Below are positions 1 to 64,000 of a DNA stretch of 64,000 bases, one piece after another. Origin of the DNA: Variovorax sp. EL159 (GTDB taxonomy: Bacteria > Pseudomonadota > Gammaproteobacteria > Burkholderiales > Burkholderiaceae_C); assembly GCF_900100965.1 (NCBI RefSeq), contig NZ_FMUJ01000002.1, positions 989,869 through 1,053,868 of the forward strand. The letters are read 5' to 3'. Below the pieces are notes generated by a model. The model did not search any database. It had not been told where the DNA came from and saw nothing but the letters and a program-made list of their open reading frames with translations. Position 1 is the first letter of the stretch; every line of letters starts with the position of its first letter. The position numbers and the translations under genes were made by a program.

Positions 1-873
1 GAACTCGAGCAGCTTGACCGCGTTGGCGCGCTGCGGCGCATTCTTGGCGATCGACGCGCCGCTGATGTTGACGTGCGTGCCGCCGCTCTTGGCGTTGGCG
101 AAGGTCGGGCGGACCACCTTGATCGCATCGCCCCACTTGCGCGCGTCGGTGCCTTCCTTGGCGCTCTTCATCTGGCCGACGTAGTACGAGTTGGCCAGGC
201 CGACATCGCAGATGCCGCCGAGGATGTCGCGCGCCACGTCGCGGTCGCCGCCGGTCGCCTTGCGTGCCAGGTTGGCCTTGACGCCGCGCAGCCACTGCTC
301 GGCCTTGGCCTCGCCGTCATGCGCGATCAGCGCGGCCACGAGTGCGGTGTTGTAGGGGTGCTGGCCGGCGCGGATGCAGACCTTGCCCTTGTACTTCGGG
401 CTGGCCAGGTCTTCGTAGCGGAAGCTGGTGAGCGGCTGGCTTTTGTCGGCATACAGCACGCGGGCGCGCAGAGACAGCGCAAACCACTGGCCGTCGGTGC
501 CGCGCAGGTTGGCCGGAATGGCCGATTCGAGCGCGGCCGACTTCACCGGCTGCGTCACGCCGCCATCGACCAGGTCCATCAGATTGCCGATGTCCACCGT
601 CATCAGCACGTCGGCCGGCGAGCGTGCGCCTTCGGCCTTGACGCGCTCCAGAAGGCCGTCTTTCACGAACACGGTGTTGACCTTGATGTTGCTCTGCGCG
701 CTGAAGGCTGAGATCAGCGGCTGGATCAGTGCGGGCTCGCGCGTCGTGTAGAGCGTGAGTTCGTCGGCGGCTGCCGCCTGTGCGGGCAGGGCCGCGATGG
801 CCAGCCAGGTGGCGCTGACGCCGAGAAGTGCGCGCGCAGCGCGGCGGCCTTGGACGCGGGAGCGTTCGGTCAT
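1..873 (-). CDS. Fe(3+) ABC transporter substrate-binding protein (partial, C-terminus beyond window)
   Basis: This is a periplasmic binding protein of the FbpA/FutA type, expected to capture ferric iron for an ABC importer. The visible 291 residues begin with a basic signal peptide (about 1-34, ending AQAAA before DELTLYTT). They contain the LANSYYVG block at 225-232, whose paired tyrosines (229-230) match the iron-binding Tyr-Tyr of the family. Family members are near 340 residues, so roughly 50 residues lie off the window. The ATG at 873 follows a strong GGAGGA site. A Fur-box-like sequence lies about 67 bp upstream, which supports an iron role. The permease and ATPase genes would be further left and are not visible. 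Iron is the best-supported substrate, inferred from family and operator. Confidence 0.88.
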   Translation of the reverse strand, partial: MTERSRVQGRRAARALLGVSATWLAIAALPAQAAAADELTLYTTREPALIQPLISAFSAQSNIKVNTVFVKDGLLERVKAEGARSPADVLMTVDIGNLMDLVDGGVTQPVKSAALESAIPANLRGTDGQWFALSLRARVLYADKSQPLTSFRYEDLASPKYKGKVCIRAGQHPYNTALVAALIAHDGEAKAEQWLRGVKANLARKATGGDRDVARDILGGICDVGLANSYYVGQMKSAKEGTDARKWGDAIKVVRPTFANAKSGGTHVNISGASIAKNAPQRANAVKLLEF

Positions 874-939
874 GAAGGATCCTCCGGGAGCAGTGACGTG
901 TTCTGGAATGCATCGGCGGCAGAGCGGGCTGCGGCGCCG

Positions 940-958
940 ATGAGAATAATTATCACTG
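940..958. promoter_or_regulatory. Fur-box-like operator upstream of the iron-binding protein gene
   Basis: The stretch ATGAGAATAATTATCACTG contains the GAGAATAATTATCA core, which closely resembles Fur boxes described in beta- and gamma-proteobacteria. It lies 67-85 bp upstream of the start of the iron ABC binding-protein gene, where iron-loaded Fur would block transcription. It is strikingly AT-rich against its surroundings. The match is by eye and no footprint data exist. Confidence 0.65.
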
Positions 959-1017
959 GGAGGCAGAAGTGCGCGGCCTTTGGACTTACGGGTCGAAGGC
1001 CTACTGGGCCACCGGGC

Positions 1018-1569
1018 TCAGCGCGCCGGCGGAATCTCGAACACCAGGCAGGTCGTCGTTGCGTGTGCGTACAGCGTGCCATCGGGGCCGAACAGGCGCG
1101 CCTCGGCCGTGGCGAGCTGCTTGCCGCAGTGGATCACCTTGCCTTCGGCGCGCACGCGCTGCACCTTGGGCGTGAGGCCTTTCACGTAGTTCACGCCGAG
1201 TTCGGCCGTCGTGTAGGCGCGGCCGGGCGGCATCATGGTGTGGACCGAGCAGCCCAGGGCCGAGTCGAGCAGGGTGGCGACCCAGCCGCCGTGGATGGTG
1301 CCCAGCGGGTTCAGGTGCTGCGGCAGCGGCGTGCCCTGGAACACGGCCACGCCCTTGCTCACCGAGAGGATCGTGAAGTCCAGCGTCTTGGCGATCGCGG
1401 CGTAGGGGATGTCGCCGTTCAGTATGGCCTGCATGATTTCGAGGCCGGTCTTGCCCGCGAGCTGGTCGGGGCGCGCCAGGCCGGGGCCCGGGCCGCCGTC
1501 GAGGCGGTCGGTGATCTGTCGCTCTTCGGCGATCCATGCGTCGAGCAGGTTGATGGGGTTCGTCGTCAT
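1018..1569 (-). CDS. PaaI-family hot-dog thioesterase
   Basis: This is a 183-residue single hot-dog-domain protein, expected to hydrolyse acyl- or aryl-CoA thioesters in the cytoplasm. The diagnostic segment is NPLGTIHGGWVATLLDSALG at about 87-106. It holds the HGG motif (93-95) and an acidic residue on the following helix (D102), as in PaaI-type enzymes. The ATG at 1569 gives a normal family length. It is divergent from a MarR regulator, and the two share a 75-bp intergenic region with a near-perfect inverted repeat. Control by that regulator is therefore likely. The exact substrate cannot be read from sequence. Confidence 0.85.
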   Translation of the reverse strand: MTTNPINLLDAWIAEERQITDRLDGGPGPGLARPDQLAGKTGLEIMQAILNGDIPYAAIAKTLDFTILSVSKGVAVFQGTPLPQHLNPLGTIHGGWVATLLDSALGCSVHTMMPPGRAYTTAELGVNYVKGLTPKVQRVRAEGKVIHCGKQLATAEARLFGPDGTLYAHATTTCLVFEIPPAR

Positions 1570-1608
1570 GCCTGTGTTCCTTCTGGGGGCTTTGGCGTGG
1601 TGGGTGAG

Positions 1609-1635
1609 TTGTATATGCAATGGTTGCACATACAA
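1609..1635. promoter_or_regulatory. Inverted-repeat operator between thioesterase and marR genes
   Basis: TTGTATATGCAA (1609-1620) and TTGCACATACAA (1624-1635) form an inverted repeat matching at 11 of 12 positions with a 3-bp spacer. It ends 9 bp before the MarR start codon and sits 40 bp before the thioesterase start. Its size and symmetry suit a MarR dimer, which would make it autoregulatory and able to control both directions. Confidence 0.75.
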
Positions 1636-1644
1636 TAATACCCC

Positions 1645-2100
1645 ATGGACATCCAGACCAAACCCCGCGGCTGCACCAGTTTCAAGGTGCGGCAACTGAT
1701 GCGACGCCTCTCGCAGCACTACGACGCCGAGGTGTCGCAAAGCGGACTGAAGACCACGCAGTACTCGCTGCTGTCGCACCTCAAGCGGCTGGGCGCTACG
1801 CGCCCGGTCGACTTCGCGGCCGAACTCAAGATGACCGCTTCCACGCTGAGCCGCAACCTGCAGCCGCTGATCGCTGCCGGCTGGGTAGAGCAGACAGCCG
1901 GCGCCGATGCGCGCAGCCGGCTGGTGGCGCTCACGCCCGAAGGCGAAGACAAATGGCGCGAGGCGCAGCAGCACTGGAAGACCGCGCAGCAGAAGCTCAA
2001 CGCGCTGCTGGGCGTGGAGCGCGTGCTGGCGCTGCACCTGCTGATCGACGAGTCGCTCGAACTGCTCGGCACCGAAGACGCGCCCGACAGCAGCGACTGA
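1645..2100 (+). CDS. MarR-family transcriptional regulator
   Basis: This 151-residue winged-helix protein has the recognition region around 55-80 (FAAELKMTASTLSRNLQPLI) and the wing DARSRLVALTPEG at 88-100, typical of MarR repressors that respond to aromatic or lipophilic ligands. Its C-terminal helix carries an acidic tail (EDAPDSSD). The gene starts just downstream of the inverted repeat at 1609-1635, so self-repression is likely. It is followed by MFS, MATE and SDR genes with gaps of 109, 30 and 26 bp. Together these could be a regulated export and detoxification unit. The ligand is unknown. Confidence 0.88.
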   Translation: MDIQTKPRGCTSFKVRQLMRRLSQHYDAEVSQSGLKTTQYSLLSHLKRLGATRPVDFAAELKMTASTLSRNLQPLIAAGWVEQTAGADARSRLVALTPEGEDKWREAQQHWKTAQQKLNALLGVERVLALHLLIDESLELLGTEDAPDSSD

Positions 2101-2209
2101 ACCGGGCACCCCGCAACACCCCATTCCCTCCCCGCGCATGGGCGCGTCGGGCACCGCTTTTCCCGTTTCTCCTTCCTCCTCCATATCTCATTCCAACAGC
2201 CGAGGTCCC

Positions 2210-3535
2210 ATGTTCGCCACCCCTGTTTCCGCATGGCTCCAGCGCCGCGGCATCCACTACGGATGGATCGTCGCCGCCATCACCTTCCTGACCATGCTGA
2301 CCATGTCGGCCGCGCTGGGCCTGCCGGGCGCCATGCTGCAGCCGCTGGGCAAGGAGTTCGGCTGGAGCACCGAACAGATCTCGTCGGCGCTCGCGTTGCG
2401 CTTCGCGCTGTTCGGGCTCATGGGCCCGTTCGCCGCGGTGCTGATGGAGCGCTATGGCCTGCGTGCCGTGATCTGCACCGGCCTTGCCCTCGTCGGCTTG
2501 GGCATGGCGCTGGTCACCATGGCTTCGCAGCTCTGGCAGCTCTTCTTCTTGTGGAGCCTGATGCTGGGGCTGGGCACCGGCATGACCGCGCTGGTGCTCG
2601 GCGCAGTGGTGGCCAACCGCTGGTTCGTGGCACGCCGCGGCCTGGTCATCGGCATGCTCACGGCCAGTTCGGCCACGGGGCAACTCGCCTTCCTGCCGTT
2701 CGCGGCGTGGATGATCGAACACTGGGGCTGGCGCTCGGCCATCGTGCCGATCGTGATCGGCACCATCCTGATCGGCGTGCTCGCGCTGTGCCTCATGCGC
2801 AACCGGCCGTCCGACATCGGCCTGCTGCCCTACGGTGAAGTGCCCGGCACCCAACCCGCGGCGCCGGCCGCGGCAGTGCCGCCCATGAACTTCGCCACGC
2901 CATTTCGCGTGCTGAAGGAAGTCTCGACCAACCGCACCTTCTGGATTCTGGCTGGCACCTTCTTCATCTGCGGCCTCAGCACCAACGGCCTGGTGCAGAC
3001 GCACTTCATCTCGCTGTGCGGCGACAACGGCATGGGCGCCGTGCCCGCCGCTTCGGTGCTGGCCATGATGGGCGCCTTCGACTTCGTGGGCACCATTCTT
3101 TCGGGCTGGCTCTCGGACCGCTACGACAACCGCAAGCTGCTCTTCTGGTACTACGGCCTGCGCGGGCTGTCGCTGTTCTGGTTGCCGCATTCGGAGTTCA
3201 CCATCTACGGCCTGGGCATCTTCGCGATGTTCTACGGCCTCGACTGGATCGCCACCGTGCCGCCCACCGTCAAGCTCGCCGGTGCCGCCTTCGGCCCGGC
3301 CAAGGTCGGCCTCGTGTTCGGTTGGGTCTTCGCCGCGCACCAACTGGGCGCCGCCACGGCCGCCTACGGCGCCGGCTTTGCGCGCACGCTGCTACTGACC
3401 TACACCCCCGCGCTCTACGCGGCCGGCGCCGCCTGCCTGGTGGCAGCGCTGATCGTGATGCTGATCCGTCGCCCCGCCGCCAAGACCGGTGCGCCGGCCT
3501 CGGCGTCGGCATCGACATCGGCGGCACGCGCCTGA
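2210..3535 (+). CDS. MFS transporter, monocarboxylate/oxalate-formate-like
   Basis: This 441-residue inner-membrane protein has about 12 hydrophobic segments. The N-terminal HYGWIVAAITFLTML and the GGxxxR-like cytoplasmic loops resemble the oxalate/formate antiporter and monocarboxylate branch of the MFS. The ATG at 2210 is chosen over an in-frame ATG at 2138 because a GAGG site precedes it and the upstream residues are serine-rich and not membrane-like. A proline/alanine-rich loop near residues 215-230 separates the two halves, and the tail ends in alanine/serine repeats. It sits between marR and a MATE gene. The substrate is unknown; a small organic anion is the family expectation. Confidence 0.85.
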   Translation: MFATPVSAWLQRRGIHYGWIVAAITFLTMLTMSAALGLPGAMLQPLGKEFGWSTEQISSALALRFALFGLMGPFAAVLMERYGLRAVICTGLALVGLGMALVTMASQLWQLFFLWSLMLGLGTGMTALVLGAVVANRWFVARRGLVIGMLTASSATGQLAFLPFAAWMIEHWGWRSAIVPIVIGTILIGVLALCLMRNRPSDIGLLPYGEVPGTQPAAPAAAVPPMNFATPFRVLKEVSTNRTFWILAGTFFICGLSTNGLVQTHFISLCGDNGMGAVPAASVLAMMGAFDFVGTILSGWLSDRYDNRKLLFWYYGLRGLSLFWLPHSEFTIYGLGIFAMFYGLDWIATVPPTVKLAGAAFGPAKVGLVFGWVFAAHQLGAATAAYGAGFARTLLLTYTPALYAAGAACLVAALIVMLIRRPAAKTGAPASASASTSAARA

Positions 3536-3565
3536 TACGCACGCAACCGAACGCCCGCACCCGCC

Positions 3566-4999
3566 ATGTCCATCGCGACTTCTTCCGCCGCTTCGTCGGC
3601 CGACCTCGACCCACGCACGCGTCGCCTGCTCGAAGCGCCCATCGTGCCCACGCTGCTGCGCCTTGCCGCGCCCAACGTGCTGGTGATGGTGGCGCAGGCC
3701 TCCGTCGGCCTCATCGAAACCTACTTCGTCGGCAAGCTCGGCACCGACGCGCTCGCGGGCATGGCGCTGGTGTTTCCCATCGTCATGCTGATGCAGATGA
3801 CCTCCAGCGGCGCGATGGGCGGCGGCATCGCTTCGTCGATTGCGCGCGCGCTCGGTGCGCGCCGGCGCGCCGATGCCGATGCGCTGGTGTGGCATGCCAT
3901 CGTCATCGCGCTGGGCTTCGGCCTGTGCTTCACGCTGGCGCTGCTGTTCGGCGGGCGCTGGCTGTACGGCGTGATGGGCGGCACGGGCCCTGCGCTCGAT
4001 GCAGCGCTCACGTACTCCAACTGGGTCTTCGCGGGCGCGGTGCTGGTGTGGCTCTTCAATTCGCTCTCGGCCATCATCCGCGGCACCGGCAACATGTCGG
4101 TGCCGGCCAACGTGACGGTGGTGGGCGTGGTGTTCCTCATTCCCGCATCGCCGCTGCTGATCTTCGGCGTCGGGCCGCTGCCGGGCATGGGCATCGCGGG
4201 CGGTGCGATGGCGCTGCTGCTGTACTACCTGTTGGGCTCGATCGCGCTCATCACCTATCTGCGTTCGCCGCGCAGCCTGCTGCGGCCCACGATGGCCGCG
4301 CTCAAGCTGCGCTGGCCGCTGTTCCGCGACATCCTGCGCATCGGGCTGGTGGGCGCGGTGTCGACCGTGGCGACCAACCTGTCGATCGGCATTGCCACCG
4401 CGCTGACCGGGCACTTCGGTTCGGGCGCGCTGGCCGGCTACGGCACGGCATCGCGGCTCGAATACCTGCTGGTGCCGCTGGTGTTCGGCCTTGGCGCGCC
4501 ACTGGTCGCGATGGTCGGCACCTGCATGGGCGCCGGGCAGCGCGAGCGCGCGCTGCGTGCCACGTGGGCCGGCGCCGGGCTCGCCTTTGCGCTGACCGAA
4601 ACCATCGGGCTCGCGGCCGCATTCTTTCCGCGCCCCTGGCTGCTGCTGTTCGGCAGCGACCCGGCGATGCTCGAGACCGGCACGCACTACCTGCGCGTGG
4701 TGGGGCCGCTGTACGGCTTCTTCGGTGTCGGGCTGGTGCTGTACTTCGCGTCGCAGGGCGCGGGGCGGCTGTTGTGGCCAGTGCTCGGCAATATCGCGCG
4801 GCTGGCCGTGGCGGGCACCGGCGGGTGGCTGGCGTTGCGCTGGGGCGGTGGCCTGACCGGCGTGTTCGCGGCGCAAGGCGTGGCGCTCGTGGTGTACGGC
4901 ATCGTGATCGCATCGGCCATCGCGGGCGGCGCGTGGTTCGGCCGCGTGGGCTGGCCTCGCAGCACCACCGGATTGCTGCGCCGCGTGGCGCAGGCCTGA
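3566..4999 (+). CDS. MATE-family efflux transporter
   Basis: This 477-residue protein has about 12 membrane segments in two related halves and belongs to the multidrug and toxin extrusion family, which uses sodium or proton gradients for export. Family-like sequence includes RLAAPNVLVMVAQASVGLIETYFVG near residues 32-56 and the matching second-half region around 255-290 (ILRIGLVGAVSTVATNLS). The start lies 30 bp after the MFS stop codon, suggesting co-transcription. The substrate cannot be predicted. Its neighbours, a MarR regulator and a short-chain dehydrogenase, are common in drug or aromatic stress loci. Confidence 0.9.
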   Translation: MSIATSSAASSADLDPRTRRLLEAPIVPTLLRLAAPNVLVMVAQASVGLIETYFVGKLGTDALAGMALVFPIVMLMQMTSSGAMGGGIASSIARALGARRRADADALVWHAIVIALGFGLCFTLALLFGGRWLYGVMGGTGPALDAALTYSNWVFAGAVLVWLFNSLSAIIRGTGNMSVPANVTVVGVVFLIPASPLLIFGVGPLPGMGIAGGAMALLLYYLLGSIALITYLRSPRSLLRPTMAALKLRWPLFRDILRIGLVGAVSTVATNLSIGIATALTGHFGSGALAGYGTASRLEYLLVPLVFGLGAPLVAMVGTCMGAGQRERALRATWAGAGLAFALTETIGLAAAFFPRPWLLLFGSDPAMLETGTHYLRVVGPLYGFFGVGLVLYFASQGAGRLLWPVLGNIARLAVAGTGGWLALRWGGGLTGVFAAQGVALVVYGIVIASAIAGGAWFGRVGWPRSTTGLLRRVAQA

Positions 5000-5025
5000 A
5001 TCAATTTCTCACCGAAAGGCCTCCC

Positions 5026-5742
5026 ATGAAAATCAAGGATTCCGTTGTCTTCATCACCGGCGCGAACCGTGGGCTGGGACTGGCTTTCGCCAAGGCCGCA
5101 TTGGCGGCAGGCGCGCGCAAGGTCTACGGTGCCGCGCGCGATCCGAAGCGCATCACGCTGGCCGGCGTGACACCGGTGGTGCTCGACGTGACGCAGCCCG
5201 CGCAGATCGAAGCGGCCGTGCGCGCTTGTGGCGACGTCACGCTGCTGGTCAACAACGCCGGCATCTCGCGCGGATCGAACCTGCTTGGCGCAGGTGCTGT
5301 CGATGCCGCGCGCGCCGAGTTCGAGACCAACTTCTTCGGCCCCTGGGCGCTGACGAAGGCCTTCGCGCCCGTGCTCGCGGCCAATGGCGGCGGTGCCGTG
5401 GTCAACGTGCTGTCGGCCTTGAGCTGGACCACCTTTCCCAGCGTGGCCACCTACAGCACGACGAAGTCGGCAGCGTGGTCGCTGAGCAATGGCCTGCGCA
5501 ACGAACTGGCGGGGCAGGGCACGCAGGTCACGAGCCTGCACGTGGCCTTCATGGACACCGACATGGCCGCGCACGTGCCCGGCGCCAAGGCATCGCCCGA
5601 CGACGTGGCGCGCCAGGCGCTGGAAGGCATGGAAGCCGGCAAGCCCGAGGTGCTGGCCGACACCGTCACGCGCCAACTGAAGCAGGGCCTGTCGAGCGAA
5701 GCGCCAGCCTATGCGGCTTCGCCCGCGCGCGCTGCGGCATAG
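5026..5742 (+). CDS. SDR-family NAD(P)-dependent oxidoreductase
   Basis: This 238-residue classical short-chain dehydrogenase has the cofactor motif TGANRGLG at 11-18, the NNAG structural motif at 76-79, a catalytic serine in NVLSALSW (S130 or S133) and the YSTTK catalytic pair Y143/K147. It should oxidise or reduce a carbonyl or alcohol substrate in the cytosol. The ATG at 5026 follows a purine-rich GAAAGG site. It ends a possible four-gene unit with the MarR, MFS and MATE genes. The substrate is unknown. Confidence 0.9.
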   Translation: MKIKDSVVFITGANRGLGLAFAKAALAAGARKVYGAARDPKRITLAGVTPVVLDVTQPAQIEAAVRACGDVTLLVNNAGISRGSNLLGAGAVDAARAEFETNFFGPWALTKAFAPVLAANGGGAVVNVLSALSWTTFPSVATYSTTKSAAWSLSNGLRNELAGQGTQVTSLHVAFMDTDMAAHVPGAKASPDDVARQALEGMEAGKPEVLADTVTRQLKQGLSSEAPAYAASPARAAA

Positions 5743-5763
5743 AACGCTGCCGCACAAAGAAGA

Positions 5764-5784
5764 ACCCGGGCGCGCGACCCGGGT
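5764..5784. terminator. Hairpin between convergent genes, possible bidirectional terminator
   Basis: ACCCGGG (5764-5770) and CCCGGGT (5778-5784) form a perfect 7-bp GC-rich stem with a 7-base loop. It lies between the SDR gene and the opposing secreted-protein gene. There is no clear T-run on either side, so termination strength is uncertain. Confidence 0.5.
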
Positions 5785-5811
5785 CGTCGTTGATCCGCCT
5801 AGGCCGGAAGA

Positions 5812-6135
5812 TCAGTAGCGGTAAGGGTTGTTCGGCCGGCGGTCGTAGCGGTTGGGCACGCCGTCATGGTCGTTGTCGCGGCGACCGCTGTGGCGGCGAT
5901 CGTCCCAGCGGCGGCCGTGGTCGTAGTAGCGGTCATGGCCACGGTAGTAGCGCGGGCCGTGGTAGTAGCGCGGCGGTGGCGGCGCGTAGTAGTGGCGGCG
6001 CGGCGGCGGCGGTGCGGGCACCACGTAGACCTGCGCCTGGATGAAGCGGCCGCCCGTCTGGGCCTGGGCCGGAATGCTGAGCGTGGCCAGCGACAGAAGG
6101 GCCGCGGCGCCGATTGCGAAAGTAAGCTTTTTCAC
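5812..6135 (-). CDS. Small secreted Pro/Tyr/Arg/His-rich protein, function unknown
   Basis: This 107-residue protein starts with a clear signal peptide (about 1-25, ending IPAQAQ). The mature chain is low-complexity: PAPPPPRRHYYAPPPPRYYH, then arginine/tyrosine/histidine/aspartate repeats ending PNNPYRY. The DNDHDGVPNRYDRRPNNP segment near the C-terminus resembles the aspartate-rich thrombospondin-type-3-like ends of many small exported proteins. The GTG at 6135 is preferred because GGGGGA lies just upstream; an in-frame ATG at 6168 is possible. It is probably periplasmic or surface-exposed. No enzymatic domain is visible and no function is claimed. Confidence 0.75.
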   Translation of the reverse strand: MKKLTFAIGAAALLSLATLSIPAQAQTGGRFIQAQVYVVPAPPPPRRHYYAPPPPRYYHGPRYYRGHDRYYDHGRRWDDRRHSGRRDNDHDGVPNRYDRRPNNPYRY

Positions 6136-6354
6136 TGATCCCCCAGTGGTTTGATTTGGAAGCTTCATCCTCGCGGCCTTTTGTGAAGTTGTTGTAAGGC
6201 TGGAGCGAAATCGGATGAAGAGCTGTAAGCCCATGCGCGTAGGACGCAGATGGGCTGCGCAGCCGATCCTGGGGGCTTTACTGCCGGAAAAGCACCACCG
6301 GGCGTCTTCCATCGGCCATAGGTCGATGGATCGATAGCGCGGTCGTTCAGTCGT

Positions 6355-7092
6355 TCAGCGGCGCGGTGGCGGCAGCATCCGGCGCAGGGCCTCGAAGAAC
6401 AGGTCCGACTGCTCGCGCTCGCCCTGGATCTGTGCCGCCACGTGCGCGGCCAGCTTCGCGTTCACCGGCACCAGCGGGCGCCCGGTCGATTGCGCGATCA
6501 CCTGGTGCAGGCATGCGCGCTCGAGGTAGTACAGGTCGTCGTAGGCATGCGCGATGGTGGCGCCCGCCACGATCACGCCGTGGTTCGCGAGAAAGGCCAC
6601 GTCTTTGCCCGACATCGCGCGCGCGATGCGTTCGCCTTCCGCATCGTCGAGCGCCAGGCCGTTGTACTCGGCGTCGATGGCGATGCGGTTCATGTAGCGC
6701 ATCGCGTTCTGGCTCGCGGTCGGGTCGAGCGCGCGGTCGACCGTGAGCGTGAGCGCCGTGGCGTAGGGCATGTGGCAATGCAGCACCACCGCGTGGCCCG
6801 TGAGCCGGTGCACCGCGCCGTGGATGAAGAGCGCGGTCGGCTCCACGCGATGCCGGCCTGCGAGCACCTCGCCGTGCACGTCGATCAGCACGATGTCGTC
6901 GGCGCCGATCTCGCTCCAGTGCAGCCCGCGCGGGTTGATGAGGTAGCGGTCTTGCGTGCCTGGCAGCATCACGCTGAAATGGTTGCAGACCCCTTCGGAC
7001 AGCCCGTGATGGGCAGCGGCACGCAAGGCAAGGGCGAGGTCTTCGCGCAGCTGGCGCACGGCGGGGCTGGCATAGGTGGCATCGGCGGACAT
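6355..7092 (-). CDS. Class II aldolase/adducin-family protein
   Basis: This 245-residue zinc-dependent aldolase-fold protein has the usual metal and catalytic residues: E84 in VEPTALFIHGAVHR, H105 and H107 in VLHCHMPYA, and H171 in FLANHGVIVAG. The fold is that of L-fuculose-phosphate aldolase and related enzymes, which cleave or decarboxylate small sugar-derived substrates. It has a strong AGAAGGAG ribosome site. It is the last gene of the minus-strand dehydratase-dgoK-dgoA unit, 45 bp after dgoA, so a role in the same sugar-acid pathway is likely. Many such proteins remain without a known substrate. Confidence 0.85.
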   Translation of the reverse strand: MSADATYASPAVRQLREDLALALRAAAHHGLSEGVCNHFSVMLPGTQDRYLINPRGLHWSEIGADDIVLIDVHGEVLAGRHRVEPTALFIHGAVHRLTGHAVVLHCHMPYATALTLTVDRALDPTASQNAMRYMNRIAIDAEYNGLALDDAEGERIARAMSGKDVAFLANHGVIVAGATIAHAYDDLYYLERACLHQVIAQSTGRPLVPVNAKLAAHVAAQIQGEREQSDLFFEALRRMLPPPRR

Positions 7093-7137
7093 CGTGGAGT
7101 CTCCTTCTATTTTTCTTTGAGGTCGGGGGCTGGGGGA

Positions 7138-7779
7138 TCAGGCGTGCGCCACGCCCGTCCAGGCCGCGACGAACTGCTTCGCGTCGTCACGCACCGCGGT
7201 GGCTTGCTTGCCGAGCTTGTAGAGCGCGGAGCCGATGCCGAAGCCTGCCGCACCCGCCGCGCGCCATACGGCCATGTTCGCGGGCGTGATGCCACCCACG
7301 GGCATCACCGGCGTGCCGGAGGGCAACACGGCCAGCAGCGCCTTCACCACGGCGGGCGAGGCCAGTTCGGCGGGGAACAGCTTGAGCCCGGTGGCACCGG
7401 CCGCGAGCGCGCCGAAGGCCTCGGTCGGCGTCATCACGCCGGGCAGGCAGACCATGCCGAGCCGCGCGGCTTCGGCAATGACTTCGGCGTTGAAGTTGGG
7501 CGACACGATCAGCTCGCCGCCAGCGGCATGCACCTCGCGCACCTGCTGCGCGGAAAGCACGGTGCCCGCGCCGACCAGCGCCTGCGGAAAGCGCTTGCGC
7601 ATCAGCGCGATGCTGTCCAGGGGCTGCGGTGAATTGAGCGGCACTTCGAGCAGCCTGAAGCCGGGCTCGACGATGGCATCGCCCACGTCGGCAGCCTCGG
7701 CGGGCGAGAGCCCGCGCAGGATGGCCACGAGTGGCAGCTCGCGCATGGCTGCGCTGAATTTTTCGAGAGGAGTGGTCAT
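7138..7779 (-). CDS. dgoA: 2-dehydro-3-deoxy-6-phosphogalactonate aldolase
   Basis: This 213-residue KDPG/KDPGal-type class I aldolase cleaves 2-keto-3-deoxy-6-phosphogalactonate to pyruvate and glyceraldehyde 3-phosphate. Expected active-site features are present: R22 in AILRGL, E45 in FRLLEVPLNS, T73 in GAGTVL and the Schiff-base lysine K133 in GLKLFPAE. The LNSP sequence after E45 fits the galacto-type enzyme. Its ATG overlaps the stop of dgoK by four bases (ATGA), so the two are translationally coupled. Kinase and aldolase side by side make the phosphorylated De Ley-Doudoroff route very likely. Confidence 0.92.
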   Translation of the reverse strand: MTTPLEKFSAAMRELPLVAILRGLSPAEAADVGDAIVEPGFRLLEVPLNSPQPLDSIALMRKRFPQALVGAGTVLSAQQVREVHAAGGELIVSPNFNAEVIAEAARLGMVCLPGVMTPTEAFGALAAGATGLKLFPAELASPAVVKALLAVLPSGTPVMPVGGITPANMAVWRAAGAAGFGIGSALYKLGKQATAVRDDAKQFVAAWTGVAHA

Positions 7780-8684
7780 GGTTCGATGTTGTCTGCGGCC
7801 AGAAAGCCGGACAGCGCATGCAGTCCGGCCCAGGGGGCCTCGGCACCGAGCGTGCGCGTGGCGACGCCGGTGGCACGCAGGGCCAGCGTGTAGCGCTGGG
7901 TGAGGGTGGATGAGCCGATCAGCACGACCTCGCCGGCCGCGTGCAGCGACTGCGTGCGCAGTTCTTCGCCGATCAGCAGGCCCGAGAGGTAGCTCGACAG
8001 CTCCTGCTTGGGCATGCGCTCGAACAAGGCGAGCGTGCGCGCGCCGAAGGCGTTGTGCAGCAGGCCATGGCCGTTCCCGGAGCGCGTCACGCCTTCGAGA
8101 AAAGCGGCTTCGTCGAGCGGCGCGGCCGCGTCGAGCGTGCGCGCAAGAATCGAATGCTGGCTCAGCAGCGCGTAGAACTCGCCCGTCATGTAGGTGCGAA
8201 AGCCGGTCACGCGGCCCTTGCTGACGGTGGCCCACTTGTTGTGGGTGCCGGGCAGCACGAAGACGCCATCGGCAAGGCCGGTGAGCGTCATCGCGCCGAA
8301 GATCTGCACTTCTTCGCCGCGCATCACGTCGGGCACGCCGTCATGCGCGTCGCTCAGGCCCGGCACGATCGCGATGCGCGCACCGGGAATGGCATCGATG
8401 CCGATGATCTTGCGGCCCACTTCGACGCGCCCCGCGGGGCAGGCGCAATACGGCGCCTCGACCCAGCCCTGCTTGCTGCCGGCCATGCCGGAGATCAGGC
8501 AGCGCGTGCCTTCGGCCTGCATCCAGTCGCCAAAAAGCGTTTGAAAAACGGCGGGGAACCCGCCTTCGGGCACGGTGAGGATGCCCCGCGCATCGCCGCG
8601 CTCTTCGAGCACTTTGCCGTCAGCGTCGAGCAGCGCGCCGCGCAGTGAACTTGTGCCCCAGTCGATTGCTACCAGTCTTGTCAT
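7776..8684 (-). CDS. dgoK: 2-dehydro-3-deoxygalactonokinase
   Basis: This 302-residue sugar-acid kinase phosphorylates 2-keto-3-deoxygalactonate with ATP. The N-terminal phosphate-binding segment LVAIDWGTSSLRGALLD and the internal FVLPGTHNKWATV (near residue 143) are characteristic of DgoK. The C-terminal LIGSSTLTQRYTLAL supplies the usual glycine/serine-rich nucleotide-binding turn. It begins one base after the dehydratase stop codon and overlaps dgoA by four bases, so the three form one operon. Confidence 0.93.
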   Translation of the reverse strand: MTRLVAIDWGTSSLRGALLDADGKVLEERGDARGILTVPEGGFPAVFQTLFGDWMQAEGTRCLISGMAGSKQGWVEAPYCACPAGRVEVGRKIIGIDAIPGARIAIVPGLSDAHDGVPDVMRGEEVQIFGAMTLTGLADGVFVLPGTHNKWATVSKGRVTGFRTYMTGEFYALLSQHSILARTLDAAAPLDEAAFLEGVTRSGNGHGLLHNAFGARTLALFERMPKQELSSYLSGLLIGEELRTQSLHAAGEVVLIGSSTLTQRYTLALRATGVATRTLGAEAPWAGLHALSGFLAADNIEP

Positions 8685-10421
8685 TCAATGATTGTCGCGC
8701 GGCACGAAGGCCCCGCGGCGACCACGAAGGAAGTTCAGGTCCGCGCCCTGGTCGGCTTGCAGCACCGTGTCGACGTAGAGCTTCCAGTAGCCCGAGTCGA
8801 GCGGCGCCTTGGGCGCCACCCACTTCTCGCGCCGGCGCGCCAGTTCTTCGTCGCTCACATGCAGGTGCAGCTTGCGGTTGGGCACGTCGAGCTCGACGAT
8901 GTCGCCGTCTTGCACCAATGCCAGCGGGCCGCCGGCGGCCGCCTCGGGCGCCGTGTGCAGCACCACGGTGCCATAGGCCGTGCCGCTCATGCGCGCATCG
9001 CTGATGCGGACCATGTCGGTGATGCCCTTGCGCAGCACCTTCGGCGGCAGCGGCATGTTGCCCGCTTCGGCCATGCCGGGGTAGCCCTTGGGGCCGCAGT
9101 TCTTGAGCACCATGATGCAGTGCTCGTCGATGTCGAGGTTCTCGTCGTCGATGCGCTTGTGCAGGTCGTCCGCGCTCTCGAACACCACCGCGCGGCCCTT
9201 GTGCACCAGCAACTCGGGCGTGGCCGCGCTGGGCTTGATGATCGCGCCGTTGGGCGCGAGGTTGCCACGCAGCACGCAGATGCCGGCCTTGTCCTTGAAG
9301 GGCTCGGCCTGCGTGCGGATGACCTGCGGGTTGTAGTTCTCGGCGTCCTTCACGTTCTCCCACACGCTCTGGCCGGTGACCGTGAGGATGTCCTTGTGCA
9401 GGTGATCCGCGATTTCCTTGATGACCACCGGCAGGCCGCCCGCGTAGCAGAAGTCTTCCATCAGGAACTGGCCCGAGGGCTGCAGGTTCACGAGGCAGGG
9501 CAGCTCGGAAGCGAGGCGGTCGAAGTCGTCGAGCGTCAGGTCGACACCGATGCGGCCCGCGATGGCCAGCAGGTGGATCACGAGATTGGTCGAGCCGCCG
9601 ATGGCCGCGTTGACCTTGATCGCGTTCTCGATCGCCTGGCGCGTGAGGATCTTCGACATGTTCATGTCTTCATGCACCATGCCGACGATGCGCCGGCCCG
9701 CCTGGCGCGCCAGCACGTTGCGGCGGCCATCGACGGCAGGGTAGGCCGCGTTGCCCGGCAGGCCGATGCCCAGCGCCTCGACCATGCTGGCCATGGTGCT
9801 CGCCGTGCCCATCGTCATGCAGTGGCCGTGGCTGCGGTGCATGCAGCTCTCGGCCTCGAAGAAGTCCTGCAGCTTGAGCGTGCCGGCGCGCACCTGCTCG
9901 CTCATCTGCCACACGCCGGTGCCCGAGCCCAGCTCCTGGCCGCGCCATTTGCCCGAGAGCATCGGGCCGCCCGACACGCCGATGGTCGGCAGGTCGACGC
10001 TGGCCGCGCCCATCATCAGCGCGGGCGTGGTCTTGTCGCAGCCCATGAGAAGCACCACGCCATCGAGTGGGTTGCCGCGAATGCTCTCTTCGACGTCCAT
10101 GCTCGCGAGGTTGCGATACAGCATGGCCGTGGGGCGCAGCAGCGTCTCGCCGAGCGACATCACGGGGAACTCGAGCGGGAAGCCGCCTGCCTCGTACACG
10201 CCGATCTTCACTTGCTCCGCGAGCGTGCGGAAGTGCGAGTTGCAGGGCGTGAGTTCGCTGAAGGTGTTGCAGATGCCGATGACCGGGCGACCGTCGAACT
10301 GGTCGTGCGGCACGCCCTTGCCCTTCATCCAGCTTCGGTAGATGAAGCCGTCGCGGTCGTTGCGGCCGAACCATTGCTGGCTGCGCAGTTCGCTGGTTTT
10401 TTTCTTGGGGATTGTGCTCAT
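8685..10421 (-). CDS. IlvD/Edd-family sugar-acid dehydratase (L-arabinonate/D-galactonate type)
   Basis: This 578-residue iron-sulfur dehydratase converts an aldonic acid to its 2-keto-3-deoxy derivative. Three cysteines fit the [2Fe-2S] ligands of the pentonate/hexonate dehydratases: C60 in TPCNSH, C128 in GCDKTTPA and C201 in HGHCMTMGT, with K130 as the likely metal-site lysine. Length and spacing match the L-arabinonate dehydratase group, characterised members of which also accept D-galactonate and D-fuconate. The following dgoK and dgoA genes point to D-galactonate here. The ATG at 10421 follows GGAGA; an in-frame ATG at 10457 is an alternative. The gene is divergent from a DgoR-like regulator. 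Confidence 0.9.
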   Translation of the reverse strand: MSTIPKKKTSELRSQQWFGRNDRDGFIYRSWMKGKGVPHDQFDGRPVIGICNTFSELTPCNSHFRTLAEQVKIGVYEAGGFPLEFPVMSLGETLLRPTAMLYRNLASMDVEESIRGNPLDGVVLLMGCDKTTPALMMGAASVDLPTIGVSGGPMLSGKWRGQELGSGTGVWQMSEQVRAGTLKLQDFFEAESCMHRSHGHCMTMGTASTMASMVEALGIGLPGNAAYPAVDGRRNVLARQAGRRIVGMVHEDMNMSKILTRQAIENAIKVNAAIGGSTNLVIHLLAIAGRIGVDLTLDDFDRLASELPCLVNLQPSGQFLMEDFCYAGGLPVVIKEIADHLHKDILTVTGQSVWENVKDAENYNPQVIRTQAEPFKDKAGICVLRGNLAPNGAIIKPSAATPELLVHKGRAVVFESADDLHKRIDDENLDIDEHCIMVLKNCGPKGYPGMAEAGNMPLPPKVLRKGITDMVRISDARMSGTAYGTVVLHTAPEAAAGGPLALVQDGDIVELDVPNRKLHLHVSDEELARRREKWVAPKAPLDSGYWKLYVDTVLQADQGADLNFLRGRRGAFVPRDNH

Positions 10422-10494
10422 GGGGTTTGTCTCCGATTGCTGATTTTGCGGCGTCAAACCTCAGGGTTTGTCCTGCCGGAGGGCAATTTCAATC

Positions 10495-10504
10495 ATCATA
10501 TGAT
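10495..10504. promoter_or_regulatory. Palindromic candidate operator between dehydratase and gntR genes
   Basis: ATCATATGAT is a perfect 10-bp AT-rich palindrome in the 147-bp divergent intergenic region, 74 bp from the dehydratase start and 65 bp from the regulator start. It could be a half-site cluster for the adjacent GntR protein. This is a suggestion from position and symmetry only. Confidence 0.35.
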
Positions 10505-10568
10505 AAGCGCGGAGGGCCTGCCAGAGCCTTGGTTTTTTGGAACGACGAGATACCGAAATTCACATCGC

Positions 10569-11312
10569 ATGGTCAAGAACATCCACGGTCGAACGCTCGA
10601 GCTGCTCGGTGAAGCCGTGGTGGCGGGGCGCTATGCGATCGGTGCGTCGATCCCTGCGGAGCCCATCCTGGGCGAAGAACTCGGCGTGAGCCGTACCGTG
10701 GTGCGCGAGGCCATCAAGTCGCTCGCGGCCAAGGGCCTGATCGTCACCGGGCCGAAGGTCGGCACGCGCGTGCTGCCCAAGGACAAGTGGAACTGGTTCG
10801 ACCCCGACGTCATCACCTGGCAGGCGCGCGCCGGACTCACGCCCGAGTTTCTGCGCGACCTGCAGGACTTGCGCCGCGTGGTGGAGCCCGCGGCGGTGCG
10901 CCTTGCGGCACAGCGCGCGCGCGCCGAAGACATCGAGGAAATCGAAGGCGCCTACGCGGGCATGAAAGACGCCATAGAGAACGGTGGCGACTACGTCACC
11001 TTCGACCTGCGCTTTCACAACGGCCTGCTGAACGCCGCGCACAACCGCATGCTCGCGCAGATGAGCAAGGCGCTCAACGCGCTGCTGCGCACCAGCTTCG
11101 AGATCTCAACGGCCAAGCCCGATGGGCCGGCGCTCTCGCTGCCGATGCATCGCGCGGTGCTCGATGCGGTGATCGCGCACGAGCCAGCCAAGGCCGAGCG
11201 CGCGGTCATCCGGCTCATCGACGGCGCGCGCCAGGACATCGAAGACGTGCTCGGCTCGCGCCGGCGCTTGCCGCGTCTGAGCAGGCCACCGCCCAGGCTC
11301 AAGGGCGGCTAG
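10569..11312 (+). CDS. FadR/DgoR-like GntR-family transcriptional regulator
   Basis: This 247-residue regulator has an N-terminal winged helix (about 1-70, with GEELGVSRTVVREAIKSLAA at 35-54) and a C-terminal FCD ligand domain. That domain has metal-site candidates D146 and H150 (FDLRFHNGLLNAAHN) and H194. The layout and wording, for example KWNWFDPDVITWQ after the wing, resemble the galactonate repressor DgoR. It probably represses the divergent dehydratase-dgoK-dgoA-aldolase operon and perhaps the downstream ABC importer, responding to a sugar acid. The start at 10569 gives the usual N-terminus, though the ribosome site is weak; an upstream in-frame ATG lies at 10500. Confidence 0.88.
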   Translation: MVKNIHGRTLELLGEAVVAGRYAIGASIPAEPILGEELGVSRTVVREAIKSLAAKGLIVTGPKVGTRVLPKDKWNWFDPDVITWQARAGLTPEFLRDLQDLRRVVEPAAVRLAAQRARAEDIEEIEGAYAGMKDAIENGGDYVTFDLRFHNGLLNAAHNRMLAQMSKALNALLRTSFEISTAKPDGPALSLPMHRAVLDAVIAHEPAKAERAVIRLIDGARQDIEDVLGSRRRLPRLSRPPPRLKGG

Positions 11313-11415
11313 GCACCCTGGCGCCGCCTAGGCGTTTGTCCGCAGTTCGCATCCGGTTCTTTCACCCTACGCTCGCGCCCCGAGCAATTTCCACCCAAGA
11401 AGAAGGAGACAAACC

Positions 11416-12798
11416 ATGAAACTCGTCAAGTCGCTGATCGCGCCGACGCTGGTCGCGCTGGGTCTGATAGCCGCGGGCAACGCCGCGGCGCAGGAGAAGC
11501 TCACCGTCTGGTGGGTCAAGGGCTTCTACAAGGCGGAAGACGACGCCTTGTTCGCCGCCATCAAGAAGTTCGAGGAGAAGAACAAGAACGTGAAGATCGA
11601 GCTGTCGCAGTACCCGGTGCAGGACATGATCCCGAAGACCGTGTCCGCGCTCGACTCCGGCAGCCCGCCCGACGTGGCATACGCCGACGTGTACGACTTC
11701 CAGGTCACGGGCAAGTGGGCCTACGACGGCAAGCTCGAAGACATCGGCAGCGTGCTCACGCCCATGAAGGACCGCTTCGCGCCAAACACGCTGGAGACCA
11801 CGTACCTCTACAACAACCAGACGAAGGCCAAGGCCTACTACGCCTTCCCGATCAAGCAGCAGACGATGCATATCGAGTACTGGATCGACATGCTCGCCGA
11901 GGCCGGCTTCAAGGAGTCCGACGTGCCCACCAACTGGAAGGACTACTGGTCCTTCTGGTGCGACAAGGTGCAGCCCGGCAGCCGCAAGGCAACGGGCAAG
12001 CGCACCTTCGGCATCGGCCAGCCGATGGGCGTGGATTCGAGCGACGCCTTCTATTCGTTCCTGACCTTCATGGACGCCTACAACGTCAAGCTGGTGGACG
12101 ACAACGGCAAGTTGCTGGTCGATGACCCGAAGGTGCGCACCGGCCTGATCGGCGCCATGACCGACTACACCGCGCCGTACACCAAGGGCTGCACGCCGCC
12201 GTCGTCGACGAGCTGGAAAGACCCGGACAACAACGTCGCGTTCCACAACAAGACGACCGTGATGACGCACAACGCGACCATCTCCATCGCCGCCAAGTGG
12301 CTCGACGATTCGACCAACGCCTCGCTCACGCCCGAGCAGCGCGAGGAAGCGCGCAAGAACTACACCGAGCGCATCCGCACGGCCGGTTTTCCGAACAAGC
12401 CCGATGGCAGCAAGATGGTCTACCGCACGGCGGTGAAGACGGGCGTGGTGTTCAAGGACGCCAAGAACAAGGCGCGCGCCAAGGAGTTCGTGGCCTTCCT
12501 GCTGCAGGAAGAAAACCTCACGCCGTACGTCGAGGGCTCGCTGGGTCGCTGGTTCCCCGTCACCAAGGCCGCGCAGCAGCGCGACTTCTGGAAGGCCGAC
12601 CCGCATCGCCTGTCGGTCTACAACCAGTACGCCGCCGGCACCGTGACCTTCGAGTTCACCAAGAACTACAAGTTCACCGTGCTGAACAACGAGAACGTGT
12701 GGGCCAAGACCATGAGCCGCATCGTCACCGACAAGGTGCCGGTGGACAAGGCGGTCGACGAGATGATCGCGCGCATCAAGACGGTGGCGGCGCAGTAA
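11416..12798 (+). CDS. Sugar ABC transporter substrate-binding protein
   Basis: This 460-residue periplasmic protein of the carbohydrate-binding family 1 has a cleavable signal peptide (about 1-25, AAGNAAAQ). The mature start EKLTVWWVKGFY is typical of sugar-binding proteins, and the chain is rich in tryptophan and tyrosine, as expected for sugar stacking. A strong AAGAAGGAGA site precedes the ATG. Two permeases and an ATPase follow directly, giving a complete importer. Its position beside the galactonate-type genes suggests a galactose-, arabinose- or fucose-related sugar, or an oligosaccharide; the exact ligand is open. Confidence 0.9.
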   Translation: MKLVKSLIAPTLVALGLIAAGNAAAQEKLTVWWVKGFYKAEDDALFAAIKKFEEKNKNVKIELSQYPVQDMIPKTVSALDSGSPPDVAYADVYDFQVTGKWAYDGKLEDIGSVLTPMKDRFAPNTLETTYLYNNQTKAKAYYAFPIKQQTMHIEYWIDMLAEAGFKESDVPTNWKDYWSFWCDKVQPGSRKATGKRTFGIGQPMGVDSSDAFYSFLTFMDAYNVKLVDDNGKLLVDDPKVRTGLIGAMTDYTAPYTKGCTPPSSTSWKDPDNNVAFHNKTTVMTHNATISIAAKWLDDSTNASLTPEQREEARKNYTERIRTAGFPNKPDGSKMVYRTAVKTGVVFKDAKNKARAKEFVAFLLQEENLTPYVEGSLGRWFPVTKAAQQRDFWKADPHRLSVYNQYAAGTVTFEFTKNYKFTVLNNENVWAKTMSRIVTDKVPVDKAVDEMIARIKTVAAQ

Positions 12799-12838
12799 GC
12801 CCACGGCACGGCATCACCCACACCAGCGGCTTCTTCGC

Positions 12839-13720
12839 ATGAGCTCTACCGCCACTGCCACCGCCGCGCCGTCCCCGGCGCCTGTTGTCAATCCCGGAGC
12901 ACGGCATGCGCGCTGGCAGTTCTGGGGCGCGGTGATGGTCGTGCCCTACCTGCTGGTGTTCGTGGTGTTCGTGCTCTATCCGGTGGGGTACGGGCTGTGG
13001 CTCGCGCGCCATCCGCAAAGCTACGTGAAGCTGGTCGAAGACCCGATCTTCTTCCGCTCGGTGATCAACACGGCCGTGTTCCTGGTCGTGGCGATCAATC
13101 TCAAGATGCTCGTGGCACTCGTGCTGTCGGGCTTCTTCGTGACCTCGCGCTGGTGGATCAAGATCGTCTCGGCGATCTTCATCCTGCCATGGGCGATGCC
13201 GTCGATCCCGACCATCCTGTCGATCCGCTTCATGCTCAACCCCGAGTGGGGCGTGATCAACAGCACCATCTTTCGCCTGACCGGCGCCGATGGGCCCAAC
13301 TGGCTGAACGACCCTGCGCTGGCACTGGCCTTCGCGATGGTGGTGCACGTGTGGAAGTCGCTGCCGTTCTGGACGCTGATCCTGGTGGCGGGGCGACTGG
13401 CCATACCAACGGAGCAGTACGAGGCCGCGTCGGTGGACGGTGCCTCGTCGTGGCAGAAGTTCCGCTTCGTGAGCTGGCCGGCGCTCAAGACGCTCTACAT
13501 CACCTCGCTCATTCTTTCGATGATCTGGACGCTGGGCGATTTCAACAGCGTGTACCTGCTGACCGGTGGCGGCCCCGCCGACCTGACGCACGTGCTGGCC
13601 ACGCTGGGCATCCGCTACCTGCGGCTCGACCAGGTCGACTTGTCGATGGCATCCATCGTGGTGGCATTGCCGCTCGTGCTGCCCCTTGTGTACTTCATGA
13701 TGAAGAGGCTTTCGAAATGA
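12839..13720 (+). CDS. Sugar ABC transporter permease (MalF/UgpA type)
   Basis: This 293-residue inner-membrane permease has about six transmembrane helices and the cytoplasmic EAA coupling loop EAASVDGA at 195-202, followed by the conserved glycine-less WP segment. It forms the membrane channel with the next permease. An alanine/proline/threonine-rich cytoplasmic leader precedes the first helix. It starts 40 bp after the binding-protein gene, and its stop overlaps the next start. Confidence 0.9.
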   Translation: MSSTATATAAPSPAPVVNPGARHARWQFWGAVMVVPYLLVFVVFVLYPVGYGLWLARHPQSYVKLVEDPIFFRSVINTAVFLVVAINLKMLVALVLSGFFVTSRWWIKIVSAIFILPWAMPSIPTILSIRFMLNPEWGVINSTIFRLTGADGPNWLNDPALALAFAMVVHVWKSLPFWTLILVAGRLAIPTEQYEAASVDGASSWQKFRFVSWPALKTLYITSLILSMIWTLGDFNSVYLLTGGGPADLTHVLATLGIRYLRLDQVDLSMASIVVALPLVLPLVYFMMKRLSK

Positions 13721-14568
13721 AGCGCTGGACCTTCAAGGCCGTGGCGACCGAGGCCAAGCTGCTGCTGATCGGCATTCCGGTGCTGCTGTGGACGCTGATC
13801 CCGGTCTATCACATGGTGCTGTTCGCGATCTCGTCGAAAGACTCGGCGACCTCGGGCCATCTGTGGCCCAAGAACCCGACGCTGGACAACTTCCGCATCG
13901 TGTTCCAGCAGAAGCACTTCTACCTCGACCACTTCTGGCTGCAGCTGTGGAACTCGCTGGTGATCGCGCTGTCGGTGGGGGCGCTCACGCTGCTGGTGGC
14001 GACCACGGCCGCCTTCGCGATCAGCCGGCTGCGCGTGAGGGGTGGCCGCACGGTGATGAACCTGGCGCTCTTCACCTACTTCATTCCCGCCGCCTTCCTG
14101 GCCGTGCCCATGTACAAGACGATGGGCAACTACGGGCTGCTCAACAGCCAGTGGGCGCTGATCCTGGCGATGGTGACGATCGCTTCGCCGTACTGCATCT
14201 GGGTGCTCAAGCAGGCCTCCGACAAGCTGCCCTACGAGCTGGACGAAGCCGCGCGCATGGACGGCGCCTCGCCGTTGCAGCTGTTCCGCCTCGTGTACCT
14301 GCCGCTGATGGTGCCGTCGCTGGTGGCCGTGGGGACGTATTCGCTGCTGCTGGCGTGGAACGAGTACCTCTATGCCTTCCTGCTGCTGTCGAACGACAAG
14401 AGCGTGACGCTGGCCGTGGCGCTGGGCAACTTCCTGTCGGCCGACGATTCGCCATGGGAACTGCTGATGGCCACCGGGCTGATCTACGCACTGCCGCCCG
14501 CGGCCATCTACTACGCATTCAAGCGCTACATGGTCGGCGGCCTGACTGCCGGCGCCGTCAAGAGCTGA
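13717..14568 (+). CDS. Sugar ABC transporter permease (MalG/UgpE type)
   Basis: This 283-residue inner-membrane permease has about six helices and an EAA loop, LDEAARMDGASPLQLF, in the C-terminal half. It is the partner of the preceding permease. The ATG at 13717 overlaps the previous stop codon by four bases (ATGA), so the two subunits are translationally coupled for equal production. The protein ends in a short basic tail, GGLTAGAVKS, typical of the MalG/UgpE group. Confidence 0.92.
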   Translation: MKRWTFKAVATEAKLLLIGIPVLLWTLIPVYHMVLFAISSKDSATSGHLWPKNPTLDNFRIVFQQKHFYLDHFWLQLWNSLVIALSVGALTLLVATTAAFAISRLRVRGGRTVMNLALFTYFIPAAFLAVPMYKTMGNYGLLNSQWALILAMVTIASPYCIWVLKQASDKLPYELDEAARMDGASPLQLFRLVYLPLMVPSLVAVGTYSLLLAWNEYLYAFLLLSNDKSVTLAVALGNFLSADDSPWELLMATGLIYALPPAAIYYAFKRYMVGGLTAGAVKS

Positions 14569-14587
14569 ACGATTTCAGGGACAACAC

Positions 14588-15658
14588 ATGGCATCCGTAT
14601 CCTTTCGCAATATCCAGAAATCCTTCGGCAAGGTCCAGATCATCAAGGGCCTGGGCTTCGACATCACCGATGGCGAGTTCGTGGTGCTGGTCGGCCCCTC
14701 GGGCTGCGGCAAGTCGACATTGCTGCGCATGCTCGCCGGCCTGGAAGACATCAGCGGCGGCGAGATCATGATCGACGGCCGTGTGGTCAATGACCTCGAA
14801 TCGAAGGACCGGGACATTGCGATGGTCTTCCAGAGCTACGCGCTTTATCCGCACATGACGGTGGGCGAGAACATGGGCTTCAGCCTGCGGCTGCGCAACG
14901 CCGAGAAGTCGGTGACCGACGAGCGCGTGGCGCGGGCCGCGAAAATTCTCAACCTCGATGCGCTGCTCGGGCGCTATCCGCGCGAGCTGTCGGGCGGGCA
15001 GCGCCAGCGCGTGGCCATGGGTCGCGCCATCGTGCGCGACCCGAAGGTGTTCTTGTTCGACGAGCCGTTGTCGAACCTCGACGCCAAGCTGCGCGTGGCG
15101 ATGCGCGCCGAGATCAAGGCGCTGCACCAGCGCCTGAAGACCACCACCGTGTACGTGACGCACGACCAGATCGAGGCCATGACCATGGCCGACCGCATCG
15201 TCGTGATGCACGACGGCATCGTCGAGCAGATCGGTACGCCGCTCGATCTGTACGACCGGCCGGACAACCTGTTCGTCGCGCAGTTCATCGGCTCGCCGTC
15301 GATGAACGTCATCGAAGGCACGGTGCGGCGCTCAGGCGGCGATTGCTGGGTCGAGGCGCAGGGCGCACGCTGGCCCGTGGCCATGGGGGCCTCGGCGCCC
15401 GATGGCCAGCCGGTGCACTACGGCATCCGGCCCGGCGACATCACGCTGGGCGGCGGCTCGCACGGCGTGGAAGCGAAGGTGATCGTGGTCGAGCCCACCG
15501 GCGCCGAGACCGAACTGCTGGTGCAGGTCGGCGAGGCCAAGCTGGTGCTGGCCGTCCATGGCCGCGTCGATGCCCGACCCGACGAGACCGTGCGGCTCGC
15601 GATCGACGCCGAGAGCGTGCACCTGTTCGACCGGCAGACCGGCCGGCGCCTGGGCTGA
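14588..15658 (+). CDS. Sugar ABC transporter ATP-binding protein (UgpC/MsmK type)
   Basis: This 356-residue ATPase powers the importer. The Walker A GPSGCGKST is at 36-44, the Q-loop at FQSYALYPHM, the signature LSGGQ at 134-138, Walker B VFLFDEP at 154-160 and the switch histidine in YVTHDQIEAMT. The C-terminal third is the TOBE/OB-fold regulatory domain found in MalK and UgpC. It is 19 bp after the second permease and closes the operon. Some ATPases of this group serve several sugar importers. Confidence 0.93.
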   Translation: MASVSFRNIQKSFGKVQIIKGLGFDITDGEFVVLVGPSGCGKSTLLRMLAGLEDISGGEIMIDGRVVNDLESKDRDIAMVFQSYALYPHMTVGENMGFSLRLRNAEKSVTDERVARAAKILNLDALLGRYPRELSGGQRQRVAMGRAIVRDPKVFLFDEPLSNLDAKLRVAMRAEIKALHQRLKTTTVYVTHDQIEAMTMADRIVVMHDGIVEQIGTPLDLYDRPDNLFVAQFIGSPSMNVIEGTVRRSGGDCWVEAQGARWPVAMGASAPDGQPVHYGIRPGDITLGGGSHGVEAKVIVVEPTGAETELLVQVGEAKLVLAVHGRVDARPDETVRLAIDAESVHLFDRQTGRRLG

Positions 15659-15677
15659 CCGGCCCCGGTCGCGGTGC

Positions 15678-16718
15678 TCAGGCCGTGCGCAGCCGCAGCA
15701 GCGCGCGTACGAACCCGTGGTCTGAGCGCGAGCGGTCGCGCCCTTCGTGCAGGTGGTCGTTGAAGTAATCGACCCGCCGCACGTCGCCCAGGCTGTGGCG
15801 GCTGTTCGCGATGAACTCCTCGCTCACCAGGATCTGGTCGAGCACCTCCGGAAAGCCCTGGTGGATGTGCGAATAGGCCACGTCCTTCTTCAGTGCCGAC
15901 TCGCCCTGCATCTCGTAGGCGTTGAACAGCGCCACGTCGCGCGCGGACTTGTCGTACGCGACATCGGAGGTTGCCGCCACCAGTTGCGTGGTTACGCTGT
16001 GCGGGTTGTCGTTGAAGTCGCCCATCACCACCAGCGGCGTGTTCGTGCCTTGCAGCAGGTCGATGACGAGGCAGCGCAGGGCCGCGGCTTCGGCACCGCG
16101 CATCAGCAGCGAGCGCAACGAGGCCATCGCGCCCACCTTGCGGTCGTCGCGGTCTTCGAGGTGGTTGCCCTGCGCGTCCTGCAGGAACTTCGGCCGCTTG
16201 GACTTCAGGTGCACCGTCAGCACATGCACCTGCTGGCCGTGCTTCATGCGCAGCGTGGCCAGGAGGGGCGGGCGCTCGAAGCGGGTGTGCGCGCCCAGGC
16301 CCGGCACTTCGACGCCGAAGCCCGGAGGGAAATCGACGAAAGACTCGATGTGATCGACCTGCAGCCGCGTCGCGATGCCCACGCGCGGCGTGCCCTGCGC
16401 ACCCGGCCTTGCAGGCGTGCCCGCGGGGCTGCCGGGCGGCGGCGTGTTCTCGGCGCCCGGTACCGAGACGAAGTCGTAGCGCAACCCGCTGCGCGCGATG
16501 GCGGCCTTGAGCGCCGCTTCGTCCCAGACCTCCTGCACCGCGAGCACATCGGCATTGAGCGCGTGGAAGCGCTCGCCGGTCCAGTCGATCTTTCGCTCGT
16601 ACTCGCGCTCGGTGTAGGCGTCCTGGTTCTCGTAGTACACGCGATTGGGGTTCGCGAGGTTCAGGAGGTTGCAGGTGGCTACGAAGAGGGTGGCGTAGTT
16701 GGGTGGGATGTATTGCAT
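15678..16718 (-). CDS. Endonuclease/exonuclease/phosphatase-fold protein
   Basis: This 346-residue protein has the DNase I-like metal-dependent hydrolase fold. Visible motifs are ATCNLLNLA near 14-22, the catalytic glutamate E63 in AVQEVWDE, VLTVHLKSKRP in the middle, VVMGDFNDNP, and SDHGFVRALL at the C-terminus. Members cut nucleic acids, lipids or sugar phosphates, so the substrate is open. There is no signal peptide. The ATG at 16718 is used although its ribosome site is weak. The in-frame extension to 16775 runs into the upstream terminator and looks non-coding. It converges with the sugar ABC operon. Confidence 0.82.
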   Translation of the reverse strand: MQYIPPNYATLFVATCNLLNLANPNRVYYENQDAYTEREYERKIDWTGERFHALNADVLAVQEVWDEAALKAAIARSGLRYDFVSVPGAENTPPPGSPAGTPARPGAQGTPRVGIATRLQVDHIESFVDFPPGFGVEVPGLGAHTRFERPPLLATLRMKHGQQVHVLTVHLKSKRPKFLQDAQGNHLEDRDDRKVGAMASLRSLLMRGAEAAALRCLVIDLLQGTNTPLVVMGDFNDNPHSVTTQLVAATSDVAYDKSARDVALFNAYEMQGESALKKDVAYSHIHQGFPEVLDQILVSEEFIANSRHSLGDVRRVDYFNDHLHEGRDRSRSDHGFVRALLRLRTA

Positions 16719-16760
16719 GGCGCAACGATTGTGGCCCGGGTATGGCGCCGCCGCATCAGC

Positions 16761-16787
16761 AAAGAAAAAGGGCACCGAAGTGCCCTT
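16761..16787 (-). terminator. Intrinsic terminator downstream of the orphan gene
   Basis: Read on the minus strand, the stem AAGGGCAC, loop TTCG and GTGCCCTT is followed by TTTCTTT. This is a classic rho-independent terminator. It lies 89 bp after the low-G+C gene at 16877-17536. The same stem-loop recurs at 17638-17659. Confidence 0.85.
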
Positions 16788-16876
16788 GCTCAGGTTTCGG
16801 GCAGGCGTGCTGCCATGGATATCAACGACCGAGCGAGCGATTGCCGTTTGGACGGCGATGCAACGGTCCCAGGGTT

Positions 16877-17536
16877 TCAGATTTGACGGGCTGGAGGGGG
16901 CGCGGAAGCTTCCTGGAGGCCGGGATCATTTGCAATCATCGCCAGACAAGTTCTTGCCCAATTCGCGCGGTTATTGTCCGACGTGCTTTCGGGGTCGAAG
17001 AACCATTCATAGAAGCCGGCCGCTGCTGCGGGGAATCGTTCGTCGTCCCAAGCCGAGTCATCGGAGTAGATGATGCCGTCCGTCAGTTCGGCAAGCGACG
17101 CTGCGATGATTCCATATGCGAAATTGATAATCGCGGGCTGCCCCGCACTCCGCCGAAAAGTACAGAAGTACCCGACGTCCAAGCAGGACTCGATGCGAGA
17201 TTCTTCAGCCTTCGCCAGGGTGTTCGATTTGAATATATGCCGCCAATTTCTTCTGTCGATCTCGCGAACGGGTTGATAGGTGACATCTGTCCCGCCCGGT
17301 ACGCCGGAAACACAGAGCCATGCGTATTTGTCCTCCTCCCACGTCATCGGACCGTCGAGCGCAATAGCGACTTTCTCATTGCTGCTTGCTCGCAGAACGA
17401 GTGCCTGTAGCTTTGGTTCGGCATTGATGCCGCGACGGCGAAGTTGCTCGGAGAGGCGAATGGTTGCAAGTTCAATCAACTCGTTGAAAGAAGGAACTCC
17501 GCGGGATTGGGGGTAAACCTCAAAGGTGGTCGACAA
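16877..17536 (-). CDS. Orphan hypothetical protein of low G+C content
   Basis: This 219-residue soluble protein is not recognised with confidence. It has no signal peptide or membrane segment. Features are an N-terminal FEVYPQSRGVPSFNELIEL, an aromatic central stretch with KYAWLCVSGVPGG, and a C-terminal region YGIIAASLAELTDGIIYSDD followed by FYEWFFDPES. The overall style recalls immunity-type or contact-system accessory proteins, but that is only an impression. The TTG at 17536 is chosen because GGGAGAG lies five bases upstream. Its base composition is visibly more AT-rich than every neighbour, and the gene is bracketed by two copies of a terminator, so acquisition by transfer is likely. 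Confidence 0.65.
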   Translation of the reverse strand: MSTTFEVYPQSRGVPSFNELIELATIRLSEQLRRRGINAEPKLQALVLRASSNEKVAIALDGPMTWEEDKYAWLCVSGVPGGTDVTYQPVREIDRRNWRHIFKSNTLAKAEESRIESCLDVGYFCTFRRSAGQPAIINFAYGIIAASLAELTDGIIYSDDSAWDDERFPAAAAGFYEWFFDPESTSDNNRANWARTCLAMIANDPGLQEASAPPPARQI

Positions 17537-17631
17537 GTAGCTCTCCCTGGATCTGTTTTGGTGGCTGTGGGGAAATTCTGGCGCATCCTGGGCAACGAGC
17601 GAGCAAGGAGATGTCGTTACGTTGATGCACC

Positions 17632-17659
17632 AACAACAAAGGGCACCGAAGTGCCCTTG
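17632..17659 (-). terminator. Intrinsic terminator downstream of the rhlE-type helicase gene
   Basis: On the minus strand the stem AAGGGCAC, loop TTCG and GTGCCCTT runs into TTGTTGTTG. It lies 35 bp past the stop of the helicase gene. Twenty-two bases are identical to the terminator at 16767-16788. Confidence 0.8.
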
Positions 17660-17693
17660 TTCAACCATCAGGTAGGTGTTCTATTCGCAGTGC

Positions 17694-19487
17694 TCAACGT
17701 CCGAACGAACGACCGCCGCCACCACCGGAGCGGCCACCACCGCCGCCATAGCCACCGCCGCCACCCGAACGGCCACCGCCGCCCGAACGGTTGCCGCCGT
17801 AGCCGCCACCGCCGCCGCCACCCGGACGACCGCGTCCGCGGCCGCCACCCATGTGGTCGACGCTCGTGCGCAACGGGTCCGGCTGGCCGGCACCGCCTGC
17901 GACGGCTTCGGCGCGCAGGTGCGCGACCTGGTTGGCCTGCGTCGGGCTGTGGCTGTTGCCGTGATGGCGCGGTTGGCGCTCGTCATGCGGCATGTGGTTC
18001 TGTGGTGCATGGTGCGGCGCGCGTGCAGGACCTTGCGGGCCGCGGCCTTGCGGCGGGCGTGCGCCCTGGCCGCGCGGGCCCTGGCCTTGACCCTGGCCGC
18101 CACCGTTGGCGTTGCGGCCCTGGCCACCACCCTGGCCGCCACCGCGGCGTTGACCGCCGCCGTTGCCGCCACCGCCAGCGCGATCACCACCGCCCTGGCC
18201 GGCCTTGTTCTCGCGGATGCGTTGCAGCATCTCGGTGCGGGCGGCCTTGGCGGCTGCCTGCATCACGTCGCGGCTCGGCGGACGGCCGGCGCCGCCCCAG
18301 ATCGTCTGGCGACCCATGGCGATCGGCTCGGCGCGTTCGCCTTCTTCGGGGCCGAAGCCCTCGACGATCTGCACGGGAATCGTCTGCTTGGTGAAGCGTT
18401 CGATTTCCTGCATGAAGCCTTCTTCGTCCAGGCACACGAAGCTCACGGCCTCGCCGCTCGAACCGGCACGGCCGGTGCGGCCGATGCGGTGAACGTAGTC
18501 TTCGCTGACGTTCGGGATTTCGTAGTTCACGACGTGCGGCAGCTCGTCGATGTCGATGCCGCGGGCCGCGATGTCGGTGGCCACCAGCGCGCGGATGTCG
18601 CCGCTCTTGAAGCCGGCCAGCGCCTGCGTGCGGGCGCTCTGGCTCTTGTTGCCGTGCAGCGCCATCGCCTCGATGCCGTTCTTGGTCAGGAACTCGGCCA
18701 CGCTGTTGGCGCCGAACTTGGTGCGCGTGAACACGAGCACCTGGCTCCACTTGTTCTCGTTGATGATGTGCGCGAGCAGCGCCTTCTTCTTGCCGCGGCC
18801 CACGGGGTGGATCACCTGGGTGATGCGCTGCACGGTGGTGTTGCGCGGCGTGACCTGGATGCTCTGCGGGTTCTTGAGCAGCGTGGCGGCCAGGTCGCGG
18901 ATGTCGTCGCTGAAGGTGGCCGAGAACAGCAGGCTCTGCTTTTCCTTGGGCACCAGCGCCAGGATCTTCTTCACGTCGTGGATGAAGCCCATGTCCAGCA
19001 TGCGGTCGGCTTCGTCCAGGATCAGCATCTGGACCTGGCTAAGGTCGAGCATGCCTTGCTGTTGCAGGTCGAGCAGGCGGCCGGGGGTGGCCACGAGGAT
19101 GTCGACACCCTTCTTGAGCTTGCTGATCTGCGGGTTCATGCCGACGCCGCCGAAGATCACGGTCGAGTCGAGCTGCAGGTACTTGCCGTAGGTGCGCACG
19201 GACTCTTCGACCTGGGCCGCGAGTTCGCGCGTGGGGGTCAGCACGAGGGCGCGGATGCCGGTGCCGCCGAACTTGTTGGTGGCGCTGCGGCTCATGCTGA
19301 GCTTGTGCAGCATCGGCAGCGTGAAGGCGGCCGTCTTGCCGGTGCCGGTCTGGGCGCCGCCGAGCAGGTCGTGGCCTTCGAGGACGGCGGGGATGGCTTG
19401 CGCCTGAATGGGGGTCGGGGAGTCGTAACCGTGCTCGTGCACAGCCTTCAAGATGGCGGGAGCCAGCTTCAGTTCATCAAAATTCAT
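17694..19487 (-). CDS. rhlE: DEAD-box ATP-dependent RNA helicase, RhlE type
   Basis: This 597-residue RNA helicase acts in ribosome assembly, RNA decay or cold growth. The core has the Q motif ([11 protein letters not shown] near 23-33), AQTGTGKT at 45-52, PTRELA at 85-90, TPGRLLD at 134-140, DEAD at 158-161, SAT at 189-191, then ARGIDID and [10 protein letters not shown]. Residues 429-597 form an unusually long low-complexity tail: a glycine/arginine/glutamine block, a histidine/proline/glutamine stretch, then a second glycine-rich block. The ATG at 19487 starts MNFDELKL, the usual RhlE N-terminus. A leader of up to 289 bp lies upstream, shared with divergent ettA. Assignment to RhlE rather than RhlB or SrmB is from the N-terminus and tail. 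Confidence 0.9.
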
Positions 19488-19776
19488 TGGAAACAATAAG
19501 CGCCATACACGGCGCAGTGGCATCGGCCCGCTTGGCGTCTTATTTGTTGACACCGAGCCAGTCAAGGCAGATGAAGGTCAGGGGTGGGAGCCTGAAAACC
19601 CACTGTGAAAAGGGCTTTCTTCGTCCCCGGCAGAGAGCCGGTGTTGCGGGCAACTGGACCCGGCAACGGTGGCTATTGTCGCATGAGTCGATAATCGGTG
19701 GTTTGCCGCGCCCGAATGCTCCTTTCCGGCGCCCGCGCTTTTCCCCGATCTTTGTACCCAAGGTAACTATCCACAG

Positions 19777-21438
19777 ATGGCTCAATACGTCTATTCGATG
19801 AACCGCGTCAGCAAGACCGTGCCGCCCAAGCGGCAGCTCTTGAAGGACATTTCGCTCTCTTTCTTCCCCGGCGCCAAGATCGGGGTGCTTGGCCTGAACG
19901 GCTCGGGCAAGTCCACGCTGCTCAAGATCATGGCGGGTGTGGACAAGGAGTTCGAGGGCGAGGCGCTGCCCATGCCGGGGATGACGATCGGCTACCTGGA
20001 GCAGGAACCCAAGCTCAACCCCGACCACACGGTGCGTGAATCGGTCGAGGAGTCCATGGGCGCGGTGTTCGCGGCCAAGGCGCGCCTGGAAGAGGTGTAC
20101 ATCGCCTACGGCGCCGAAGACGCCGATTTCGACGCGCTGGCGGCCGAGCAGGCCCAGCTCGAAGCCATCATCGCCACCGCCGGCACCGATTCCGAGCACC
20201 AGCTCGAGATCGCCGCCGACGCGCTGCGCCTGCCGGCCTGGGACGCCAGGATCGGCGTGCTGTCGGGCGGCGAGAAGCGCCGCGTGGCGCTGTGCCGCCT
20301 GCTGCTGAGCAAGCCCGACATGCTGCTGCTCGACGAGCCGACCAACCACTTGGACGCCGAATCGGTCGAGTGGCTCGAAGTGTTCCTGCAGCGCTTCACG
20401 GGCACCGTGGTGGCCATCACCCACGATCGCTACTTCCTGGACAACGCGGCCGAGTGGATCCTGGAAATGGACCGTGGTCGCGGCATTCCCTGGAAGGGCA
20501 ACTACAGCACCTGGCTCGAGCAGAAGGGCGAACGCCTGGCGCAGGAGCAAAAGAGCGAAGAAGCCCACGCCAAGGCCCTGAAGAAGGAACTGGAGTGGTC
20601 GCGCCAGAACCCGAAGGCACGCCAGGCCAAGAGCAAGTCACGTCTCGCCCGCTTCGAAGAGCTGAGCGACATGGAATACCAGAAGCGCAACGAAACGCAG
20701 GAAATCTTCATTCCTGTGGCGGAGCGGCTGGGCCAGCAGGTGTTCGAGTTCCACGGCGTGAGCAAGTCCTTCGGCGACCGCATGCTGATCGACAACCTGA
20801 GCTTCACCGTGCCGCCGGGCGCGATCGTCGGCATCATCGGCCCGAACGGCGCCGGCAAGTCGACGCTCTTCAAGCTGTTCGCGGGCAAGGAACAGCCTGA
20901 CACCGGCGAGGTCGTCATCGGCCAGACCGTGAAGATGGCCTTCGTCGACCAGCACCGCGACGAACTCGCCAACCAGAAGACCGTGTGGGAAGACATCTCG
21001 AACGGCCTGGACATCATCAACGTCGGCAAGTTCCAGATGGCCAGCCGCGCGTATGCGGGCCGCTTCAACTTCAACGGCGCCGACCAGCAGAAGAAGGTCG
21101 GCACCCTGTCAGGCGGCGAACGCGGCCGCCTGCACCTGGCCAAGACGCTGATCGCCGGCGGCAACGTGCTGCTGCTTGACGAACCCTCGAACGACCTCGA
21201 CGTGGAAACGCTGCGTGCGCTCGAAGACGCGCTGCTCGAATTCGCCGGCACGGTCATGGTCATCAGCCACGACCGCTGGTTCCTCGACCGTATCGCCACG
21301 CACATCCTCGCGGCCGAAGGCGACAGCCAATGGACCTTCTTCGACGGCAACTACCAGGAGTACGAAGCCGACAAGAAGAAGCGCCTCGGCGAAGAAGGCG
21401 CCAAGCCGAAGCGCATGCGCTACAAGGCCCTCAAGTAA
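19777..21438 (+). CDS. ettA: Energy-dependent translational throttle protein EttA
   Basis: This 553-residue ABC-F protein binds the ribosomal E site and adjusts early elongation to the ATP/ADP level. It has two ABC domains: the first Walker A GLNGSGKST at 39-47 with signature LSGGEKRRVAL, and a second GPNGAGKST with LSGGERGRLHL. A charged linker of about 80 residues lies between the domains (EQKGERLAQEQKSEEAHAKA onward). The arm insertion in domain 1 (AYGAEDADFDALAAEQAQLEA) and near-identical length to the E. coli protein support EttA over other ABC-F types. The gene stands alone, divergent from rhlE. Confidence 0.95.
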   Translation: MAQYVYSMNRVSKTVPPKRQLLKDISLSFFPGAKIGVLGLNGSGKSTLLKIMAGVDKEFEGEALPMPGMTIGYLEQEPKLNPDHTVRESVEESMGAVFAAKARLEEVYIAYGAEDADFDALAAEQAQLEAIIATAGTDSEHQLEIAADALRLPAWDARIGVLSGGEKRRVALCRLLLSKPDMLLLDEPTNHLDAESVEWLEVFLQRFTGTVVAITHDRYFLDNAAEWILEMDRGRGIPWKGNYSTWLEQKGERLAQEQKSEEAHAKALKKELEWSRQNPKARQAKSKSRLARFEELSDMEYQKRNETQEIFIPVAERLGQQVFEFHGVSKSFGDRMLIDNLSFTVPPGAIVGIIGPNGAGKSTLFKLFAGKEQPDTGEVVIGQTVKMAFVDQHRDELANQKTVWEDISNGLDIINVGKFQMASRAYAGRFNFNGADQQKKVGTLSGGERGRLHLAKTLIAGGNVLLLDEPSNDLDVETLRALEDALLEFAGTVMVISHDRWFLDRIATHILAAEGDSQWTFFDGNYQEYEADKKKRLGEEGAKPKRMRYKALK

Positions 21439-21452
21439 GACTTGGTCTTTCT

Positions 21453-21473
21453 CCCTCCCCTTCCGGGGGAGGG
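21453..21473. terminator. GC-rich hairpin after ettA, terminator or dispersed repeat
   Basis: CCCTCCCC (21453-21460) pairs with GGGGAGGG (21466-21473) around a five-base loop, and a T-rich stretch lies upstream. The wider segment with GGTCGGGGTGGGGGC resembles a short hairpin repeat that recurs between genes in many Comamonadaceae. It sits between convergent genes and could stop transcription from both sides. Confidence 0.5.
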
Positions 21474-21506
21474 TCGGGGTGGGGGCACGACGGCCTTCGA
21501 ATAAGC

Positions 21507-21965
21507 TCAGTCTGCTTCTACAAGAGCGCGCGGTTCCGCAAGGGGCCGCGCGCTTTTTTCATCCTCGGCCGCAAACACCTCGCGCGCCGCGAAGAGGCCG
21601 TTCAGCGCCGCCGGAAAGCCCGCGTACACCGCCATCTGCATGATGACCTCGACCACTTCGTCGCGCGTCACGCCGACGTTCAGCGCCGCGTGGATGTGCA
21701 CCTTCAGCTGCGGCGCGGCATTGCCCATGGCGGTGAGCGCGGCCACCGTCGCGATCTCGCGGGCGCGCAGGTCAAGGCCGGGGCGCGAGTAGATGTCGCC
21801 GAACGGAAACTCGATCACCAGGCGGCCGAAGTCCGGCGCGATGCCGGCCAGGCTCTCGACCACCTTGACGCCGCCTTCGCCATCGATCTCATGAAGCTTG
21901 GCCAGGCCACGCACGTAGCGCAGGCTGTCGCTTTGGCTCAGATCCTGTTGTGTGTTGTTCGTCAT
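21507..21965 (-). CDS. Carboxymuconolactone decarboxylase-family protein
   Basis: This 152-residue protein has the CMD fold: LDLRAREIATVAALTAMGN, then the histidine motif VHIHAALNVGVTRDEVVEVIMQ and AVYAGFPAALNGL. There is no CxxC motif, so it is closer to the gamma-carboxymuconolactone decarboxylase branch than to AhpD peroxidases. The probable start at 21965 lies inside the end of the MerR gene (77-bp overlap). The two are transcribed together, and the regulator likely senses the same stress or compound. Its substrate is unknown. Confidence 0.83.
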   Translation of the reverse strand: MTNNTQQDLSQSDSLRYVRGLAKLHEIDGEGGVKVVESLAGIAPDFGRLVIEFPFGDIYSRPGLDLRAREIATVAALTAMGNAAPQLKVHIHAALNVGVTRDEVVEVIMQMAVYAGFPAALNGLFAAREVFAAEDEKSARPLAEPRALVEAD

Positions 21966-22380
21966 TGCTCGTCTTTCCTTCCCGGGCCTTGCCCGACAGA
22001 GGAGGACGCCTGTTCGTCTTCTCGACCTCGCGGTAGTGGTCGATCTTGAACGACAGCGCCTGCATGGATTGCTGCAGCGCCGCCACCCTGGCCTGAACTT
22101 CGGCAAGGTGCTCCTCGAGCATCTCGCGCCGTTCGCCGACGCTGGCGTCCCCCTGGCTTCGAAGCCTGACGAAGGCCTGCATGCCCTGGATGGACATGCC
22201 GGTCTCGCGCAGGCGCAACAGGAAATCCAGCAAGTCCATGTCGGCGCTCGCATAGCGCCGCTGACCGCCGGGCGCACGGGGCACCGCGGCAATCAGCCCG
22301 ATGCGTTCGTAGTAGCGCAGCGTGTAGGCCGTGAGGCCGGTTCGCTCTGCGACTTCCGCAATGGTCAGGCTGGTTTCCAT
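21889..22380 (-). CDS. MerR-family transcriptional regulator
   Basis: This 163-residue MerR activator has the winged helix at about 1-70 (LTAYTLRYYERIGLI at 16-30, then GGQRRYASADMD) and a coiled-coil dimer helix around 75-125. It lacks the cysteine pattern of metal sensors, so it resembles the MerR proteins that respond to organic compounds. The C-terminal 25 residues, in frame over the start of the next gene, are basic and poorly ordered. It heads a two-gene unit with the CMD-family gene. Confidence 0.85.
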   Translation of the reverse strand: METSLTIAEVAERTGLTAYTLRYYERIGLIAAVPRAPGGQRRYASADMDLLDFLLRLRETGMSIQGMQAFVRLRSQGDASVGERREMLEEHLAEVQARVAALQQSMQALSFKIDHYREVEKTNRRPPLSGKAREGKTSNDEQHTTGSEPKRQPALRAWPGQAS

Positions 22381-22431
22381 GGCGTTGATTCTCGAAATTA
22401 GAGCGCGCTCTAAGTCAAGCGCTTTGTCGAA

Positions 22432-24249
22432 CTATGTGTGTGAAGAAAGCTGCAGGTCCGCATCGAGCCAGCCGCGAAGGCTGTTCACGAAGGCAAAGGC
22501 CTGCACCCGGGGCAGATCGTCCACCCGCACGACGGCTTCGGCAAGCTGCCCTTCGCGAAGGCGGCGTGCGCGGCCGATGCCATCGAGCAGCCCGCAGCGC
22601 AGCGGCGGCGTGACCCAGCGGCCATCGAGTTGCAGCGCGATGTTGCCGCGCGTGCATTCGGTGATCTCGCCGTGGCGGTTCCAGAGCAGGGTGTCGAACA
22701 CGCCCGGCTCGGTGGGCGCGAAGGCCTCGTAGTGGGCGCGGCGCGTGGTCTTGAAGCGCGAGAACGCACTGTGGGCTTCGTCGAAGGCGCGTGCGGCGAG
22801 CCGCAATTGAACACGCGCCGGGGCCGCGTCCATCGCAAAGGCTTCGGCGCGCGGCTGCCCTTGCGCATCGAGCAGCAGGCGCACACGCCATGCGCCCACC
22901 GGATGCGCGGCGGCCAGGCGATGCAGGCAGTTCGCCACAGCCGCTTCGTTCCACGCAAAGCCGAAGTGCGCGGCCGCGTTCTGCATGCGCGCCAGGTGCG
23001 CGTGTGCATCGCGCATATCGCCTTGCACCAGCGCCAGGGTTTCGAGCAGGTCGAAGGGCGGTTCGGCAGCCACTGGCGCGGGCGCAGGTGCGGAGCCCTT
23101 GCCGAGAAAGGCCCGCTTGTGCCGCCATTCGTCCCACTCCGCATCCGCGCGCGCATCGGCCGTGATGCCACTGCCGATGCCGCATCGCGCGTCGGTGCCG
23201 TGCAGGGTCACGGTGCGGATCGGCACGTTGAAGGTCGCATGGCCACCCGGCCGCACCACGCCCACCGCACCGCAGTACACGCCGCGCGCCTCGGGCTCCA
23301 GCGCGCGGATCATCCGCATCGCGCTGACCTTCGGCGCGCCGGTGATCGAGCCGCAGGGGAACAGCGCTGCGAACACATCCACCAGCGAGACGCCGTCGCG
23401 CACCGTCGCCTCGACGTCGGAGGTCATCTGCCACACGGTCGGCAGTGCCTCGGTGTGGAAGAGCCGGGGCACGCGCACCGAAAAAGGCTGCGCGATGCGC
23501 GACAGGTCGTTGCGGATCAGGTCCACGATCATCACGTTCTCGGCCCGCTCCTTGGGCACGGTGCGCAACTGCAGCGCCAATGCCTCGTCTTCGGCGGGCG
23601 TCGCGCCGCGCGGGGCGGTGCCTTTCATGGGGCGGGACAGGATGCGCTCGCCCTGCCAGTCGAAGAACAGCTCGGGCGATACCGACAGCACCTGCTCTTC
23701 GCCGGTGTCGATGAAGGCGGCGTAGCCATTCGGCTGCGCCCGCCGCAGGGCCATGAACCAGGCCTGCGGATCGCCATGGAACCCGGCCCGCAACGGTGCC
23801 GTGTAGTTGAGCTGGTACAGCTCGCCGTTGCGGATGGCGTGATGAATGGCCGCCATGTTTTTGTCGAATGCCGCACGCGACAGTGCCGATTGCCATTCGA
23901 CCGCAGGCGCCTGCGTATCCAGTGCTTCCGAAGGCCAGGGCAGTGCGGCATCGTGCACGCCGAACCATGCGAGCGGCCCGTCGCTCGCATGCACGGCGAA
24001 GGCGGGGTCGAAGGCGGTGGCCGCCTCGTAGCGCAGGTAGCCCACGCACCAGCGGCCTTCGCGGGAGAAGGCTTCGACCGCTTCCAGCACGGGCCGCACT
24101 TCGTCGGGTGTGTGCGCCACGAGCACGCGCGACGGCGCTCCGAAGGCCGCGCGCAGCCGCGTCCTTCCGTCGCTTCGCGGCTCGGCGAAATCGATCAGCG
24201 TCTGCACGAAGGGCGTGGCGTCGTCAGGCAGTTTCAGCTTCAGGTTCAC
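22432..24249 (-). CDS. pabB: Fused aminodeoxychorismate synthase component I / aminodeoxychorismate lyase (PabB-PabC)
   Basis: This 605-residue bifunctional enzyme serves folate synthesis. Residues about 115-370 are a chorismate-binding PabB domain (LYQLNYTAPL, PMKGTAPRG, VDLIRNDLSRIA, PCGSITGAPK, YCGAVGVV). PabB makes 4-amino-4-deoxychorismate with glutamine amidotransferase help. From about 400 onward is a PLP-dependent lyase domain (PabC-like), with the candidate Schiff-base lysine in RFKTTRRAHYEAF and the ECTRGNIAL motif. It releases p-aminobenzoate. The GTG at 24249 overlaps the end of the TAXI gene by 26 bp. The ribosome site is weak, so the start is less certain. No separate pabA is visible nearby. 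Confidence 0.9.
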   Translation of the reverse strand: MNLKLKLPDDATPFVQTLIDFAEPRSDGRTRLRAAFGAPSRVLVAHTPDEVRPVLEAVEAFSREGRWCVGYLRYEAATAFDPAFAVHASDGPLAWFGVHDAALPWPSEALDTQAPAVEWQSALSRAAFDKNMAAIHHAIRNGELYQLNYTAPLRAGFHGDPQAWFMALRRAQPNGYAAFIDTGEEQVLSVSPELFFDWQGERILSRPMKGTAPRGATPAEDEALALQLRTVPKERAENVMIVDLIRNDLSRIAQPFSVRVPRLFHTEALPTVWQMTSDVEATVRDGVSLVDVFAALFPCGSITGAPKVSAMRMIRALEPEARGVYCGAVGVVRPGGHATFNVPIRTVTLHGTDARCGIGSGITADARADAEWDEWRHKRAFLGKGSAPAPAPVAAEPPFDLLETLALVQGDMRDAHAHLARMQNAAAHFGFAWNEAAVANCLHRLAAAHPVGAWRVRLLLDAQGQPRAEAFAMDAAPARVQLRLAARAFDEAHSAFSRFKTTRRAHYEAFAPTEPGVFDTLLWNRHGEITECTRGNIALQLDGRWVTPPLRCGLLDGIGRARRLREGQLAEAVVRVDDLPRVQAFAFVNSLRGWLDADLQLSSHT

Positions 24250-25621
24250 CCGTTCTGGCCGGCGGCGGTGGCATGCCGTCTTTCGATGGCGAGCCCGCCA
24301 GCACCCGCTTGCGCACCGCGTAGATGTTGTTGCGCAGCGCATAGAGCTCGTCGGCATACGACAGCGGCACGGCCACCTTGTTGACCACGCGGTCGAGCTC
24401 GTCCAGCTCCTTGAGCAGCGTGTCGGGCTCGCCGCGCCGCGCGTCCACCTTCGCCTCGATGTCGCGCAACCGCGCATACCAGCGGAACACGCGGCGGCGC
24501 ACGCGGAACTGGTACAGCGGCGGAATCACGCGGCTCAGCGGCAGCATCAGCACCAGCAGGCCGCCCAGCACCAGCCACATGCGCTCGACGAGGTTGCTGG
24601 CCCAGAAGGGCAGGTAGCGTTGCCAGACCGGCGGCGTGCCGTTGATGGCGCGGTCGCCCTCGGGGCTCACCGGCAGTTCGCTGGTGCGCGTGTTCGGGAA
24701 GTCGCGCGCGCGGTTGAACCAGCCGGCGCCGCTGTGCACGCTCTGCGCCGCCTGCGCGAACAGCTGGCGCAGGGCCGGGTGGGTTTCTTCGCGCGACAAC
24801 AGCGAGGTGGTGGCCGCGAGCAGCGACACGTCGTGCGGCGGCAGGTCTTTCGACAGGTCGACCACGCCGCGCGGCAGCGTCACCGCCGACAGGAAGGGAA
24901 AGCGCCGCGAGTAGGCATCGGCCTGGCCGAAGTCCATCAGCTTGATGCCGTCCGCGCGCAGCAGGTGCTGCACCTGTGGCGACTGCGGCGCCGAAGACAG
25001 CACGATGGCATCGAGCAGCCCGGCCTCCAGGGCCCCGGCCGCGGCGGCCTGTTCGAGGTTCGACAGCAGCACGTCGTCGGGCCCGAGCTTGTTGGCCTTG
25101 AGCATCCGTTCCATGATGTCGGGCAGGCCGCTGCCCGGCATGTCGACGTTCACGCGCAGGCCGCGCAATTGCGTGAGCGAGGTCAGCGTGCTGGTCTTGC
25201 GGTCGATCTTCTGCGCCGAGTCGGTGCGATAGAACAGCCAGATCGGCTCGAAGAACAGGCTGCCCAGCGAGCTGAGGCCCGCCTCTTCGTCGGCCACCGG
25301 GTCGGCGCTGCCGCCGCGCACGAAGCCCACGTCGGCGCCGCCGGTGCGCAGCAGCTGCAGGTTTTCGGTCGAGCCCGAGGTGGCCTTCAGCTCGACCTCG
25401 ATGCCGCTGCGCTTCAGGGCCTCGGCATAGTGCTTGCCGAACTGTGCATAGGCGCTGCCGGTCGGGCCGGTGGCCAGCGTCACGTGCTTGGGCGGCTGCG
25501 GCTGCAGCCACCAGTAGGCGGCGATCAGCAGGCCGATGACGAGGAACACGATGGGCCCCGCCGACGCGATCAGGTCGCGGATCGACAGCAGGATCAGCTT
25601 CAGGGTTCTGGGGAACGCCAT
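24224..25621 (-). CDS. TAXI-family TRAP transporter solute-binding protein, membrane-anchored
   Basis: This 465-residue protein has a TAXI-type solute-binding domain (HVTLATGPTGSAYAQFGKHYA near 46-66, then LRTGGADVGFV). An N-terminal hydrophobic helix at about 20-40 may stay as an anchor. A second hydrophobic segment near 355-375 (LVLGGLLVLMLPLSRVIPPLY) is followed by a basic, coiled-coil-like cytoplasmic tail. That two-anchor layout differs from freely soluble TAXI proteins. No TRAP permease genes are adjacent. It may sense a ligand or supply a distant transporter. Its 3' end overlaps pabB. Confidence 0.85.
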   Translation of the reverse strand: MAFPRTLKLILLSIRDLIASAGPIVFLVIGLLIAAYWWLQPQPPKHVTLATGPTGSAYAQFGKHYAEALKRSGIEVELKATSGSTENLQLLRTGGADVGFVRGGSADPVADEEAGLSSLGSLFFEPIWLFYRTDSAQKIDRKTSTLTSLTQLRGLRVNVDMPGSGLPDIMERMLKANKLGPDDVLLSNLEQAAAAGALEAGLLDAIVLSSAPQSPQVQHLLRADGIKLMDFGQADAYSRRFPFLSAVTLPRGVVDLSKDLPPHDVSLLAATTSLLSREETHPALRQLFAQAAQSVHSGAGWFNRARDFPNTRTSELPVSPEGDRAINGTPPVWQRYLPFWASNLVERMWLVLGGLLVLMLPLSRVIPPLYQFRVRRRVFRWYARLRDIEAKVDARRGEPDTLLKELDELDRVVNKVAVPLSYADELYALRNNIYAVRKRVLAGSPSKDGMPPPPARTGEPEAETA

Positions 25622-25639
25622 GGTGGTCCTTTCGGTATG

Positions 25640-26671
25640 TCAGCTGCCGCGCGTTGCGGCCAGGTCTGCGGCGCACGGGATGTGCAGCTCGCCGACCGTC
25701 ACTGCGCGCGCCGCATGCACCGCGCGCAGTGTGGCAATGGCAACCACCTCGGCCGCCATGGTGCTCAGCACCGTCATGCCCGGTGCATTGCCTTCGAGCG
25801 GCACGCGGCCGGTGGCCAGCGCGAACAGCGTGTCGCCGTCGCTCATGGTGTGCACCGGGTTGATGGCGCGCGCGAGCCCGTCGTGCGACACGTTGGCGAG
25901 GCGGTTGGCCTGCACCTTGGTCAGCACGGCGTCGGTGGCGATCACGCCGATGGTGGTGTTGGTGCCCGCCAGCAGCGGCTTGGGCAGATCGCCGCGCAGC
26001 AGGGCCCGGCGCGTGTCGAGCAGGGCCTTGCCGTCTTCGGTGCGCGCGCCGGCCACGGGCTGGCCGGTGTTGTGGTCGATCACGTCGCCCAGCGAATTGA
26101 CCGCGATCAGCGCGCCCACCGTGACGCCGCCGACCGTGACCGACGCAGTGCCGACGCCGCCCTTCATCGCGCGGTTCACGCCGAAGAGCTTGCCCACCAG
26201 CGCGCCGGTGCCCGCGCCCACGTTGCCTTCGGCGGGGGCGGCGGTGCTGGCCGCTTCGCAGGCCGCGTAGCCGGCCGCTGCATCGGGGCGGATGCGCGCA
26301 TCGCCCATCGGCAGGTCGAACAGCACGGCGGCGGGCACGATGGGCAGGGTGCCGAAGCGCACGTCCATGCCGATGTCGCGTTCTTCCATCCAGCGCATGG
26401 CGCCCTCGGCGGCGGCCAGGCCCCAGGCGCTGCCGCCCGCGAGCATCACGGCATGCACCTGCTGCACCAGGTTGCCGGGTGCGAGCAGGTCGGTCTCGCG
26501 CGTGCCGGGGGCCGCGCCGCGCACGTCCACGCCGCCCACCGCGCCGTCGCGCGCCATGACCACGGTGCAGCCGGTGGGGCGGCGGGTGTCGGAGAAATGG
26601 CCGACTTTGATGCCGGCGACGTCGGTGATGGAACCGGCGGAACGAGAAGAGATGGAAGAGGGGGCTGACAT
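25640..26671 (-). CDS. P1-family N-terminal nucleophile hydrolase (NylC/DmpA-like)
   Basis: This 343-residue protein belongs to the self-processing P1 peptidase family, which includes aminopeptidase DmpA and 6-aminohexanoate-oligomer hydrolase NylC. The conserved cleavage site is LLAGTN/TTIGVIATD with N238 and T239. Autocleavage would free T239 as the catalytic nucleophile, as in the NylC branch. The family N-terminus ITDVAGIKVGHFSD is at 15-28. No signal peptide is evident. It lies 18 bp upstream of the TAXI gene on the same strand. The natural substrate is unknown; amide or oligopeptide cleavage is expected. Confidence 0.87.
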   Translation of the reverse strand: MSAPSSISSRSAGSITDVAGIKVGHFSDTRRPTGCTVVMARDGAVGGVDVRGAAPGTRETDLLAPGNLVQQVHAVMLAGGSAWGLAAAEGAMRWMEERDIGMDVRFGTLPIVPAAVLFDLPMGDARIRPDAAAGYAACEAASTAAPAEGNVGAGTGALVGKLFGVNRAMKGGVGTASVTVGGVTVGALIAVNSLGDVIDHNTGQPVAGARTEDGKALLDTRRALLRGDLPKPLLAGTNTTIGVIATDAVLTKVQANRLANVSHDGLARAINPVHTMSDGDTLFALATGRVPLEGNAPGMTVLSTMAAEVVAIATLRAVHAARAVTVGELHIPCAADLAATRGS

Positions 26672-26710
26672 GGCGGCCGATTATGAGACCGCGCCTCTAC
26701 GATAGGCGCC

Positions 26711-28012
26711 ATGACAGTTGCAAGAAGTAGTTTCTCGGGTGCCGGCGATACGAGGCGTCACGTGGTGGTGATCGGCGCGGGCGCCGTGGGCAGCGCCACC
26801 GCCATCGAGGCGCTGCGTGCCGGCTTGCGCGTGACGGTGGTCGAGCCCGGCGAGCCCGGTGGTCCGCACGCCACGAGCTACGGCAACGCGGGCTGGCTTT
26901 CGTCGCATTCGGTGGTGCCGCCCGCGCTGCCCGGCGCCTGGCGCAAGGTGCCGGGCTGGCTGGCCGACCCGCTGGGGCCGCTCGCGTTGCGCTGGCGCTA
27001 CCTGCCGCGCGCCACGCCCTGGCTGCTGCGCTACCTGGCGTCGGGCTGGACCGAGGCGCGCGTGCAGCGCACTGCCGACGCCCTGCGCACCCTGCTCGCG
27101 GATGCGCCGGCACTGCACACCCGGCTCGCAGCCGAGGCGGGCGTGCCGCAGCTCATCGAGCAGCGCGGCCTGCTGCATGCCTATCGCTCGCGTGCCGAAT
27201 TCGAGGGCGATGCGCTGGCGTGGCGCGTGCGCCAGCGTACGGGTGTCCGTTGGGAAGAGTGGTCGGCCGACGAACTGCACCGCCGCGAGCCGGACCTCGA
27301 TGCGCGCTACACGCTCGGCATCTTCGTGCCCGAAGCCGGGCATTGCCGCGATCCGGGTACCTATGTGGCGGCACTGGCGCGGCACGCGCAGGCAGGCGGT
27401 GCCGAGCGCCGTGCCACGCGCGCGACGGGTTTTCGCATCGAAGGCGGTCGCTTGCGCGCGGTGCTGACCGAGGCCGGCGAGATTGTTTGCGATTCGGCGG
27501 CCATCTGCGCCGGTGCGCGTTCCGGCGCGCTGGCGGCAGCGGCAGGCTCTGCCGTGCCGCTCGAATCCGAGCGCGGCTACCACGTCGTCGTCGAAGGGGC
27601 CCCGGTGGGGCCGCGCACGCCGGTGATGGTGGCGGACGGCAAGCTCATCGCCCACTGGATGGACGGCGGCCTGCGCGCCGCGGGCCAGGTCGAGATCGGC
27701 GGCCTCGACGCCGCGCCAGACTGGCGCCGCGCAGAGATCTTGCATCGCCATCTGCAATCGATGTTTCCGGCGTTGGCGGAGACGGCCGGTGCCACCGCCG
27801 TGAAGCACTGGCTCGGCCATCGCCCCAGCATGCCCGATGGCTTGCCCTGCATCGGCCCGTCGGCCGCGAGCGCCGACATCGTGCTGGCCTTTGGCCACGG
27901 CCACGTGGGCCTGTGCGGTTCGGCGCGCACAGGCCGGCTCGCGGCCCAGTTGCTCGCAGGCATCGCGCCCGAAATCTCGCTGGTGCCCTTCGCTCCGAAG
28001 CGCTTCGGTTGA
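26711..28012 (+). CDS. FAD-dependent oxidoreductase, D-amino-acid dehydrogenase-like
   Basis: This 433-residue flavoenzyme of the DadA/DAO family has the dinucleotide-binding motif VVVIGAGAVGSATA (GAGAVG at 22-27) and the acidic strand end VVEPGEPG. Near the C-terminus it has GHRPSMPDGLPCIGP and AFGHGHVGLCGSA, typical of FAD-dependent amine oxidation. It would oxidise D-amino acids or related amines at the membrane or in the cytosol. It is divergent from the P1-family gene, only 39 bp apart. The specific amine is open. Confidence 0.87.
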   Translation: MTVARSSFSGAGDTRRHVVVIGAGAVGSATAIEALRAGLRVTVVEPGEPGGPHATSYGNAGWLSSHSVVPPALPGAWRKVPGWLADPLGPLALRWRYLPRATPWLLRYLASGWTEARVQRTADALRTLLADAPALHTRLAAEAGVPQLIEQRGLLHAYRSRAEFEGDALAWRVRQRTGVRWEEWSADELHRREPDLDARYTLGIFVPEAGHCRDPGTYVAALARHAQAGGAERRATRATGFRIEGGRLRAVLTEAGEIVCDSAAICAGARSGALAAAAGSAVPLESERGYHVVVEGAPVGPRTPVMVADGKLIAHWMDGGLRAAGQVEIGGLDAAPDWRRAEILHRHLQSMFPALAETAGATAVKHWLGHRPSMPDGLPCIGPSAASADIVLAFGHGHVGLCGSARTGRLAAQLLAGIAPEISLVPFAPKRFG

Positions 28013-28060
28013 GTCTTCGACTACCGGCGGTCAGCGGCCGCTTGCGCTGGCCTCCGTGCG

Positions 28061-28351
28061 TCAGTTGGCCGCTTCGATCGACATGACCGTGAGCGCGCCA
28101 TCGACCTTGTCGGCGGTAAAGCGTACCTTGTCGCCGGCCTTCACCTTGGTGAGCATGGCTGGGTCTTTCACGCGGAAGACCATCGTCATGCCGGTCATGT
28201 CGAGGTTCTGGATGTCGCCGTGCTTGAGGGTGATCTTCTTCGCGTCGGTGTCGATCTTGCGCACTTCACCTTCGACGGACGGCAGCGTGGCCTGGGCAAA
28301 TGCGGTTGCGGCGAGCAGGGCGGCGGAGAGGGCGGTAACTAGTTTCTTCAT
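28061..28351 (-). CDS. CusF-like periplasmic copper-binding protein
   Basis: This 96-residue exported OB-fold protein has a signal peptide at 1-19 (ATAFAQ). H44 and the methionine cluster M52, M55 and M57 (LDMTGMTMVFRV) align with the His/Met Cu(I) site of CusF. The tryptophan that caps copper in CusF is replaced by methionine (M52) at the aligned position. This should add a thioether ligand. It is the last gene of the copper operon and probably passes Cu(I) to other periplasmic partners or buffers it. Confidence 0.88.
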   Translation of the reverse strand: MKKLVTALSAALLAATAFAQATLPSVEGEVRKIDTDAKKITLKHGDIQNLDMTGMTMVFRVKDPAMLTKVKAGDKVRFTADKVDGALTVMSIEAAN

Positions 28352-28383
28352 GATGAATTTCCTTTCGAGGTTTTTCAGAGGGT

Positions 28384-28851
28384 TCAGCGATAGCTTTGGT
28401 AGACGCGCGTGCTGCCATCGGCCAGCACCAGCAGCACGTCATACGGATCGCGTTGGTCGCTATACGCCGGGCCGTCCATGCCGGGCGATCCGACCGGCAT
28501 GCCGGGCACGGCAAGGCCGATGGCCTTGGGCTTTTCCTTCAGCAGGCGATGCACTTCGCGTGCCGGCACATGGCCTTCGATGGCGTAGCCGCCGACGCGC
28601 CCGGTGTGGCACGAGCCCAGCTTGGCGGGCACGCCCAGCCGTTCGCGCGCGGCGCTGTTGCCTTCGTCGTGCACGCGGGTGGCCAGGCCGTTCTTGTTGA
28701 GGTGCTTGACCCAGTCCTGGCAGCAGCCGCAGTTCGGGTCTTTCCAGATTTCGACCATCGGCGCCGCCGCCAGTGCGGCAAGGGGCAGCGTGGCGGTGGA
28801 GGCCAGCGCCAGCAGCGGGGCGGCGCGCTTCAGCAGGGTTCGTCGTTGCAT
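28384..28851 (-). CDS. DUF411-family protein, metal-handling
   Basis: This 155-residue exported protein has a twin-arginine-like leader (RRTLLKRAAPLLALAS) and the DUF411 core. That core has C41, C43 and C44 in DPNCGCCQDWVKHL, a C81-H82 pair in LGSCHTG, then EGHVPAREVHRLL. The family has a thioredoxin-like fold and is repeatedly linked to copper and silver resistance loci. The cysteine cluster probably binds Cu(I). It sits between the cupredoxin and CusF-like genes in one operon. Confidence 0.88.
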   Translation of the reverse strand: MQRRTLLKRAAPLLALASTATLPLAALAAAPMVEIWKDPNCGCCQDWVKHLNKNGLATRVHDEGNSAARERLGVPAKLGSCHTGRVGGYAIEGHVPAREVHRLLKEKPKAIGLAVPGMPVGSPGMDGPAYSDQRDPYDVLLVLADGSTRVYQSYR

Positions 28852-28870
28852 GCTTTTTCTCTCCTTGTCG

Positions 28871-29389
28871 TCATGGCTTGGATGCGGCGGCGGCCAGCAC
28901 GCGGATGCGGCCGGCCATGCCGAGTTCGTAGTGGTCTTTCACGAGGCAGGCGAAGTCGAAATCGCCGGCGCGGTTGAAGGTCCAGACCATGTCGCCGGTC
29001 TTGCCGGCAGGCACGTGAACCATCCATGGGTCGTCGTGTTCCATGTCCGGAAACTTCTTCATCATGGCCGCGTGCGCCTCGATCTCGGCCGTGGTGCCGA
29101 GCACCAGTTCGTGCAGCTCCTTGCCGCGGTTCTTCAGCCGCAGGCGGACGGTGTCGCCCTCGCGCACTTCGATCACCGAGGGGGTGAAGGTCATGTCGTC
29201 GGCCATCGCGATGTCGATCGTGCGTTTCACCGCGCGTGCCTGTCCGGCGATGCCCCAGGGCTTCTGCTCGGGCGCGGCGGTGGTGGTGCCGTGGGGCTTG
29301 GCGCCGTGGTTCTCGTGGGCCTGTGCCGTCGTTGTGGCGGCGCCCGCAAGGGCAAGGCAGGCGGCGATGGATGCGAGTGTCTTGTTCAT
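28871..29389 (-). CDS. Cupredoxin-domain copper protein
   Basis: This 172-residue periplasmic protein has a signal peptide (1-24, TTAQA), a His-rich linker and a plastocyanin/azurin-like fold. The candidate type 1 copper ligands are H93 (ELHELVLG), C148, H153 and M158 (FACLVKDHYELGM). The segment AHAAMMKKFPDMEHDDPWMVH adds further Met and His residues. It could carry electrons to or from the adjacent multicopper oxidase, or store copper. It is 24 bp downstream of the oxidase gene. Confidence 0.9.
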   Translation of the reverse strand: MNKTLASIAACLALAGAATTTAQAHENHGAKPHGTTTAAPEQKPWGIAGQARAVKRTIDIAMADDMTFTPSVIEVREGDTVRLRLKNRGKELHELVLGTTAEIEAHAAMMKKFPDMEHDDPWMVHVPAGKTGDMVWTFNRAGDFDFACLVKDHYELGMAGRIRVLAAAASKP

Positions 29390-29413
29390 GAGATGGGTTC
29401 CAGAAAAAAGTAG

Positions 29414-30805
29414 TCAGTGGTTGTGCGCGCCCTGGCCCGAAGGCTTGCGCACGGTGGCGTCGGTCTTGCTGCTGTCGCCGCCCTTGGTGGCAGGGGCGCT
29501 GCGCGTGGCCGGTGGAACGGCCGCGCCGGGCACTTCGCGCGCGACGGTCCCGGCCGGGTGCTTGAACCAGCCCGGGTCGCGGTAGTCGCCCGGCTTCTGG
29601 TCGCGCCGCACCTTGAGCAGCGTGAACATGCCGCCCATCTCGGCCGATCCGAAGGGGCCGGTGCCGGTCATCATGGGCACGGTGTTGTCGGGGATGGGCA
29701 TTTCCATCTCGCCCATGTCGGCCATGCCCTTGTCGCCCATCACCATGTAGTCGGGCACGAGCTTGCGGATCTTGTCGACCACGCCTTTCTGGTCGACGCC
29801 GATCATGGTGGGCACGTCGTGGCCCATCGGCCCCATCGTGTGGTGCGCCTTGTGGCAGTGCAGCGACCAGTCGCCTTCCTCGTCGGCGATGAACTCCATC
29901 TGCCGCATCTGGCCCACCGCCACGTCGACCGACACCTCGGGCCAGCGCGCGGTGCGCGGCACGGGGCCGCCGTCGGTGCCGGTCACCTCGAACTCGTGGC
30001 CGTGGATGTGAATGGGGTGGTTGGTCATCGTGAGGTTGCCCACGCGGATGCGCACGCGGTCGCCCTTGCGCACGTTGAGCGTGTCGATGGCCGGGAACAC
30101 GCGGCTGTTGAAGCTCCAGATGTTGAAGTCGGTCATGGTGTTGACCTTGGGCGTGGCGCTGCCGGGCTCCACGTCGAAGCTGCCGAGCAAAAAGCAGAAG
30201 TCGCGGTCGACCTTCTCGATCAGCGGATGCTCGGCCTTCGGGTGCGTGACCCAGAAGCCCATCATTCCCATCGCCATCTGCACCATCTCGTCGGCGTGCG
30301 GGTGGTACATGAAGGTGCCGGGGCGCCGTGCGGTGAACTCGTAGACGAAGGTTTTGCCCGGCGGAATGTGCGGCTGCGTGATGCCGCCCACGCCATCCAT
30401 GCCGTTGGGCAGGCGCTGGCCGTGCCAGTGCACGGTGGTGTGCTCGGGCAGCCTGTTGGTGACGTAGATGCGCACGCGGTCGCCCTCGACCACCTCGATG
30501 GTCGGCCCCGGCGACTGGCCGTTGTAGCCCCACATGTTGACCTTGAAGCCGGGCGCCATCTCGCGCACCACGGGCTCGGCGACCAGATGAAACTCCTTCA
30601 CGCCGGCATTCATGCGCCACGGCAAGGTCCAGCCGTTGAGGGTGACGACCGGGTTGTAAGGCCGGCCGTTCGGCGGCACGAGCGGCGGCGCGGTGGCCGT
30701 GGAGCCCTGCGTCACCGGCTCGGGCAGCGCGGCCATCGACACGCGGCTGACCGTGGTGGCGGCAACGGCCGTGGCTGCGCCTGCAAAGAAATTGCGACGG
30801 TTCAT
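29414..30805 (-). CDS. Multicopper oxidase (CopA/CumA-like cuprous oxidase)
   Basis: This 463-residue periplasmic enzyme has a Tat leader (MNRRNFFAGAA). All copper motifs are present: HWHG at 126-129, HPH at 168-170, HPIHIHGH at 263-270, and HCHKAHHTMGPM with C317, H322 and M327 at the type 1 site. It should oxidise Cu(I) to the less toxic Cu(II) with oxygen as acceptor. A Met/Asp-rich segment follows the type 1 site (MVMGDKGMADMGEMEMP), like the methionine-rich copper-loading regions of CueO and CopA. It starts one base after the TolC-family gene stop region. Confidence 0.93.
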   Translation of the reverse strand: MNRRNFFAGAATAVAATTVSRVSMAALPEPVTQGSTATAPPLVPPNGRPYNPVVTLNGWTLPWRMNAGVKEFHLVAEPVVREMAPGFKVNMWGYNGQSPGPTIEVVEGDRVRIYVTNRLPEHTTVHWHGQRLPNGMDGVGGITQPHIPPGKTFVYEFTARRPGTFMYHPHADEMVQMAMGMMGFWVTHPKAEHPLIEKVDRDFCFLLGSFDVEPGSATPKVNTMTDFNIWSFNSRVFPAIDTLNVRKGDRVRIRVGNLTMTNHPIHIHGHEFEVTGTDGGPVPRTARWPEVSVDVAVGQMRQMEFIADEEGDWSLHCHKAHHTMGPMGHDVPTMIGVDQKGVVDKIRKLVPDYMVMGDKGMADMGEMEMPIPDNTVPMMTGTGPFGSAEMGGMFTLLKVRRDQKPGDYRDPGWFKHPAGTVAREVPGAAVPPATRSAPATKGGDSSKTDATVRKPSGQGAHNH

Positions 30806-30806
30806 G

Positions 30807-32234
30807 TCAGTGGCCTCCCGCCGCGGGTTCGCTGGCCGCCGCGGTCTGCAGGGCCGTCATTCCACCGGGCGAGCTGCCCGTGAGCACCAGCTGCAGATCG
30901 GTGTCCGCCAGCCAGAAGTCGCGCTGCGCCTCGATGCCGGCGTTCACCAGCAGCATGCTTGCGCGCGTTTCGCCGAGCAGCTCCCACACGCTCGCAAGCA
31001 TGCCGTTGTAGCGCAGCACCATCTCTTCGTTTACCTGCTTGCGCAGCGGCAGCACCTCGTCGCGGTAGCGGCGGGCGATGGCGTAGGCGGTGTTCCAGCC
31101 TTGCCAGGCTTCGCGCGCCTCGCTCGTGGCCAGCACGCCCATGTCGCGCACGCGCGCGGCCGATTGCAGGTACTGCGCCTCGGCACGGCCGTTGCGCGAC
31201 TGGCCCCAGTCGAAGATCGGAATGGGCAGGTCGAGCTCGAAGCCGCGCTTGGTTTTCTTCGTGCGATCGGCGTCGTTGTCGAAGGTGGTGTTGCGCACCA
31301 CGCCCAGCTCCATCGCGTTGATGACGCTGGTCGCGTGCGTCAGGCCCAGCGAGCCGGCCACGGCCGAGTTCTGCGCCTGTGCCGCGCGCACGTCGAGCCG
31401 GTCGCGCAAGGCCAGCGCCTGCACGTCGCCCAGCTCGGGCGCGGCTTGCGGCAGCGGTGGCAGGCGGTCGGGCAACGTGTAGCTGGTGCGCGTGCCGCTC
31501 AGGCCCATCAGGCGCGTGAGCTGCTCGCGGCTCGCGACCGCGGCCTGTTCGGCCCGCGCGAGCTGCGCGGATGCGTCGGCCAGCAGCAGCTGTTCGCGCG
31601 TGCGCTGCAGGGCGCTCCAGTTGCCGGCCTTGGCCATGCGGTGCGCGAGTTCGGCGCCGGCTTCGGTGGCCTCCTTCGCATCGCGCAGGTAGGCCACGCT
31701 TTGCTGCGCCGCCACCGCACGCACCCAGGCGCGGCGCGTGTCGGCGGCCAGCATCAGCACGCTCTGCGCGGCCTGCAGCTTGGCGGCCTCGTGGCGCTGG
31801 CCGGCCCAGCGGGCCTGCCACGGCAGCGTGACGAGGCCCAGCACGTTGAAGCGAAGCATCCGCTCGAACTCGCGCTCGCTGCCCTGCGCCAGCCGGCTGA
31901 ACGAAAGCACCGGGTTCGGCAGGCTCGCGGCCTGCACGCGGTCGGCGTCGCTCAGTTGCAGGGTGGCAAAGGCGTCCTGCACGCGCGGGCCGTTGACCAG
32001 CGCGATGCGCACGGCGGCTTCGGCGTCCAGCGGCTTGGCGAGCAGCGCATCGACGCTCTTTTGCGAGGCCTCGTCAGGCGCGCGCTGGGCCGTGGTGCCC
32101 GCCATCAGCGGGTTGCCGTTGACCAGCGCCTGCACGTCGGCCGTGCCGCCGTCGGACGAGAGGCTGGCGCAGCCGGCCAGCGTCAATACGCCGGCCAGCG
32201 CGATGGCGCTTCGGATGAATGAATGAGGGGCCAT
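30807..32234 (-). CDS. TolC-family outer-membrane lipoprotein
   Basis: This 475-residue protein has a lipoprotein leader (ALAGVLTLAGCASLSS, acylated Cys at about 23) and the long alternating coiled-coil pattern of outer-membrane efflux proteins, including two OEP repeats (VAAQQSVAYLRDAKEATEAGAE in the first). It should form a trimeric channel. The ATG at 32234 puts the lipobox at normal distance. A GTG at 32324 has a better ribosome site (GGAG) and would add 30 residues. Unusually, the operon has no RND pump or adaptor, so the channel must work with other partners or serve another role. Confidence 0.87.
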   Translation of the reverse strand: MAPHSFIRSAIALAGVLTLAGCASLSSDGGTADVQALVNGNPLMAGTTAQRAPDEASQKSVDALLAKPLDAEAAVRIALVNGPRVQDAFATLQLSDADRVQAASLPNPVLSFSRLAQGSEREFERMLRFNVLGLVTLPWQARWAGQRHEAAKLQAAQSVLMLAADTRRAWVRAVAAQQSVAYLRDAKEATEAGAELAHRMAKAGNWSALQRTREQLLLADASAQLARAEQAAVASREQLTRLMGLSGTRTSYTLPDRLPPLPQAAPELGDVQALALRDRLDVRAAQAQNSAVAGSLGLTHATSVINAMELGVVRNTTFDNDADRTKKTKRGFELDLPIPIFDWGQSRNGRAEAQYLQSAARVRDMGVLATSEAREAWQGWNTAYAIARRYRDEVLPLRKQVNEEMVLRYNGMLASVWELLGETRASMLLVNAGIEAQRDFWLADTDLQLVLTGSSPGGMTALQTAAASEPAAGGH

Positions 32235-32401
32235 GCGGCCGCCGGGCGGACGCGGATCGGCATGCGGCGGTGGTGCCGCATGGCCGGGAATGCCGGCGGG
32301 TTGCCGGCGAACAAAAGGGTTCACGCTCGATCTCCATGAGCAATTCGACGGACGCCGCGAGCCTGCAAAGGCTCACTGCGGACGGACTACGGGCAGGGAG
32401 A

Positions 32402-32830
32402 TCAGGAAATGGGCGGCTTCAGGCCCGGGGCGGGCTCTGCGCTGGCGAAGCGGGCCGCGTGTGCAGCCGGTGGCGCCTGGGGCGCGCTGTGCACGATGTC
32501 GATGAGGGGCATGCCGCCGAGCGCGACGGTGTGGCAGACCTGGCAGGCAGTGCAGGTGCCGCAGCCCTGGTGGCCCGCGCCGTTGTCGCTGTTGTCGTGG
32601 CCGCCGGTGTGGTCGGCCATGTTCATGCTCATGTCCATCGACATGGCGCCGCTGTCGGCCGCCATGCCTTCATGGCAATGCGCTTCGCTGGCCGTGGTGG
32701 CCGAAGAAGCCATCGACACCGCCGCTGCCGCTGGCAGCGAATGCCGCACCATCTCGAACGCCATAGCGTCGCCGAGCCAGCCGCGAATGGGCAGCAGGGC
32801 GATCATCAGGGCGAGCAGCAGGGTGCGCAT
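32402..32830 (-). CDS. Small Cys/His/Met-rich exported protein, probable copper binder
   Basis: This 142-residue protein has an N-terminal hydrophobic helix at 1-15 and a metal-ligand-dense middle. Histidine and methionine fill 51-88 (HCHEG, MSMDMSMNM, HTGGHD), then four regularly spaced cysteines C90, C93, C96 and C99 are followed by H100. The C-terminal third is proline/alanine-rich. The pattern resembles DUF2946-type proteins of copper loci. It heads the copper operon, with 78 or 168 bp to the TolC gene depending on that start. The function is inferred as copper binding or sensing; no enzyme motif is seen. Confidence 0.78.
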   Translation of the reverse strand: MRTLLLALMIALLPIRGWLGDAMAFEMVRHSLPAAAAVSMASSATTASEAHCHEGMAADSGAMSMDMSMNMADHTGGHDNSDNGAGHQGCGTCTACQVCHTVALGGMPLIDIVHSAPQAPPAAHAARFASAEPAPGLKPPIS

Positions 32831-32854
32831 GGGGCGCGATGATAAACCGGTGGC

Positions 32855-33139
32855 CTAAGACACCAGCTGGCCGCGGGCCTTGTCGGCCCACACCTGCAGG
32901 TTGTCGAGCAGGTCTTTCTGGCTGAAGGAGCAGCTCTCTTCGCTGAAGAGCGCGCTCGATTCGAGCCGGTCGAGCAGGTTCAGCAGCACCTCGCCGTAAC
33001 GCGGGGGCAGGGCGGCGAGCAGCTCGGTGCTGGCGCGGGCCTCGTTCGACAGCGCGGTGACCGACCCGCTGCCGCCGTTGCGCAAGGCGCCCAGGTGCGT
33101 GGCGATGGCGTCGAGCTGCTGGCTGGCATTTGCGCTCAT
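32855..33139 (-). CDS. Hypothetical protein, 94 residues
   Basis: This short, soluble, mostly helical protein (SANASQQLDAIATHLGAL at the N-terminus, LLNLLDRLESSALFSEE in the middle) has no motif I can assign. Its ATG overlaps the stop of the glycerophosphodiesterase gene by four bases (ATGA), so it is translationally coupled to it. Its stop lies 24 bp before the copper operon, which may share the transcript. Confidence 0.7.
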   Translation of the reverse strand: MSANASQQLDAIATHLGALRNGGSGSVTALSNEARASTELLAALPPRYGEVLLNLLDRLESSALFSEESCSFSQKDLLDNLQVWADKARGQLVS

Positions 33140-34128
33140 GAAGAAGCCTTTCCGGGTGGCGGCAGCGACAGGCCGCGCTCGCGCATCAGGTCGCGCAGCA
33201 CGTCGGGGTAGTCGGTGATGAGGCCGTCCGCGCCCCAGTCCATCAGCCGCAGCATGTCGGCGCGCTGGTTCACGGTCCAGGGCAGCACCTTCAGGCCGAG
33301 CTTCTGCGCTTCCTTGATGACAGTGGGCGTGAGGTCGGCGTAGGCCGGCGACCAGATCACCGGGCCCGGCGCATTGGCCGATGCGGCCCTGACCATCTGC
33401 GGCACCGAGGCAAAGCCGGCCGCGTCGAAGCCGGCCGTCCAGCGGCTGTCTTTCAGCGTGCGGGGCGTCGTGAGGTAGGCGCGCGGCAACTGCGGCGCGA
33501 GCTGGCCGACCAGCGCCAGCGTGCGCCAATCGAAGCTCTGGATGGTCACGCGGTCGGCCATCTTCGCCTTGTCGATCTCGGCCAGCAGCGCGCGCACCAT
33601 GGGTTCCGGCGCGGCGGTTTCACCCGGCTTGTTCGGGTCGATCTTGGTCTCGATGTTGAAGCGCACCGTGGCCGCATCGGCGCCGCGTGCCTGCACCTGC
33701 GCGAAGAGCGCGGCCAGCGTCGGGATGCGCTCGCCATCGCGCGGCTGCTGCAGCGCGAACTGCTTGCCGTAGTCGCTCGCGGGGTTGAGGCGGCCCACGT
33801 CGTAGGTCTGCAATTGCGCCAGCGTCAGCGAGCGGATGGCCGCGCCGCTCTTCGGCGCGAGCCAGGCGCCGCCCGCGTCGCGCGTGTGGTCGGGGTTGAG
33901 CGAGGTGTCGTGCGAGATCACCACCACGTCGTCGGCCGTGAGCCCGATATCGAGTTCGAGCGTGGTCACGCCCATGTCGATGGCGTTCGAGAACGCGGCC
34001 AGCGTGTTCTCGGGCGCCAGGCCGCGCCCGCCGCGGTGGGCTTCCAGGTCGAAGTGCTGCCGGGCCGTGGGCATGATGGCCGCGCAGCCGGTGGCTGCCA
34101 GGGCGACGGCAAGAAGGACGTGTTTCAT
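33136..34128 (-). CDS. Glycerophosphodiester phosphodiesterase, lipoprotein
   Basis: This 330-residue TIM-barrel enzyme releases glycerol 3-phosphate from deacylated phospholipids. The catalytic region is LEAHRGGRGLAPENTLAAF (H31, R32, E40), with the metal-binding ELDI (58-61) and the second histidine in VVISHDTSLNPDHT. A lipobox (AATGC, Cys15) predicts a periplasmic lipoprotein. The C-terminal segment VNQRADMLRLMDWGADGLITDYPD is diagnostic for the GDPD family. It overlaps both neighbours by four bases. Confidence 0.93.
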   Translation of the reverse strand: MKHVLLAVALAATGCAAIMPTARQHFDLEAHRGGRGLAPENTLAAFSNAIDMGVTTLELDIGLTADDVVVISHDTSLNPDHTRDAGGAWLAPKSGAAIRSLTLAQLQTYDVGRLNPASDYGKQFALQQPRDGERIPTLAALFAQVQARGADAATVRFNIETKIDPNKPGETAAPEPMVRALLAEIDKAKMADRVTIQSFDWRTLALVGQLAPQLPRAYLTTPRTLKDSRWTAGFDAAGFASVPQMVRAASANAPGPVIWSPAYADLTPTVIKEAQKLGLKVLPWTVNQRADMLRLMDWGADGLITDYPDVLRDLMRERGLSLPPPGKASS

Positions 34129-34709
34129 TTGAGTTGGACCTTGATCCCGTTGTCTGTCACGGTGATGTCGCCGATCTCGTAGGTCTTGCGGCCGACCGTG
34201 AGTTCATCGGCCGTGAAGCTGCGCAGCACCTGGCCTTGCAGCAGCTCTTGCGCGACCACGCCGCCGACCTTCTGCAGCCGCTGCGCATCGCGGCCTTCCA
34301 CGCCCTGCAGCTCGAGCTTTTCCGCCTTGGGCTGGTCGAGCCGCAGCGCGCGGGTGGCGGCGTCGTACCTGAGCGCGCTGCTGACCGACACGATCCCCTG
34401 CACCGGCGATGCCGCCAGCAGGGGGCTCGCAATGGTCAGCGTGGCCGTGATGGCCGCGCGGTTGGCCTGCGCATCGAGGGCCAGCTGCGGATCGCGCAGC
34501 CCGACCATGAAGATCTCGGCATAGCGCTCGGCCACCGGAAAGCGCTTGGCGATCTGCGCCTGCAGCTCGTCGCGCGTCGCGGTGTATTCGCTGGTGAAAA
34601 AGTTGAAGCCGGCCAGCGCCGCGAACGGCGCCGGCAGGGCCACGGCGCCCAGCAGCGCACGCAGCAACCGACGGCGGGAGGTGGTGGGGGACGGGGTGCG
34701 GAGGTTCAT
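34125..34709 (-). CDS. DUF1439-family lipoprotein-like protein
   Basis: This 194-residue exported protein has an arginine-rich leader and hydrophobic segment (SRRRLLRALLGAVALPAPFAALAG). The mature chain FFTSEYTATRDELQAQIAKRFP and the ending SFTADELTVGRKTYEIGDITVTDNGIKVQLK match DUF1439 (YceB-like) proteins. They resemble lipid- or peptide-binding LEA/tubular folds of unknown role. The ATG at 34709 has a GAGG-type context; an in-frame ATG at 34736 is possible. It heads the three-gene overlapping unit. Confidence 0.82.
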   Translation of the reverse strand: MNLRTPSPTTSRRRLLRALLGAVALPAPFAALAGFNFFTSEYTATRDELQAQIAKRFPVAERYAEIFMVGLRDPQLALDAQANRAAITATLTIASPLLAASPVQGIVSVSSALRYDAATRALRLDQPKAEKLELQGVEGRDAQRLQKVGGVVAQELLQGQVLRSFTADELTVGRKTYEIGDITVTDNGIKVQLK

Positions 34710-34765
34710 ACCGTCCCGAGCTTGCCACAGCCGCAAAGGTTCCCGCCAGCCGCCCCGGCGTTGTT

Positions 34766-35740
34766 TCAGAGTGGCCGGCGACGGGCGTAGCGAACGACCG
34801 TCACGCCGGGCTTGGCCTGGCGCGTGGACGGCATCACCAGCACGCAGTCGTCATAAGGCGTAACGACGGGCTCGCCCTCGTTCCAGCCGATCACGGTGCC
34901 CGCGCGCTCGATCACTTCGAGGCCGGTGAAGGGCTGGGCAAAGCGGAAGTCTTCGCCGCGCGCCACGACCGGGCCGGTCACGTCCAGCGCCCATTGGCGG
35001 GGCGCGTCGGGTTGCAGCCAGCCGGGCAGTTGCTGCGCGATGGCGTCGTCGCCGAGCGTGCCGGCGGAGCGCAGGAAGCGCGCGCACTGGTCCTGCGCCA
35101 CGGTGCGACTGGCCGGGTCGCCGTGGAAGCCGCATTCGACCAGCAACGCCAGCGCATCGCTCTGCGCGTCGGCATCGGGTGCACCGAAGCGGCCGAAGTC
35201 GCGCATGCGCACGCCGTCCTTGTGGCCCGCGTCGATGACCACGTGCTCCGGGCTGCGCATCGCCTGCGCCAGCACCAGGTTGCGAGGCTGGATGCCGGTG
35301 AGCGTCAGCGGTGCCGAAGGCTCGTGCATCGAGTGCAGGTCGAGCAGCCAGTCGGCCTGCGTCACATACGGCTGCAGCGCGGCGGCACGGCGTCGCTCCC
35401 GTGTGCCGCCGGCCTCGATGCGATCGGGCAGCCACTGGCGGTTGAGGTCTTCGTCGACGAAGCGCGAGGCGTCGTGATCGGCCGCATCGAAGGTGTCGAA
35501 GGCCTCCAGGTTGCAGAACGCGAGCGTGAGCTTGCCGCGCTGCGGACGCACGCCCGCTTCGAGCAGGCCCTTGAGCGCCCAGGCGCCGCACACCTCGTTG
35601 CCGTGCACGAGTGCGCTGATCATCACGTGGCGGCCGGGCGCGTCGGCCTCGAAGTGCCAGACGCCTTCGACGCCGGTGTTGCCGGCGCGCCAGGCGGAAA
35701 GGTCGGGGGCGGGGAGTTCGAACAGCGTGGACAAGCTCAT
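34766..35740 (-). CDS. Succinylglutamate desuccinylase/aspartoacylase-family deacylase
   Basis: This 324-residue M14-like zinc hydrolase has the metal motif HGNE (H46, E49) in ISALVHGNEVCG, the third ligand H136 in LLDLHSMHE and a conserved DEDLNRQW segment (96-103). It would remove an acyl group from an amino acid or related amide. Its ATG overlaps the stop of the Bug-type binding protein by four bases, which ties it to an imported solute. It is not AstE itself by context, since no arginine-degradation genes are near. The substrate is unknown. Confidence 0.86.
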   Translation of the reverse strand: MSLSTLFELPAPDLSAWRAGNTGVEGVWHFEADAPGRHVMISALVHGNEVCGAWALKGLLEAGVRPQRGKLTLAFCNLEAFDTFDAADHDASRFVDEDLNRQWLPDRIEAGGTRERRRAAALQPYVTQADWLLDLHSMHEPSAPLTLTGIQPRNLVLAQAMRSPEHVVIDAGHKDGVRMRDFGRFGAPDADAQSDALALLVECGFHGDPASRTVAQDQCARFLRSAGTLGDDAIAQQLPGWLQPDAPRQWALDVTGPVVARGEDFRFAQPFTGLEVIERAGTVIGWNEGEPVVTPYDDCVLVMPSTRQAKPGVTVVRYARRRPL

Positions 35741-36717
35741 TCCTTGATGTTGGCGAATTTGACGATGGTCTTGTACTTGGCGGTCTCGGTGACCAGGAAC
35801 TTGTCGATGTCCACGTTCGACGTCGGGACGACCGAGCTGGTGGCCTCCATCTTCTTGCGGAAGTCGGGCGACTGCAGCGTTTCGTTCAAGGCCGTCTTCA
35901 GCCGGGCCAGCACAGGCTCCGGCAGCTTGGCCGGCCCCATCAGCGCGAACCAGACGCCGATGTCCAGCCCCTTGAGGTTCGGGTTCTCGCTCAACGCCGG
36001 CAGATCGGGCGTGATGGCCGAGCGCCTGGCCTCGGTAGTGCCCAGCGCCACCATCTTGCCGCTGCGGATGTAGGGCAGCGCGCTGGAAAGAACGAACACG
36101 CCGAAGTCGATGTTGCCGCCCAGCAGGTCGTTGGTGAGCGGTGCCACGCCGCGGTAAGGCACGTGCGTCATGAAGACGCCGCCCTGCTGCTTGAGCATTT
36201 CGCCGGCCAGGTGCAGCGAGGTGCCGACGCCGGAGCTGCCGTAGCTGTACTTGCCGGGGTTCTTCTTCAGCAGCGCGAGGAATTCGCCGCTGTTCTTCAC
36301 GCCCACGCTGGGCGCTGCCACCAGGACGAGCGGCTGCGAGGCGATCAGGCCGATGGGCGTGAAGTCCTTCGGCTCGTACTTCACGTTGCTGTTGACCAGC
36401 TTGTTGATGGCGATCTCGTTGCTGGCACCGGCGAGCAGCGTGTAGCCGTCGGGTGCGGCATTGGCGACCTTCTGTGCGCCGATGGCACCGCCGGCGCCGC
36501 CCACGTTGTCGATGATCACCGGCACGCCCAGGCGGTGCGACAGCTCGACGCCGAGCGCGCGGCCGGTCAGGTCGGTCGAGCCGCCCGGCGGGTAGGCCAC
36601 CACCAGCGTGATGGGCTTGTTCGGGTAGGTCTCGGCGCCGGCCGGGCCGGACGCTGCCCAGGCAAGGCCGCACAGGGCGACGGCAAGACAGGAGGAAAAA
36701 GGGCGGGGAAGACGCAT
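35737..36717 (-). CDS. Bug-family tripartite tricarboxylate transporter substrate-binding protein
   Basis: This 326-residue periplasmic binding protein has a signal peptide at about 1-28 and the mature start TYPNKPITLVVAYPPGGSTDLTGRAL. Further family motifs are VIIDNVGGAGGAIGAQKVANAAPDGYTLL and MTHVPYRGVAPLTNDLLGGNIDFG. Such proteins capture carboxylates or amides. The TctA/TctB membrane genes are absent, as is common for Bug proteins. It is co-transcribed with the deacylase, and a LysR gene lies 113 bp upstream on the same strand. Together they may import and hydrolyse an acylated amino acid. Confidence 0.9.
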   Translation of the reverse strand: MRLPRPFSSCLAVALCGLAWAASGPAGAETYPNKPITLVVAYPPGGSTDLTGRALGVELSHRLGVPVIIDNVGGAGGAIGAQKVANAAPDGYTLLAGASNEIAINKLVNSNVKYEPKDFTPIGLIASQPLVLVAAPSVGVKNSGEFLALLKKNPGKYSYGSSGVGTSLHLAGEMLKQQGGVFMTHVPYRGVAPLTNDLLGGNIDFGVFVLSSALPYIRSGKMVALGTTEARRSAITPDLPALSENPNLKGLDIGVWFALMGPAKLPEPVLARLKTALNETLQSPDFRKKMEATSSVVPTSNVDIDKFLVTETAKYKTIVKFANIKE

Positions 36718-36830
36718 CGTTGCCTCGGAGTTGTAGTAATCCCGGGGATTTTGCGGAGCCGGCCCTGCCTGCGCGGTGCCATGCTGGCACGAAGCCGTGC
36801 CGATTGGGTTGAAAGGGGGTCGATGCGGGG

Positions 36831-37724
36831 TCAGCGTGGGGTCATGGCCCGCCACACGTCTTCGGCCAACGGGCCCAGGCGGCGCTTCGGCCGGTACAGC
36901 CGGACTTCGAAACGCGCTTCCATCCGCCGCCCGCCGGCCTGCACCAGCCGGCCCGACTTGCAATCGCCTTGCACCATCGACCACGGCAGCCACGCCACGC
37001 CCAGCCCCCTGAGCACGTATTCATAGAGCGCATCGGCCGAATCGCATTCGATGCGGCGCTTCAGGCGCGGCGCCTGCGGGTTGTTGGCGAGCAGGTCTTC
37101 GACCATGCGCCCCATGGCGAGCGTGCGAACGTACGACAGGAACGGCACTTCGCCGGCACCGTCGAAGCTGTGCACCGCGCGGCCCTGCGCGTCGGCGAGC
37201 GACACCGGCACCAGCTTGTCGGAGGCCACCGTCACATGGGCGAACTGACGCCCGTCGAGCCGGAAGGTGAGCGCGGCGTGGTGAAAGATGAGCGAGAAGT
37301 CGACCTCGTTGTGTTCGAGCATCCGCACGGTTTCGGCCAGCGCGCCCGTCAGCACGCGCACCTCGCCCTGGCCCAGCACGGGCTGCAGCCGCACCAGCCA
37401 GTCGGCCATCACCGTGCGCGCCAGCGTGCGGCCCGTGACCACCGTGACCGTGCGGGCCTGTCGGCCGGCCACGTTGTGCACTTCCTCGCGAGAGCCTTCG
37501 AGGCTGCGCACCATCTGGCTGGCGTTGTCCAGGAAGCTCTCGCCCGCGGCCGTCAGCACGACGGGCGAACTACCGCGCTCGATCAGCGTCGTGCCGGCCC
37601 ACGATTCGAGCGCGCGGATGCGCCGCCCGAAGGCCGGATGCGTGACGTGCCGAAGCTCGGCCGCGCGCGTGAAGCTGCGCGTCTGCGCCAGCGCGATGAA
37701 GTCTTCCATCCACTTGAATTGCAT
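36831..37724 (-). CDS. LysR-family transcriptional regulator
   Basis: This 297-residue regulator has an N-terminal winged helix (about 1-60, SFTRAAELRHVTHPAFGRRIRALESWAG). The effector domain starts near 90 (TVTVVTGRTLARTVMADWL). H28 and P29 in VTHPAFG take the place of the common QSAVS recognition sequence, a variant seen in a subset of LysR proteins. The ATG at 37724 gives the expected start MQFKWMEDFIALAQ. It may regulate the downstream Bug/deacylase pair or the upstream carboxypeptidase. Confidence 0.9.
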   Translation of the reverse strand: MQFKWMEDFIALAQTRSFTRAAELRHVTHPAFGRRIRALESWAGTTLIERGSSPVVLTAAGESFLDNASQMVRSLEGSREEVHNVAGRQARTVTVVTGRTLARTVMADWLVRLQPVLGQGEVRVLTGALAETVRMLEHNEVDFSLIFHHAALTFRLDGRQFAHVTVASDKLVPVSLADAQGRAVHSFDGAGEVPFLSYVRTLAMGRMVEDLLANNPQAPRLKRRIECDSADALYEYVLRGLGVAWLPWSMVQGDCKSGRLVQAGGRRMEARFEVRLYRPKRRLGPLAEDVWRAMTPR

Positions 37725-37759
37725 GGTGTGTGGCGCGGCTCGCGGGTTGCGTGGGTGCG

Positions 37760-39463
37760 CTAGTTCAGGCCCGCCACCGGGTAGCGCCGCCATTCGGGTT
37801 CCGCGTGGCGCTGGCCGTGCGCAAAGATGTAGCCCAGCACCGCTTGCGGGTCGGAGAGCTTGTCGGGGTTGTCCTGCTTCCATTGCTCGAAGCCGGCCTT
37901 CAGCAGGGGCTCGTCTTCCAGCATCTGGTGGGCGGTGTCCTCGAAGACGTAATCCGAGAAGCCCGCCTTCTTCTCCAGCACGCTGTTGAAGAAACCCCAG
38001 CGAAAGAAGCTGTCGTGGGCTTCGGGCTCCAGCGTCTCGACGACATAGCGGGCCTTGGGTTGGTCCAGGGACACACGCACGTCGCCGGCACGGGCGTGCA
38101 CGGTCTCGGCTCGGGTCACGAGCACGACTTCGTCATGGAACATGTGTCCTTCATACGGGCCCGCCCGCGAGACCACGCTCTGGATGCGGTAGACCCTCGC
38201 GGAATGGAAAACCTGGTCTTGCGTCAGCCGCTCCAGCGTCACGCCGTTCCATTGCAGGCGCTCGATCACTTCGCGCCAGGCCTGCGGAATGAGGTAGGCC
38301 TTGGGGGCCGTGGCCGAGGCGTCTTCGAGGTAGCGGTCGAAGTAGGGAATGTCTTTTTCCCACGGCTGGTTGCGGTCATAAGACAGGCGCTGGTAGGTGC
38401 CGAGGCTGCTGGGCGTGCGCACCGCCCGGTACCCCTTGAAGCGCAGGCTGGCCGGCCGGCCGAGGTCCGACTTCCACAGCAGGGGCCAGTGCACTTGCCG
38501 TGCGGCGCCGGCCTTGGCCTCGCGCCGCAACTCTTGAATCTGCGCCGCACGCGCCACGGTGAAATCGAGCACCACCTCGACCAGCGTGCGCATGGACGCC
38601 ACGCGATCGGCGTAGGGTTTGAGCATGTGGGTCTCGGGCATGAAGCCGATGGTGTGGTGCAGCGCCGCGTAGCCGGTGGAAAAGCGCGGCAGGTCGAGAA
38701 AGTCGGCGATGCCGTCGTCCGGCGTTTCGGCCACGCAGTTCACGTAGGGGCTGGTGGGCCATCCGCGCTGGTCCATGCCGCCGTAGATCGCCGGCAGCAT
38801 GCGCTCGCGCAGGAACTGGCCGAGCCCCGCGCCCAGCTTGTCGGGCTGGGTCGGAATCAGCGTCATCGTGCAGGCGTAGTCGGCGCCGTTGGAGGTGTGC
38901 GTGTCGACCATCACGTCCGGGTCCCACGCGGTGAAGAAGCGGTTGAACACCTGCGCGGCGAGGCTGTCGCACTTGATGAAGTCGCGATTCAGGTCCAGGT
39001 GCCGTCCGTTGCCGCGAAAGCCGAAAGACTCCGGCCCCTGCTGGTTCGGGCGGGAGGTCGTCTGGCGATTGAGGCAGCCGTCCACGTTGTAGACCGGAAT
39101 GAACAGGAAGACCGTGTTGCCCAGCGCGGCCAGCCGATCTGGCTGCGTGCAGAAATCGCGCACCAGCGCCATGCAGGCGTCGATCCCTTCGGGCTCGCCG
39201 GGGTGGATGCCGTTGTTGTTGAAGAACACGGGCCGGCGCTGGCGCTGCAGCGCCTCGCGGTCGAATTCCCCGTCGGCCGTCACCACACCGGCATGGATCG
39301 GAATGCCGTTGTCCGACACGCCGATCTGCGCCCAGCGCAGCACCGTCGGAAAGTGCCCGGCCAGCCGTTCGTAGAAGGCGATGCACTCGGCCCAGGTGGC
39401 GGTCTGGTCGTGGTTGCCGCTTTCGTACGGCGTGGGGTAGGCGTTGTCTTGCGTGGCGGTCAT
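37760..39463 (-). CDS. M14-family zinc metallocarboxypeptidase
   Basis: This 567-residue peptidase of the carboxypeptidase A family has zinc ligands H87 and E90 (NNNGIHPGEPEG) and H189 (VMVDTHTSNGAD), plus LDLNRDF at 156-162 with the arginine expected to hold the substrate carboxylate. A long C-terminal half of about 350 residues follows the catalytic core; it contains TGYAALHHTIGFMPETHMLK. There is no signal peptide, so a cytoplasmic role is likely. The gene lies between the LysR and GNAT genes on the same strand. The substrate is unknown. Confidence 0.88.
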   Translation of the reverse strand: MTATQDNAYPTPYESGNHDQTATWAECIAFYERLAGHFPTVLRWAQIGVSDNGIPIHAGVVTADGEFDREALQRQRRPVFFNNNGIHPGEPEGIDACMALVRDFCTQPDRLAALGNTVFLFIPVYNVDGCLNRQTTSRPNQQGPESFGFRGNGRHLDLNRDFIKCDSLAAQVFNRFFTAWDPDVMVDTHTSNGADYACTMTLIPTQPDKLGAGLGQFLRERMLPAIYGGMDQRGWPTSPYVNCVAETPDDGIADFLDLPRFSTGYAALHHTIGFMPETHMLKPYADRVASMRTLVEVVLDFTVARAAQIQELRREAKAGAARQVHWPLLWKSDLGRPASLRFKGYRAVRTPSSLGTYQRLSYDRNQPWEKDIPYFDRYLEDASATAPKAYLIPQAWREVIERLQWNGVTLERLTQDQVFHSARVYRIQSVVSRAGPYEGHMFHDEVVLVTRAETVHARAGDVRVSLDQPKARYVVETLEPEAHDSFFRWGFFNSVLEKKAGFSDYVFEDTAHQMLEDEPLLKAGFEQWKQDNPDKLSDPQAVLGYIFAHGQRHAEPEWRRYPVAGLN

Positions 39464-39483
39464 GGACGAGTTCTCCGTTTCGG

Positions 39484-39975
39484 TTACTGGCGTTCCAGCG
39501 GAAGTTCGTAGCGTGCAAAGGAGGTGGCCCCTTTGCGGATCTCGCTGTGCAGCGAGAAGCCGAAGCGCTCGTAGAGCGAGCGCAGGGGCGCGCGGTCCGC
39601 CACGCAGTCGAGCCGCAGATGCTTGAGGCCTAGGCTCGAGGCACGTTCACGCGCGAAATTCAGCAGCGCCGTCGACACGCCGTGCCCCGCCCAGCGCCGG
39701 CCCACCGCCAGCTTGTGGACGAAGGCCGAACTGCCGCTCTCGATCTCGGGCCAGAAGTGCGGGTCTTCCAGGTCGAAGCGCATCACGCCCGCCACCTCGC
39801 CGTTTTCCCGGGCGATGAAGTAGCGCCCGGCATCGGTGTCGCGCTGCACGCGTTCCAGGCTGATGTCGGCAGCCGCCCACAGCGGCCGGCCTTCGTTGGC
39901 CAGCCATTGGGCGGCTTCGTTCAGAACCGCCGCAACGGTAGCTGCTTCAGTGGGGTGGGCTTGTTCGATCTGCAT
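39484..39975 (-). CDS. GNAT-family N-acetyltransferase
   Basis: This 163-residue acetyltransferase has the acetyl-CoA region AFVHKLAVGRRWAGHGVSTALLNFARERA (motif A) and the C-terminal LRSLYERFGFSLHSE, where the Tyr and Phe are the usual motif B residues. The ATG at 39975 starts MQIEQAHPTEAATVAAV; an in-frame start at 40005 is possible. The acceptor amine is not predictable. It is 20 bp upstream of the M14 gene and may be co-transcribed. Confidence 0.85.
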   Translation of the reverse strand: MQIEQAHPTEAATVAAVLNEAAQWLANEGRPLWAAADISLERVQRDTDAGRYFIARENGEVAGVMRFDLEDPHFWPEIESGSSAFVHKLAVGRRWAGHGVSTALLNFARERASSLGLKHLRLDCVADRAPLRSLYERFGFSLHSEIRKGATSFARYELPLERQ

Positions 39976-40014
39976 GGGGCGCAAGCATAAGCATGCGCCG
40001 TGCATCGGTTGGCT

Positions 40015-40506
40015 CTAGGCGTGGCGGACCACATGGAACCCTTCGTCTTCCGATGGCGCGGCAAAGTGGCTCGTGATCAGGTCGAACTGCGCATCGCTCG
40101 TCTCGAACGGGTGCTCTCCGCTCGCATTGCGTGCCCGCAGCCGCTGCTTGCAGACCGCGTCGGGCACGTCCAGAAAGTGAAGCTGGTGCGCCGCGCCAGC
40201 CGCCTCGAAGATGCCGCGTGCCCACGCCCGGTTGCTCACCGTGTTGGCCGGAAAGTCGAGCACCACCGAAACGCCGGCGGCCAGCAGTGCCGAGACATGG
40301 CTCGCCATCGCCTGCTTCAGTCGTCCCGAGGCACGCACGTAGTCGGGCAGCTCGCGGATCTCGCCCGGGTACAGCGCATCGAGCCAGGCGTCTTCGCTGA
40401 TGAGCACCGTGGCGGGCTCCAGTGCAAGGCGCCGGGTGAGCGTCGATTTGCCGGCGCCGATCTTGCCGCAGACCATGTGAAGCGTGGCGGGCGTCGATGG
40501 GTTCAA
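40015..40506 (-). CDS. P-loop AAA/zeta-like kinase-fold protein
   Basis: This 163-residue nucleotide-binding protein starts with a P-loop, MVCGKIGAGKST (14-22), followed by ISEDAWLDALYPGEI, the DxD-like region, VVLDFPANTVSNRAW (the lid-side acidic strand) and LHFLDVPDAVCKQRLRARNA. This architecture is shared with zeta-toxin and small-molecule kinases (PF13671 type). No antitoxin is adjacent. The TTG at 40506 is chosen because AGGAGA precedes it by the proper spacing. Its phosphate acceptor is unknown. Confidence 0.82.
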   Translation of the reverse strand: MNPSTPATLHMVCGKIGAGKSTLTRRLALEPATVLISEDAWLDALYPGEIRELPDYVRASGRLKQAMASHVSALLAAGVSVVLDFPANTVSNRAWARGIFEAAGAAHQLHFLDVPDAVCKQRLRARNASGEHPFETSDAQFDLITSHFAAPSEDEGFHVVRHA

Positions 40507-40545
40507 TTCGTTTCTCCTGTGACTTTGGAACAAGACCCCAGGAGA

Positions 40546-40571
40546 CAAAAAACCCGCCTCGTGGGGCGGGT
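40546..40571 (-). terminator. Strong intrinsic terminator ending the RNA candidate / amino acid ABC transcript
   Basis: On the minus strand ACCCGCC, a six-base loop and GGCGGGT are followed by a run of T residues. The stem occupies 40552-40558 and 40565-40571. This is the clearest rho-independent terminator in the window. It lies about 120 nt past the stop codon of the amino acid ABC ATPase gene. Confidence 0.88.
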
Positions 40572-40661
40572 CGTATGGCGTGAACTTCTTCTTCGGATCG
40601 CGCGCTAACCCACCATCTTTGCGATGGTGCGAATAATCGACGCGATCCGGAGGCAGGCCAT
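40546..40661 (-). ncRNA. Candidate structured small RNA (possibly 3'-UTR derived)
   Basis: Between the ABC ATPase stop and the strong terminator, the minus strand can fold into nested helices. A 9-bp outer stem pairs CGGATCGCG (complement of 40641-40649) with CGCGATCCG (complement of 40594-40602). A 7-bp inner stem CACCATC/GATGGTG (40611-40617 with 40623-40629) has a five-base loop. A purine-rich GAAGAAGAAG single strand then precedes the terminator. An 18-codon open frame with ATG at 40661 overlaps the structure (MACLRIASIIRTIAKMVG), so a leader or small peptide is an alternative. No known RNA family was recognised. Confidence 0.5.
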
Positions 40662-40689
40662 GGGCCGAGGATAGCCGAGGCCGAAGCCT

Positions 40690-41469
40690 TCAGTCATGCA
40701 GCGACGACAAAAACTGCTTCAGCTCCGCCGTCTGCGGGTTGCCGAACAGCTCTGCCGGCGGCCCCATTTCATGCACGCGGCCCTGGTGCATGAAGATCAC
40801 GCGGTCGCTGACCTTGCGCGCAAAGCTCATCTCGTGCGTGACCATCAGCAGCGTCATGCCTTCGTCGGCCAGCGACTCCACCACGCGCAGCACTTCGCCC
40901 ACCAACTCGGGGTCGAGCGCCGAGGTGATCTCGTCGCACAGCAGCACCGCGGGCTCCATCGCCAGCGCGCGCGCAATGGCCACGCGCTGCTGCTGGCCGC
41001 CCGACAGTTGCTCGGGCATGGCGTCGAACTTTTCCGCCAGCCCCACGCGCTGGAGCAGCTTGCGCGCCTGCGAGGCGGCTTCCATCGACGAGCGCTTCTT
41101 CACCAGCGTGGGCGCCAGCATCACGTTCTTGCCGACCGTGAGGTGCGGGAACAGGTTGAAGCTCTGAAAGATCATGCCCACGCGCTGGCGCAACGCGCGC
41201 ATGGCCATGGCGCTTTCGTGCAGCAACGGCTTGCCGTCGACGGTGAGCGAGCCTTGCTGGAACACCTCCAGCCCGTTGATGCAACGCAGCAGCGTGCTCT
41301 TGCCCGAGCCGCTCTTGCCGATGATGGCGATGACCTCGCCGCGCTTCACGTCCAGGTCGATGCCCTTGAGCACTTCGTTGGTGCCGTAGGACTTGCGCAG
41401 CGCGGTGATGCGCACGATGGGCGCGGCGAAGGTGGCGGGTTCCGGTTGTTTTTCAAGCACGGCGGCCAT
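40690..41469 (-). CDS. Polar amino acid ABC transporter ATP-binding protein
   Basis: This 259-residue ATPase of the GlnQ/HisP group has Walker A GKSGSGKST at 51-59, the Q-loop at IFQSFNLFPHLTV, signature LSGGQQQRVAIARAL, Walker B VLLCDEITSALDPEL and the switch histidine in LMVTHEMSFA. It energises import by the two adjacent permeases. Its start overlaps the permease gene by 17 bp. It closes the operon on the minus strand; the RNA candidate and a strong terminator follow. Confidence 0.93.
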   Translation of the reverse strand: MAAVLEKQPEPATFAAPIVRITALRKSYGTNEVLKGIDLDVKRGEVIAIIGKSGSGKSTLLRCINGLEVFQQGSLTVDGKPLLHESAMAMRALRQRVGMIFQSFNLFPHLTVGKNVMLAPTLVKKRSSMEAASQARKLLQRVGLAEKFDAMPEQLSGGQQQRVAIARALAMEPAVLLCDEITSALDPELVGEVLRVVESLADEGMTLLMVTHEMSFARKVSDRVIFMHQGRVHEMGPPAELFGNPQTAELKQFLSSLHD

Positions 41470-42106
41470 GGGTCTTCCTCTCGAGGTTCTTGGCGTACAG
41501 GCTCACGGGGAAGCACAGCACGAAGTAAAGCAGGGCCACGCAACTGAACACCACGAAGGGCTTGAAGGTGGCGTTTGAAATCATGCTGCCGGCCTTGGTG
41601 AGTTCGACGAAACCGATCACCGAAGCCAGCGCGGTGCCCTTGATGACCTGCACCAGAAAGCCGACCGTGGGCGCGATCGCGATCTTCACGGCCTGCGGCA
41701 GGATCACATGGCGCATCTGCTCGCCGAAGCTCAGGGCCAGGCTGCCCGAGGCTTCCCACTGGCCCTTCGGAATCGAGGCGACGCAGCCGCGCCAGATCTC
41801 GGTGAGAAAGGCGCTGGTGTAGAGCGTGAGCGCGACGCTGGCCGCCGTCCACGCCGACACGTCGATGCCGAACAGCGCAATGCCGAAGTAGGCAAGAAAG
41901 AGTTGCATCAGCAGCGGCGTGCCCTGAAAGAGCTGCACGTACAGGCCCACGGCCTTGTCCGCGACCTTGCCGCCGCGCATGCGCAAGGTCAGCAACAGCG
42001 CCCCGACGATGCCACCGCCGACGAAGGCGATCAGCGAGAGCACGACAGTCCAGCGCAACGCCATCAGCAGGTTGCGCAGGATGTCCCAGAGAGAAAAATC
42101 GGTCAT
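41453..42106 (-). CDS. Amino acid ABC transporter permease
   Basis: This 217-residue permease of the HisM/GlnP type has about five helices. The family segments are GGGIVGALLLTLRM, LYVQLFQGTPLLMQLFLAYFG and the coupling loop WEASGSLALSFGEQMRHVILPQA, with EASGSLALS in place of the canonical EAAxxxG. It pairs with the upstream permease to form the channel. The ATG at 42106 lies 19 bp after that gene. Confidence 0.91.
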   Translation of the reverse strand: MTDFSLWDILRNLLMALRWTVVLSLIAFVGGGIVGALLLTLRMRGGKVADKAVGLYVQLFQGTPLLMQLFLAYFGIALFGIDVSAWTAASVALTLYTSAFLTEIWRGCVASIPKGQWEASGSLALSFGEQMRHVILPQAVKIAIAPTVGFLVQVIKGTALASVIGFVELTKAGSMISNATFKPFVVFSCVALLYFVLCFPVSLYAKNLERKTHGRRA

Positions 42107-42125
42107 GACGACGGGTTCCTCGCGT

Positions 42126-42788
42126 TCAGCGGCCGAAGAAGAACTTCGGCCCTGCCCAGTCGAGCAGCCGCCGCAGCGCCACCGACAGCGCCAGGTAGAT
42201 CAGCGTGGCGACGATGAAAGCCTCGAAGGCGCGGAAGTTGCGGCTCTGGATGAGGTTGGCCGCGTAGCTCAGCTCTTCGGTCGAGATCTGGCCGCACACC
42301 GCCGAACCCAGCATCACGATGACGATCTGGCTCACCATCGCGGGCCACACCTTCTTCAGTGCCGGTGGCAGCACCACGCGCAGGAACACCTGCGCCTTGC
42401 TGAGCGCCAGGCTCACGGCCGCCTCGATCTGCCCCTTGGGCGTGGCCTCGATGCCGGCGCGGATGATCTCGGTGGAGTAGGCGCCCAGGTTCATCACCAT
42501 CGCGATCACCGATGCCACTTCAGGCGAGAGCTTGACGCCCGCGGCCGGCAGCCCGAAGAAGATGAAGAACAGCTGCACGATGAAGGGCGTGTTGCGGATC
42601 AGCTCCACATACGTGCCCACGATGAGCCGCAGCCAGCGCGGGCCGCCCGAGCGCGCCCAGGCGCAGAAGGTGCCCACGGCCATGCCCAGCACCGTGCCCA
42701 CGGCCGTGAGGCCGATGGTCCACGCCACGCCGCGCAGCAGCAGCGGCCATTCGGCGAGCACCGCGCCAAAGTCAAACTCGATGTTCAT
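42126..42788 (-). CDS. Amino acid ABC transporter permease
   Basis: This 220-residue permease has a HisQ/HisM-type layout: an N-terminal helix with LLLRGVAWTIGLTAVGTVLGMAVG, the segment YVELIRNTPFIVQLFFIFFGLPA and the coupling loop IEAAVSLALSKAQVFLRVVLPPALK. It is the partner of the next permease. It follows the binding-protein gene by 15 bp. The ending DWAGPKFFFGR is short and polar. Confidence 0.91.
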   Translation of the reverse strand: MNIEFDFGAVLAEWPLLLRGVAWTIGLTAVGTVLGMAVGTFCAWARSGGPRWLRLIVGTYVELIRNTPFIVQLFFIFFGLPAAGVKLSPEVASVIAMVMNLGAYSTEIIRAGIEATPKGQIEAAVSLALSKAQVFLRVVLPPALKKVWPAMVSQIVIVMLGSAVCGQISTEELSYAANLIQSRNFRAFEAFIVATLIYLALSVALRRLLDWAGPKFFFGR

Positions 42789-42803
42789 GGCCGCGTGCTT
42801 CGA

Positions 42804-43604
42804 TCAGACCGGCAGGTCGCCGGCGGCCTTGCCGAGCCACTTCTTCGACATGGCGTCCAGCGTGCCGTCCTTCTTGGCGGCGGCGATGATCTCGTTGACC
42901 TTGGTCTTCAACGCGGTTTCGCCCTTGGCGATGCCGACGAAGCAGGGGCTGTCTTTCAGCAGCAGCTTGAACTCGGCGCTCACCTTCGGGTTCTTGGCGA
43001 GCATGTCGCCGGCGACGGCCGCGCTGGTCGCAAGGGTTTGCGTCTGGCCGGCCACGAAGGCCGCGATGGTCGCGTTGTTGTCCTCGAAGCGGCGGTAGTC
43101 GACATTCGGCGGCGCCACCTTGTTCAGCTCCTGGTCTTCCATCGCGCCGCGCGTCACGGCGACGGTCTTGCCGGCCATCTCGGAGAAGTTGGTGAGCTTC
43201 ATGCTCTTGGCGGCGTACACAGCCTGGAAGAAGGGCGCGTAAGCCGAAGAAAAGTCGATCACCTTCTCGCGCTCGGGGTTCTTGCCGAGCGTGGAGATCA
43301 CGAGGTCGGCCTTGCGCGTCTGCAGGTACGGGATGCGGTTGGCGCTGGTCACGGGCACCAGCTCGACCTTCACGCCGAGCTTGGCGGCGATCAGCTCGGC
43401 CATTTCGACGTCGAGGCCCTGCGGCTTCATGTTCTTGTCGACCGAGCCGTAGGGCGGGTAGTCGGTCGGCACGGCGATCTTGATGGTCTTGGCCTTGAGC
43501 ACGTTGTCCAGGGCGTTCTGGGCCTGGGCGGCACCGGCGGCGGCCAGCATGGCGACGGACACCAGCGCGAGCGAGAGATGGCGTTTGGACGAAGAGAAGT
43601 TCAT
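42804..43604 (-). CDS. Polar amino acid ABC transporter substrate-binding protein
   Basis: This 266-residue periplasmic binding protein has a signal peptide (about 1-28, AAGAAQAQ). The SBP_bac_3 core begins IKIAVPTDYPPYGSVDKNMKPQGLDVEMAELIAAKLG and includes ADLVISTLGKNPEREKVIDFSSAY. D64 and the arginine in PEREK are the usual amino-acid clamp candidates. Its ATG overlaps the stop of the GntR gene by four bases, so regulator and transporter are made together. The ligand is probably a polar or acidic amino acid or related compound. Confidence 0.91.
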   Translation of the reverse strand: MNFSSSKRHLSLALVSVAMLAAAGAAQAQNALDNVLKAKTIKIAVPTDYPPYGSVDKNMKPQGLDVEMAELIAAKLGVKVELVPVTSANRIPYLQTRKADLVISTLGKNPEREKVIDFSSAYAPFFQAVYAAKSMKLTNFSEMAGKTVAVTRGAMEDQELNKVAPPNVDYRRFEDNNATIAAFVAGQTQTLATSAAVAGDMLAKNPKVSAEFKLLLKDSPCFVGIAKGETALKTKVNEIIAAAKKDGTLDAMSKKWLGKAAGDLPV

Positions 43605-44368
43605 AGCAGGGCTCCTAGGTAAGTCGAAGAATCTGGGGTGTCGTCGGGGGAGGGCGCGGCCGCCTTGTTGCGGCGCCTGGGTTTTGCGGTTGCCGTGTTC
43701 TGCAGCGGCGCCAGCGCATCGCGCAGCTGCGCGAGCGGATCGCTGGGCGCCTGCACCCGCAGCGCCGACTGCACCGTGCCGATGTGCTCGGCCATCAGCG
43801 CCTCGGCGGCGGCGTGGTCGCCGCGCTCCAGCGCCGCGACGATCTGCACGTGGTCTTCGCACGACTGCACCGCGTCGTGCGTGGATTGGTAAAGCATGGC
43901 GATCAGCGTGGTGCGCGCGGTGAAGTCGCGCAGCGTGTCGGCCAGCAGCGTGTTGCCCAGGCACTCGGCCAGGCACACGTGGAAGTCGCCCAGCAGAAAG
44001 CTGCGGTTGCCGACGTCGCTTTCTTTCAGTGCGGCCTTTTCACGCTGCAGGTGCGCCTTCAATTGGCGCAGGGCGGCCTTGTCGATGCGGCCGGTGCTGC
44101 GGATGAGGCCCAGCTCGATCACGCGGCGCGCCTCGAAGGCTTCGCGCGCCTCGTCCTGCGAGGGCTCGATCACGAACCAGCCGCGCCGCGCGCTCACCGT
44201 GACGATGCCGCGCGCCGCCAGCCGGGTGAGGGCCTCGCGCACGATGGTGCGGCTGCAGTCGAACAGCATGGCCAGTTGCTGCTCGCCCAGGCGCGAACCC
44301 GGTGCGAGCTTCTGCGCCATCACCGCTTCGACGATGCGCGCACTGATTTCGGATGCGGATGTAGACAT
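43601..44368 (-). CDS. GntR-family (FCD) transcriptional regulator
   Basis: This 255-residue regulator has a winged helix at about 1-70 (LGEQQLAMLFDCSRTIVREALTRLAARGIV) and an FCD ligand domain with metal-site candidates in FLLGDFHVCLAECLGN and HDAVQSCEDHVQIVAALERGDH. It ends in a basic, disordered tail (KPRRRNKAAAP). The gene is first in the amino acid ABC operon and overlaps the next gene by four bases. A 10-bp inverted repeat lies just before its start, so autoregulation is likely. The ATG at 44368 gives the normal start; an upstream ATG at 44398 falls inside the operator. Confidence 0.89.
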   Translation of the reverse strand: MSTSASEISARIVEAVMAQKLAPGSRLGEQQLAMLFDCSRTIVREALTRLAARGIVTVSARRGWFVIEPSQDEAREAFEARRVIELGLIRSTGRIDKAALRQLKAHLQREKAALKESDVGNRSFLLGDFHVCLAECLGNTLLADTLRDFTARTTLIAMLYQSTHDAVQSCEDHVQIVAALERGDHAAAEALMAEHIGTVQSALRVQAPSDPLAQLRDALAPLQNTATAKPRRRNKAAAPSPDDTPDSSTYLGALL

Positions 44369-44373
44369 TCGCC

Positions 44374-44408
44374 TGCATACCAGCAGCTTCTGTGCCAACT
44401 GGTATGCA
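44374..44408. promoter_or_regulatory. Inverted-repeat operator upstream of the gntR-amino acid ABC operon
   Basis: TGCATACCAG (44374-44383) and CTGGTATGCA (44399-44408) form a perfect 10-bp inverted repeat with a 15-bp spacer. It ends 6 bp before the regulator start codon. The GGTAT/ATACC half-sites are of the kind bound by GntR/FCD dimers, with the two arms about two helix turns apart. This supports self-repression. Confidence 0.72.
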
Positions 44409-44520
44409 AGATCTGTGCACCGAAATGGATCGGTGCCGTGCGGCGCGTGCCTTGGGGCGGGACGCGATGCGCCCCGTCAGTGCGCCATCCGCCCGCCCTT
44501 TTTTCTCTTCGGAGGCGCGA

Positions 44521-44961
44521 TCAACTGGCCAGCGTGGCCTTCAGCGTGATCTCGGGCACGCTCGCGAGCGCCTTCGACAGCGGACAGCCGGCCTTGGCGG
44601 CGGCCGCGATTTCCTGGAACTTCGCTTCGTCGAGGTTGGGCACGGCCGCGTCCAGTTCGAGCTGGATGCGGTCGATCTTGAAACCGGCGCCGTCCTTGGC
44701 CAACCGCACGGCGGCCTTGGTGTCGATGCGTGTCGCGGTCAGGCCCGCCGCTTCCAGCGCGAAGGCAAAGGCCATCGTCAGGCAGGCCGCATGGGCCGCG
44801 CCGACGATCTCCTCGGGGTTGGTGCCGCGCTTGTCGTCCTCGAAGCGGCTCGCGAAGCCATAGGGGTAGTCCTTCAAGGCGCCAGTCTCGGTGCTGATCT
44901 GGCCCTTGCCGGTCTTGCCGGCGCCTTCCCAGTGAACGCTTGCGTGCTTGTCTGCTGCCAT
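44521..44961 (-). CDS. OsmC-family organic hydroperoxide reductase
   Basis: This 146-residue protein has the peroxidatic and resolving cysteines C60 (GAAHAACLTMAFAFAL) and C126 (AAKAGCPLSK), with R39 and E51 as the conserved active-site partners. It reduces organic hydroperoxides using a dithiol cofactor. The AAGGAA ribosome site precedes the ATG. The preceding leader on the minus strand contains short GGGTGGAT repeats. It stands alone between the operon and the acyl-CoA ligase gene. Confidence 0.9.
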   Translation of the reverse strand: MAADKHASVHWEGAGKTGKGQISTETGALKDYPYGFASRFEDDKRGTNPEEIVGAAHAACLTMAFAFALEAAGLTATRIDTKAAVRLAKDGAGFKIDRIQLELDAAVPNLDEAKFQEIAAAAKAGCPLSKALASVPEITLKATLAS

Positions 44962-45221
44962 GGTGGGTTCCTTCGGTGGTTGGGTGGATGGGTGGATGGG
45001 GTCGTGAAAGAGAGCGTCAGGTATCGCGCGGAAAACCGGCCGTGTCTGTAGTCGCACGGCGCATCCGCCATCTGCGGCGAGTGTGAGAAGAAAGGGCGTC
45101 GCCAATGTGACGCACCGGGGGCTTCCCCGATGGGAGGCGTGGCCGGGGCGGCTTAGGCTGGTGCGTCTTTCTTCGCCTTCCTCCCGTTCTTTTTTCTTCT
45201 CCCTTCCCCGCCGTTTTCACC

Positions 45222-46922
45222 ATGCAACAACGCCCGCACTACAAGTTCTGGCCCAAACGCCTGCCGCATTCGATCACCGTGCCCGCCACCTCGATGTGGC
45301 ACAACCTGGCCACCTCGGCCGCGCGCTACCCGGACAAGCCCGCGCTGGTGTTCTTCGGCCGTGTGGTGAGCTACCGCGATTTCGCCGCCCAGGCCGAGCG
45401 GCTGGCCGGCGCGCTGCATGCGCTGGGCGTGAAGCGCGGCGACCGCGTGATCCTGGACATGCAGAACTGCCCGCAACTGGTGATCGCGCATTTCGCGATC
45501 CTGCGGGCCAATGCGGTGGTGGTGCCGGTCAACCCCATGAACCGGGCCGAAGAGCTCAAGCACTACATCACCGACCCCGACGCCAAGGTGGCCTTCATCA
45601 CGGGCGACCTGGCCGGCGAACTGGCCAAGGCCAGCAATGCCCTGCCGCCCGAGCAGCGGCTGGCCCACATGATCGTGACCCAGTTCACCGACGCCTTCGA
45701 CGCCGACGCCTCGGGCGACGATGCCCCGGCGCCCGCCTGGAAGGACTGGCTCGCCACCCGCCATCCGCTGCCCGCGCTGGACGGCGGCAAGGTCATCGCC
45801 TGGACCGATGCGCTGGAAGCCGGCCACCCGCCGCCCGAGCACGTGGTGGGCGCCAACGACATGGCGCTGCTGCCCTACACCAGCGGCACCACCGGCTTGC
45901 CCAAGGGCTGCGTCCATCACCATTCGAGCCTGATGCACAACGCCGTTGCCGGCCAGATGTGGGGCGGCTCGACCTCGGAGGCGGTGGTGCTGGCCGTGGT
46001 GCCCATGTTCCACATCACCGGCGTGGTGAGCATGATGCACACGGCCATCCTGGCGGCGGCGACGCTGATCATCATGCCGCGCTGGGACCGCGACGTGGCC
46101 GGCCGGCTCATCTCGCGCTGGAAGGTCACGGCGTGGACCAACATCCCGACCATGGTCATCGACCTGATGGCCAGCCCGAACTTCGCAAGCTACGACCTGT
46201 CGAGCATGAACTACATCGGCGGCGGCGGCGCCGCGATGCCGCAGGCCGTGGCGCAGCGCCTGCTGGAGCAGTACGGCCTGAAGTACCAGGAGGGCTACGG
46301 CCTGACCGAGACCGCCGCGCCCTCGCACACCAATCCGTCGGACAACCCCAAGCAGCAGTGCCTGGGCATTCCGTTCATGAGCACCGACGCGCGCGTGGTC
46401 GACCCCGACACGCTGAAGGAAATGCCCATCGGCGAATCGGGCGAAATCATCATCCACGGCCCCGAGGTGTTCCAGGGCTACTGGAAGCGCCCCGACGCCA
46501 CGGCCGCCGCCTTCGTCGAGTTCGAGGGCAAGCGCTTCTTCCGTTCGGGCGACATGGGCCGCATGGACGAGGACGGCTACTTCTTCATGACCGACCGCCT
46601 CAAGCGGATGATCAACGCCAGCGGCTTCAAGGTCTGGCCGGCCGAGGTCGAGCTGCTGATGTTCCGCCACCCCGCGATCCAGGAGGCCTGCGTCATCTCG
46701 ACCAAGGACGACTACCGCGGCGAATCGGTCAAGGCCGTGGTAGTGCTGCGCCCCACGCACAAGGACACCACCGAGCAGCAGATCATCGACTGGTGCCGCG
46801 AGAACATGGCGGTCTACAAGATCCCGCGCAAGGTGCAGTTTGTGGATGCGTTGCCCAAGAGCGGCAGCGGCAAGGTGATGTGGCGGCTGCTGCAGGAAGA
46901 CGAGAACGGGGCGAAGAAGTAA
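45222..46922 (+). CDS. Long-chain fatty acid-CoA ligase (AMP-binding)
   Basis: This 566-residue ANL-superfamily ligase activates a carboxylic acid to an acyl-adenylate and then to the CoA ester. The P-loop PYTSGTTGLPKG lies near residue 219, with YQEGYGLTETAAPSHTNP, the A8 hinge region FFRSGDMGRMDEDGYFFMTDRLKRMIN and the C-terminal lysine region LPKSGSGKVMWR. It belongs to the medium/long-chain branch. The 260-bp space before it holds no recognised element beyond G-rich short repeats, and the ribosome site is weak. The exact fatty acid is unknown. Confidence 0.9.
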   Translation: MQQRPHYKFWPKRLPHSITVPATSMWHNLATSAARYPDKPALVFFGRVVSYRDFAAQAERLAGALHALGVKRGDRVILDMQNCPQLVIAHFAILRANAVVVPVNPMNRAEELKHYITDPDAKVAFITGDLAGELAKASNALPPEQRLAHMIVTQFTDAFDADASGDDAPAPAWKDWLATRHPLPALDGGKVIAWTDALEAGHPPPEHVVGANDMALLPYTSGTTGLPKGCVHHHSSLMHNAVAGQMWGGSTSEAVVLAVVPMFHITGVVSMMHTAILAAATLIIMPRWDRDVAGRLISRWKVTAWTNIPTMVIDLMASPNFASYDLSSMNYIGGGGAAMPQAVAQRLLEQYGLKYQEGYGLTETAAPSHTNPSDNPKQQCLGIPFMSTDARVVDPDTLKEMPIGESGEIIIHGPEVFQGYWKRPDATAAAFVEFEGKRFFRSGDMGRMDEDGYFFMTDRLKRMINASGFKVWPAEVELLMFRHPAIQEACVISTKDDYRGESVKAVVVLRPTHKDTTEQQIIDWCRENMAVYKIPRKVQFVDALPKSGSGKVMWRLLQEDENGAKK

Positions 46923-46955
46923 GCAGAGCAGGCCCGCCAAGCCTGCCTGCGGAAG

Positions 46956-47453
46956 CTACCGGGCGCTGGGGCTCTGCTTGCGCCCCAGCGACTTCAGCAG
47001 CGCCTGCGCTTCTTTCCTGCCATTCGGCGTGATCGAGGGCGATGCCGCCGCCTTGCCCAGGTAGTGAACGACCTTGTGGTCGTTCCGGTTCGCTCCCTCC
47101 CACAGAAAGAGCCGCCCCAGCTCCAGCGCCGCGTCGCCGTCGCCTTGCGCATAGGCGCGCTCGAACCAGAACCGGGCCCAGCGGAAGTTGCCTTCGTCGC
47201 GGTAGCAGATGGCGAGGTTGGCGCACCCTGCCGCGTCGCCCGCCTTGGCGGCCTTGCGGTACCAGTCGCGTGCGGCCGCGGCGTTTTTCTTCACGCCGAT
47301 GCCGTGGTCGAGGAAGTAGCCGACGCTGTTCAGCGCGTGGATCTCGCCCGCCGCCGCGGCCTTGAGGAACAGCGAGAGCGCCTTCTTGTGCGCGCCGGCA
47401 TCCCATGCGTCGTTCGCCGCGAGGAACCAGTCGTCCTGGGTGGGTTCTTGCAT
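46956..47453 (-). CDS. Sel1/tetratricopeptide-like repeat protein
   Basis: This 165-residue helical protein has four to five Sel1-like repeats: AWDAGAHKKALSLFLKAAAAG, then ALNSVGYFLDHGIGV, AAARDWYRKAAKAGDAAGCAN and ARFWFERAYAQGDGDAALE, the last in full. Such repeats form superhelical scaffolds for protein contacts. There is no signal peptide. A good GGAGAG site precedes the ATG. The partner is unknown. Confidence 0.85.
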   Translation of the reverse strand: MQEPTQDDWFLAANDAWDAGAHKKALSLFLKAAAAGEIHALNSVGYFLDHGIGVKKNAAAARDWYRKAAKAGDAAGCANLAICYRDEGNFRWARFWFERAYAQGDGDAALELGRLFLWEGANRNDHKVVHYLGKAAASPSITPNGRKEAQALLKSLGRKQSPSAR

Positions 47454-47575
47454 GGTGCGTGCTCTCCTTCGAAGCGCTGCTCAAAAGAAAAAGTCTGTGT
47501 ACCGATTCGTTCCGGCGAACGGATCACTTAGCCTCGATCGGTTTCGCCATTCTGCCTACCTCCCGTTTCTTCTTC

Positions 47576-48100
47576 ATGTTCCTGCGCGCGCTGCTGCTTT
47601 CCGGCCTTCTTGCCTTTTCTCCTCTCCTGACCCACGCGGCCCCCCGAACCTGCCTTGTCGTCGGCATCAGCGACGGCGACACGCTCACCGCGCGCTGCGG
47701 CCGCATCGGCGCCTACGAGCGCGTGAGGGTGCGCATCGCGGCCATCGACGCGCCCGAGAAGGCGCAGCCCTACGGCCAGCGCAGCAAGCAGGCGCTGAGC
47801 GACCTCTGCTTTCGCGAGCAGGCGCTGATCACCGAGATCGACACCGACCGCTATGGCCGTACCGTGGCCGACGTGAGCTGCAACGGCGAAGACGTCGGCA
47901 GCCGCATGGTGTCGCAAGGCTGGGCCTGGGTCTACGACTACAACCGGCTGGCCACCAAGCGCGGTGGCGGTCTGTTCAAGCTGCAGGACGGCGCACGGGC
48001 CAAGCGCCTGGGCCTGTGGGCCGACGCCAGGCCGACCCCGCCGTGGGATTGGCGAAAGCGCCAGCGGGCGCAGCAACCGCACTGGGGCGGTTTTTTCTGA
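47576..48100 (+). CDS. Thermonuclease-family (SNase) exported protein
   Basis: This 174-residue secreted nuclease has a signal peptide at 1-22 (LTHAAP) and the SNase fold. Calcium and catalytic residues include D33 in VGISDGDTLTA, R53 and E61 in VRIAAIDAPEKAQPYG, and the arginine in TDRYGRTVADV. It would degrade nucleic acids outside the cytoplasm. The tail WDWRKRQRAQQPHWGGFF is basic and tryptophan-rich. The ATG at 47576 fits the signal peptide. Confidence 0.87.
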   Translation: MFLRALLLSGLLAFSPLLTHAAPRTCLVVGISDGDTLTARCGRIGAYERVRVRIAAIDAPEKAQPYGQRSKQALSDLCFREQALITEIDTDRYGRTVADVSCNGEDVGSRMVSQGWAWVYDYNRLATKRGGGLFKLQDGARAKRLGLWADARPTPPWDWRKRQRAQQPHWGGFF

Positions 48101-48148
48101 GCGACCTTGGCGAGGTAGGGCGCGCGTGCACCGCTTCGCGCGGTGCCC

Positions 48149-48400
48149 TCAGCAACTGCGCGAGTACCAGCAGCGCACCTCGGGCATGAACAGGCCCAGG
48201 GCGAAGCTGATCGCGCAGAAGACCAGCATGATCAGCGCCGCCATGCGCAAACCTTCGGCGTTCCATCGCGGCGCGAAGGTGCTGACGATGAAGCCCGAGA
48301 GAAAGGTACCTTCAAGCCAGGCCGCGCCGCCCCAGCGCAGTATCCAGAGCCAGAGCGTGGCGTCGAGTGCGTGGAAGACGGTCCACCAGAACAGCGACAT
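48149..48400 (-). CDS. Small integral membrane protein, function unknown
   Basis: This 83-residue protein has a Trp-rich first helix (WWTVFHALDATLWLWILRW) and a second helix near 55-72 (ALIMLVFCAISFALGLF), and ends in VRCWYSRSC. It follows the NADH dehydrogenase gene by 6 bp on the same strand, so it is probably made with it. I recognise no family. Confidence 0.72.
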   Translation of the reverse strand: MSLFWWTVFHALDATLWLWILRWGGAAWLEGTFLSGFIVSTFAPRWNAEGLRMAALIMLVFCAISFALGLFMPEVRCWYSRSC

Positions 48401-48406
48401 GGCCGG

Positions 48407-49753
48407 TCAGGATTCGCCCTTGCCTTGAACATCCGCCACCACGCGCGCATTGCGCTGGAAGCTCCAGTAGGCGCCGGCCCAGTCCATCATCACGACGATG
48501 CGGTTGCGAAAGCCGATCAGGAAGTACGCGTGCGCGAACAGCCAGAACAGCCACGCGAGCCGGCCGCTGAAACGCAGCGGGCCGAAGGGCGTGCCCAGGT
48601 CCACCACCGCCGAATTGCGGCCGATGGTGGCAAGGTTGCCGTAGTCCGCATAGCGGAACGGCACGGTCGGCTGGCCCGCGATGCGGCGCAGGATGTTCGC
48701 GGCCGCGGCGCGGCCCATCTGCTTGGCACCGGGTGACACGCCGGGCACCGGCTTCGGCGGCTTGCCGGGCGCGTGGCTCATGGCGGCGGCCAGGTCGCCC
48801 ACCACGCTGATGTCGGGATGGCCCGCCAGGCTCAGGTCGGGCTCGACCTTGATGCGGCCCGCGCGGTCGCATTCGACACCGGTGGCACTGCCGAGCATGC
48901 GTCCCAGCGGCGAGGCCGCGACGCCGGCCGCCCAGACCACGCAGCTGCTATCGATTCGGTAGCTCGTGACGGCCGTGCCGTCTGCGCCGCCACCGGTCTG
49001 CACTTCGAGCCCGGTGGCATCGATGGCGGTGACGCGCGCGTTCAGCCGCACTTCGACGCCCAGCTTCTCGAGCTGCTCCAGCGCCTTCTGGCTCAGCGAT
49101 TCGGGCATGGCCTGCAGCACGCGCGGGCCGCCTTCGATCAGCAGCACCTGCGCGCTCGACGGATCGATGTGGCGGAACTCGCCCGAGAGCGTGTGCTTGG
49201 CGATCTCGGCCAGCGTGCCGGCCATCTCGACGCCCGTGGGGCCCGCGCCGATCACCACGAAAGTGAGCAGGGCGCGGCGGTGTTCGAGGTCGGCGGTGAT
49301 CTCGGCGGTCTCGAACGACAGCAGCACGCGGCGGCGGATCTCGAAGGCATCGGCCAGCGTCTTCAGGCCGGGCGCAACGGGCGCCCATTCGTCGTGCCCG
49401 AAGTAGCTGTGCGTGGCGCCGGCGGCCACGATGAGGTGGTCGTACGGCACCTGGTCGCCGTTGCCCAGTTGCACCGAGCGCGCGGCCGGGTCGATGGCGC
49501 TCACTTCGCCCAACAGCGTGGTGATGCGCGGCTGCTTGCGGAACAGCGAACGCACCGGCGCCGCGATTGACGGCGCGGCGAGCCCGGCGGTCGCCACCTG
49601 ATAGAGCAGGGGCTGGAACAGATGGTGATTGGTCTTGTCGATCACCGTGACATCGACGTCGGCGCCCTGCAGCTTGCGCGCCGCTTCGAGTCCACCGAAT
49701 CCGCAGCCGACGATGACGACGCGGGGCCTGTCCGAAGGGTTGGTCGTTTGCAT
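48407..49753 (-). CDS. Type II NADH dehydrogenase-like FAD/NAD oxidoreductase
   Basis: This 448-residue flavoenzyme passes electrons from NADH to quinone without pumping protons. Two dinucleotide motifs are visible: VVIVGCGFGGLEAARKL near the start and FVVIGAGPTGVEMAGTL in the middle, along with HHLFQPLLYQVATAGL and VVGDLAAA near the FAD end. The C-terminal LAWLFWLFAHAYFLIGFRNRIVVMMDWAGAYWS is amphipathic and hydrophobic, as needed for membrane association of NDH-2. The ATG at 49753 is preferred over an extension that lacks the family N-terminus. Confidence 0.9.
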   Translation of the reverse strand: MQTTNPSDRPRVVIVGCGFGGLEAARKLQGADVDVTVIDKTNHHLFQPLLYQVATAGLAAPSIAAPVRSLFRKQPRITTLLGEVSAIDPAARSVQLGNGDQVPYDHLIVAAGATHSYFGHDEWAPVAPGLKTLADAFEIRRRVLLSFETAEITADLEHRRALLTFVVIGAGPTGVEMAGTLAEIAKHTLSGEFRHIDPSSAQVLLIEGGPRVLQAMPESLSQKALEQLEKLGVEVRLNARVTAIDATGLEVQTGGGADGTAVTSYRIDSSCVVWAAGVAASPLGRMLGSATGVECDRAGRIKVEPDLSLAGHPDISVVGDLAAAMSHAPGKPPKPVPGVSPGAKQMGRAAAANILRRIAGQPTVPFRYADYGNLATIGRNSAVVDLGTPFGPLRFSGRLAWLFWLFAHAYFLIGFRNRIVVMMDWAGAYWSFQRNARVVADVQGKGES

Positions 49754-49909
49754 TCGACGGATGATACGCAGGCGTTTTGCACGCCCCGGAATCTTGTGCC
49801 ACAGTGGCTGCCCCGTCGAATTCGCGGCTGCGGGCCCGCGGCGTTTTGTCCTACGCACCGCCGCAACCCGAATGGGCTAAAACTTGCGGCTGACCTCACT
49901 GGAGACCCC

Positions 49910-51184
49910 ATGACGCTTTCCCGGCCGATCACACAAGCGGCGGGCGCACTGCGCGACAAGTTTCGTGAGGTGCGCGCCATGAGCCTGGCGCTTGCCGCGC
50001 CGCTCTCCGCTGAAGACCAGTGCATCCAGTCGATGCCCGACGCGAGCCCGACCAAGTGGCACCTGGCGCACACCACGTGGTTCTTCGAGACCGTGCTGCT
50101 GCAGCCGCATGCGGCGGGTTACCAGGCTTTCGATCCGCGATTCCATTACCTCTTCAACTCGTACTACGAGGCGCTGGGGCCGCGCCATCCGCGGCCGCAT
50201 CGCGGGCTGCTGACGCGGCCTTCGGTGGACGAGGTGCATGCGTACCGCCGGCATGTGGATGAAGCGGTGGTCGCGCTGCTCGAAGAAGAGAGCGGGCTGG
50301 ACTGGAGTGCGATCGAGCCCATCGTCACGCTCGGGCTCAACCATGAGCAGCAGCACCAGGAGCTGCTGCTCACCGACATCCTGCATGCGCTGTCGTGCAA
50401 CCCCCTGCTGCCGGCCTACAAGCCCGCGAGCGGGCCCGCATTGCGGTTGGCCGCCGTGCCGCCCGCGGTGCGCTGGCTCTCGCGGCCGGGTGGCGTGGTC
50501 GAAGTGGGGCATGCGGGTTCCGATTTTTCTTTCGACAACGAAACACCGCGCCACCAGGCGCTGGTGCAGCCCTATGCCATCGCCGACCGCCTCGTGAACT
50601 GTGGCGACTACGCGCAGTTCATCGCCGATGGCGGGTACCAGCGGGCCGAACTGTGGCTGTCCGATGGCTGGGCTGCGGTGCAGGCGCATGGGTGGCGCCA
50701 TCCGGCGTACTGGCTGGCGCCCGACGATCCGCGCCTGGGCCTTGGGCTGCAGCAGCAACCGTCGCAGCAAGGGGCTGCTGTGGCCGGCTGGCATGTGTTC
50801 GGTCTGCACGGCGTGCGCCCGATGGAAGCCGACGCACCGGTGGCGCAACTCAGCTTCTACGAGGCGGCCGCGTACGCCGAGTGGGCCGGTGCGCGCCTGC
50901 CGACCGAGTTCGAATGGGAAGCCGCATGCGATGCGCCCGGCATTTCGCAGATGACCGGCCATGTCTGGCAGTGGACGCGTTCGTCCTATGACCCGTACCC
51001 CGGCTTTCGACCGATGCCCGGCATCGCGGCCGAATACAACGGCAAGTTCATGGTGGGGCAACTGGTGCTGCGCGGTGGCAGCGTGGCCACGCCGGCCGGG
51101 CACGCGCGGCCCAGCTATCGCAACTTCTTTCCGCCGGCGGCGCGCTGGCAGTTCTCGGGGCTGCGGCTCGCGAAAGACCTTTGA
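49910..51184 (+). CDS. egtB: Ergothioneine biosynthesis sulfoxide synthase EgtB
   Basis: This 424-residue non-haem iron enzyme joins hercynine to a thiol donor with oxygen. The N-terminal DinB-like domain supplies iron ligands H51 in KWHLAHTTWFFE and H144 and H148 in LNHEQQHQELLL. The C-terminal FGE-sulfatase domain includes RLPTEFEWEAACDAPG, MTGHVWQWTRS and VLRGGSVATPAGHARPSYRNFFPP. The ATG at 49910 follows GGAG. It is directly followed by egtD. The cysteine- or glutamylcysteine-donor preference is not resolved here. No egtA, egtC or egtE is nearby, so the pathway is a two-gene core. Confidence 0.94.
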   Translation: MTLSRPITQAAGALRDKFREVRAMSLALAAPLSAEDQCIQSMPDASPTKWHLAHTTWFFETVLLQPHAAGYQAFDPRFHYLFNSYYEALGPRHPRPHRGLLTRPSVDEVHAYRRHVDEAVVALLEEESGLDWSAIEPIVTLGLNHEQQHQELLLTDILHALSCNPLLPAYKPASGPALRLAAVPPAVRWLSRPGGVVEVGHAGSDFSFDNETPRHQALVQPYAIADRLVNCGDYAQFIADGGYQRAELWLSDGWAAVQAHGWRHPAYWLAPDDPRLGLGLQQQPSQQGAAVAGWHVFGLHGVRPMEADAPVAQLSFYEAAAYAEWAGARLPTEFEWEAACDAPGISQMTGHVWQWTRSSYDPYPGFRPMPGIAAEYNGKFMVGQLVLRGGSVATPAGHARPSYRNFFPPAARWQFSGLRLAKDL

Positions 51185-51186
51185 TC

Positions 51187-52215
51187 ATGCGCAATCCAAA
51201 CACCTCGCCTTCGTCGCTGTCGTTCGTGTCCGCGAAGCCGCAGCAGCAACAGCAAAAGCCGTCGCAGTCGCAGCGCGCGCCATCGGCGAGCGAGCCGCTG
51301 TCCGAGTTCGGGCGCGAGATGCAGGCGGGCCTGGCGCGCACGCCGCGCAGCATCTCGCCCAAGTTCTTCTACGACGCTGCCGGGTCGCAGCTGTTCGACC
51401 GCATCTGCGAATTGCCCGAGTACTACCCCACGCGCACCGAACTGCGGATTCTTGGCGAGTGCGCGGGAGAGATCGCAGGGCAGATCGGGCCGAATGCCGA
51501 GATCGTCGAGTTCGGCGCGGGGTCGCTGACCAAGGTGCGGCTGCTGCTCGATGCGCTGGAGACGCCCAAGCGCTATCTGCCGATCGACATTTCCGGCGAG
51601 CACCTCGAGGCCGCTGCTGAACGGTTGAAGGCGGATTATCCGAAGCTGGTGGTGCAGCCCATTGCGGCGGACTACACGATGCCGCTTGTGCTGCCTGCGC
51701 CGATGGTGGGGGCAGGGCGGCGCGTGGGGTTCTTTCCCGGGTCGACGATCGGCAATTTCGAGCCTGAAGAGGCGTTGGCGTTTTTGCAGTTGGCTGCGCG
51801 GATGTTGCGTGGCGGCGGGCTGCTGATTGGTGTCGATCTGGTGAAGGACCCGGGGCGGCTGCACGCGGCCTACAACGATGCGCAAGGGGTGACGGGGGAG
51901 TTCAATCTCAACCTGCTGCGTCGGGCCAATGCGGAGCTGGATGCGGACTTCGATCTGGATGGGTTCGCGCATGCGGCGTTCTATAACGCGCCGCGGCAGC
52001 GGATCGAGATGCATCTTGTGAGTCGTCGGGCTCAGAGCGTTCTCTTGAATGGGGAACGGTTTGGCTTCGAGGAGGGGGAGACGATTCATACGGAGTACTC
52101 GCACAAGTTCACCGTTGAGGGGTTGCGTGCCTTGGCTGTGCGGGCCGGGTTTCGGCCGGGGGCTGTCTGGACGGACCCTGAGAGGCTCTTCAGCGTGCAC
52201 TGGCTGGCTGCTTAG
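51187..52215 (+). CDS. egtD: L-histidine N(alpha)-methyltransferase EgtD
   Basis: This 342-residue SAM-dependent methyltransferase makes hercynine from histidine. Motifs include KFFYDAAGSQLFDRICELPEYYPTR starting near 59, the SAM-binding IVEFGAGSLTKVRLLLDAL (about 106-124), VGFFPGSTIGNF and GVDLVKDPGRLHAAYNDAQG. A glutamine-rich N-terminal extension (19-28) is unusual and probably disordered. The ATG at 51187 lies three bases after the egtB stop; a TTG in frame at 51181 is an alternative. The stop is two bases before the large palindromic repeat. Confidence 0.94.
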   Translation: MRNPNTSPSSLSFVSAKPQQQQQKPSQSQRAPSASEPLSEFGREMQAGLARTPRSISPKFFYDAAGSQLFDRICELPEYYPTRTELRILGECAGEIAGQIGPNAEIVEFGAGSLTKVRLLLDALETPKRYLPIDISGEHLEAAAERLKADYPKLVVQPIAADYTMPLVLPAPMVGAGRRVGFFPGSTIGNFEPEEALAFLQLAARMLRGGGLLIGVDLVKDPGRLHAAYNDAQGVTGEFNLNLLRRANAELDADFDLDGFAHAAFYNAPRQRIEMHLVSRRAQSVLLNGERFGFEEGETIHTEYSHKFTVEGLRALAVRAGFRPGAVWTDPERLFSVHWLAA

Positions 52216-52483
52216 TTTTGTTTCCCGGGGCCGGGTCTCGCCCCGGCGGGCGACTCACTTTCTTTTGCTTCGCCAAAAGAAAGTAAGCAAAGAAAAGGCG
52301 ACCCTGCTGTCTGCGTCCCTTCGCTTCGCTACGGGCAACCTGCGGTGCTCACGTTTCGCGGGGTCTCGCCCAAACTCGCTTCGCTCAAACAAGGGCGAGC
52401 CCTGATCCGCGAAACGCTGCGCTCCTCGGCGCAGCCAGAAGGGCTTGGAAACCGACGGGCCGTCGCTTCGCTCGGCCCTGCAA

Positions 52484-52553
52484 CAGCCAACAGCCAACAG
52501 CCAACAGCCAACGACCAACGACCAACGACCAACGACCAACGACCAACGACCAA
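52484..52553. repeat. Heptamer minisatellite, four CAGCCAA and six CGACCAA units
   Basis: Ten perfect heptamers run head to tail: four CAGCCAA then six CGACCAA. The two types differ at the second and third bases, so the array grew as two homogenised blocks. It lies at the centre of the palindrome at 52217-52934. A 7-bp unit would shift any reading frame. Copy number is likely to vary between strains. Confidence 0.92.
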
Positions 52554-52633
52554 CGGGCAGCGCGACCAATTCCATTCGCCCCGCATTGCGCTGACGCGCA
52601 GCACACCATCAACGCCAAGCTTCAACCCCCATA

Positions 52634-52672
52634 CCAAGGCACTGCAGGCGCGAAGCGCCAGCAGTGCCTTGG
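52634..52672. repeat. Long near-perfect hairpin inside the palindromic repeat
   Basis: CCAAGGCACTGC (52634-52645) pairs with GCAGTGCCTTGG (52661-52672), and an inner GGCGC/GCGCC stem stacks on it across a single A-A mismatch with a three-base GAA loop. The stem is 17 bp. It is an unusually stable extrusion-prone structure and could act as a terminator or cruciform. Confidence 0.8.
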
Positions 52673-53151
52673 AGGCCGAGCGAAGCAAAGGCCCGAGTGG
52701 TTTCGAAGCCCCTCTGGGCGTGCCGAGGAGCGGAGCGTTTCGCGGATCAGGGCTCGCAGCTGTTTGAGCGAAGCGAGTTCTGCGAGACCCCGCGAAACGT
52801 GAGCACCGCAGGTTGCCCGCAGCGAAGCGGAGGGGCGCGCACAGTGGGGTCGCCTTTCTTTTGCCTACGTTTCTTTGGCGAAGCAAAGAAAAGTAGGTCG
52901 CCCGCCGGGGCGAGACCCGGCCCCGGGAAACAAACCAAGCAGCGAAAAGCAAACCCTCAGCCGAAGCAATTCCTCAGCCAAAGGAAAACCCAGCCCACGA
53001 AAGCGAACGCCCCGAGAAAACAAACAAGCCAATAAGGTTCATACAAACCACCAAAACAGCAGCCAAACCAAGCAACGGCACAATACCCAAGCCCCGTGCG
53101 GCAGCGCAACGGCCAGCGCCCCCGCCACCCCTCCCCCTGGAGACCAAGACC

Positions 53152-53433
53152 ATGAAAGCAACCTGGAACGGCGTCACCATCGCCGAAAGCGACGACACCG
53201 TGCTCGTCGAAGGCAACCACTACTTCCCGATGAGCTCGCTCAACCGCGATCACGTCACCTTCAGCAACCACAAGACCACCTGCCCCTGGAAGGGCACCGC
53301 GAACTACTACTCGCTGCTGGTCAATGGCGAGCTCAACACCGACGCCGCCTGGTACTACGCCGACCCGAAGCCCGAAGCCGAGGAAATTCGCGACCGCGTC
53401 GCGTTCTGGAAGGACGTGAAGGTCGCCGCGTGA
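53152..53433 (+). CDS. DUF427-family protein
   Basis: This 93-residue protein matches the DUF427 fold (MKATWNGVTIAESDDTVLVEGNHYFP, then HKTTCPWKGTANYYSL and AAWYYADPKPEAEEIRDRVAFW). The conserved C and W in TCPWKG and the aromatic pair in AWYYADP are the family marks. Its function is unknown in general. The 2OG-Fe oxygenase gene overlaps it by four bases, so the two are translated together. The start follows GGAGAC. Confidence 0.92.
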   Translation: MKATWNGVTIAESDDTVLVEGNHYFPMSSLNRDHVTFSNHKTTCPWKGTANYYSLLVNGELNTDAAWYYADPKPEAEEIRDRVAFWKDVKVAA

Positions 53434-54185
53434 CAACGGCCGCATTCACCCCACCATTCATCGCCCCGTCCGAACTGCCCGCCGCATTGCGCGAGCAGGG
53501 CTACGCGGTGCTGAGCCCGCAAGGCGTGTCCGACTGGCTCGGCGTGCCGCTCGAACAACTCAACGCACTGCACGCGGACTGGAACGATCTTCCGCCCGAC
53601 GACTACCTGAAGGACGGCGGCCGCTATCGCACGCGGCGCCACGCCTGCTTCACCGTCGAGGCCGACGACCACGCCACGCTGCAGCAGGTGCCGCATCGCG
53701 CGCACTGGCAGCCGGTGGAATACAACGCGCTGCACGGCGGCATGCAGCGCTGGTTCGCGCCGATGCTCGACGCCACGGTGGCGCAGCCGGTGTGGCAGCG
53801 GCTGCTGCAGCAGCTCGGCAAGGCCAGCAGCGACATGCGCGGCGCACCGCAGCGCTGGTACGTCGAGGCGCACCAGTTCCGCATCGACACCGCGGGCGGC
53901 ATCGGCCGGCCGACACCCGAAGGCGCGCACCGCGACGGTGTCGACCTGGTGGCGGTGGCGCTGGTCGCACGCCATGGCATCAAGGGCGGAGAAACGCGCG
54001 TGTTCGAGGCCAACGGCCGTCGCGGCGAACGCTTCACGATGACCGAGCCATGGACCCTGCTGGTGCTCGACGATGCGCGTGTGATCCACGAGTCGACGCC
54101 GATCCAGCCGCTGGAAGAGGGCGGCGAAGGATGGCGCGACACGCTCGTGATCACCTGCAGAGCCAAGGGTTTCCAGGGGGACTGA
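53430..54185 (+). CDS. 2OG-Fe(II) dioxygenase-like protein (PF10014 family type)
   Basis: This 251-residue protein has the jelly-roll iron-binding facial triad: H167 and D169 in EGAHRDGVDLVAVAL and H220 in DDARVIHESTPIQP. The C-terminal WRDTLVITCRAKGF includes an arginine for 2-oxoglutarate. The PF10014 family includes bacterial isoleucine hydroxylases, so an amino acid or peptide hydroxylation is plausible. The GTG at 53430 overlaps the DUF427 stop (GTGA). The HWQPVEYNALHGGMQRWFAP segment is the aromatic substrate-facing region. The substrate is not known. Confidence 0.86.
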   Translation: MTTAAFTPPFIAPSELPAALREQGYAVLSPQGVSDWLGVPLEQLNALHADWNDLPPDDYLKDGGRYRTRRHACFTVEADDHATLQQVPHRAHWQPVEYNALHGGMQRWFAPMLDATVAQPVWQRLLQQLGKASSDMRGAPQRWYVEAHQFRIDTAGGIGRPTPEGAHRDGVDLVAVALVARHGIKGGETRVFEANGRRGERFTMTEPWTLLVLDDARVIHESTPIQPLEEGGEGWRDTLVITCRAKGFQGD

Positions 54186-54324
54186 AGCCCTGCGCGACGC
54201 GTGCACGCAGGCCGTGTGCCGTCGCTGGCTGGAGTCCTACAGCCACCCTTGGGAACAGAGGTTAAATTCGGGGCCCGGCTCGACATCGAGCCGTGTCTGT
54301 CTGCGAACGAAAGCGAGGTCCGCC

Positions 54325-54765
54325 ATGTTCAATCACATCCTGGTACCCATCGACGGCTCCGAAACTTCCATGCTCGCGGTCAGCAAGGCCAGTGGCCTCG
54401 CGTTGGCCTTTGGAAGCCGCATCACGTTGATTCACGTGATCGACAACTATCCCTTCATCGGCGTGGGCGCGGACTACGCGCTCGGCCAGAACGAATACCT
54501 GGCCGCCGCCACGGCAAGTGCCAATGCGGCCCTGGCGCGCGGCGTGGCGGCGCTCGCGGCCGAGGGCCTGCACAGCGACCAGCGCGTGATCGACGGCCAT
54601 GTGGTGCACGAAGGCATCGTCGACACCGCCATCGCCATCGCGGCCGACCTGATCGTGATGGGCTCGCATGGCCGCAGCGGCATCGAGAAACTGCTGCTCG
54701 GCAGCGTGACGCAGCGCGTGCTGCAAGACGCCCGCATGCCGGTGTTGGTCGTCAAGGCCGGCTGA
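54325..54765 (+). CDS. Universal stress protein (UspA family)
   Basis: This 146-residue single-domain Usp has the N-terminal strand MFNHILVPIDGSETSMLAVSKA and the ATP-binding pattern GSHGRSGIEKLLLGSVTQRVL near the C-terminus (the G-2x-G-9x-G-S motif). This suggests an ATP-binding member. Such proteins help survival under starvation and oxidative stress. The GAGG site precedes the ATG. Its 3' end overlaps the convergent pseudouridine synthase gene by 14 bp. Confidence 0.92.
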   Translation: MFNHILVPIDGSETSMLAVSKASGLALAFGSRITLIHVIDNYPFIGVGADYALGQNEYLAAATASANAALARGVAALAAEGLHSDQRVIDGHVVHEGIVDTAIAIAADLIVMGSHGRSGIEKLLLGSVTQRVLQDARMPVLVVKAG

Positions 54766-55423
54766 GCGAAAACCCTGAGGGACTTTTCCAGCGAAGGTCT
54801 TGCTGCGTCACCGGGTGCACCAGACCCAGCTCGCTCGCATGCAACAGCAGGCGCGGCGCACGTGCCTGCACCGCCGCATTGCCATACAGCGCATCGCCCA
54901 GGATCGGATGCCCGATCGAGAGCAGGTGCACGCGCAACTGGTGCGAGCGGCCGGTCAGCGGCTCCAGCAGCACATGGGTGGCCTCGGGCTCGCCGGGTGA
55001 TGAGGCAAAGGCCAATGCACGCCAGCGCGTGAGGCTGGGCTTGCCGGCCGGGTCGGTCTTCTGCAGCGGACGACGCGGCCAGTCGGCCATCAGCGGCGTG
55101 TCGATGAGCGACCAGTCTTCATGCAGCGGCATGCGGCCATCGACGATCGCTTCATAGCGCTTGTGCACCCGGCGCTCGGCAAAGGCCGCGCTCAGTGCGC
55201 GCTGCATCTCGATGCCGCGCGCCATCACCACGAGGCCGCTGGTGCCCATGTCGAGGCGATGCACGATCAGCGCGTCGGGCCACTGGCGCATGGCGCGCGC
55301 GCTCAGGCAGTCCTGTTTTTCTTCGCCGCGGCCGGGCACGCAGAGCAGGCCGGCGGGCTTGTCGAGCACCAGCAGGTACGGGTCTTCGTGGATCGGTTGC
55401 AGAAGCGGTGGCGGCGCGGTCAT
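54752..55423 (-). CDS. RluA-family pseudouridine synthase
   Basis: This 223-residue enzyme isomerises uridine in ribosomal or transfer RNA. The catalytic motif is IVHRLDMGTSGLVVMARG with the conserved aspartate, and the C-terminal GRSHQLRVHLLSIGHPILGDALYGN is the diagnostic RluA block. It lacks the S4 domain of RluC and RluD, so it is closest to RluA or the smaller RluE-like group. The target site is not predictable. Confidence 0.92.
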   Translation of the reverse strand: MTAPPPLLQPIHEDPYLLVLDKPAGLLCVPGRGEEKQDCLSARAMRQWPDALIVHRLDMGTSGLVVMARGIEMQRALSAAFAERRVHKRYEAIVDGRMPLHEDWSLIDTPLMADWPRRPLQKTDPAGKPSLTRWRALAFASSPGEPEATHVLLEPLTGRSHQLRVHLLSIGHPILGDALYGNAAVQARAPRLLLHASELGLVHPVTQQDLRWKSPSGFSLSRP

Positions 55424-55517
55424 GGATGCCGTCGAGTGTAGAGAGGGGAGACACCTGCCTGTCGGGGCGGCGGCCCGCTCATGCGCCGCTCACGGAGCCT
55501 CGGCTATCCTTGAGCGA

Positions 55518-56846
55518 ATGTCCGGCCCCGCTCCTGCCTCCAACCCTCCCCCAGACCCTGCCGCCGTCTTGCCCGGCACCGTGGCCCCTCCACCGAGCTT
55601 TTCCGACCTGACGCGCGAGCGCCCGTTCATGCAGATGTGGACGGCGCGGCTCTTCGGCACCGCCGCCTCGCAGATGCTGCTGGTGGCCATCGGCTGGCAC
55701 ATGTACGACCTGACCGGCAGCGCCTGGGACCTCGGCCTCGTGGGGCTCTACCAGTTCGTGCCCGCGCTGCTGCTGGCCCTGCTGGCCGGCCACATCGTCG
55801 ACCGCCACCATCGCGGCCGCATCGTGGCCGCCTGTTTCGCGGTGCAGGGGCTGGTGGCGCTCACGCTGCTGCTGGCAGTGCTCGAAAAGCACGACTCGCG
55901 CGCTCTGCTGCTGGGCCTGTCGCTGGTGCTCGGCGCGGTGCGGGCCTTCCAGATGCCCGCGCAACAGGCGCTGACGCCGCTGTTGGTGCCGCCCACCATG
56001 CTGTCGCGCGCGATGGCCTTCAGCTCGGCCGGCATGCAGGGCGCGATCATCGGCGGGCCCGCGCTCGGTGGGCTGCTGTTCGTGGCGGGCATGGCGGTGG
56101 TCTATGGCGCGAGCGTGGCCTTCTTCGCCACGGCCTGCGCGCTGGTGCTGCGGCTGCGCTATGCCTACACGCCGGCCGCGCGCGAGCCGGTCACGCTGGC
56201 CACGGTGTTCGCGGGCGTCGACTTCATCTGGAAACGCAAGCCCGTGCTGGGCGCCGTCTCGCTCGACCTGTTCGCGGTGCTGCTGGGCGGGGCGGTGGCG
56301 CTGCTGCCGATCTACGCCAAGGACATCCTGCACACCGGGCCGTGGGGGCTGGGCCTGCTGCGCGGCGCGCCCGCAGTGGGGGCGCTGGTGATGTCGATCG
56401 CGCTCACGCGGCGGCCGGTCGAGCGCCACATCGGGCGCACGCTGTTGATGGCGATTGCGCTCTTCGGCCTGTGCATGGTGGTGTTCGGCCTGTCGAAGAG
56501 CTTCATCGTGTCGCTGATCGCGCTGGCGGTGTCCGGCGGGGCCGACATGGTCAACGTGGTGATCCGCCAGACGCTGGTGCAGCTCGAAACGCCCGACGCC
56601 ATGCGCGGGCGGGTGAGCGCGGTCAATTCGATCTTCATCGGAGCGAGCAACCAGCTCGGCGAGTTCGAGTCGGGCGCCACGGCGGCACTGCTCGGGCCGG
56701 TCGGCTCGGTGGTCGTGGGCGGCGTGGGAACGATGCTGGTGGCGTTGACCTGGTTTCGGTTGTTCCCGTCGCTGGCGCAGCGCGACCGGATGACGGTGGC
56801 AAGGCCCGCTGTGCCTGTTGCTGCCAACTCGCCCGGAACGATGTAG
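55518..56846 (+). CDS. MFS exporter, EntS-like
   Basis: This 442-residue inner-membrane transporter has about 12 helices. The start MSGPAPASNPPPDPAAV is disordered; the core begins PFMQMWTARLFGTAASQMLLVAIGWHMYDLTGS. This N-terminal phrase and the loop HIVDRHHRGRIV resemble enterobactin exporter EntS and related siderophore or drug exporters. Assignment beyond MFS is tentative. The ATG at 55518 has no strong Shine-Dalgarno sequence. Confidence 0.86.
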   Translation: MSGPAPASNPPPDPAAVLPGTVAPPPSFSDLTRERPFMQMWTARLFGTAASQMLLVAIGWHMYDLTGSAWDLGLVGLYQFVPALLLALLAGHIVDRHHRGRIVAACFAVQGLVALTLLLAVLEKHDSRALLLGLSLVLGAVRAFQMPAQQALTPLLVPPTMLSRAMAFSSAGMQGAIIGGPALGGLLFVAGMAVVYGASVAFFATACALVLRLRYAYTPAAREPVTLATVFAGVDFIWKRKPVLGAVSLDLFAVLLGGAVALLPIYAKDILHTGPWGLGLLRGAPAVGALVMSIALTRRPVERHIGRTLLMAIALFGLCMVVFGLSKSFIVSLIALAVSGGADMVNVVIRQTLVQLETPDAMRGRVSAVNSIFIGASNQLGEFESGATAALLGPVGSVVVGGVGTMLVALTWFRLFPSLAQRDRMTVARPAVPVAANSPGTM

Positions 56847-56850
56847 CGCT

Positions 56851-57141
56851 TCATCCGTCGGGGAAGAGCGAGAACGCCTTCGGCGCGTCGAGCACGAGGT
56901 CGCCCAGCGCCTCGGCCACGCAGGGAAGAATCCAGCCTTCGTCTTTTTCGTCGACGCTCAGGCCGGGCCATTCGATGGTGTGGCGCGTTTCGCCAGACAG
57001 TTTCTGGCAGATGCAGGTGCGGCAGGTGCCGTTGCGGCACGAGCTCGGCAGCTCGATGCCGGCCGCCTCGGCCGCCTTCAGGAGCGTGGTGCCGGCTTCG
57101 GTCTCGAATTCCAGGCCTGACGGTTCGAGGCGGACCCTCAT
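56851..57141 (-). CDS. [2Fe-2S] plant-type ferredoxin
   Basis: This 96-residue ferredoxin has the cluster ligands C35, C40 and C43 (SSCRNGTCRTC) and C74 (LPC), as in plant-type ferredoxins. A further cysteine, C45, follows. It carries electrons to an oxygenase or reductase partner that is not adjacent. The start at 57141 gives the family length. It overlaps no neighbour but follows the VF530 gene by two bases, so the three minus-strand genes form one unit. Confidence 0.88.
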   Translation of the reverse strand: MRVRLEPSGLEFETEAGTTLLKAAEAAGIELPSSCRNGTCRTCICQKLSGETRHTIEWPGLSVDEKDEGWILPCVAEALGDLVLDAPKAFSLFPDG

Positions 57142-57143
57142 CG

Positions 57144-57428
57144 TCACGGCGACGTCGGATTCTGTTGCTGCTGTTCGCGGCGTTGCTCGCGCAGCATGAA
57201 GAGATAGAGGCTCTCGACCTTCTCGCGCGCCCACGGCGTCTTGCGCAAAAACTTGAGGCTGGAGCCCACGCTGGGGTCGATCATGAAGCAGCGGATGGGC
57301 ACCAGCTCGCCCAGGTGCTCCCAGCCGTAGTAGTCGGCCAGCGCCGTCACGATGGCCTCCAGCGTGAGCCCGTGCAACGGGTTGCGCGGCTGGGTGGGCC
57401 TGGCCGGCGCCGGCGTCTCGTCGGTCAC
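57144..57428 (-). CDS. VF530-family (DUF2132) protein
   Basis: This 94-residue protein matches the VF530 family, with the block [25 protein letters not shown] at 16-40 and the [35 protein letters not shown] block near 45-79. A structure is known for a Vibrio member, which is suggested to bind DNA. The GTG at 57428 overlaps the stop of the small basic gene by four bases (GTGA). It is followed by the ferredoxin gene. Confidence 0.9.
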
Positions 57429-57574
57429 TTGTTCTTGAGCTTGCCGCGAGGGATCACCGCGGTGGTGATCGTGCGGACCGGCTCGATGCCGCCCGTGCCC
57501 ACGGGCTTGGGTGGCGAGGTGTCCTTCTTCGGTTTCTTTGCTTCCTTGGTGCTGCGTTGCTGACCCTTGGCCAT
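57425..57574 (-). CDS. Small basic hypothetical protein, 49 residues
   Basis: This 49-residue protein is lysine-rich ([20 protein letters not shown], then a [22 protein letters not shown] tail ending LKNK). It is preceded by a perfect AGGAGAAATC ribosome site and overlaps the VF530 gene by four bases, so it is a real translated gene. It may bind nucleic acid or act at the ribosome. It is the first gene of the three-gene unit. Confidence 0.85.
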
Positions 57575-57658
57575 GATTTCTCCTGTTGATGCTACGGATG
57601 CAACGGGCAGTTTAGCGGTGCGGCGACAATACGCGGTTCCATTGATTTCCCCGCATTC

Positions 57659-58177
57659 ATGTCAGATTACGAAGTTCGCCCCGCCACTCTGCGCGACGCC
57701 AAGGCCGTCGCCGAAGTCCATGCCCTGGCCGCCAAGGCCGCCTACGAAGGCATCCTGCCGGAAGAAGACCTGCGCGTTCTGGCCCCGGCCTCCCGCGAAG
57801 CCAAGTGGCGCGAAGCCATCGAGTACAGCGAACCGCAGGTGCGCGTGGCCGTGCTCGGCAGCGAAATCGTCGGCTTCGTCGGCTTCGACCGCTCGCGCGA
57901 CCCCAAGACGCCGCCCACCACCGGCGAAATCTGGGCCATCTACGTCAAGCCCGAACACTGGGACAAGGGCGTGGGCGTGGCCCTCTGGGACGCGGCCCGT
58001 GAAGGCCTCGAAGAAGAGGGCTGCACCACGGTCACCATCTGGGTGCCCATCCGCAACGACCGCGCCATGCGCTTCCACGAACTCGCCGGCTTCAAGCGCG
58101 AGATGAAGACCGCCAAGACCACCGCCCTGGGCACCGTGCGCGTGGAAGAAATCCGCCTCAAGCGCAGCGTAGCCTGA
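57659..58177 (+). CDS. GNAT-family N-acetyltransferase
   Basis: This 172-residue acetyltransferase has the acetyl-CoA motif EIWAIYVKPEHWDKGVGVALWDAAREG and the C-terminal RNDRAMRFHELAGFKREM. The usual Gln/Arg-rich signature is present as DKGVGVALW in shortened form. The acceptor is unknown. Its stop overlaps the next start by one base (TGATG), so the two genes are coupled. Confidence 0.87.
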   Translation: MSDYEVRPATLRDAKAVAEVHALAAKAAYEGILPEEDLRVLAPASREAKWREAIEYSEPQVRVAVLGSEIVGFVGFDRSRDPKTPPTTGEIWAIYVKPEHWDKGVGVALWDAAREGLEEEGCTTVTIWVPIRNDRAMRFHELAGFKREMKTAKTTALGTVRVEEIRLKRSVA

Positions 58178-58857
58178 TGACGCACGACAGCTCTCCCGGC
58201 CACGCAGCACGCGTGCGGGCCCACCAGCGCCGCACGACTGCCGTGCAATGGATTCGCCGTACCCACGGCTGGTTCGGGCTGTGGGGCGCGGTGTTGGGAT
58301 TGCTGTTCGGCTTCAGCGGCATCTGGCTCAACCACCGCAACGTGCTGAAGCTGCCGCAGGCCCAGGAGCGCACCCGCGCCCAGCTGGCGCTGCCCGATCC
58401 GGTGCCCGAAACGCCAGAGGCCATGAGCCAGTGGCTGCAGGGCGCGCTGCGCATGAGCGGGCCGCCCAACACCACCCGCATCGAGCCGGCCAAGCCGGTG
58501 GCCTGGGCCGACAAGAGCGACAAGAGCGCCCCCGCGCTCACGCAGCCGGCGCACTGGGTGTTCAATTTCGGCGGCCCCAACGAAATGGTGCAGGCCGAGT
58601 ACTGGCAGGGCAACCGCTCGGTCGGCGTGAACACCACGCACAACGGCTTTGTCGCTACGCTCACCAACATGCACAAGGGCGGCGGCATGTCGCTGCCGTG
58701 GATCCTGCTGGTCGATACGCTGGCCGGCAGCCTGATCTTTCTGTCGATCTCGGGCGTGGCGCTGTGGATGCTCACGCACCGCCGCCGCCGCGTGGGGCTC
58801 GCGCTGTTCGGTGCCTCGCTGGCCGCCATGCTGGCGATCGCGCTCAGCGCGCTCTAG
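58177..58857 (+). CDS. PepSY-associated TM-helix protein
   Basis: This 226-residue inner-membrane protein has a first helix HGWFGLWGAVLGLLFGFSGIWLNH around 30-53, a periplasmic middle, and a second pair of helices near 180-225 (LLVDTLAGSLIFLSISGVALWML). The layout and sequence resemble PepSY_TM proteins, which often serve iron reduction or siderophore uptake. The partner redox domain is missing. It is coupled to the GNAT gene upstream. Confidence 0.83.
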   Translation: MTHDSSPGHAARVRAHQRRTTAVQWIRRTHGWFGLWGAVLGLLFGFSGIWLNHRNVLKLPQAQERTRAQLALPDPVPETPEAMSQWLQGALRMSGPPNTTRIEPAKPVAWADKSDKSAPALTQPAHWVFNFGGPNEMVQAEYWQGNRSVGVNTTHNGFVATLTNMHKGGGMSLPWILLVDTLAGSLIFLSISGVALWMLTHRRRRVGLALFGASLAAMLAIALSAL

Positions 58858-58973
58858 TCCGCAGACAAATTTCGCGTCCAGCCCTGCGTTCGGGGCTCGG
58901 GCGTACGGGTATTGCCGGGGTACCTGGCGGCTGCGGATAAGCTCGCCGCTTCTTTTCAGCCCCTTCCTTGCCC

Positions 58974-59882
58974 ATGGCCACCAGCCTGCTCCTGCTGCTC
59001 GACGACATCGCGACCGTTCTTGACGATGTGTCGATCCTCACCAAAGTGGCCGCCAAGAAAACGGCCGGCGTGCTGGGCGACGACCTGGCGCTCAATGCGC
59101 AGCAGGTGTCCGGCGTCAGGGCCGAGCGCGAGATTCCCGTGGTGTGGGCCGTGTGCAAGGGCTCGTTCATCAACAAGGCCATCCTGGTGCCCGCGGCGCT
59201 GGCCATCGGCACCTGGCTGCCCTGGCTGGTGACGCCGCTGCTCATGGTGGGCGGCGCCTTCCTCTGCTTTGAAGGCACCGAAAAGCTCGCGCACAAGTTC
59301 TTGCACAAGAAGACGCACGAGGCTGACACCGAGCGCCATGAGAAGGCCGTGGCCGATGCCGCGATCGACGTGGTGGCGATGGAAAAGGACAAGATCAAGG
59401 GCGCCGTGCGCACCGACTTCATCCTCTCGGCCGAAATCATCGCGATCACGCTCGGCACCGTGCAGGGCCAGCCGTTCACGACGCAGCTCAGCGTGCTGGT
59501 CGGCATCGCACTCATCATTACCATCGGCGTCTACGGCCTGGTGGCCGGCATCGTGAAGCTCGACGACGCGGGCCTCTACCTGAGCCAGCGCGCCAGCGCC
59601 GCCGCACGCGCCCTGGGCCGGGGCATCCTCGCCACCGCGCCCTGGCTCATGAAGGCCCTGTCGGTCGCCGGCACGGCGGCCATGTTCCTCGTGGGCGGCG
59701 GCATCCTGGTGCACGGCGTGCCCGCGCTTGGCCATGCGGTCGAAGACTGGGCCAAAGCCACGGGCGGCGTGTTCGGCACGCTCGGCTCGATGGGCGTAAA
59801 CGCCGGCGTGGGCGTCGTGGCCGGCGCCATCGTGCTGGCGGGTGTGGAGCTGGTCGGCAAGCTGCGCGGCAAGAAGGCCTGA
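58974..59882 (+). CDS. DUF808-family membrane protein
   Basis: This 302-residue protein has the DUF808 (YedI-like) start ATSLLLLLDDIATVLDDVSILTKVAAKKTAGVLGDDLALN and about five transmembrane segments. Its conserved core is FLCFEGTEKLAHKFLHKK. Function is unknown in the family. The ATG at 58974 is chosen; TTG at 58968 is in frame two codons upstream. The 116-bp gap before it contains no clear element. Confidence 0.88.
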   Translation: MATSLLLLLDDIATVLDDVSILTKVAAKKTAGVLGDDLALNAQQVSGVRAEREIPVVWAVCKGSFINKAILVPAALAIGTWLPWLVTPLLMVGGAFLCFEGTEKLAHKFLHKKTHEADTERHEKAVADAAIDVVAMEKDKIKGAVRTDFILSAEIIAITLGTVQGQPFTTQLSVLVGIALIITIGVYGLVAGIVKLDDAGLYLSQRASAAARALGRGILATAPWLMKALSVAGTAAMFLVGGGILVHGVPALGHAVEDWAKATGGVFGTLGSMGVNAGVGVVAGAIVLAGVELVGKLRGKKA

Positions 59883-59913
59883 GCCTGCCGCCGCGCGTTT
59901 CCTACTGCTGCTG

Positions 59914-60126
59914 CTACTGGCGCGACTTGCCGCGCTTGACCAGCTCGACCACGATCAACGCGGCCCCCAGCACCAGCGCGAACCAGCCGACCAGGTAGGC
60001 ACCCGCCACCATCTCGAACCAGCGCGTGCCCTGCAGGAAACGGGGCCCCAGCAGAACGGCGGCGCCGATCACGAGGCAGAGGATGCCGCGTTCGAGCGTG
60101 CGGAGTTGTCGTTTGGGTTGCGCCAT
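59914..60126 (-). CDS. Small two-helix membrane protein, function unknown
   Basis: This 70-residue protein has two predicted helices (ERGILCLVIGAAVLLGPRFL and AYLVGWFALVLGAALIVVELV) and a short basic tail. No family is recognised. It follows the beta-propeller gene by 26 bp on the minus strand and may be co-transcribed with it. Confidence 0.7.
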   Translation of the reverse strand: MAQPKRQLRTLERGILCLVIGAAVLLGPRFLQGTRWFEMVAGAYLVGWFALVLGAALIVVELVKRGKSRQ

Positions 60127-60152
60127 GGCTTCTGGGTCAAAAAATGAGTGAG

Positions 60153-61340
60153 TCAGTGCGTCATTGTCCCGCGCATCGAGGCCGGATGCCCCTGCAGCGG
60201 AAACGACTTCCCCGTCGGCACCAGCGTGTCGCCATCGAGCCGCAGGATCGTGATGTCCTGGTCGATGAAGTTGCCCACGTAGAGGTACTTGCCGTCGGCA
60301 CTCCACACCACGCCTTCGGGCAGGCCGCGCACCTCGACCTCGTTGGCGCGCGTGACCTTCTTGCCGTCGATCTTCAGCAGCACAACAGAGCCGTTGCGGT
60401 TGTAGAAGTAGGCGTTCTTCGCGGCATTGCTGCCGCGCAGGATCACCGCCACCGCGTGCCTGCCGGTCGGGCTCACGGCCAGGCCTTCGGGGCCGTCGCC
60501 GACCACCACCTTGTCGACCACGCGCGGCGGCGCGGCTTCCATGTCGATCACGCTCACGGTGTCGATCTGGCCGTCCGATGCGCCGGCGTTGCCGTTGTCG
60601 GCCGTCAGCGCGAGCTTGCCGTCGGGCGTCACGTCCACGTTGTAGGGCCACAGGCCCGCCGCGAGGTCGACCTTGTTGTAGCTGACCTTCTCGCCGTTCA
60701 CGTCGAGCAGCGCGATCTTGTGGCTCGGGAACTTGGCGGCCAGCGCGCGCTTGCCGTCAGGCGTGAAGCGCACGTGCGCCACCGAGTCGCCCATGGCCAC
60801 GGTGTCGATCAGCGTGACCTTCTTGCCCGCGATGCGCAGCACGCTCACCGAGTTGTCGGCGCGGTTGGCCACCAGCGCAAGGTTGCCCGCGCGGTTGATC
60901 GACAGGCCCGAGGGCTGCTTGCCGATCTGCAGCGTATCGATCAGCCTGGGCGGCGTGGTGGTCAGGTCGATCACGAACAGGCGGTTGTCGGGCACCTGCT
61001 TGCGCGTGCCGTTGTCTTCGACCACGTTGAGCGAATTGGCGACCAGCGCCAGCGTTTCGCCGGGCGTGATCGCCAGGTTGGTCGGCGGGCCGGCGATGGT
61101 GTTGTCCAGCTGCAGGGTGCCGAGGATCTTTGGTGCAAGCGGATCGGTGCCGATGTCCAGCACCTGTACCGTGTCGCGCCCCATCGGCCCGAGGATCACG
61201 GCGCCGGCATCGTTCCACGACTGCTTCTCGTCGTTGGCGACCAGCATCAGCTGGCGCTGCGGCACGGTGGGTGTGAGGGTGCTGCAGCCCGAGAGGACGG
61301 CGAGGGCAAGGGCCGCCAGTGCGGCAGGGCGAAACTTCAT
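60153..61340 (-). CDS. YncE-like beta-propeller lipoprotein
   Basis: This 395-residue exported protein has a lipobox leader (LALAVLSGCSTL, Cys at about 19). The seven-bladed beta-propeller repeats are marked by VFTPDGKRALAA-, VTPDGKLALTA- and VSPTGRHAVAV-type blade edges, and by SADGKYLYVGNFIDQDITIL near the end. Such propellers bind DNA, peptides or metal complexes in YncE and relatives. It is membrane-attached in the periplasm. Its role is unknown. Confidence 0.86.
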   Translation of the reverse strand: MKFRPAALAALALAVLSGCSTLTPTVPQRQLMLVANDEKQSWNDAGAVILGPMGRDTVQVLDIGTDPLAPKILGTLQLDNTIAGPPTNLAITPGETLALVANSLNVVEDNGTRKQVPDNRLFVIDLTTTPPRLIDTLQIGKQPSGLSINRAGNLALVANRADNSVSVLRIAGKKVTLIDTVAMGDSVAHVRFTPDGKRALAAKFPSHKIALLDVNGEKVSYNKVDLAAGLWPYNVDVTPDGKLALTADNGNAGASDGQIDTVSVIDMEAAPPRVVDKVVVGDGPEGLAVSPTGRHAVAVILRGSNAAKNAYFYNRNGSVVLLKIDGKKVTRANEVEVRGLPEGVVWSADGKYLYVGNFIDQDITILRLDGDTLVPTGKSFPLQGHPASMRGTMTH

Positions 61341-61440
61341 GGCGCTGTCTCCGTGTTGTTGTGTCGTCGTGGTCCGTGCCGCGCGGCCCGGCAGCGGATG
61401 GTAGCGAGAATGCGAAAAATCGCCGCCATCCGGTCCTGCC

Positions 61441-61944
61441 ATGAACACCTCGACAAACACCTCTCCTGCCATTTCCGCCAATGCAGGAGCCCATGTGCGT
61501 GAAGCCCGGATGGACGACCTCGCCGCGGTGCAGGCGCTGTACGCCGAACTCCGGCCGCACGACCTGGTGCTGTTGCCGGCCGACGCGATGCGGCTGTGGG
61601 CTGGCATCGTCGACGACCCGCATGCCTGCGTCGTCGTCGCGGAGATCGATGGCCGGCTGGGCGCCACCTGCATGCTGGCGACGCTTCCGAACCTCGCCAG
61701 CGGCGGCCGCCGTATCGGCGTCATCGAGCACGTGATCACGGCGGCTGCTTTCCGCAGGCGCGGGCTGGCCCGCGTGGTGCTTCAACATGCACTGGCGCTG
61801 GCCTGGCGGCAGGATTGCTGCAAAGTCCTGCTGCTGTCGGGCGTGGCGCGCCAGGAGGCGCACGGCCTCTACGAGTCCGTCGGATTCCGTGGCGACGTGG
61901 AGCGCGGCTTCGTCGCCAAACCCGCCCCCGGCACAATCGATTGA
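61441..61944 (+). CDS. GNAT-family N-acetyltransferase
   Basis: This 167-residue acetyltransferase has an acetyl-CoA loop in RIGVIEHVITAAAFRRRGLARVVLQHALALAW, with RRRGLA as the Arg/Gly-rich motif, and ends VARQEAHGLYESVGFRGD. It is followed by the DUF2164 gene after 20 bp. The substrate amine is unknown. Confidence 0.86.
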   Translation: MNTSTNTSPAISANAGAHVREARMDDLAAVQALYAELRPHDLVLLPADAMRLWAGIVDDPHACVVVAEIDGRLGATCMLATLPNLASGGRRIGVIEHVITAAAFRRRGLARVVLQHALALAWRQDCCKVLLLSGVARQEAHGLYESVGFRGDVERGFVAKPAPGTID

Positions 61945-61964
61945 CCGAACCCCTGGAGACACCC

Positions 61965-62237
61965 GTGAGCATCGAGATATCGAAGGAAGCGCGACAGCAG
62001 GCCATCACCTCCATCGAGCGCTATTTCCGCGAGAACATGGAAGAGCCCATCGGCAACATCGGGGCGGGTGCGCTGCTCGGTTTCTTTCTCGAAGAGGTCG
62101 GGCCCGTGGTCTACAACAAGGCCGTCACCGACGTGCAGGAGCGGCTGCAGTCCCGCCTTTCGGAGGTCGATCTCGAAGTGCACGAGGACGAATTCCAGTA
62201 CTGGCGCAAGTTCGACAAGCAGAAAAAGGGGCGCTAG
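61965..62237 (+). CDS. DUF2164-family protein
   Basis: This 90-residue protein matches DUF2164: ISKEARQQAITSIERYFRENME, then GNIGAGALLGFFLEEVGPVVYNKAV and DLEVHEDEFQYWRK. The function is unknown. The GTG at 61965 follows CTGGAGAC. It is likely co-transcribed with the GNAT gene. Confidence 0.9.
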   Translation: MSIEISKEARQQAITSIERYFRENMEEPIGNIGAGALLGFFLEEVGPVVYNKAVTDVQERLQSRLSEVDLEVHEDEFQYWRKFDKQKKGR

Positions 62238-62332
62238 GCACAGGCCCGTACCGGTGCCCCGACCCTGGAGCGTCGCGTCGGCGCATCGCGACGAATTCAA
62301 AAGTGCTTCCAAACGTTGCAGAATCCGAAGCC

Positions 62333-62755
62333 ATGCAACACCACCGCACGCCCATCCGCTCCATGTTCTGTTCGCTGCCGCGCACCCTTGCCGTCCTGCC
62401 GCTCGTGTTGGCGGCCTCGCTGGCCGGCGCGCAGCAAGACCCGTCCGCCTTTCCGCTGGATTCGGTCGGCTACCTGAACGAGGAATTGCCCCGCATGGAG
62501 GCCGCCATCGCCGCGAAAGACCGCAGCTTCTTCAGCGGCGCGATGGCCCGAACGGTGCAGTTTTCGGAGCGCTGGGGCTTCAAGGTCAAGGCCAACCCCG
62601 ACCTGGCGGCCTACCCGATGTGCACTTCGGCGGTCATGGACTACGTGGTCGTCGGCATGTGCAGGCTCACGCCTTCCGAGGAATGCGAGCCCGGGCTGGC
62701 GTCGCGCTTCGATGCCAACGTGCAGCGCTGCCGCGAAGTGGCCGCCAGGAAATAG
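62333..62755 (+). CDS. Hypothetical exported protein, 140 residues
   Basis: This protein begins with a basic leader and hydrophobic segment ([18 protein letters not shown]). The mature chain contains [37 protein letters not shown] and four cysteines (CTSAV, GMCRL, EECEPG, RCREV), which may form disulphides in the periplasm. No known family is recognised. It stands 34 bp before the enoyl-CoA hydratase gene. Confidence 0.75.
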
Positions 62756-62789
62756 GCAAAAGAGAGACGAAAGAAAGAGACACCCCGCC

Positions 62790-63587
62790 ATGGACTACGC
62801 CCGCTACCAGACCCTTGCCATCACGCGCCGTGGCGTCAATGGGGCGGTGCTCGACATCCAGATGCGCGCCACCAACGGCAAGCTGCCGACGGCCGGTCAC
62901 GACGGGCATCGCGAGCTGGCCGAAATCTGGCGCGACGTGTCGGCCGACGACACGGTGCGCTGCGCGGTGCTGCGGGGCGAAGGGCAGGGCTTCTCGGGCG
63001 GCGGTGACCTGGGCATGGTGCAGGACATGACCACCGACGACGCGGTGCGCCAGCGCGTGTGGAAAGAGGCGCGCGACCTCGTCTACAACCTCATCAACTG
63101 CGACAAGCCCATCGTGAGCGCCATGCACGGCCCGGCGGTGGGCGCGGGGCTGGTGGCCGGTCTGCTGTCCGACATTTCCATCGCCGCGAAGAACGCGAAG
63201 ATCGTCGACGGCCACACGCGCCTGGGCGTGGCGGCGGGCGACCACGCGGCCATCGTGTGGCCACTGCTGTGCGGCATGGCCAAGGCCAAGTACCACCTGC
63301 TGCTGTGCGAACCGGTGAGCGGCGAAGAGGCCGAGCGCATCGGCCTGGTGTCGCTCGCGGTGGACGAAGCCGACCTGCTGCCGCGTGCCTACGAAGTGGC
63401 CGACCGGCTGGCGGCCGGTAGCCAGAGCGCCATTCGTCTGACCAAGTACGCGCTCAACAACTGGCTGCGCCAGGCCGGGCCGACTTTCGACGCCTCGCTG
63501 GCGCTCGAATTCATGGGCTTCGCGGGCGCCGACGTGCGCGAAGGCGTGGCCTCGCTGCGCGAACGGCGCGCGCCGAACTTCGGCTGA
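62790..63587 (+). CDS. Enoyl-CoA hydratase/isomerase-family protein
   Basis: This 265-residue crotonase-fold enzyme has an oxyanion region at [18 protein letters not shown] and the second loop [27 protein letters not shown], which align with the CoA-binding and oxyanion-hole elements. The usual catalytic glutamates are less clear: D141 and H142 in [14 protein letters not shown] occupy that area. The substrate may therefore be unusual. The ATG at 62790 follows GAAAGAGAC. Confidence 0.88.
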
Positions 63588-63637
63588 TTTCCTGATTTCT
63601 CGCGGGACACCGCGGAACCGGCTTTGCCGGGCCGCTG

Positions 63638-63673
63638 GTGTCGCCCCCTGCAAGGGGGTTGGCGAAGCGACAC
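63638..63673. terminator. Two-level hairpin repeat between convergent genes
   Basis: An outer GTGTCG/CGACAC stem (63638-63643 with 63668-63673) encloses a CCCCCT/AGGGGG stem (63644-63649 with 63653-63658). It lies between the hydratase and DUF2817 genes. It could end transcription from both, and the flanking GGTGTCGCCCCCTGCA sequence is of a type dispersed in related genomes. Confidence 0.55.
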
Positions 63674-63694
63674 GAAGTGCGCGAAGACTGGGGG

Positions 63695-64000
63695 TTAGCT
63701 CGACTTGAGGCCCTGCAGCGTCTGCAGCAGCACGACACGCGTCTGGCCCAGCACCATGCCCTTCCACTCTTCGTTGTCGCAATAGAAGGCATCGCGCAGT
63801 TGCGCGCGGATCTCGCGCTTCTGCGCTTCCGGTGCCTCGGGGTGGCGGCGCAGCCAGGTGTCGGCGCGAAGGCAGGTCAGCACTTCGAGGTCGGGCAGCG
63901 TGCCGAACTCCAGGCCCATCGGCGCGACGCGCGCGTTCGGGCATTCGTCGTAGGCGGTCGAGATGACCGGCCCCGACACGTCGGCCGAGGCCGAGTCGCC
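63695..64000 (-). CDS. DUF2817-family protein (partial, N-terminus beyond window)
   Basis: Only the last 101 residues are visible, and the reading frame runs off the right edge without a stop. The segment ISTAYDECPNARVAPMGLEFGTLPDLEVLTCLRADTWLRRHPEAP is typical of the C-terminal end of DUF2817, an M14-carboxypeptidase-like family. It ends in QTRVVLLQTLQGLKSS. The zinc-binding half lies outside the window. An internal ATG at 63979 is unlikely to be the true start. Confidence 0.8.
   Translation of the reverse strand, partial: GDSASADVSGPVISTAYDECPNARVAPMGLEFGTLPDLEVLTCLRADTWLRRHPEAPEAQKREIRAQLRDAFYCDNEEWKGMVLGQTRVVLLQTLQGLKSS

Follow-up and report, generated by a model that had tools for sequence, protein, structure and literature searches.

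Among the closest described systems are the thr, ilv and trp attenuators, in which a leader ORF with control codons is followed by alternative 1:2, 2:3 and 3:4 pairings and by a U-tailed terminator; a likely prior source on such attenuators in the proteobacteria is Vitreschak et al. 2004 (FEMS Microbiol Lett). Elements of the same kind are seen or predicted in the window analyzed here, a stretch of 64,000 nucleotides from Variovorax sp. EL159, and we consider it very probable that the minus-strand unit at 40546-40661 serves as a ribosome-mediated transcription attenuator that responds to isoleucine and lies in the leader 5' of an AAA_33 kinase gene. As judged from sequence, the principle is that of the thr, ilv and trp leaders, but the window family differs from them by a probable leaderless start, with no Shine-Dalgarno-like site before the peptide, and by unexpected targets, which include kinases. 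This reading draws its support from the comparison of the peptide frame, the Ile codons, the covarying stems, the alternative pairings, the constancy of the downstream gene and the presence of ilvA or ileS behind the leader elsewhere, from which we infer the transcription start, the termination, the expression and the response to Ile-tRNA.

T-boxes bind tRNA directly and thereby differ from the unit described here, for which a translated peptide is the proposed sensor. As proposed for some relatives of our unit, ileS is controlled at the RNA level in Actinobacteria, there by a T-box, according to excerpts of PMC1262725. A further likeness, by description and not by sequence, is that to trpL/rnTrpL of Sinorhizobium meliloti, whose attenuator RNA starts at the leader-peptide ATG, although control is by tryptophan and trans roles have been shown for rnTrpL (excerpts of PMC7298713). 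In the available portions of the literature matches listed, nothing was found on this leader, on P9 or on ilvA attenuation in these groups.

Among known RNA families, the preliminary description had recognized none that fitted the unit, and the window indeed has no Rfam match at gathering thresholds. At a relaxed threshold, however, it resembles RF00624 (P9), falling just under the cut-off (40.8 bits, cut-off 43), while Thr_leader (RF00506) scores 27.7 bits (cut-off 55). The P9 cut-off is reached in 4 of 61 genomes of relatives (19 match at E <= 0.01, some through the terminator only), in 2 of 274 genomes of the class (4 match, our own genome included), in all 8 genomes behind chosen loci and at all 10 chosen pattern loci (53-64 bits). 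P9 presents the same hairpin, GGGUUAG and ACCCGCC..GGCGGGU terminator in the same order, and its consensus, read by eye, contains Ile-Ile-Ile-Thr codons in a frame ending at UAG; on these sequence features, P9 is a putative relative of the window element. The two differ in their interpretation, since Rfam gives P9 the type Gene and the description "Pseudomonas sRNA P9", whereas we read the window element as a leader. Thus, an RNA type listed by Rfam as an sRNA gains a testable reading as an isoleucine switch.

The structured unit and its leader peptide

The features of the locus, in the direction of transcription, are the following.

40692 to 40697, minus strand: weak -35-like hexamer ATGACT, spaced 18 nt from the -10 (the two hexamers match the consensus at 8 of 12 positions)
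40668 to 40673, minus strand: -10-like hexamer TATCCT, separated by 6 nt from the leader ATG (from the sequence; similar in most aligned congeners)
40605 to 40661, minus strand: leader peptide ORF MACLRIASIIRTIAKMVG plus stop, 18 codons (from the sequence and the conserved frame)
40641 to 40649, minus strand: outer stem 5' arm, the outer part of segment 1 (fold and covariation)
40632 to 40637, minus strand: adjacent Ile control codons ATT ATT (codon alignment of 43 leaders)
40623 to 40629, minus strand: inner stem 5' arm, the inner part of segment 1 (fold and covariation)
40611 to 40617, minus strand: inner stem 3' arm (fold)
40607 to 40614, minus strand: segment 2, GGTGGGTT, which can pair with segment 3 as antiterminator (predicted folding and arm-swap pairing analysis)
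40594 to 40602, minus strand: outer stem 3' arm (fold and covariation)
40565 to 40572, minus strand: segment 3, GACCCGCC, terminator 5' arm or partner of segment 2 (terminator scan and predicted folding)
40547 to 40558, minus strand: segment 4, GGCGGG plus U-tract, closing the intrinsic terminator as its 3' arm and tail (terminator scan)
40514 to 40518, minus strand: kinase Shine-Dalgarno AGGAG (from the sequence)
40015 to 40506, minus strand: AAA_33 P-loop kinase gene, TTG start, 163 aa (Pfam AAA_33, orthologs after the leader, structure model)
39484 to 40005, minus strand: GNAT acetyltransferase gene (gene order)

The 9-bp outer stem (40649-40641 with 40602-40594), the 7-bp inner stem (40629-40623 with 40617-40611) and the strong U-tailed terminator (40572-40551) that had been described previously are all present, the last being also returned by a terminator consensus scan. 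The minimum free energy of 40546-40661 on the minus strand is -53.6 kcal/mol, compared with -36 (sd 3.8) in 200 shuffles, none of which was as good (z = -4.61). Segment 2 overlaps both the inner stem and the stop codon of the leader peptide. While attenuation is in force, transcription would be expected to yield a discrete RNA of about 115 nt with its 3' end at the terminator. In its own genome the element gives a single match, both by DNA search and with the covariance model R1, and neither found a second copy, for example at ilvA; a dispersed repeat was therefore rejected.

The 18-codon frame that had been noticed at 40661-40605 proved to be real, its Ile codons and its frame being conserved across leaders. 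We compared 43 leaders dereplicated at 85% (8 from Variovorax, 3 found via P9 and 32 pattern loci from the matches listed), in which Ile is coded at the first control position in 41 (the others being one gap and one Leu) and at the second in all 43, and, apart from that single Leu codon and that single gap, variation in the Ile pair is confined to the third base. Ile accounts for 168 of the 813 codons of 42 leaders, in a count based on an ORF choice that favored frames with Ile pairs; when the choice was made with no such preference, the same peptides were obtained wherever the strand was right, save for L107 (the wrong-strand rows were L001, L003, L005 and L008). The codon totals, like the promoter statistics given below, refer to 42 leaders, with L069 omitted, as its start lies further upstream. 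Furthermore, ATT makes up 38 of 65 Ile codons in the 20 Variovorax leaders, versus 10 of 80 in seven window genes. Arg (9.7%) and Thr (8.5%) are also frequent among the peptide codons, which counts against the attenuator reading.

The peptide core is Ile rich and constant, as would be expected also of a sequence-specific arrest peptide sensing an antibiotic or a metabolite instead of charged tRNA-Ile. We regard this alternative as unlikely: the C-terminal part of the peptide varies between clades (MVG, WWVC or IIP) and does so even in its reading frame, which argues that the codons, rather than a fixed arrest sequence, are what matters.

Upstream of the frame, the spacing of 6 nt between the -10-like hexamer and the ATG puts the predicted transcript start on the A of the ATG or close to it. 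The window promoter, which scores only 8 of 12, fell below the cut in a stricter promoter scan. Across the 42 leaders, the best promoters positioned to start transcription at the ATG reach a mean of 8.07 out of 12, compared with 4.93 (sd 0.18) after shuffling (0 of 300 as high), and TTGAC occurs at the right place in 26 of them; the eight Variovorax rows, on the other hand, score just 4 to 8 and lack TTGAC, which counts against such a promoter. Shine-Dalgarno-like sites of the kinds sought were found before the peptide in none of the 42 leaders, and the window peptide has no such site either. The promoter spacing together with the absence of such sites suggests that the mRNA of the peptide is leaderless, and this likely leaderless start adds interest for the study of leaderless translation.

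Alternative pairings and the proposed mechanism

Covariation of the stems, which the preliminary description had proposed as a check, was found for the outer and inner stems among the 43 dereplicated leaders. In alignment A1 of these leaders, 8 of 22 pairs carry double changes, versus 5.3 in shuffles (1 of 500 as high), and 44 cells are doubly changed, versus 15.5 (0 of 500), in a count that takes its structure from a single row, L050, and that relatedness of the sequences can inflate. The paired cells amount to 87% for the stated structure and to 35-51% after sliding it along the alignment. RNAalifold alone returned only 9 pairs, the terminators being one column out of register in some rows. 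A comparison of each arm with its own or with a swapped partner gave -12.1 versus -9.4 for the outer stem and -10.2 versus -8.7 for the inner stem, with 0 of 2000 permutations as good in either case. No swap signal was obtained for the 2:3 pairing in the 43 leaders (645 of 2000 permutations as good); segments 2 and 3 are nearly invariant and pair at -11 to -19.5 kcal/mol in all of them. The terminator helix is likewise nearly invariant and shows no double change in the same set.

By sequence and predicted folding, the pairings 1:2, 2:3 and 3:4 thus exclude one another, and 3:4 is the intrinsic terminator. In particular, segment 2 has two possible partners, segment 1 and the terminator 5' arm, a predicted arrangement that corresponds to the geometry of attenuation. 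Folding was predicted with a ribosome on the first or the second Ile codon, assumed to cover 13 nt from the codon in its A site; as long as segment 4 has not yet been transcribed, both positions give 2:3. In the finished leader, 2:3 is still the predicted fold when the ribosome occupies the second Ile codon, while on the first the two states are nearly equal (-24.0 for the terminator and -23.1 for 2:3); the terminator state being slightly lower there, antitermination from that codon must be kinetic.

It is possible to propose the following mechanism. Transcription would begin on the leader-peptide ATG or right beside it, and the peptide would be read from a leaderless mRNA. With ample charged tRNA-Ile, the ribosome would get to the stop codon and cover segment 2, so that terminator 3:4 could form. 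When charged tRNA-Ile is scarce, the ribosome would stall on the adjacent Ile codons and mask segment 1, that is, the outer and inner 5' arms; the resulting 2:3 pairing would preclude the terminator, and the kinase gene, probably together with the GNAT gene, would be transcribed. If translation does not take place, 1:2 would form, followed by termination.

The leader and the kinase gene in Variovorax

A DNA search with the element matched 23 of 101 genomes at E <= 0.001, our own included, three of the matches being short and limited to the terminator. At the 20 congener loci (L001 to L020, own included), an orthologous AAA_33 kinase gene lies downstream in every case, about 50 nt past the terminator. 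The placement of the unit after an amino acid ABC operon, as previously described, holds true for the window, but at 6 of the 20 loci (L015 to L020; L008 is absent from the alignment) the end of the ABC ATPase gene has given way to other sequence upstream. With the covariance model R1, the leader was found in 25 of 71 Variovorax genomes (E <= 2e-6) and the kinase in 26 of 71 (E <= 1e-20); all 25 leader genomes are among the 26 kinase genomes, with the leader adjoining the kinase gene on the same strand, and none of the 45 genomes lacking the kinase has the leader.

This co-occurrence already contradicts the view that the unit is a mere double terminator of the upstream ABC operon containing an ORF by chance. 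That view would account for the strength of the terminator and for its position in the window, with the ABC operon on one side and the next gene on the other, but, given also the constant downstream gene after differing upstream sequences and the conservation of the frame, the Ile codons and the start, it retains next to no probability. The reading that fits best assigns the unit to the kinase gene downstream, as its 5' leader, and not to the ABC operon. Thus, the structured RNA and the mini-ORF proposed at the outset are both real, and their conservation indicates that both are maintained by selection, while their function is better described as that of a cis leader than as that of a free-standing RNA.

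Weaker R1 matches bring the number of Variovorax genomes to 30 of 71 at E <= 0.01, only the 25 being counted; the additional five are G053, G054, G058, G383 and G388, and further weak places occur in G001, G007, G017 and G038 (E from 2e-5 to 0.008). The weak place in G038, the one that was read, lies within coding sequence. In G383 (L233) the kinase gene occurs without the leader, and in G011 (L235) and G023 (L037) the terminator is kept before the kinase frame while the Ile block is lost; these cases count against the proposed association.

The TTG start of the kinase was chosen because of its Shine-Dalgarno site. The protein matches Pfam AAA_33 (2.1e-32; 112.8 bits on the longer 177-aa ORF, cut-off 27), and its P-loop residues C13, G14, K15, G19, K20, S21 and T22 are invariant in 20 aligned kinase sequences. 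For the structure model (pLDDT 91.9), Foldseek placed polynucleotide kinases nearest (PNKP, E 4.9e-8), and VIA-align returned O-phosphoseryl-tRNA kinase (PSTK) with Z 15.7, rmsd 2.3 and 146 residues; PFKFB3, a bacterial polynucleotide kinase and Kti12 are also near, and sugar and nucleotide kinases score close. The modeled fold therefore fits a nucleic-acid or tRNA kinase but small-molecule kinases too. PADLOC assigned the kinase to no defense family at E <= 0.01, and a sequence search of the PDB returned adenylate kinases only (7e-5). The GNAT gene begins about 10 nt after the kinase gene, and similar GNAT frames occur in several congeners; it would probably belong to the kinase transcript and be under the leader.

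Relatives of the leader and their downstream genes

Named genomes were scanned with a pattern in which GTGGGTT and the terminator were kept constant, and at least 80 loci were obtained. The 103 loci considered here comprise 20 from Variovorax, 3 found via P9 and 80 pattern loci from the matches listed; L082, L083, L110 and L112 are probably the same as L011, L012, L006 and L010 and hence counted twice among the 103, and L037 stands outside them. Among these loci, pattern matches listed included, the downstream gene is ilvA in 43, an AAA_33 kinase gene in 43, an NTF2-like gene (DUF4440/SgcJ-EcaC) in 6, a gene for a second P-loop kinase in 6 plus one remnant, and ileS in 3, with one locus having no assigned gene; the families were assigned by motifs, and the domains were checked for nine representatives. 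Taken separately, the 80 pattern loci (matches listed) include 43 with ilvA and 23 with AAA_33, whereas the 20 Variovorax loci, chosen via the window element, all have AAA_33. With the "DNA topology modulation" model (cut-off 215), the second P-loop protein reaches 74-84 bits, and at L119 an apparent C-terminal remnant of this protein follows the leader.

At 101 of the 103 loci, the leader is immediately followed by a gene in the same orientation, the exceptions being L063 (cut off) and L119 (the gene remnant). This arrangement speaks against a stand-alone small regulatory RNA acting in trans, with or without a coded peptide, to which the compact fold and the Rfam classification of P9 could otherwise be referred, and which also finds a precedent in attenuated leaders able to work in trans (excerpts of PMC7298713). 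A trans-acting RNA would moreover leave the Ile codons, the frame and the 2:3 alternative without explanation. The purine linker GAAGAAGAAG, through which pairing with pyrimidine-rich targets had been suggested, is present in the window but is not conserved in congeners, so that target pairing by this route is unsupported. We therefore give the stand-alone RNA a very low probability. By analogy with rnTrpL/peTrpL of Sinorhizobium (excerpts of PMC7298713), the RNA terminated by the attenuator, or the peptide, may additionally act in trans.

The identity of the targets bears as well on the arrest-peptide alternative. Families that modify small molecules (GNAT, PhzF and possibly the kinases and NTF2-like proteins) are among them, as that alternative would have it; the targets of known function, ilvA and ileS, point instead to isoleucine. 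The gene ilvA codes for threonine ammonia-lyase, the entry to isoleucine synthesis, and its family was confirmed for one representative. In the ilvA and ileS relatives, the regulated gene is thus in the pathway of the control amino acid, as in a charged-tRNA attenuator.

In searches not tied to the pattern, whose tighter filters come at the cost of weak matches, the leader turned up in 6 of 369 genomes at the class level and in 11 of 299 at the family level, our own being among them both times. Of 13 such places that were read, seven have AAA_33 (L260, L262, L263, L265, L266, L267 and L270), and single ones have an NTF2-like gene (L259), a GNAT gene (L258), the second P-loop protein (L261) and a PhzF-type gene (L268). 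L269 was rejected as a false match to the terminator only, and no downstream frame could be made out at L264. Altogether, the leader was found in beta-, gamma- and some alphaproteobacteria.

In Marinomonas (L062, L067 and L107), the leader lies ahead of a long ileS gene. Both Marinomonas genomes searched contain a separate ileS of 940 residues besides the long one, each pair being full-length and scoring above the cut-off of the family, and in G374 the two products share 29% identity. For the 1057-residue enzyme encoded behind the leader in G374, the mupirocin-resistance model MupB gives 760 bits (cut-off 1900); the 940-residue IleRS of this genome matches neither MupA nor MupB at E <= 1e-100. 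On this sequence evidence, the leader-borne ileS of G374 is assigned to the IleRS2 type; IleRS2 enzymes are described as mupirocin-resistant in excerpts of PMC4861432 and PMC10485003.

It is possible to hypothesize, though we hold it to be doubtful, that the leader marks a set of accessory genes, partly plasmid-borne, which would form a "tRNA-Ile alarm" regulon and in which the kinase would protect cells whose Ile-tRNA pool has been hit. To this tentative regulon would belong the IleRS2-type synthetase of Marinomonas, the kinase with polynucleotide-kinase/PSTK fold, and the NTF2-like, GNAT and PhzF proteins; within the same speculative scheme, the kinase might repair or mark damaged tRNA-Ile or inactivate natural inhibitors of isoleucyl-tRNA synthetase. 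For uncharacterized families such as the AAA_33 kinase, the NTF2-like proteins and the second P-loop kinase, the leader offers a first functional hint, namely, that they may respond to the state of tRNA-Ile.

On plasmids, the leader was found with R1 at 8 of 14 loci picked from 38 and 78 matching records, which add members from Enterobacterales and Rhizobium; R1 found no leader at the NTF2-like loci of Klebsiella, Yoonia and Rahnella or at the kinase loci of Tistrella, Rhizobium leguminosarum and Roseovarius. The plasmids of Pantoea and Phytobacter (L245, L252 and L253) keep the Ile-rich peptide, the hairpin and the kinase gene, with a terminator, CCCGCCGGTAAGGCGGG, that is built differently. 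On a plasmid of Azotobacter chroococcum (L242, 1942-2980), a single leader is followed by an NTF2-like gene and an AAA_33 kinase gene with overlapping ends, and this shared leader links the two target families.
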